A DNA stretch of 20,878 nucleotides from a virus. The stretch lies in IMG/VR virus record IMGVR_UViG_3300035182_002000, positions 1 to 20,878 of that record. One strand, given 5' to 3'. The position numbers were made by a program, and so were the translations under genes. Below the pieces are notes generated by a model, which saw only the letters and a program-made list of their open reading frames with translations, made no database searches and was not told the origin of the DNA. This document shows, in pieces, positions 1 to 20,878 of the stretch (position 1 is its first letter; each line of letters opens with the position of its first letter).

Positions 1-61
1 TATGTACATATTGAGACAAATAATTCCCTGGTTTAATAAACCATTACCTAAGGAAAAACAC

Positions 62-283
62 ATGAATCATTTTTCACAAGAATTTCTTGACAAGTTGATT
101 GCAGAACATAGACTTATATCTGCTGCTATTTTACAACTATCCAGCAAACATTCTGATAGCGGCTATGCTAGATATGTGCGCTCCCATGGTGTTGATGCTG
201 TTGATCAAGCAAGAAAAAATCTCTATGTTAGGAAGGTAGAACTTGAAGCTCAGATTGACGTCTTAAGAGATTACCTAAATTGA
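62..283 (+). CDS. small hypothetical protein
   Basis: A 73-aa protein that I do not recognise. The frame is open upstream to an ATG at position 2, but the ATG at 62 is preferred because AGGA lies at 51-54, seven bases ahead of it, while the position-2 ATG has no visible upstream sequence. The protein is mostly charged and helical in character: an N-terminal stretch around FLDKLIAEHR, a central SDSGYARYVRSHG segment, and a C-terminal Lys/Glu/Arg-rich helix. There is no signal peptide, membrane segment or Cys pair. Its last nine bases overlap the 3' end of the convergent oxygenase gene on the other strand. It may belong to an operon that starts left of the window. The reading frame is convincing; the function is unknown. 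Confidence 0.6.
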   Translation: MNHFSQEFLDKLIAEHRLISAAILQLSSKHSDSGYARYVRSHGVDAVDQARKNLYVRKVELEAQIDVLRDYLN

Positions 284-1222
284 GTGAATAAGGTTGTTTG
301 CCTCTGCATATTCAAACAGATTTCTGGTCCATTTTCTTACCCCCGCAAAATATTCAGGAGTAAAATTTTCTTCATAAGACTCAACAGGAAACATTCCACC
401 ATAATGCATGCCAAGTCTATTTCTAATTCTTAAATTAGAAATAGTGTGTGTTATAAAACACGGACTAAAATCTTTAGTCGTGTTTGGCCCAGTAGTTAGA
501 AGCAGTGTTTTTGCTACAGTTTTCTCCATATCTGATAAGCCATCTAACCATCCCTTGATCCCGACGTCACAAATTAGGTGTGACCGATATTGTGCTTCAT
601 CTTCCATTTTTAGTACTGTATGTGGCTCAAAATTGTTAAAAATGTAGATATTCCCTTCATTTTGCATTCTCCAGAAATATGGAGAGGTTCTGTAAGGATG
701 GAAGTTAACACCATATGATCTACTTGAAGTGAATAATGGAACATGAATTCTAAATCCTATAAAGTGACGATAGTAACCATCACTATGCGGAAGAATGCAT
801 GTGTTTGAGTTAATAGTGTCAATGATAGCATTAAAGACAACAATCTTATCATTTAGTACAGCTTCAACACTTTCACGTATTTCTTCAATAACAGGCACAC
901 TTAGTTTCCTAAGTATTTCTGTAATTTCAGGATCATCATTATGGAGTAATAATTGTGAGTAATCGCCAGGCAACCATACTTCAGACATCTCATTAAATCC
1001 TTTCGATTTAGATTTAAAAATCTTCATATGATTGATAAGCATCATTTGCTCTTTTAAAGCAACATAGCTTGTTGACTCACCAATTTTTAGGACAGGATGA
1101 TTGCCTTCAACAGTTAAACTTAGATTTTTCTTTTTAAAATCTATGATGCTCTTAGACATGGTTTTAAGATGATCATAGATTTTCTGTTTATCGACATGTT
1201 CTAAATTGCGTAGTTCTGTCAT
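275..1222 (-). CDS. Asp/Asn beta-hydroxylase-like 2OG-Fe(II) oxygenase
   Basis: A 315-aa protein whose middle looks like the aspartyl/asparaginyl beta-hydroxylase branch of the 2-oxoglutarate- and Fe(II)-dependent dioxygenases. Visible residues are an H146-S-D148 iron-binding pair, R158-I-H160-V-P162 on the following strand, a distal H201 in NNFEPH, and R213 with H215 and D219 in YRSHLICDV, where Arg would hold 2-oxoglutarate. The spacing HxD...H...R fits the double-stranded beta-helix fold. The roughly 140-residue N-terminal region and the C-terminal 95 residues are not recognised and may set substrate choice. It is the last gene of a leftward run and starts only three bases after the PP-loop gene ends. 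The substrate is unknown; peptide side chain, free amino acid or lipid headgroup are all possible. Family call is good, specificity is not. Confidence 0.8.
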   Translation of the reverse strand: MTELRNLEHVDKQKIYDHLKTMSKSIIDFKKKNLSLTVEGNHPVLKIGESTSYVALKEQMMLINHMKIFKSKSKGFNEMSEVWLPGDYSQLLLHNDDPEITEILRKLSVPVIEEIRESVEAVLNDKIVVFNAIIDTINSNTCILPHSDGYYRHFIGFRIHVPLFTSSRSYGVNFHPYRTSPYFWRMQNEGNIYIFNNFEPHTVLKMEDEAQYRSHLICDVGIKGWLDGLSDMEKTVAKTLLLTTGPNTTKDFSPCFITHTISNLRIRNRLGMHYGGMFPVESYEENFTPEYFAGVRKWTRNLFEYAEANNLIHSI

Positions 1223-1225
1223 TAT

Positions 1226-2161
1226 TTATCCTTCTGTTAGCATAGTAACTAACTGTTCATATGAAAATCGTTGTGCAGAATGCGATGTGCTATATTGGAC
1301 ATACTTTGCCAGTTCTTTGTTTATAGAGACAATATCTTCCCTATTCTTTAGGTCTTCAAAACCATCGCTCTTAAAGCGTTCACGCAAGTCTAAAACTCTT
1401 TTATAAAAAGAATATTTGGTGCTGCGTGAATTTATTTTACCGGGTAACTGGCCCGTACAACATAATTTAACTTCTTCATCAGATAAAAATGACATTAAGA
1501 ATTCAGGCGACCACTGAAAAAATCCTGGAACTGCTGTTAGATTAAAGTTTAATACAGTATAGTACCAAGGCATCATGTATTCAAGCTCAACATACGACCA
1601 TTTTCCACCTTCATTTAAAAATAGCACATCAGCGTTCCCTAAAACTGGTACCCATCCTTCATTGCTTTTACGAATCATAGCCATCGCAATCGGCATCATA
1701 AAGATTAATTTACAGTTTGTTTTAAGTGCTAGTTGTTTTGCTGCATCTGATTTAAGCACTTGTACTATGTCTACAATTTCCTGATGAAAGTTTATTCGAT
1801 GAGCATTTTTAGAAACAAATGTATCAACATCTATTTGGTCATAATAGTTAATGAGCTTACCTTCTGAAATGTATCTAATATTAAAGATGTCAATCTTTTC
1901 ATCTGTTGAATCTATAAACATCCTCGCCATTGCTTCACAATCACGGCCACCAGAATAAAAAAGTAATGGTTTTTTACCTATAAGTTTTGCACGCTGAGTA
2001 ATTTCTTTGGCAGCTATCATTCCTTCAGTCTTAAAATCTTGCCATTGGCGCTCACATTTACCAAACGCAGAAAAGAAAAGATCAGCATAATCAGTTCGCA
2101 TCGTGAATGGTTGATTATTTACCCCAAATACAAAATGATTGTTCTTTGTCATTTCAAACAT
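1226..2161 (-). CDS. PP-loop ATPase-like protein (ATP pyrophosphatase fold)
   Basis: A 311-aa protein with a P-loop-like ATP pyrophosphatase motif at residues 70-75 (SGGRDC) on a hydrophobic strand, KPLLFYSGGRD. In the family (PAPS reductase, tRNA thiolation and QueC-type enzymes, asparagine synthetase) the motif is SGGxDS and grips ATP, which is cleaved to AMP and pyrophosphate to activate a substrate. Here Cys replaces the final Ser. A second conserved-looking part lies around residues 167-222 (GWVPVLGNAD, KWSYVELE, FFQWSPEF). The ATG at 2161 is preferred over an in-frame ATG nine bases later because AGGAG sits seven bases upstream. It overlaps the preceding gene by eight bases, suggesting translational coupling. 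Substrate is unknown; the neighbours suggest a biosynthetic or modification role. Confidence 0.75.
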   Translation of the reverse strand: MFEMTKNNHFVFGVNNQPFTMRTDYADLFFSAFGKCERQWQDFKTEGMIAAKEITQRAKLIGKKPLLFYSGGRDCEAMARMFIDSTDEKIDIFNIRYISEGKLINYYDQIDVDTFVSKNAHRINFHQEIVDIVQVLKSDAAKQLALKTNCKLIFMMPIAMAMIRKSNEGWVPVLGNADVLFLNEGGKWSYVELEYMMPWYYTVLNFNLTAVPGFFQWSPEFLMSFLSDEEVKLCCTGQLPGKINSRSTKYSFYKRVLDLRERFKSDGFEDLKNREDIVSINKELAKYVQYSTSHSAQRFSYEQLVTMLTEG

Positions 2162-2621
2162 TTCTAAGCTCCTGTTTCAAACATGCCTTCATTATAATTC
2201 TATCATAAGGAGCTGCAAGGTATAAAATAATATAATCATTTACAAATTCTATGTTAGAAAAATTATGCGCGAGTACTTTATTTACCCTATACAAGTCAAA
2301 AGACTCTGCAAGCGCCTCTTGTAAATCATAATTTTCAACGAAGTAAACATCTCTTGGTTTTTTTTCTTCTATAAGTGACATTAGTGCTTGAACAGAAGGA
2401 ACGGCACTCATTCCATCAACTATACACAGACCTGAGTCAAACTCGCTTTCTGTGTAATATAAATCGCCTGGTTCGTTGAAACATTCAATAACCCCAAAAT
2501 GCGTTACATTTGGGTTTAGGAAGTAATTATCTAAAAGGCGTGTATCAGTTTTGTTATAAAGCTTCGATATTAAGTGTTCACGATAAAGCTTCATATCTTG
2601 ATTTGAATTATCAGTCTGCAT
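2154..2621 (-). CDS. hypothetical protein in oxygenase/PP-loop cluster
   Basis: A 155-aa protein that I cannot assign. It is acidic in the middle (GDLYYTESEFDSG), followed by a possible small alpha/beta region (PSVQALMSLIEEKKPRDVYF) and a hydrophobic strand near the C-terminus (DYIILYLAAPYDRIIM). There is no signal peptide or metal-binding Cys/His set. It lies between the second oxygenase-like gene and the PP-loop gene on the same strand, 33 bases after the former and overlapping the latter by eight bases, so it is probably co-transcribed and may be an accessory subunit or carrier. The first ATG has only a purine-rich stretch upstream (AAGAAG), so the in-frame ATG at residue 10 is an alternative start. 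Confidence 0.6.
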   Translation of the reverse strand: MQTDNSNQDMKLYREHLISKLYNKTDTRLLDNYFLNPNVTHFGVIECFNEPGDLYYTESEFDSGLCIVDGMSAVPSVQALMSLIEEKKPRDVYFVENYDLQEALAESFDLYRVNKVLAHNFSNIEFVNDYIILYLAAPYDRIIMKACLKQELRNV

Positions 2622-2654
2622 AAAACTATATCTTCTTATTTTACTTATAAGATA

Positions 2655-3407
2655 TCAATTTGATTGATTTTCTAAGTATTTTTTAATTTTTTGACGTGTA
2701 TCTTCTGTAAAAATTCCATCAACCCTTAGACTTATTACTAAACGATTAGATGGGTCTGACCCATGAAAATCAGAATTATTAAAAGTTACAGCCCGCGCAT
2801 TTCCAAAATAATGCTTTATGTTATTTTTTTCATCGTAAACAAAGAATTTTTTATCATTCTTGCTTAAGGAAATCCAAATAAATTCATCTTGAAGATGGTA
2901 ATCTCTGTGAATTGGTGTAAAGCTGTGATGCTCGTTTCTGAACAATACAATTCTACCAAATTCTTCAAATAAACCCCAAGATTTGATTTCATCTACAATA
3001 AATGGAAAATTTTCTATAACTGGTTTATCAACACAGTTTTCCCAACGTTCTTTACCATTATAAGCACCAGATGAGGTATTTCTTATTGAACATGATGCCC
3101 CAATATAAGCACAAGGATATTTCAAATTTAAATATTCCATTCCCTGATATGGATCCAGCTGTGTCAGCGTTTTAAAGTCTGGATGTTGTGGCGATTGCAA
3201 AACATTTTTGTAAAAAGAAAGTAACTCTGTTTGAGTCTGGTCAAACATTGTGTGTTGAGTGCCTATGAAAGCAGTAACAAAATGTGGTCTAGATTTAGCT
3301 ATTGCAAATATCATCTTGTCTATGAATGAATCAAAATCATTAAATACAATTGCACCAGCTTTTTCTAAATCAACAAACGGAATGCTTGAATTGTTGTAAC
3401 CTTTCAT
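2655..3407 (-). CDS. 2OG-Fe(II) oxygenase-like protein
   Basis: A 250-aa protein whose C-terminal half fits a 2-oxoglutarate/Fe(II) dioxygenase beta-helix: H167-R-D169 within FTPIHRDYH, a strand FIWISLS, a strand KFFVYDE, then H215 in NNSDFHGSD and R228 in SLRVDG. HxD...H would bind iron and R228 the 2-oxoglutarate carboxylate. The first 130 residues carry no recognised motif. The start is firm: AAGGAG lies seven bases upstream of the ATG. It leads a leftward run with the unknown 155-aa protein, the PP-loop protein and the Asp/Asn-hydroxylase-like protein. A GATAAATA octamer on the minus strand (3446 to 3439), 31 bases ahead of the start, could be a late promoter for the run. Substrate is unknown. 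The enzyme call rests on motif order only. Confidence 0.68.
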   Translation of the reverse strand: MKGYNNSSIPFVDLEKAGAIVFNDFDSFIDKMIFAIAKSRPHFVTAFIGTQHTMFDQTQTELLSFYKNVLQSPQHPDFKTLTQLDPYQGMEYLNLKYPCAYIGASCSIRNTSSGAYNGKERWENCVDKPVIENFPFIVDEIKSWGLFEEFGRIVLFRNEHHSFTPIHRDYHLQDEFIWISLSKNDKKFFVYDEKNNIKHYFGNARAVTFNNSDFHGSDPSNRLVISLRVDGIFTEDTRQKIKKYLENQSN

Positions 3408-3438
3408 GTTGTATCTCCTTATAAGATAAGATAAGAAA

Positions 3439-3446
3439 TATTTATC
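3439..3446 (-). promoter_or_regulatory. putative T4-like late promoter
   Basis: On the minus strand this reads GATAAATA, one base from the T4 late octamer TATAAATA, and lies 31 bases before the start of the leftward oxygenase run. The same spacing is seen at the two neck genes. The region is AT-rich, so a chance match is possible. Confidence 0.4.
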
Positions 3447-3496
3447 TTTTAATCATTCTGTATTTTAAATAATGTTATATTTTTAGGAGTTAAAAT

Positions 3497-4282
3497 ATGT
3501 TAAGATCGCGGTTTTTCCTACTGCAATTTCTTCCAGCACATTTAGTGTTTCTTGCATCTATATTGCTTATAGAAAAAATTACAATCCCAATGTTAATTTC
3601 ATGGTTTCTTTTATGGGTAATCGTTGGTGGATTTGGTATTGAGGTTGGTTTTCATAGAGCAATAAGTCATAATCATTTTCAACTATCTGAAAGAACTAAG
3701 AAAATTTTAGGTATTATAGGTATGTTTGGTATGAATGGCGCTCCTATGTCTTGGCGAGCCATGCATGTAGTTCACCACCGTTTTGCAGACACAGAGAATG
3801 ATCTTCACTCTCCTATTCACGGTTTTGTTCAGTCCTATTTATCGTACACGTGGAAGGTTGAACAAGAAAGTAAAAGCGGAAATCTTGCCTTTAGGCTTGC
3901 TGTAAAGCAAATGATGAAAGATCCGTTCTGGGTATTTTTAGATAAATGGGTACACATTATAGTGTTTACAACGCTGGTATTATCACTTATTATTTCTCCC
4001 ACAATAGCTTTTGTTATATCAGCAACAATGATAGCTTGCTATAATCAAACAGCATTTGTTAATGTTTTTGCACATGGAACTAATGGTAAGCGTTCGCATG
4101 ATACTAAAGATCATTCATTAAATCGACCAATACTCGGGTACTTTACATTTGGTCTGTCACTTCATAATAATCATCATTTCAATCCAGGAAATCCTAATTT
4201 TGGTGAAGATAGATATCTAGATATTGGATATGTTTTTGGAAAAATGGTTAAATTTTTAGATGAAAAATTTTCACTTAGGTAA
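3497..4282 (+). CDS. acyl-lipid/acyl-CoA fatty acid desaturase
   Basis: A 261-aa integral membrane protein with all three histidine boxes of the delta-9-type desaturases: H53-RAIS-H58, H90-VV-HH94 (followed by RFADTENDLHSP, very close to the family consensus) and H223-NN-HH227. H193 in FAHG may be a further ligand. These histidines hold the di-iron centre that introduces a cis double bond into an acyl chain. Hydrophobic segments lie at about residues 6-25, 31-50, 152-172 and 170-190. Length is near that of short bacterial desaturases. The start has AGGAG seven bases upstream. It is divergent from the oxygenase run across an 89-base AT-rich gap. The gene is probably a host-derived auxiliary metabolic gene that alters membrane lipid unsaturation during infection. 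Confidence 0.92.
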   Translation: MLRSRFFLLQFLPAHLVFLASILLIEKITIPMLISWFLLWVIVGGFGIEVGFHRAISHNHFQLSERTKKILGIIGMFGMNGAPMSWRAMHVVHHRFADTENDLHSPIHGFVQSYLSYTWKVEQESKSGNLAFRLAVKQMMKDPFWVFLDKWVHIIVFTTLVLSLIISPTIAFVISATMIACYNQTAFVNVFAHGTNGKRSHDTKDHSLNRPILGYFTFGLSLHNNHHFNPGNPNFGEDRYLDIGYVFGKMVKFLDEKFSLR

Positions 4283-4366
4283 ACCAATCTTATTCATTTT
4301 GCTTGATAATCTTTGGAAAAACTGTTTAAATGAACACAACGTTCTAAATATTGAAGATTAGAATTA

Positions 4367-4374
4367 TATAAATA
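4367..4374 (+). promoter_or_regulatory. putative T4-like late promoter (exact TATAAATA)
   Basis: An exact TATAAATA lies in the 175-base gap after the desaturase gene, 83 bases ahead of the 99-aa gene at 4458. A second, imperfect copy (TATAAATG) follows at 4405-4412. The gap holds no other clear feature; I see no strong terminator for the desaturase gene. Confidence 0.5.
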
Positions 4375-4457
4375 GCATATATGAATTTAAAGTGTCTATT
4401 AAAATATAAATGACTTTTAAATTAAACACTCAAAAACCACCATTTTAAGGAGTTAAC

Positions 4458-4757
4458 ATGGTAATAGTTACAACTACAACTGTTCGTCCAAATGCAAATG
4501 TGCCTTTCTATCTTCAAAGTAATCCTAGTTTAAGAGAACAATTTAACAAATTTATGAATGGACATCCAAAAGTTAAATCCAGATCATCTGTCTTATCTGA
4601 GGATACTCTTACATTTAAAACTGTTATAGTCTGTGATTCTCAAGAAGATTTAGAAGCAATTCGTAATGATGTTAATGCAGCATTTCCTAATTTTTATCAA
4701 AACCGCAAAGATTACTGTGATGCACACAATATCAAAATTGATGTAACTGTAGAATAA
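4458..4757 (+). CDS. small hypothetical phage protein
   Basis: A 99-aa soluble protein that I do not recognise. It opens with a Thr/Val-rich strand (VIVTTTTVRP), has a basic patch (GHPKVKSRSS) and ends with an alternating strand (NIKIDVTVE), giving an overall alpha/beta look with a helix at about residues 61-73. The start is clear, with AAGGAG six bases upstream. A TATAAATA octamer 83 bases upstream suggests late expression, so it may be a minor virion or assembly protein. The next gene starts 18 bases after its stop and is likely co-transcribed. Confidence 0.65.
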   Translation: MVIVTTTTVRPNANVPFYLQSNPSLREQFNKFMNGHPKVKSRSSVLSEDTLTFKTVIVCDSQEDLEAIRNDVNAAFPNFYQNRKDYCDAHNIKIDVTVE

Positions 4758-4775
4758 TAATTTTAATTTAATTAC

Positions 4776-5306
4776 ATGCAATTTCTAATTGATAATCCAA
4801 GTACTGAAACTAAAAATTTTATAGCACCTTTTTTTAATGGTGCTATTGTTGATTATCCAGGGGTAAATTCTGAAGAGATTGTTATTGCACGTGATGATTC
4901 TGGAATAATTCAAGGCGTCTTGCAATATCGTGTTAGCCTTTATAACATGGTTGCTGCAATTATATTTGTATGTGTTTCACCGGGTGCTAAACTGTCAGTA
5001 TTCGGTGGGTTGATTGATAAATTTCTGACAAGAATTGAAGAATTAGGAATTACAACAATCTATGCAACAATCCCCAAAAAGCATTATGATTCATATTCAA
5101 TAGCAGATAAAAAAAGACAAGAAAATATTCGAAAACGTCGGTATCCTATGATGTTGCGTTGGCAATCATATCTTCAGGAAATAATACCTACACAGCAAGT
5201 TTCTTCTGCACATGTGGTAAAAATGCATACACTTTCAGGTAGAACTTACTTAAAACCGACTATTATTATAAAGTACGAACTTAAAGATGAATTTAAAAAA
5301 ATATGA
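4776..5306 (+). CDS. possible GNAT-like acetyltransferase fold protein
   Basis: A 176-aa protein. Residues 34-100 show a pattern that could be a GNAT fold: a strand with DDSGIIQGVLQYRV, a hydrophobic strand AAIIFVCVSPGA, a helix LIDKFLTRIEELG and a strand ITTIYATI. This matches the order of strands 2-4 and helix 3 around the acetyl-CoA site, but a clear Q/RxxGxG/A loop is not visible, so binding may be altered or absent. The C-terminal half is basic (KKRQENIRKRRYP) and ends in a beta-rich tail. There is no good Shine-Dalgarno; the gene probably depends on the preceding gene 18 bases upstream. The reading frame is convincing and the fold call is tentative. Confidence 0.5.
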   Translation: MQFLIDNPSTETKNFIAPFFNGAIVDYPGVNSEEIVIARDDSGIIQGVLQYRVSLYNMVAAIIFVCVSPGAKLSVFGGLIDKFLTRIEELGITTIYATIPKKHYDSYSIADKKRQENIRKRRYPMMLRWQSYLQEIIPTQQVSSAHVVKMHTLSGRTYLKPTIIIKYELKDEFKKI

Positions 5307-5414
5307 ATTTCGAAAGATAAATTCGGTGGAAATAAATTCTGTGTGTTAGTATAAATTAAATCTTAATGAGATGCTTATGCACAAATGATAAAGCTGCTAT
5401 TGACTATGATGTGT

Positions 5415-5450
5415 TATTTTAAAATCAGGCTACTAAGTATTTTAAAATCA
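5415..5450. repeat. 13-bp direct repeat with palindromic core, next to a C9 tract
   Basis: The 13-mer TATTTTAAAATCA occurs at 5415-5427 and again at 5438-5450, and its core ATTTTAAAAT is a 10-base palindrome. Six bases after the second copy is a run of nine C (5456-5464), unusual in this AT-rich DNA. The 189-base gap between the two convergent genes holds nothing else clear apart from a possible terminator. Confidence 0.5.
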
Positions 5451-5480
5451 AATAACCCCCCCCCATTTAAGTTAAGCAAC

Positions 5481-5510
5481 CACACTAGTAAATTTTTACT
5501 GTGTTTTTTT
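5481..5510 (+). terminator. possible bulged hairpin terminator
   Basis: CACA...GTAAA pairs with TTTAC...TGTG (5481-5503) with a three-base CTA bulge in the left arm, followed by seven T (5504-5510). It would end rightward transcription from the 4458-5306 pair. It overlaps the 3' end of the convergent LysM-like gene. The stem is weak and bulged. Confidence 0.3.
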
Positions 5511-5726
5511 ACAAAATGCTCTTTCTTGATGTCGTGCTAAGATAGGAATAAGAACCGCCATTCCAGGTCTAGGTATCTGCAAGTCTGGATTACAGTGCTT
5601 GAACTGCTCTAAAAGAATTTTCATTTCATCATTAGTTACATCATAAAAATTGTACTTTTTTATGGCCGCGACAACTGTTTCGCCTGGCATAAATAAGTGG
5701 TCAATTGTTTTTGGTCTATCTTTCAT
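5496..5726 (-). CDS. small LysM-like protein
   Basis: A 76-aa protein that resembles one LysM unit: residues 13-61 run MPGETVVAAIKKYNF, then a linker helix, then CNPDLQIPRPGMAVLIPI. The closing N-P-x-x-x-I-x-x-P-G-x-x-x-x-I-P pattern is the strongest part. LysM units bind peptidoglycan-like glycans, and phage baseplate and tail proteins (T4 gp53 among them) carry such folds. There is no signal peptide. The start is supported by a strong AAGGAGG four bases upstream. It is divergent from the epimerase gene, 37 bases away, and is a lone minus-strand gene. It could be a small tail or baseplate-associated protein. Confidence 0.6.
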   Translation of the reverse strand: MKDRPKTIDHLFMPGETVVAAIKKYNFYDVTNDEMKILLEQFKHCNPDLQIPRPGMAVLIPILARHQERAFCKKTQ

Positions 5727-5746
5727 ACATCCTCCTTAGATATTTT

Positions 5747-5754
5747 TATTTACA
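5747..5754 (-). promoter_or_regulatory. possible late promoter variant
   Basis: On the minus strand this reads TGTAAATA, the same variant seen ahead of the gp14-like gene, but only 20 bases from the LysM-like start. The short spacing makes this the weakest of the octamers. Confidence 0.22.
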
Positions 5755-5763
5755 CTTATCAAA

Positions 5764-6675
5764 ATGAACAATATACTCGTAACTGGTGGTCAGGGATTTA
5801 TTGGCCAACATTTAGTAATGTCACTAATTGATCTTGGCTACAGCGTTACTGTAGTAGATTATGATGCAAGCGTCCCTTGTCATGCTAATTTTTTCTATCC
5901 TCAAGATTGTTCTTTGTTCTTTGAACAAAGAATGATTCAATTTGATACTGCTAATCTTCGTGATATCTTAGGCGATCCTGTAAAATATGATCTTGTTATT
6001 CATTTAGCTGCTATTCCTAGAGTAGGCATATCGCTGAACGCGCCGGCGCGTGTCATTAAGAACAATGTTAATTCAACTATTTTTGCTGCAGAATACTGTA
6101 GAAAAGCAGGCATTCCTCTTATCAACATTTCAAGCAGTTCAGTAGTGTGGGCTGATTGTGATAAGAACCCTTATGCCCTTAGTAAGAAGATGGGTGAACA
6201 GATTATTAACACATATAGAGAAACTTTTAATGTAAAAGCAACTAATGTACGCCTGTTCAACGTGTATGGTCCTGGTGAAAAAGATAATGGCAATTATACT
6301 ACACTAATCAGAAGATGCAAGACTGCTTTAAGAACTAAAACACCACTTCCACTTTTTGGCACAGGTGAAAATCGACGCGATTACACACACGTCTTAGATG
6401 TAGTTCAGGGAATTATTCTTGTCATGCGTGATGTGCAGCAAAACACATTTAAACCAGTTTATGAACTTGGGTCTGGAACAGGGCATATTTCAGTAAATGA
6501 CATAATTAAAGAATTTAGCGAAGCAGGTTTAACTGTTGATCCTCAACCTGCTAGACCGGGTGATCCGCCATTGACAAAAGCTGATACTACTCTTTGGCCA
6601 GAAGGGTGGGCACCTAAAATAGATGTTTTGACCCACATTCGTAATTGGATTCATATGGGGTGTCAACACGACTAA
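5764..6675 (+). CDS. NAD-dependent epimerase/dehydratase (extended SDR)
   Basis: A 303-aa member of the extended short-chain dehydrogenase/reductase family, typical of nucleotide-sugar epimerases and dehydratases. It has the N-terminal Rossmann motif TGGQGFIG (residues 7-14), HLAAIPRVG at 80-88, a Ser cluster at 123-126, and the catalytic Y137-ALS-K141. Length is near that of UDP-glucose 4-epimerase-like proteins. No good Shine-Dalgarno is visible, but the Rossmann strand must begin at this Met, so the start is safe. It sits immediately before the virion genes and is read in the same direction. It probably acts on an NDP-sugar, supplying a sugar for virion or DNA glycosylation or altering host surface sugars; the substrate cannot be read from the sequence. 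Confidence 0.9.
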   Translation: MNNILVTGGQGFIGQHLVMSLIDLGYSVTVVDYDASVPCHANFFYPQDCSLFFEQRMIQFDTANLRDILGDPVKYDLVIHLAAIPRVGISLNAPARVIKNNVNSTIFAAEYCRKAGIPLINISSSSVVWADCDKNPYALSKKMGEQIINTYRETFNVKATNVRLFNVYGPGEKDNGNYTTLIRRCKTALRTKTPLPLFGTGENRRDYTHVLDVVQGIILVMRDVQQNTFKPVYELGSGTGHISVNDIIKEFSEAGLTVDPQPARPGDPPLTKADTTLWPEGWAPKIDVLTHIRNWIHMGCQHD

Positions 6676-6679
6676 GAAT

Positions 6680-6687
6680 CATAAATA
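6680..6687 (+). promoter_or_regulatory. putative T4-like late promoter
   Basis: CATAAATA lies just after the epimerase stop and 31 bases before the gp13-like neck gene. It fits the NATAAATA series found ahead of most virion genes in the window. Confidence 0.5.
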
Positions 6688-6718
6688 CACATATGTAACA
6701 ATTTTTAGGGCCTGATAA

Positions 6719-8590
6719 ATGTCAGATCAAATTCAACTTACATCTCATCAACTTTGGATTGATGGCCGTCTTATAAACATCACGGTAACAAAGTTAACAC
6801 CGACATCTATAAGATTGACATGGAATATTCCATCTCCTTCGCTTGTCTATGATGGAGCTGTTGTTCTATTATCTGAACAAAAGTTTACACCAGAAGAATT
6901 TCCAGTTGACGGAACAAGATATCACGCGTCTACAGATTGGGCTGCACCTGCTGATAAAATTGGAAACGCGCACGTTGTTGCAGCATTTTACGGGTTCTTT
7001 GGGGATAATGTCAACCAAACTTCGGTTGATGTTTTTAACATTGATCCCAATAAGTTATACTATGCGTCCATTCATGCAGCATCAAATGCTCTACAGTACT
7101 ACACGATTGGTAAACAATCATATCCTGTTGAGACATCACTATTTGATAAGGGTTTCCAAACGTATGCAGGAGCGATTCCACGCTCTAATATAGCACCAGA
7201 GAACCCTTACAATGGTCAAGTATACTATGAGCCTTCTTCAAACAATGTATTTGTTTGGAATGCATCATTACAGGCATGGGTTGTAGCTACAGATAAGACT
7301 ATTCCAGTAGGAATTAGGCCGCCAATCGGTATTAACTATTTGTTCTTTAATGAAACTGATCAAAACCTTAAATTCTTTGACGGTCATACATGGGTTGTTT
7401 GTAATTCATCAAATACTCGAGTAAAGCTTGGAGCTAGCTGGGTGCCATATGCTGGAGCAACTGTATCTGGGGATTATCCAACAACACCAACAATTGGCGA
7501 GTTTATACATCTAACACTTAAACCAACTGTTGGTGGTCCATCAACAGTTCTTCTCCAAGTTTATACATTAGGTGGATGGTTTTCCCCAACGCCTGACTTG
7601 ATGCAAGTGTCAAGTGATGGTGGTTTAACCTGGTACCCTATTAGCATTGGAGATCCAGCGTATGGAACAGTTGACCCAAATATTCCACAAGTTGGAGATT
7701 TCTTCTATGATTCTAGCAAGCGTGACCTACTTGTATGGGATGGAACCAGCTGGACTAAAGCCGACACAGACAGTGAAGGTTCACCAACATCTGATAGACT
7801 TGGTGTAGGTACTGATGGTTCACCAAGTGAACGTTTGCGTCTTATAAATGTTCTTAAGCATCAGTTAGGGTACCCTCAGGTGTGCGTTGAACTTTCTGAG
7901 GAGCATTTTCAAATCGCTATTGATAATGCACTTGATACGTTTAGGCAGAGATCGGATAATGCGTACGCACATTGTCACATCCTAATAACATTAAAGCAAG
8001 GACAAACAACATACTATCTAAATGACCCACGTAATAAAACGGACAGAATCGTAAATGTTATTAAGGTTCATCGTGTTAATATGTTAGGTTTGAATAGTTT
8101 TTCTTCAGATACAGGTCTTTATGCACAAGCATTTTTTAATCAGTTGTTTCAAGGTGAGATGATTGATTTAACATCAATTCATTTATTTCAACAACTTTCA
8201 GAACAATTCGATAGAATCTTTGCTGGTGACCTTGTTTTTACGTGGGATGAAGTATCACGACAGCTTACCATTTTAAGACGTCTAGTTAATCAAGAGGAAC
8301 GTGTTGTTCTTGAAGTTGTTGTTGAACGCACTGAGCAAGAACTTCTTGTGGATCGTTGGGCAAAACAGTGGCTTCAGGGATGGGCAGAATCTGAATTGAT
8401 TGAAACGTTAGGTATGATTCGTTCTAAGTATGGTACCCTTCCAGGTCCTAATGGTGGTATTACTCTAAATGGTGCAGAACTTTTATCGATAGCAAGTGAA
8501 AAACAAACAGAACTTCTACGTCAGATTCTTGACTATGAAGTTGGAAATGGGGGCGTAAACTTTGGTAACACCGCGTTCATGATTGGCTGA
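6719..8590 (+). CDS. gp13-like neck protein with extended N-terminus
   Basis: A 623-aa virion protein. The C-terminal 255 residues resemble the T4-type gp13 neck/head-completion protein: LRLINVLKHQLG at 373-384, an acidic helix ending NALDTFRQRS, then DRWAKQWLQGWAES from 545, a PNGGITLNG stretch at 577-585, and the typical terminal FMIG. T4 gp13 is about half this length, so the first 360 residues are an extension. It opens with a fibronectin-III-like stretch (ITVTKLTPTSIRLTWNIP, 21-38) and carries three units of a beta motif ending in aromatic-x-G-x-x-W (about 166-189, 204-227 and 326-347), as seen in phage fibre and decoration proteins. A late-type octamer lies 31 bases upstream. The gp13 assignment is moderate; the structural role is firmer. 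Confidence 0.72.
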   Translation: MSDQIQLTSHQLWIDGRLINITVTKLTPTSIRLTWNIPSPSLVYDGAVVLLSEQKFTPEEFPVDGTRYHASTDWAAPADKIGNAHVVAAFYGFFGDNVNQTSVDVFNIDPNKLYYASIHAASNALQYYTIGKQSYPVETSLFDKGFQTYAGAIPRSNIAPENPYNGQVYYEPSSNNVFVWNASLQAWVVATDKTIPVGIRPPIGINYLFFNETDQNLKFFDGHTWVVCNSSNTRVKLGASWVPYAGATVSGDYPTTPTIGEFIHLTLKPTVGGPSTVLLQVYTLGGWFSPTPDLMQVSSDGGLTWYPISIGDPAYGTVDPNIPQVGDFFYDSSKRDLLVWDGTSWTKADTDSEGSPTSDRLGVGTDGSPSERLRLINVLKHQLGYPQVCVELSEEHFQIAIDNALDTFRQRSDNAYAHCHILITLKQGQTTYYLNDPRNKTDRIVNVIKVHRVNMLGLNSFSSDTGLYAQAFFNQLFQGEMIDLTSIHLFQQLSEQFDRIFAGDLVFTWDEVSRQLTILRRLVNQEERVVLEVVVERTEQELLVDRWAKQWLQGWAESELIETLGMIRSKYGTLPGPNGGITLNGAELLSIASEKQTELLRQILDYEVGNGGVNFGNTAFMIG

Positions 8591-8655
8591 CTAATGTTTT
8601 GTAGCATTTCTTTAATAAAATGTGGCTAAAGCTCTACATACAATCTTTATTATGT

Positions 8656-8663
8656 TGTAAATA
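8656..8663 (+). promoter_or_regulatory. possible T4-like late promoter variant
   Basis: TGTAAATA lies 32 bases ahead of the gp14-like gene. It deviates from NATAAATA at one position but has the same spacing as the octamers at 6680 and 18478. Confidence 0.35.
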
Positions 8664-8695
8664 TAAGATGATTTTAGAATAATGAGAAAAGTATA

Positions 8696-10594
8696 ATGGC
8701 AACATTACCTTGTGAAGATGGCGGTGGTAGCCTTAATAATCCAAACAATGAAATAACGCCGGTAAATCAACCGTTTGTTCCAGCTGATCTTTGCATTGGG
8801 CAATGGGAGATTAACTCTATCAACCCCGATTTTTGCCAGCAAACTGATCAAAAACGCCAAGAATCATATGTTGCTGAATCACTAAGCATAAGTGGTGCGC
8901 CAATAAATGTCTATAAGCTGCTAGGAGTCCATGAACAAGGGAATGGTTCGCTTTTAACTGAAGCAAGCATCTTCGCTTCTACGGCTTTTCCAGGATATCC
9001 TGCTTCTGGAATAAACTCTGGTTCATTACCATGGCGTTCTATTCAAACTGGGGCAAGTGTTGCTGGAAATGCGTATGTTGGTGCTGACTTTGGTATAAAG
9101 ACTATTCCAACTGGTGGTTCAGAATATGAACCAGAGAAACCAAATTGGAAGAAGGTTGCAGCTCTACAAATCACACAGTCATCTATTCCTAATTTTTGGG
9201 CTAAGCAAGTACGAGCTGAGATTACTGATGGTTCATGTGAAGTTGGTTCAACCTTGTTCAGCGGAACTGGTAATGGAACTCTTTCTATCAATAGTCTTGG
9301 ATCAGATACTACTCAGAGCATAGTTACAGCAGTAGCAAATTCGCCAACAACATTCATTGTCTTTGCAACTATGCCAAATGGCACCACTGTTTCTCTTGGT
9401 GTCGCTGCTGTAGGGAAATTATTTTCTAGCACGTTTATAAACTTTACTATCAATGCAGGCTCAATTCCGTTTACTGTAAACGATATGTTTACAATAGCTA
9501 TCAACTATGTTTGGAAAAGAGTAGGAATTTACAATTTAGTTCAATCACCACTTCCACAAACAATTAATTTCCAATCAGAATTATACGTAAAAGCTGTTAG
9601 GCTTGTTCCAACATTATTCACAGGAACAGGAAATTGGGAAGTGCTAGCTCTAGATGTTCTTGATTCAGCGCCAACAGATATCAACAATATTCAAGATCTT
9701 TTCTTCAATGAAAATAGAGATCGTGATTATGCTAAGGTTCCATTCCTTCTAAAGGTGCAATACAACCCAACTGATTCTGTATCCGATCTAGCAAAGTTTG
9801 GTATAAACATACTTGATCAATATAACTTCACCACCTCGTTTAACACGATGGTGCAGACACTTGGTAGACCTATTGTTGTTGGTGACATCATAGAAGTTAT
9901 TCCTGAGATGCAGTATGATCATAATCTTCGTCCAATTAGGAAGTTCTTAGAAGTCACTGACACTGGCTGGGCATCAGAAGGATTTGGCCCACAGTGGAAC
10001 CCAGTTTTGTATCGTTTTCAAGCACAGCAAGCGCTTCCATCTCAAGAGACGCGAGATATTTTTGGTACGCTTGACACACAGAAGTACCTTATTCCTGATT
10101 CAATTCTAGCTGATGGTGTTGGGGAACAACTTGATGTTACTCCTTTAACTCAAACAGAAGAGATACAAAAAGAAGCTGCAAGTAGAGTACCTGAAACTGG
10201 TTCAGATGACCAGCGTTCTACTGTTGGTTCACCACTTCCACCTAAGCAAGCAGCTCCAAACGCTAAAGGTCAACCTAAGGCCCCAGACCCAATACCTTTA
10301 CCTGGTGGAGCTCAAAATATCTATATTGAAGATGGTTTACCACCAAATGGGGAACCTTATGGTGAGGGCTTCGCGCTACCAGATATTTCTACAGTTTCTG
10401 ATGGTGATTATTTCAGATTGTACTATCCGCCAGAAACAAAGATTCCACCACGTCTTTACAGGTTTTCAGCTTTGAAGAATCGTTGGATCTACATGGAAAC
10501 AGATCGCCGTGGACAGTACAGCTCTCACAAACCATCTGTACGAGATATTTTGCAATCTAATACTAAACAAGGGTTAGGAAAGAAAACAATATAA
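8696..10594 (+). CDS. gp14-like neck protein with inserted beta module
   Basis: A 632-aa virion protein in the place of T4 gene 14. Residues 380-450 (LGRPIVVGDIIEVIPEMQYD, then IRKFLEVTDTGW) match the beta-rich core I associate with T4-like gp14 neck proteins, which join head and tail. Residues 187-271 are a module shared with the tail sheath protein. The region from about 470 to 560 is Pro/Gln-rich and looks disordered, and the last 70 residues (PPRLYRFSALKNRWIY, DRRGQYSSHKPS) form a separate domain common in marine T4-like structural proteins. T4 gp14 is less than half this length. It follows the gp13-like gene by 105 bases with its own possible late promoter; the Shine-Dalgarno is weak. 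Structural role is confident, exact gp14 orthology moderate. Confidence 0.68.
   Translation: MATLPCEDGGGSLNNPNNEITPVNQPFVPADLCIGQWEINSINPDFCQQTDQKRQESYVAESLSISGAPINVYKLLGVHEQGNGSLLTEASIFASTAFPGYPASGINSGSLPWRSIQTGASVAGNAYVGADFGIKTIPTGGSEYEPEKPNWKKVAALQITQSSIPNFWAKQVRAEITDGSCEVGSTLFSGTGNGTLSINSLGSDTTQSIVTAVANSPTTFIVFATMPNGTTVSLGVAAVGKLFSSTFINFTINAGSIPFTVNDMFTIAINYVWKRVGIYNLVQSPLPQTINFQSELYVKAVRLVPTLFTGTGNWEVLALDVLDSAPTDINNIQDLFFNENRDRDYAKVPFLLKVQYNPTDSVSDLAKFGINILDQYNFTTSFNTMVQTLGRPIVVGDIIEVIPEMQYDHNLRPIRKFLEVTDTGWASEGFGPQWNPVLYRFQAQQALPSQETRDIFGTLDTQKYLIPDSILADGVGEQLDVTPLTQTEEIQKEAASRVPETGSDDQRSTVGSPLPPKQAAPNAKGQPKAPDPIPLPGGAQNIYIEDGLPPNGEPYGEGFALPDISTVSDGDYFRLYYPPETKIPPRLYRFSALKNRWIYMETDRRGQYSSHKPSVRDILQSNTKQGLGKKTI
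9254..9508 (+). repeat. virion beta module, copy in neck protein
   Basis: Residues 187-271 of the gp14-like protein: it opens with LFSGTGNGT, has SPTTFIV in the middle and closes with NFTINAGSIPF and DMFTIAINY. The closing NFTINAGSIPF is identical to that of the second sheath copy, and the DNA is also alike there, so the relation is by descent. It is probably an Ig-like surface domain inserted in a loop. Confidence 0.8.
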
Positions 10595-10696
10595 CTTCAA
10601 CTCATCTTATTGTAAAAGAAAAACATACTTTTGCATCCTACAATGATAACTATTTGATAATGACAGTTGTATTTGATATAAGGGAATTTTTACCTA

Positions 10697-12286
10697 ATGA
10701 AATTACTTGATTTTCTCTCAGAAAAGGCCATGAACATGGCTACATTTAGCGATACGGAAAAACGACTAGGTGATGTTGCGCGTGTAGGATTTGAATTTGA
10801 AATATCAGTAGAACCTAATTCGCCATATTTTTCAAAAAATGACGATAGAGAAATACTAGATATTTCAGATTTTGTTACTCTTGATGATTTTATTGAATGG
10901 TTTGATGCGCCGCGCAACGTTTGGCATACCATCGAAAGAGATTATGAAAACTGGAAAGCAGACTTAAAAGATGAATTTGTTTATTCGAATTGGATGGACT
11001 TTCTTGAAGACAGCGATGATGAGGATGATAACGAAGAAGCCGCCCGGAAAAAAGCTGAACGCGAATGGGAAAAAAATTACGATCCTGATCTCACATTTGA
11101 AACGTGGTTAGACAAAGAATTTGAAGGTGATCGTGCATATTTTTCAAGCAGATATAATTTAATACCAAAATATGGGTGGCAAGATATAGCTAATTCATTG
11201 ATTTATGCTGAAGGAGATGATCATAGTGATTCTTCAAGTGTGGCTAACACTCTTGCTGATGCACTCGAAAAAATTGTTAATGCTAAAGTTGTTGTTTACA
11301 GAGAATACCATGAAAGAAAAAAATCATTAAATGCTTGGTATATTGAACCAGACACTTCGATTAATAGTAGTGGTATAGGATTAGAAATAGTATCACCTCC
11401 GCAAAATCTTTCAAAAGCTCTTTCAGATATGGAAGCTGTTTGTAAATTTATCAGTGATGAGAAAAATGGGTTAAAAACCAATAGCTCAACTGGATTTCAT
11501 GTTAATGTTAGTATTCCTGATATAAGTGAAAAAATAGATCTCCTCAAATTAGCTCTTTTCATGGGTGAAAAATATTCACTTGAGTTGTTCAATAGGATTG
11601 GTAACACATATGCCGAAGAACATTTAAAGACTCTTATTGAAAAAATAAAAGAAAATGGAAAGTTTCCACGTGGTTTTGACCAGATGAAAAGAATTGCAGA
11701 ACGTTACCTAAGTTCTGATAAGTATTACAGTGTAAATTTTGGAAAACTATCTAATGGAAATGAATATGTTGAATTCAGAGCTGCAGGTGGAACAGGATAT
11801 GAACGTGATATAGACAGATTAAAGAAACTTGTGCTTCGTTTTGTAACTGCTGTCGAAATTGCATGTGATCCATCAGCTGAACGACAAGAATATGTAAAGA
11901 AATTAGTTAAGTTGTTTAATAACGCGTTTGATGTGAATGATAATTCTACTGCAACATCACCACATATTCCAAGTGAATTAAGTAGAATTGTTAAGCTTAT
12001 TCCTACCTTTGTTACTAAGAGGACACTAGGTCAAATTTATGATATGAATAGTGATGTTCATAGTAAACGTAGAGCATTAATTTCACTAATGATTCGAGCG
12101 CTTGCTGCTGTTAAAAACATCAATTCTGATCTCACGATTAAAGAACTTATTTGGTTTAAACGAAAAGCAAAAGAGTTTGATATTAAGTCAAATGACGTTG
12201 ATGAGTTTTTTAAAAACGAGTCTTACGATAATAATAGTATTTTGAATATAGATCGTAATGCCTTTAAGACAACATATCGTATATGA
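10697..12286 (+). CDS. amidoligase-like enzyme with possible capsid-targeting N-terminus
   Basis: A 529-aa protein that fits the putative amidoligase family (glutamine synthetase/gamma-glutamylcysteine ligase fold; Amidoligase_2 type), which form amide bonds between a carboxylate and an amine using ATP. Motifs in order are GFEFE (31-35), W214 with EPDTSI (217-222), GLEIVSPP (228-235), TGFHVNVS (265-272), YYSVNF (343-348) and YVEFRAAGG (357-365). An acidic and charged insert covers about 101-127. The first nine residues, MKLLDFLSE, resemble the T4 internal-protein capsid-targeting peptide that ends at an L/I-x-E protease site, so the enzyme may be packaged and injected. It lies between the gp14- and gp15-like genes, where T4 has no such gene. 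No good late octamer is visible. The enzyme family is fairly sure, the substrate unknown. Confidence 0.78.
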   Translation: MKLLDFLSEKAMNMATFSDTEKRLGDVARVGFEFEISVEPNSPYFSKNDDREILDISDFVTLDDFIEWFDAPRNVWHTIERDYENWKADLKDEFVYSNWMDFLEDSDDEDDNEEAARKKAEREWEKNYDPDLTFETWLDKEFEGDRAYFSSRYNLIPKYGWQDIANSLIYAEGDDHSDSSSVANTLADALEKIVNAKVVVYREYHERKKSLNAWYIEPDTSINSSGIGLEIVSPPQNLSKALSDMEAVCKFISDEKNGLKTNSSTGFHVNVSIPDISEKIDLLKLALFMGEKYSLELFNRIGNTYAEEHLKTLIEKIKENGKFPRGFDQMKRIAERYLSSDKYYSVNFGKLSNGNEYVEFRAAGGTGYERDIDRLKKLVLRFVTAVEIACDPSAERQEYVKKLVKLFNNAFDVNDNSTATSPHIPSELSRIVKLIPTFVTKRTLGQIYDMNSDVHSKRRALISLMIRALAAVKNINSDLTIKELIWFKRKAKEFDIKSNDVDEFFKNESYDNNSILNIDRNAFKTTYRI

Positions 12287-12318
12287 TTAACTAAACATAT
12301 AGAAAATTTTACCTTATT

Positions 12319-12354
12319 ATGAAAATTACTTGTTTTTCAAAAAAGCCATGAATT
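12319..12354 (+). other. degenerate copy of the amidoligase gene start
   Basis: These bases align with the first 40 bases of the amidoligase-like gene (10697-10736): ATGAAA-TTACTTG, TTTT, then AAAAGCCATGAA, with three mismatches and a few gaps by my hand alignment (32 identical positions). It is frameshifted and stops after ten codons. It looks like the relic of a second gene with the same leader peptide, cut off where the endonuclease gene now ends. Chance is possible in AT-rich DNA. Confidence 0.4.
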
Positions 12355-14050
12355 AAGGTAACACCCAAGTAGAGACACCACAATCTTTAATTTGATGCCA
12401 ACCATTTATTAACATATTTTGTTCTTCTGTTAGTGATGGATCAAAAGCATTTCCCAGTATTTTCACGAGCTTGTGTTTTTGACATTCCATTCTTGATAAT
12501 ACATTAGTTCCTTTTACATAGTAATAGTTTGGTTGTCTATCTGCAATCATTGTAAAACCAAGCTTTTTATAAGAATGACCATCAAAAAAGCGTCTGTCTG
12601 CATATGTTATTATTCTTCCAGTATATTTTGATCTAAAATACGACAGACATTTTCCAAATCCACCCAACACTGTATACCCAATTTTAGAACAACTTCTAAT
12701 AATTTCCCACTCAGCATTTTTTGAAAAGCGAGGTCTTCCAAAAGATGTCATGAACACGATGTCATCATCCATTTTTAACGCTATATTATGGGTATGCCTA
12801 TTACTTTTTCCATGAATGTGATTTTCTTCATAGAAATTTTTAGCAACAACTGAATCAACAATTTCAATTGTGCATTTACGTGCAAAAATCTTTTTTGTCT
12901 TTCCAAGTTTAGATAGAATTATATTTTCAATAATAGGTCGTTTTACCGCCCATTCATAATCCCATATGTGAAGAAGCTGTATATTATTTTTTTCGGCAAG
13001 CTTTGTTTTTTCAAGCAATGGTGTATATTCTTTTTTAGTTGAATGCCAATACACACCATTTAATTCTATTCCAAGTGAATAGTCTGGTAGCCAAATATCT
13101 ATTTCCTTTTTAGATGGTAATAACAGGTCACGACGACCCCTTTCTACTTTTGCGTACTGCGATAAGAATTCAAATAAGCTTTCTTCAGGAGTTGACTTAG
13201 GTCTACAATTAGGACATTGCGTGGGCCCACCATAATTAAGATAGTGAAAAAAATGGCGACCACAGTCAATATGCACCCATTCATGCTTTTTTCCGCTATC
13301 TGAATAGTCATGTTGCCCAACTGGAACAACATTATAATGTTCTTTAATTTCTTTTAAAAGTTTTGGTACAACTTTTTCAATGTAATTCGCTCTATAAGTT
13401 AAGTTAATTTTCTTTTTTACATTGGGGTTTTGAGAAACATTATCACATCCATATTTTTCACGGACAGTTTTTCGTATCTTTTCTTTTGTTGATTCTGAAT
13501 GCGTCCATTTTTCAGTATTATTGTTTTTCCATTTTTTCCATCTCGTTTTTGATGCATCTGATACTTGTTTTTTTCTGTTGCAAATTGGGCAACCAGCTAA
13601 CCATGCCCCCGCATAAAGACTTCTTTTAAATGAATGATCAAAATGTATCCATTCTACTTTTTGTGTTATTAACGTTGGTACAACTTTTGGAGTAATCCCA
13701 AGTTTAGCAAGATCCTGCAAAATAGAAGCAATTTTGCCCGCATTTTTAGCTTCTTGTTTTTTTGATCTATTACTTGCGGTCAAAATAGAAGAGCATGATT
13801 TGCTGCATGTTTTTGAAAAGTCATTGAAAAATGTGACTCTTTTATTACATACTGGGCATTTTGGCCAAGTACGAAAATTAGAAATTAATGCTCTTGCCTT
13901 TTGCAGATTGCTTTCAAAATCTGATAAATATTTAAATGCTTCAGAGTTTTCTAACTTGGCTAGCTCGGCTGCCCGAATCTTAGGATGCGCATTAATCACA
14001 CTAACACACTTTTCGTATTCGTAAGGAAATTGTTCTTTTAAGGAAATCAT
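12353..14050 (-). CDS. Vsr-fold (EDxHD-type) homing endonuclease
   Basis: A 565-aa free-standing homing endonuclease. The N-terminal half holds Cys pairs that could bind zinc (C65-x2-C68 with C82-x3-C86; C154-x2-C157; C279-x2-C282) and a KYGCDNVSQNPNVKKKI stretch typical of phage Hef-like DNA-binding regions. The nuclease core is EIDIWLPDYSLGIELNGVYWH (residues 316-336), as in Vsr-like EDxHD endonucleases, with E289/E290, D318, E329, H336 and D364 as candidate active-site residues. Residues 390-565 form a GNAT-like module ending in DCGVSTWVL, shared with the other endonuclease in this window. It lies opposite to the virion genes, and its ATG abuts that of the gp15-like gene (CATATG, 14048-14053). 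No Shine-Dalgarno is visible, so it may be poorly expressed. Confidence 0.85.
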   Translation of the reverse strand: MISLKEQFPYEYEKCVSVINAHPKIRAAELAKLENSEAFKYLSDFESNLQKARALISNFRTWPKCPVCNKRVTFFNDFSKTCSKSCSSILTASNRSKKQEAKNAGKIASILQDLAKLGITPKVVPTLITQKVEWIHFDHSFKRSLYAGAWLAGCPICNRKKQVSDASKTRWKKWKNNNTEKWTHSESTKEKIRKTVREKYGCDNVSQNPNVKKKINLTYRANYIEKVVPKLLKEIKEHYNVVPVGQHDYSDSGKKHEWVHIDCGRHFFHYLNYGGPTQCPNCRPKSTPEESLFEFLSQYAKVERGRRDLLLPSKKEIDIWLPDYSLGIELNGVYWHSTKKEYTPLLEKTKLAEKNNIQLLHIWDYEWAVKRPIIENIILSKLGKTKKIFARKCTIEIVDSVVAKNFYEENHIHGKSNRHTHNIALKMDDDIVFMTSFGRPRFSKNAEWEIIRSCSKIGYTVLGGFGKCLSYFRSKYTGRIITYADRRFFDGHSYKKLGFTMIADRQPNYYYVKGTNVLSRMECQKHKLVKILGNAFDPSLTEEQNMLINGWHQIKDCGVSTWVLP

Positions 14051-14824
14051 ATGATAACAGATTATTTTTATGAAGGTCAGCTCCGATCTTATTTATTGCA
14101 ATTTTGTAACATTTTTGCTGGTCTAAAAGTTAAAACTGGGAAGGGTGAATGTAATGAACCTGAGTTCATGACGGTACCTATCACAGTTGGTAGCCGTGAT
14201 CGTGTTGTTGCAGCTCTTCAAGCTGGAAACACCCAGAACAAACCATTTTCTTTACCAATAATGGCTGCTTCTATTTCAAGCATATCTTTATCACCAAATA
14301 AAAAAGGAATTGGAGTTGTAGATCGTCGGGTATTTCTTCCAGCTGGTGGGGTTTACCCAGATGATTTAAGAACTGTTGTGCGTGTTATGCCAATTCCATA
14401 TATTATGAGCGTAGAGCTTTCAATGTATGCTTCTAACACACAGCAGCTTCATCAGATACTTGAACAGATTTTAGTATTATTTGACCCTGCTCTTCAAATT
14501 CAAACATCTGATGCAGCATTTGATTGGACAAAAATCACTACTGTTGAATTGACAGGAATTAATAATGAGGAAAATTATCCACCTGGCGGTGATAGAAGAG
14601 TGCTCATGTGGTCTCTTACGTTTGATATTCCAATCTATATTTCTGCCCCAGTAGATATTCGAGACGAGCTTGTACGTAAGATCATAATTCAGCTTGGTGA
14701 GCTCGACGGATTTCAGATTAATGAGTTTGATGAAAATGGAGAGCTTGTTCCATTTAAAGCTGGGTATGATTATGGCGATTTTGGTAAAACGATTGTTACA
14801 TCTAGAGGGCCAGAAAACACTTAA
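14051..14824 (+). CDS. 15: gp15-like tail terminator / proximal sheath stabiliser
   Basis: A 257-aa protein close in length to T4 gp15 (272 aa) and matching the T4-type family: YFYEGQLRSYLLQFCNIFAGLKVKTG at the N-terminus, VPITVGSRDRVVAAL around residue 42, a central strand pair with MPIPYIMSVELSMYASN, and WSLTFDIPIYIS in the C-terminal third. In T4 this protein caps the finished tail and links the sheath to the neck. AAGGA just upstream serves as Shine-Dalgarno but lies in the coding start of the opposite endonuclease gene. It is directly followed by the sheath gene; the terminase genes 16 and 17 that separate 15 from 18 in T4 are absent here. No clear own promoter is visible, as expected if the endonuclease landed in front of it. 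Confidence 0.88.
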   Translation: MITDYFYEGQLRSYLLQFCNIFAGLKVKTGKGECNEPEFMTVPITVGSRDRVVAALQAGNTQNKPFSLPIMAASISSISLSPNKKGIGVVDRRVFLPAGGVYPDDLRTVVRVMPIPYIMSVELSMYASNTQQLHQILEQILVLFDPALQIQTSDAAFDWTKITTVELTGINNEENYPPGGDRRVLMWSLTFDIPIYISAPVDIRDELVRKIIIQLGELDGFQINEFDENGELVPFKAGYDYGDFGKTIVTSRGPENT

Positions 14825-14846
14825 ATTCTGGCTCCAAAACCTGAAC

Positions 14847-14867
14847 TTGACATAAATATTATGTCAA
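14847..14867 (+). promoter_or_regulatory. late-type promoter inside a 9-bp inverted repeat
   Basis: CATAAATA (14851-14858) lies 68 bases before the sheath gene. It sits in an inverted repeat, TTGACATAA / TTATGTCAA, with a three-base centre. The octamer fits the NATAAATA series; the palindrome is unique to this site and could be a regulator site, an RNA hairpin or chance. Confidence 0.45.
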
Positions 14868-14926
14868 AAGGCCAGTGCTAAAGGTGCGCTGGTAAGAATC
14901 AAAAATACTCTAAAGGAGACACATAG

Positions 14927-16774
14927 ATGGCATCATTAGTTAGCCCAGGTGTAAGTGTAACAATTATTGACGAATCATTTTACATACCAGCCGAAGCGCC
15001 TACTGTTCCGTTGTTTTTCATAGCAACTAGAAAAGGTAAGCTTCAACCTAACGGTATTACCCCAGCACAAGGAACATATGAGCACAGTGTTGTTCGTACA
15101 GTTACCTCTATTGGACAAAGCGTGCAGCTTTATGGAATTCCTTATTTCTGGAGTGATCTTTCTGGTAATGAATATCATGGTGATGCACGTAATGAATACG
15201 GCTTATTTGCCTTAAACCAGTTCCTGGGAGTAGGTAATAAAGCTTATGTTGTTCGTGCCAATATTGACCTTAGCGACGAAGCACAATCATTCATTAGTGC
15301 TGGAATTCCAACACATGATACACCAGTTCTAATTGGTGTTGGTGATGGTTCTATTGTTAATATTACTGTTCCTTCTATTTTTGTTAAACCAGAAAAGATC
15401 ACGGTGGTTATGATAAGCTCAACAAGCTTCACTGTACAAGGTTCAGAGTCTGGTATTATTGGAACTGGTACAGTTAACGTTCCATTCACATCTTCAAAGG
15501 TAAACTTTACAGTAGTATCAGGGACAACCCCATTTGTTGCCAACGATTACATTGAGTTTAACCTAATATGGCAACCTACATCTTTTGTTGGAACCGGTAA
15601 TGGAACGATGGTAAACATTGTTCCAGGTGTAAATGCTGTTCAAGAAACAGTTACTGTAACTTTTACCAGCCCAACTACTTTTGATGTCAATGGATCCGTG
15701 CTAGGTTTTGAAGGTTCTGGTACAGTTGGTGTTCCATTTGATGTAAACACGCTCAACTTTACAATTAATGCTGGTTCAATTCCATTTGCTACCGGTGATA
15801 CGTTCACTGTTGTTCTTACAGATGTTCATCTTTTTAACCCACTTGGTGCTAATGATGCAGCTAAGAGAGTTTCTATTGTAACTGCGTTGCAAGCTGAAAT
15901 CAATAGTAATACTGAGGTTCGCTCTGAAATTTATGAGTACAACCTGATTGTTTGTCCAGGGTACCATGAGGTAGTTGACGAAATGGTTGCATTGTCCACA
16001 ACTGTTAATGATGAAGCGTTTGTTATTGCTGACACACCAGTGAATAAAACCCCAGAACAAGTTGCTGTTTGGTCACTTACATCTGAGCGCGTAAATTCAA
16101 TGAATGTTGCTTACTACTACCCATGGGGTTTGGCTTCTAACCTTGATGGTCGTAATGTCTGTGTTGCACCTTCTGGTATTGCGGCTCGCACATACGCTTA
16201 CAGCGATATTCAAGCATATGTTTGGTTTGCCCCAGCCGGCGTTCGCCGTGGTGTTGTAACTGGTGTTTCACAAGTTGGTTATGTGACAGGTACTCTTGGT
16301 ACACCAGCAACTTTTGTTGAGGTTAATCTTAACCAAGGTCAGCGTGACAATCTGTATGAGTTCAATAAGAACATTAACTCACTTGTCTTTTTCCCAGGAC
16401 GTGGTTTGCTTGTTTGGGGGCAAAAAACATCCTATGGTGCAGATTCATCTTTAAACAGAGTTAACGTTGTCCGTCTCATTATGTTCTTAAAGCGTCAGTT
16501 ACGTAAAGGTGCATTCCCATTTGTTTTTGAACCTAATGATAAGGTGACGCGTGATAACATTAAGGCGATGGCAGATGGATTACTTAACGATGTTTTAGCT
16601 AAGCGTGGATTATATGATTTTGTAACACTTTGTGATGAATCAAATAATACGCCTGATAGAATTAATCGTAATGAGCTTTATTTAGATGTTGCTATCAAGC
16701 CAGTTAAAGCGGTAGAATATATTTACATTCCAATCCGTGTGTTAAGCACTGGTGCTACAATGTCACACCATTAA
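14927..16774 (+). CDS. 18: tail sheath protein (gp18-like)
   Basis: A 615-aa contractile tail sheath subunit (T4 gp18 is 659 aa). The N-terminus LVSPGVSVTIIDESF is the sheath hallmark. The C-terminal half holds the conserved sheath core: VAPSGIAARTYAYSD, FAPAGVRRGVV, NINSLVFFPGRGLLVWGQKT and the domain from VVRLIMFLKRQLRKG to YIYIPIRV, which links neighbouring subunits. Residues 133-215 and 218-300 are two tandem copies of a beta module inserted in the variable outer region, also found in the gp14-like neck protein. AAGGAG lies eight bases before the ATG, and a late-type octamer 68 bases before it. A strong hairpin terminator follows 18 bases after the stop, so this gene is probably its own highly expressed unit. 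Confidence 0.96.
   Translation: MASLVSPGVSVTIIDESFYIPAEAPTVPLFFIATRKGKLQPNGITPAQGTYEHSVVRTVTSIGQSVQLYGIPYFWSDLSGNEYHGDARNEYGLFALNQFLGVGNKAYVVRANIDLSDEAQSFISAGIPTHDTPVLIGVGDGSIVNITVPSIFVKPEKITVVMISSTSFTVQGSESGIIGTGTVNVPFTSSKVNFTVVSGTTPFVANDYIEFNLIWQPTSFVGTGNGTMVNIVPGVNAVQETVTVTFTSPTTFDVNGSVLGFEGSGTVGVPFDVNTLNFTINAGSIPFATGDTFTVVLTDVHLFNPLGANDAAKRVSIVTALQAEINSNTEVRSEIYEYNLIVCPGYHEVVDEMVALSTTVNDEAFVIADTPVNKTPEQVAVWSLTSERVNSMNVAYYYPWGLASNLDGRNVCVAPSGIAARTYAYSDIQAYVWFAPAGVRRGVVTGVSQVGYVTGTLGTPATFVEVNLNQGQRDNLYEFNKNINSLVFFPGRGLLVWGQKTSYGADSSLNRVNVVRLIMFLKRQLRKGAFPFVFEPNDKVTRDNIKAMADGLLNDVLAKRGLYDFVTLCDESNNTPDRINRNELYLDVAIKPVKAVEYIYIPIRVLSTGATMSHH
15323..15571 (+). repeat. virion beta module, first sheath copy
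   Basis: Sheath residues 133-215: it opens LIGVGDGS, has STSFTV in the middle, GTGTVNVPF, then VNFTVVSGTTPF and DYIEFNLIW. It is the more diverged of the two sheath copies and is separated from the next by two or three residues. Confidence 0.75.
15578..15826 (+). repeat. virion beta module, second sheath copy
   Basis: Sheath residues 218-300: it opens FVGTGNGT, has SPTTFDV, GSGTVGVPF, then LNFTINAGSIPF and DTFTVVLTDV. It matches the neck-protein copy (GTGNGT, SPTTF, NFTINAGSIPF) more closely than it matches its tandem neighbour. Confidence 0.78.
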
Positions 16775-16792
16775 TTATGGCATAATCTTGAT

Positions 16793-16821
16793 AAAAACAG
16801 GTCCTTTTAGGACCTGTTTTT
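16793..16821 (+). terminator. strong intrinsic terminator after the sheath gene
   Basis: A perfect 13-bp stem, AAAAACAGGTCCT pairing with AGGACCTGTTTTT, with a TTT loop; the right arm ends in five T. It begins 18 bases after the sheath stop. The A tract on the left arm means it could also work on the other strand. Confidence 0.88.
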
Positions 16822-16875
16822 ATGTTCAATTACATTATTAAATAAAGCATTACTACGATTAGGAGTAACATCTAA

Positions 16876-18486
16876 ATGCTTACATGTATGGTTTGCGGGT
16901 ATGAACACCCGTCAATGATCTCACCATCGCACTTGAAAAAACACGGTTTAACTGCTGCGGATTATAAAGCTAAATATCCAGAAAGCGTGTTAAGAGTGCA
17001 GTCTGCTGAAACAAAGAATAAAATAGCAGCTTCCAAAGTTGGAAAGCCAGCATGGAATAAGGGCGTTTCAACTGGTCCAAATAAAAGGCTTTCTGAATCA
17101 ATGTCAGGTAAACCAAAACCACATTTAAAGGGAAAAACAAGAACTGAAGAACAAAAACAAAAAATTTCAGAAGCCACTAAAAAAGCAATGGTTGGTAAGA
17201 TGACTGATTCAGTTAAAAACAAGTTGTCAGAAGCCATCAAAATCAAAAAGATGAATGGCACATATGTTCCGCCAATGCTTGGAAAGCACTTAAGTGAGAA
17301 TGCTAGGAAAAGGATATCTGACTCTTTATCAGGAGAAAACAACTGGGCACGAAAAAGGTTTATCTCAAAAATACAAGAGCTATGCAAGCAGGAAAATTTA
17401 GAGTTTTTAGATAGAGAGCAATCTGCTAAAACAGGTACACGTCTAAATTTTAGATGCAACAAGTGCCATTATGTATTTTCATTTGGAATGGGCTATTTCT
17501 CAAATTCGCAAATTAAGTTAGGACACGCTGTTGAAAGTGGCATTTGCCCATCTTGTAATCCTAGAATTAAAACTAAGTCAGCTAAAGAGTTAGAGCTTTT
17601 AGAATATGTTCGCTCGCTTGTTGGTGATGAAGAAATAAAAAGTGGAAATAGATCAGAAATTTTTCCTTATGAACTAGACGTATATCTGCCATCAAGGAAA
17701 ATAGCAATAGAATTTTGTGGTATATACTGGCATACAGAAGGTGTATCAGCAAAAAGCAATGTTAAAGCACGGCGAGAATATGAAAAATATTTAATGTGTT
17801 TGGAAAAGGGCATTCGTCTAATAACAATATTTGAAGATGAATGGGATTTCCAGCAAAATATAGTAAAAGATAGACTACGTCATATTTTAGGTATAAAAGG
17901 TAAGATAATTGGCGCGCGAAAATGCAAAATTGAACAAATTCCATTTAATGTGAAAAATGATTTTTTAAACACATATCATATTCAAGGCGCAGACAGAGCA
18001 AAAATAAGCCTTGGTGCTTTTCATGAAAATGAATTAATCGCGGTTATGACATTTAGTCCTACAAACTTCACAAAAGGTGGAGATGGGTCACAAATTGAAT
18101 TGAACCGATTCGCGCTTGCTGCTGGAATACATTCTCCAGGCATAGCAAGTAAATTCATAAAGTATTTTCAAACATACTTAAATCCTAACGGAATGGACAT
18201 AATTTCATATTCAGATAACAGATGGTCAGCTGGTGGCGTTTATAAAAGCATTGGATTCATTGAGGCAGCAAAATCTGGTCCATCTTACTTTTACGTTGAT
18301 ATGAAAAGTTCAAAGAAAATAAGAAAGCACCGATCTAACTTTATGAAACACCGATTACAGAAAATCTTTGGTAAAACACTAGACTTAACCTTATCTGAAT
18401 GGGAAATCATGCAACAAGAAGGCTATGACAGAATATGGGACTGTGGTACAACAAAATGGATATTGTGTGCTAATAATCATAAATAG
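16876..18486 (+). CDS. Vsr-fold (EDxHD-type) homing endonuclease with NUMOD-like repeats
   Basis: A 536-aa free-standing homing endonuclease. It starts with a MucR/Ros-like zinc element (C4-x2-C7, SHLKKHGLTAADYKAKYP), then NUMOD3-like DNA-binding repeats rich in K-I-S-E and G-K (residues 45-155), a zinc-like pair of Cys pairs (C194/C197, C224/C227), and the nuclease core YELDVYLPSRKIAIEFCGIYWH (265-286), with E238, D268, E279, H286 and D321 as candidate active-site residues. Residues 347-530 are the GNAT-like module shared with the first endonuclease, ending WDCGTTKWIL. The AGGAG is ten bases from the ATG, which is rather far. It sits between the sheath terminator and a damaged small gene, and its stop codon overlaps a CATAAATA octamer that probably served the downstream gene. 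Confidence 0.86.
   Translation: MLTCMVCGYEHPSMISPSHLKKHGLTAADYKAKYPESVLRVQSAETKNKIAASKVGKPAWNKGVSTGPNKRLSESMSGKPKPHLKGKTRTEEQKQKISEATKKAMVGKMTDSVKNKLSEAIKIKKMNGTYVPPMLGKHLSENARKRISDSLSGENNWARKRFISKIQELCKQENLEFLDREQSAKTGTRLNFRCNKCHYVFSFGMGYFSNSQIKLGHAVESGICPSCNPRIKTKSAKELELLEYVRSLVGDEEIKSGNRSEIFPYELDVYLPSRKIAIEFCGIYWHTEGVSAKSNVKARREYEKYLMCLEKGIRLITIFEDEWDFQQNIVKDRLRHILGIKGKIIGARKCKIEQIPFNVKNDFLNTYHIQGADRAKISLGAFHENELIAVMTFSPTNFTKGGDGSQIELNRFALAAGIHSPGIASKFIKYFQTYLNPNGMDIISYSDNRWSAGGVYKSIGFIEAAKSGPSYFYVDMKSSKKIRKHRSNFMKHRLQKIFGKTLDLTLSEWEIMQQEGYDRIWDCGTTKWILCANNHK
18478..18485 (+). promoter_or_regulatory. putative late promoter overlapping the endonuclease stop
   Basis: CATAAATA forms the last His and Lys codons and part of the stop of the endonuclease gene. 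It lies 33 bases before the ATG at 18519, the same spacing as at the neck genes. The endonuclease gene thus ends right on the promoter of its neighbour. Confidence 0.45.
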
Positions 18487-18518
18487 ATAATACCCACATC
18501 ATTCAATAAAATGTAGCT

Positions 18519-18872
18519 ATGGAAACAATCATCTCTCAACTATTTGCTGCCCGTGATATCGCTCATAGACTTCACCTGCGTGCGCGGTCATTTTCCATAC
18601 ATATGGCTCTCAATGATCTTTATGTGAGGCATTAGTTGATATGGCTGATAGATTAGCCGAAATTTATCAGGGAAAATATGGACTGATGAATATTGCAAAT
18701 CCAGTTTTTACGTTCTCTGATGACAACCCAATTACCTTTATCAAAGAGCCTGCCCAATGGGCCGAAAATACGCGCACTGTGTTCAATCCTGAAGATACAC
18801 ACTTGCTTGGTGAATGGGATTCTGTTATTTCAACAATCTATCGCGCAACATAAATTAGAAAACTTAGCGTAA
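18519..18872 (+). pseudogene. small phage protein (DUF5856-like) with two frameshifts
   Basis: Read with two corrections, this is a protein of about 117 aa that recalls the small phage family DUF5856: ISQLFAARDIAHRLHL, then HMALNDLY, then MADRLAEIYQGKYG. Frame one runs from 18519 and stops at 18633-18635 after 38 codons. Removing one TG from the TGTG at 18623-18626 joins it smoothly to the frame of 18641 (LY-EALVD-MADRL). That frame stops at 18851-18853; adding two bases there (ATAA to ATATAA) extends it as YKLENLA with a stop at 18870-18872, which overlaps the next gene's ATG as TAATG. This classic overlap argues that the corrected frame is ancestral. It lies directly behind the endonuclease gene. 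Sequencing error or ribosomal frameshifting are alternatives. Confidence 0.6.
18641..18853 (+). CDS. open fragment of the frameshifted small gene
   Basis: A 70-aa frame, the largest intact piece of the damaged gene. It starts with MADRLAEIYQGKYG and continues through a Pro/Thr-rich middle (NPITFIKEPAQW) to GEWDSVISTIYRAT. No Shine-Dalgarno lies ahead of its ATG, and this Met is probably internal to the ancestral protein (residue 41). It could be translated by reinitiation six bases after the upstream stop, but I would not count it as a separate gene. Confidence 0.4.
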   Translation: MADRLAEIYQGKYGLMNIANPVFTFSDDNPITFIKEPAQWAENTRTVFNPEDTHLLGEWDSVISTIYRAT

Positions 18873-19762
18873 TGATTACATTCAAATCTTTTCTTCTTAA
18901 TGAACAACAAGAAATGACTTTTACCTTTGAAGAAGGGTTAAAAGCAATCAAAGAAAATTGTAGTTGGTTTTTAAACGAATCACGTGGTGAACCTATGTTT
19001 AGGGGGATAGGTAAAATACGCGTTGATGTTAACAAAGTTCAACGTGTTAACACAGATACAATTTCCTGGACACCACAACCATTTGATAGAAAACCTAAAG
19101 ATTCATCACGGGAATTTAATTTTGTTTTTAATTCTATGCTTGATGCCGCGTATGAAATCCGTGACATTAGAAAAAGATCTTTCTTTGCTACCGGTGACAA
19201 ATCATTTGCACAAGCATTTGGCCAGGTAATGTTCTGTTTTCCAAAAGGCAAATCAAAATGGGCATGGTCGCCGCACATTATTGATTCAGTTGAACAGCAA
19301 GCTGACATCTATGAAACACTAGTTAAAAACTGTTCTCTAAAAAAAGCTGATGAAGAACAACTTGCTATTATTTTTGATAAATTAAATGCATTGTATAAGT
19401 CAGAACCCACGAATTGGGTACATGATTTAACAGGTGATGCCAGTGAAATCACTGAACAGGTTGTTAAAAAAACGAGATTAAAAGGAATTTTTCCTTCAAA
19501 AGATAGTGACCCATATCAAGTACTACGCCAAGGATTAAAGGAAACAGGACTTGAATTGTATTTAAACTGTAAACGGTTACCAGATGCAATTTCTTCTGGC
19601 AATGAAATTGCGTTTTATGAATCTGATGGATACTACTTAATTCCTGAAACATTAGTACTTGAAGAAATTAAAAAAGAGGAAGAAAAAAATAGTAATTTTA
19701 AAAATAGAAATTTTTCCCTAATATCTCAAATTTACGATTATATTCTGTTCAAATTGAAATAG
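18872..19762 (+). CDS. conserved phage protein of unknown function, possible capsid-targeting N-terminus
   Basis: A 296-aa protein of a type I recall from other phages without a known function. Recognisable blocks are PMFRGIGK (residues 41-48), RKPKDSSREF, then FFATGDKSFAQAFG and FCFPKGKSKWAWSPH. The FRG block followed by a later ATGD block is faintly like an ADP-ribosyltransferase layout, but the catalytic Glu is not evident, so this is speculation. The N-terminus, MITFKSFLLNE, resembles the T4 internal-protein leader with an L-x-E cleavage site, as in the amidoligase-like protein. The C-terminus is Lys/Glu/Asn-rich. The ATG overlaps the ancestral stop of the damaged gene upstream (TAATG), so translation was probably coupled; no Shine-Dalgarno of its own is visible. 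Confidence 0.7.
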   Translation: MITFKSFLLNEQQEMTFTFEEGLKAIKENCSWFLNESRGEPMFRGIGKIRVDVNKVQRVNTDTISWTPQPFDRKPKDSSREFNFVFNSMLDAAYEIRDIRKRSFFATGDKSFAQAFGQVMFCFPKGKSKWAWSPHIIDSVEQQADIYETLVKNCSLKKADEEQLAIIFDKLNALYKSEPTNWVHDLTGDASEITEQVVKKTRLKGIFPSKDSDPYQVLRQGLKETGLELYLNCKRLPDAISSGNEIAFYESDGYYLIPETLVLEEIKKEEEKNSNFKNRNFSLISQIYDYILFKLK

Positions 19763-19795
19763 CTCTACCCCGGTGCTTGATTTATCTGACTTCCT

Positions 19796-19803
19796 GATAA
19801 ATA
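19796..19803 (+). promoter_or_regulatory. putative T4-like late promoter
   Basis: GATAAATA lies 33 bases after the stop of the 296-aa gene and 55 bases before the tail tube gene, consistent with separate late expression of the tube. Confidence 0.48.
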
Positions 19804-19858
19804 AAGATATACTGGCAACGGTAATTGACACTTAGAACAGACAAAAGAAGGAGACATA

Positions 19859-20449
19859 ATGGCTACTCTATCACAGATGGGTATTCCAGGTGCAGGTTTT
19901 GGTATACTGCATCCTAAGCAAAAATATCGCTGGCAGGTGACATTCGTAGGACTTGCACGTCTTGTGCCAGGTGCTTCATCGCGCGATATCACTCGTCAAG
20001 CAACAACTATCACACGCCCAAATTTATCATTTGAAGAAGTTCCTATTCATCGCTATAACTCAGTTGCATACATAGCTGGTAAGCACTCGTGGGAACCAAT
20101 TTCTCTTACAATTGAAGATGATATTACCGGTTTAGCTTCTTATGCAATTCAAGGTCAGCTTGAAACTCAAGAGCGTCTTATTGGCGCTGACCTTCCGGGT
20201 CAATGGTTAAATTCTGCTGCAACTGGATCTGATTACAAGTTTGGTACCATTATAGAGGCACTTGATGGTAATGAAGGTGTCGTAGAACGTTGGAGGATTG
20301 AAGGATGCTTCATTCAGTCCGCAGACTATGGTGACCTTGACTACTCAGCATCTGATGCATCTACGATCACAGTGCAACTTCGCTATGATCATGCGCGTCA
20401 AGAGCTTACAGGTCAGGGATACGGTACTGCTCTTAATGGTAGCCTCTAA
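19859..20449 (+). CDS. 19: tail tube protein (gp19-like)
   Basis: A 196-aa tail tube subunit (T4 gp19 is 163 aa). Matching blocks are HPKQKYRWQVTFVGL near the N-terminus, the ITRPNLSFEEVPIHRYNS block (about residues 51-68) that is typical of T4-like tubes, GKHSWEPISLTIEDD, and a beta-rich C-terminus ending YDHARQELTGQGYG. Hexamers of this protein stack to form the inner tube through which DNA passes. AAGGAG lies five bases before the ATG and a late-type octamer 55 bases before it. It follows the sheath gene in T4 order, but about 3 kb further on because an endonuclease and two other genes are inserted. The next gene follows 12 bases after the stop. Confidence 0.93.
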   Translation: MATLSQMGIPGAGFGILHPKQKYRWQVTFVGLARLVPGASSRDITRQATTITRPNLSFEEVPIHRYNSVAYIAGKHSWEPISLTIEDDITGLASYAIQGQLETQERLIGADLPGQWLNSAATGSDYKFGTIIEALDGNEGVVERWRIEGCFIQSADYGDLDYSASDASTITVQLRYDHARQELTGQGYGTALNGSL

Positions 20450-20461
20450 TAGGAGAAAGAT

Positions 20462-20878
20462 ATGCCTAATATTTCTGACATGTTTGCTAATATACCAGGT
20501 GTTAAACACGACTGGAACACAGATTGGAAAGAAGATGCTAAAGCTGATTGGCGTGTTGACTGGGTTGCCCAATCAAGTGGTTCATCATCAAGTTCATCGC
20601 CTGATTCATCATCAAGTTCATCATCAAGTTCATCGCCTGATTCATCATCAAGTTCATCATCAAGTTCATCATCAAGTTCATCATCAAGTTCATCATCAAG
20701 TTCATCGCCTGATTCATCATCAAGTTCATCATCAGGTTCATCATCAAGTTCATCATCAGGTTCATCATCAAGTTCATCATCAGGTTCATCGTCTGATTCA
20801 TCATCAGGTTCATCGTCTGATTCATCATCAGGTTCATCGTCTGATTCATCATCAGGTTCATCGTCTGATTCATCATCA
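20462..20878 (+). CDS. Ser-rich tetrapeptide-repeat protein (partial, 3' end beyond window)
   Basis: An open frame of 139 codons that runs off the end of the window. It begins MPNISDMFANIPGVKHDW and has a short Trp/Asp-rich head (residues 1-39) with DWNTDWKEDAKADWRVDW, in which W-x-x-D/E repeats every few residues. From residue 41 it is built only from four-residue units: SSSS, SSPD, SSSG and SSSD. AGGAG lies six bases before the ATG, and the gene starts 12 bases after the tube gene, so the two are co-transcribed. In T4 the portal gene follows the tube gene, so this is either an extra virion protein or a domain fused ahead of one. Function is unknown; a flexible linker or a glycosylated or phosphorylated stalk are options. 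Confidence 0.75.
   Translation, partial: MPNISDMFANIPGVKHDWNTDWKEDAKADWRVDWVAQSSGSSSSSSPDSSSSSSSSSSPDSSSSSSSSSSSSSSSSSSSSSSPDSSSSSSSGSSSSSSSGSSSSSSSGSSSDSSSGSSSDSSSGSSSDSSSGSSSDSSS
20582..20878 (+). repeat. 12-bp tandem repeat encoding Ser-rich units
   Basis: Twenty-four complete 12-base units plus nine bases, continuing past the window. The basic unit is TCATCATCAAGT (SSSS). Variants are TCATCGCCTGAT (SSPD; units 2, 5 and 11), TCATCATCAGGT (SSSG) and TCATCGTCTGAT (SSSD). In the last third SSSG and SSSD alternate strictly, a 24-base higher-order unit. Unit length is a multiple of three, so copy-number change keeps the frame. Confidence 0.95.

Follow-up and report, generated by a model that had tools for sequence, protein, structure and literature searches.

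Results

Gene Layout of the Locus

The window analyzed here, that is, the whole 20,878-nucleotide stretch of IMG/VR record IMGVR_UViG_3300035182_002000, is a fragment of the genome of a jumbo-type myovirus. Close to one end it carries five genes, A–E, followed by three others:

275–1222, minus strand: A, 315 aa, aspartyl/asparaginyl beta-hydroxylase-like 2OG-Fe(II) oxygenase (Pfam PF05118)
1226–2161, minus strand: B, 311 aa, stand-alone amide-synthetase-like PP-loop enzyme (family profile and AF2 fold)
2154–2621, minus strand: C, 155 aa, sharing 8 nt with the start of B; probable GNAT-like partner, diverged (weak; phmmer)
2655–3407, minus strand: D, 250 aa, putative 2OG-Fe(II) oxygenase-like protein (residue conservation, homologues)
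3497–4282, plus strand: E, 261 aa, stearoyl-CoA-desaturase-like membrane di-iron desaturase (PF00487, histidines)
4458–4757, plus strand: f99, 99 aa, small conserved island protein (phmmer relatives in islands)
4776–5306, plus strand: g176, 176 aa, member of a GNAT-like family flanking desaturase and PP-loop genes (profile, PHROG)
5764–6675, plus strand: NDP-sugar epimerase, which may or may not be part of the island (Pfam, PHROG)

The open reading frames bear out the original prediction of five genes at 275–4282, with A and B 3 nt apart, B and C overlapping by 8 nt, C and D separated by 33 nt, and E divergent from D across 89 nt. That prediction ended the cassette at 4282; the island in fact continues to about position 5306, as the genes at 4458–4757 and 4776–5306 also have relatives in islands of this kind. 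Purine-rich stretches lie upstream of A, B, D, and E, and promoter and terminator scans gave results no better than shuffled sequence. None of B, C, and D gives a significant match in Pfam, PHROGs, or NCBIfam, and their Pfam and PHROG matches with E > 0.02 (HexPS-like, dynein, and others) were discarded as chance.

Protein B Is a PP-Loop Protein with an Amide-Synthetase-like Fold

B is a member of a large family, as yet without a name, of proteins from uncultured phages (profile score 142 bits, E = 1.4e-45), with relatives encoded in at least 143 viral stretches. Its PP-loop reads S70 G71 G72 R73 D74 C75 E76; S70, G71, G72, and D74, the fixed residues of the SGGxDS pattern up to the Asp, are invariant in 51/51 aligned members, and position 75 is Cys in B and Ser in nearly all other members. 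An AF2 model based on a 51-row alignment drawn from 153 PP-loop matches reaches a pLDDT of 95.3, and its fold is closest to the amide synthetases (Z = 11.6–15.9 across about 245–273 residues; VIA Z 15.1–15.9 for asparagine synthetase and 13.9–14.3 for beta-lactam synthetase), followed by the LarE/NAD synthetase class at Z = 10.7 or less, in searches that list other PP-loop families too and in which absence from the list proves nothing. Profile, model, and fold thus agree that B, predicted to be ATP-pyrophosphatase-like, is a genuine PP-loop protein despite having no significant curated match.

At 311 aa, B aligns from approximately residue 56–77 of the synthetases and does not contain a complete N-terminal Ntn (glutaminase-type) domain; we therefore describe it as working like an asparagine synthetase but do not class it as one. 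B itself matches neither Asn_synthase/asn_synth nor QueC or TilS in Pfam and NCBIfam, and some members of its family weakly match QueC (Pfam, 10/21; NCBIfam, 6/21) and TilS (10/21). The family profile also matches a full-length asparagine-synthetase-like protein (locus L236; 623 aa, starting MCGI; E = 6.6e-12). Relatives of B also make free asparagine, lactams, and peptides. Profile matches to HIV gp120 were judged to be chance, and cyanobacterial matches (2/194 genomes), to frames of 508 and 597 aa, an asparagine-synthetase-like size, were left out of the family.

The family was reached by a motif pattern and then by a profile. Nothing useful came from single-sequence searches with A, B, and D in viral contigs and with B in genome contigs, from tblastn of A, B, D, and one D homologue in phages, or from phmmer against the PDB, since such searches need close relatives; tblastn with three B-family members likewise found no match in 50,697 named phage records.

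Two Oxygenase-like Proteins, a Desaturase, and Their Small Neighbors

The original prediction of two 2OG-Fe(II) oxygenase-like proteins and a di-iron fatty-acid desaturase stands. A passes the cut-off for PF05118 (Asp_Arg_Hydrox; 24.8 bits against 22.6, residues 110–220), with candidate iron/2OG residues H146-x-D148, H201, and R213 (R213 counted by eye), and has weak homologues in islands, the best being L098 4331–5167 (E = 4e-4). The PF05118 family includes LpxO, OlsC, and AspH; LpxO and OlsC 2-hydroxylate lipid A and ornithine lipid on their acyl chains. D has no Pfam match, and its HxD...H...R residues (H167-x-D169, H215, R228) are invariant in 5/5 homologues, including L192 7244–8083 (E = 1e-35) and L188 10481–11320 (E = 1.8e-35), a conservation that points to a 2OG-Fe(II) oxygenase-like protein. 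E scores 62.8 bits against FA_desaturase PF00487 (cut-off 29.7); all three histidine boxes are present and their residues (H53, H58, H90, H93, H94, H193, H223, H226, H227), of the stearoyl-CoA-desaturase type, are invariant in 26/26 aligned sequences. Relatives of E are encoded in at least 576 viral stretches. Active-site motifs are intact in B, D, and E.

C was originally listed as having no recognizable function, and it has no significant curated match; it is nevertheless probably, on weak support, a diverged GNAT-like protein. Its relatives by phmmer are L157 8711–9310 (E = 1.3e-4) and L071 9583–10011 (E = 0.018), the second of which overlaps a PP-loop gene just as C overlaps B. An iterated search around the C/g176 family gathered 135 ORFs and may drift. 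Against a family profile built without C and its seeds, C reaches no better than E = 0.0067, and the homing endonuclease HE2 ranks ahead of it (E = 0.0011), whereas g176 scores 28.5 bits (E = 9.7e-10) against a profile built without g176; the GNAT assignment is accordingly weak for C and better for g176. Six C-family members have no Pfam GNAT match, and the family is called GNAT-like on the basis of a weak match of g176 to a PHROG acetyltransferase (E = 0.0055) and of a reading of the sequences. An AF2 model of C (3 rows, pLDDT 35.7) is uninformative. For most ORFs of the g176 family (72/94), a desaturase or PP-loop gene is no more than 150 nt away. The f99 family, with phmmer relatives at L123 5963–6274 (E = 2.9e-8) and L218 647–991 (E = 4.2e-6), occurs in 36/148 island loci and in 0/29 control loci. 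The epimerase is well matched (Pfam Epimerase, E = 7e-46; PHROG nucleotide-sugar epimerase, E = 8e-56) and is an extra in the window, since several relatives have h76 and the adaptor gene near each other.

The Gene Families Recur Together in Uncultured Phages

The sample comprised 80 of at least 143 relatives for the PP-loop family and 79 of at least 576 for the desaturase; for independent counts, 11 contigs common to both sets, matched by name and by eye, were taken out. A desaturase lies within about 10 kb of the PP-loop gene in 64/80 loci (30/40 clusters). In the reverse direction, the PP-loop family is found in 45/68 independent desaturase loci (35/49 of those over 14 kb), with no PP-loop gene nearby in the other 23, a test that is biased upward because the desaturase loci kept were the best matches to an alignment from PP-loop islands; after clustering, only 11/21 desaturase groups have a PP-loop neighbor. 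Of the 163 ORFs no more than 1.3 kb from a PP-loop gene, 150 were scanned; FA_desaturase is the commonest family among them (17), followed by Radical_SAM (7), Asp_Arg_Hydrox (5), FA_hydroxylase (5), TauD (3), PhyH (3), Rieske (3), and several GNAT models. By contrast, 62 ORFs at least 8.5 kb from a PP-loop gene include no desaturase, Asp_Arg_Hydrox, or GNAT (Fisher p = 0.004 for desaturases, near versus far). PP-loop and desaturase genes lie within two genes of each other in 17/30 loci, against a shuffled mean of 10.7, a count equaled or exceeded in 17 of 2000 shuffles. D homologues are present in 20/148 loci, 19 of which have both PP-loop and desaturase genes, D having been sought only in loci already picked by one or the other. 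The control set (29 loci, 442 kb, some overlapping slightly, e.g., L005 and L029) has no PP-loop or D homologue, and its only two desaturases are those by which L025 and L026 were fetched.

The PP-loop, D, desaturase, and GNAT-like families are therefore statistically associated in many contigs. The scattered, single occurrence that would have spoken against a functional link is not what we see: the families recur together in one island, with frequent short overlaps between genes. Conservation of the whole gene order, which had been proposed as a check, does not hold; the order varies, and we regard the run as a mix-and-match island, not a fixed operon.

Several clusters have FA_hydroxylase-like genes just upstream of the PP-loop genes, and one small ACP-like ORF was seen. 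Methyltransferase and ATP-grasp genes are also found beside PP-loop genes, and related islands carry glycosyltransferase-like (by eye), radical-SAM, methyltransferase, and carbamoyltransferase genes. In bacterial loci of the B family, a desaturase is nearby in only 1/13 stretches; in several Bdellovibrionota-type loci the family has a neighbor carrying a Tat-like RR signal, in some cases small and Cys-rich, as picked out by a loose regular expression without a control. A desaturase assigned to Acinetobacter phage MD-2021a was left out of the count, as its surroundings (tryptophan synthase, cobalamin transporter, BaeS/BaeR) look like a bacterial chromosome.

The Island Adjoins Tail Genes

In the window, the run at 275–5306 adjoins head-tail joining/adaptor genes. 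Among the nearest tail-related contigs, which were checked first, single-sequence searches of 14 sheath-related records found no match to A (0/14) or B (0/14). Such an island lies between sheath and tube in L188, L192, and L197, contigs whose tail sheath is related, and L188 and L192 carry B-family, D-family, and desaturase genes. In relatives, the region upstream of h76 holds exonuclease-like and capsid-side genes (by reading) and no island, and in XacN1 there are ribonucleotide reductase genes on that side. These findings, like the 0/14 counts, weaken the case. A PHROG tally of large ORFs (80/105) gave scattered tail-fibre matches only.

Discussion

Our leading, still tentative, reading is that the run at 275–5306 is one instance of a mix-and-match tailoring island that recurs among uncultured phages and would remake a lipid or glycolipid of the host envelope. 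E would desaturate an acyl chain in the membrane, and A and D may add hydroxyl groups to that chain or to the head group. B would activate a carboxylate as an acyl-AMP and couple it with an amine, in the manner of asparagine and beta-lactam synthetases but without a glutaminase of its own, and the GNAT-like proteins (g176, possibly C) could acylate an amine. The joint outcome would be a host envelope lipid or glycolipid remade during infection, either changing the surface such that adsorption of competing phages is blocked or adapting the membrane for the phage, purposes that fit the position of the island beside tail genes. Superinfection exclusion is thus possibly the role of envelope tailoring. 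The leaning toward lipids comes from the desaturase-type histidines, the FA_hydroxylase-like neighbors, the ACP-like ORF, and the fabF, stearoyl-CoA desaturase, and 2OG-Fe enzyme reported in freshwater pelagimyophages (PMC7029224); the leaning toward the surface comes from the tail-fibre glycosyltransferases and the surface change against coinfection described in that paper. Of the island enzymes, only E is clearly a lipid enzyme, and the radical-SAM, methyltransferase, Rieske, and ATP-grasp neighbors also suit a wider small-molecule or glycan pathway. The bacterial loci, where a desaturase seldom accompanies a B-family gene, and the weak links of A and C to island homologues likewise count against this reading.

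There is a lesser but real chance that the island tailors a glycan or small molecule, making a sugar or amino-acid compound, hydroxylated, amidated, and N-acylated, that is placed on LPS or capsule or released, with the desaturase serving a lipid carrier. The adjoining NDP-sugar epimerase would suit this, as would the glycosyltransferase-like, radical-SAM, methyltransferase, and carbamoyltransferase genes of related islands and a Pelagibacter phage Mosig island (aminotransferase, carbamoyltransferase, Asp_Arg_Hydrox, desaturase) that adjoins tail fibres. B, moreover, is similar to beta-lactam and carbapenam synthetases; in the clavam and carbapenem pathways these enzymes are paired with 2OG oxygenases, a pairing that we count on this side. 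Against it, the commonest neighbor family of the PP-loop genes is an acyl-chain enzyme, and the window's own run has no glycosyltransferase.

Modification of a protein or peptide, in which B would form macrolactams or side-chain amides in a peptide or tail protein and A and D would hydroxylate it, seems rather unlikely. Lasso-peptide cyclases are also AsnB-like, the family of A hydroxylates Asp/Asn in proteins, the neighborhood is one of tail genes, and the Bdellovibrionota-type loci have their Tat-like genes; yet no precursor peptide is seen in the window, the desaturase would have no obvious role, and the Tat pattern is a loose one. We consider it improbable that unrelated host-derived genes have merely collected at a permissive hotspot: gene order is fluid, some desaturases stand alone (L025/L026 and the 23 loci above), and bacterial B-family genes exist without the island, but the same families occur together in many phage contigs, often with short overlaps, and not in the control loci. 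Modification of tRNA or nucleobases by a QueC/TilS-like PP-loop enzyme and oxygenases is very improbable, the weak QueC/TilS matches of some B-family members notwithstanding, given that B itself has none, that its fold is nearest to amide synthetases, and that a membrane desaturase would be out of place. Among the readings originally offered, lipid or amino-acid tailoring has thus gained, tRNA or nucleobase modification has lost ground, and a set of unrelated host genes is unlikely.

More broadly, and with considerable doubt, uncultured phages, including jumbo phages, may share an undescribed modular system (a stand-alone AsnB-like synthetase, iron/oxygen hydroxylases, and a membrane desaturase) that produces an amide-linked lipid or lipid-like compound specific to phages and rebuilds the host envelope during infection, its parts shuffled in step with tail genes. 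If the islands make one product class, phage infection involves a widespread chemistry that has gone unnoticed because it is seldom present in cultured phages; with only six or seven genes, the set can be expressed and assayed directly.

Comparison with Known Systems

Our searches of the published literature did not find this enzyme association described, and as far as they go the original statement, that no named phage system matches this content, remains valid. B has the synthetase-domain fold and PP-loop in common with asparagine synthetase B and the beta-lactam and carbapenam synthetases, and differs from them in its ∼10% identity and in having no complete N-terminal glutaminase-type domain. 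A scores above the cut-off of the family that includes LpxO, OlsC, and AspH, but at 315 aa is extended on both sides of the matched residues 110–220. The amidoligase phage systems reportedly use an amide-forming enzyme that has been suggested to alter the cell wall against superinfection. That work (Iyer et al., 2009; cited in an excerpt of PMC10580990) concerns, by its title, ATP-grasp or glutamine-synthetase-like ligases, whereas B is an AsnB-like PP-loop enzyme. Pelagibacter phage Mosig EXVC030M (MT647606, L028) has Asp_Arg_Hydrox, desaturase, taurine-dioxygenase-like, and N-acetyltransferase genes adjoining tail fibres; its island differs in having no B-family PP-loop gene in the 16.4 kb examined.

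Tail-side metabolic islands are already known in pelagimyophages. According to the excerpt of PMC7029224 available, freshwater pelagimyophages carry fabF, a stearoyl-CoA desaturase, and a 2OG-Fe enzyme, an Asp/Asn beta-hydroxylase being core to all, and glycosyltransferases are found in a tail-fibre "host recognition cluster," for which a surface change against coinfection was suggested. This cluster, described there for pelagimyophages and cyanomyophages, is likewise a large variable metabolic island adjoining tail genes, located between VrlC and gp14 of T4-like phages with glycosyltransferases and tail fibres; the same excerpt names no PP-loop enzyme or amide synthetase in it, nor an association of this kind. 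The island in the window, in contrast, adjoins the head-tail adaptor genes of a jumbo-type phage and has no glycosyltransferase in its run; it embodies the same idea but is not a member of that cluster.

Results

The original prediction of five open reading frames (ORFs) in the cassette was confirmed in both position and spacing:

275–1222 (-): A, oxygenase-like
1226–2161 (-): B, PP-loop protein
2154–2621 (-): C, ORF overlapping B
2655–3407 (-): D, oxygenase-like
3497–4282 (+): E, desaturase

A scores above the Asp_Arg_Hydrox cut-off and E above the FA_desaturase cut-off, no curated family matches B, C, or D, and the expectation that three of the five proteins would need iron and oxygen is borne out by family for A, D, and E.

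Exact-word searches with B yielded no relatives. A motif pattern retrieved 27 viral stretches, every one with a motif-bearing ORF, and a family profile made from their full-length members, with B excluded, matched B with 142 bits (E = 1.4e-45). Scanning with this profile gave at least 143 relatives in viral stretches, of which 80 were kept; the closest (28–30% identity) are in the related stretches L071 and L072, and S70, G71, G72, D74, E76, N105, K264, G267, and E269 are constant throughout the family alignment (51/51). The predicted structure of B (pLDDT 95.3) best matches asparagine synthetase (Z = 15.1–15.9), followed by beta-lactam synthetase (13.9–14.3), carbapenam synthetase (12.5–12.8), and the hydroxyamidotransferase TsnB9 (11.6), with LarE and NAD synthetase (10.7 and lower) coming after these amide-synthetase matches. 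The top match in a viral structure library is an unnamed uncultured-phage protein (TM 0.84), and another match there is labeled asparagine synthase. The profile also matches a 623-residue protein starting with MCGI that, judged on its N-terminus and size, is an asparagine synthetase. By sequence, B belongs to a large phage family without a name. A second, longer PP-loop family (∼390 residues) shares these islands (L071, 4668–5849 and 8345–9571; locus L218, 2305–3483 and 3465–4634), and as many as seven PP-loop matches are found in one locus.

When the 80 PP-loop loci were grouped at 60% identity, an E-like desaturase was found in 64 loci and in 30 of the 40 clusters. Desaturase is the commonest Pfam family among ORFs near the PP-loop gene, where Asp_Arg_Hydrox, TauD, PhyH, Rieske, FA_hydroxylase, radical SAM, and GNAT models also occur; among ORFs at least 8.5 kb away, there were no Pfam matches to desaturase, Asp_Arg_Hydrox, or GNAT and one each to TauD, Rieske, FA_hydroxylase, and radical SAM. 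In the reverse test, a PP-loop gene was present in 45 of 68 independent desaturase loci (stretches of up to 8 kb on each side) and in none of 29 control loci. PP-loop-desaturase spacing within loci is tighter than in shuffled gene orders, with only 17 of 2,000 shuffles as high. The association is genuine though moderate in size, and the seeds are partly dependent. In locus L146, an 81-residue ORF directly upstream of, and overlapping, the B-family gene at 5688 appears ACP-like by eye (DSLDAVEL motif), a hint toward acyl chemistry.

D homologues occur in 20 of 148 island loci, 19 of which have both the PP-loop gene and the desaturase. The closest (E = 1e-35) are on contigs L188 and L192, which also encode a tail sheath related to that of the window and have the island placed between sheath and tube. 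The L188 island (labels without a score were assigned by reading the sequences) runs methyltransferase-like, Asp/Asn-hydroxylase-like, Rieske-like, D, second PP-loop gene, 216-residue protein, desaturase, GNAT-like, B family, GNAT-like, and hydroxylase-like. The island of L197 resembles these and includes a PP-loop gene and a desaturase, but D has no match there. Islands also hold relatives of f99 (4458–4757 (+), 99 residues; 36 of 148 loci), and in the GNAT-like family of g176 (4776–5306 (+), 176 residues), 72 of 94 members flank a desaturase or PP-loop gene. In the window, the island therefore extends to 5306 or beyond.

The virus record carrying the cassette is 20,878 bases long. A second contig, L002, is identical to the window from 5471 through the end and starts right after nine consecutive C (5456–5464), probably an assembly stop; thus, no second contig among those analysed covers the cassette. 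The tail sheath has its top named matches in Stenotrophomonas phages CM1 and RAS14 and Xanthomonas phage XacN1 (319–385 kb), so the window most likely comes from a jumbo-type myovirus. Other genes in the window include:

5496–5726 (-): small ORF, LysM-like by eye, kept beside the head-tail adaptor gene in related stretches L005, L007, L010, L016, and L023
12353–14050 (-): homing/HNH endonuclease-like
16876–18486 (+): homing/HNH endonuclease-like, with an additional Mom-like match (E = 2e-8)

The two endonuclease-like genes (PHROG 3339/559) flank the sheath stabiliser and sheath. The far end (163–8546) of L027, a contig overlapping the window, encodes a P-loop kinase-like ORF and five or more paralogous ORFs that share a conserved YRGD/SRSFI/EIW pattern and are putative ADP-ribosyltransferases; several have SFKQFL-E-like N-termini, which may resemble capsid-targeting sequences.

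The B-family profile matches 8 of 191 Bdellovibrionota-type genomes; one of these eight hits is to an asparagine synthetase, and another is short and partial. No member was found among 194 Cyanobacteriota genomes. A desaturase lies within ∼3 kb of the PP-loop gene in 1 of 13 bacterial stretches examined (L243). Based on one phylum with members and one without, the synthetase is common to phages and bacteria, whereas its combination with the other genes seems characteristic of phages. In Bdellovibrionota-type genomes, a loose pattern search repeatedly picked out genes with candidate Tat-like RR signals adjacent or close to B-family genes, some of them small and rich in Cys:

L239: 7678–8115
L240: 3116–3469 and 17309–17800
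L242: 8488–9513
L245: 6652–6999
L248: 8184–9143
L249: 8258–9307

Such neighbors could be synthetase/exported-substrate pairs. L229 (CAKLQH020000002.1), filed as Acinetobacter phage MD-2021a, was set aside: the 18.6 kb examined resembles a bacterial chromosome.

Discussion

Gene families, motifs, and association are established for the island. B would form an amide bond via an acyl adenylate, A and D would hydroxylate, E would desaturate an acyl chain, and g176, perhaps together with C, would acylate. Tentatively, an envelope lipid or glycolipid may be the most economical shared substrate.

No description of the PP-loop/desaturase/oxygenase association was found in the literature searched, which was mainly open-access, although one may exist elsewhere. 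Phage amidoligases are discussed as modifiers of the cell wall (PMC10580990), and 2OG oxygenases are reported to be co-located with ferrochelatases in pelagiphage podoviruses (PMC9599517). A pelagimyophage study describes tail-side metabolic islands, termed host recognition clusters, and reports that freshwater members carry desaturase, fabF, and a 2OG enzyme (PMC7029224). Pelagibacter phage Mosig has a comparable island, with no B-family PP-loop gene in the 16.4 kb examined.
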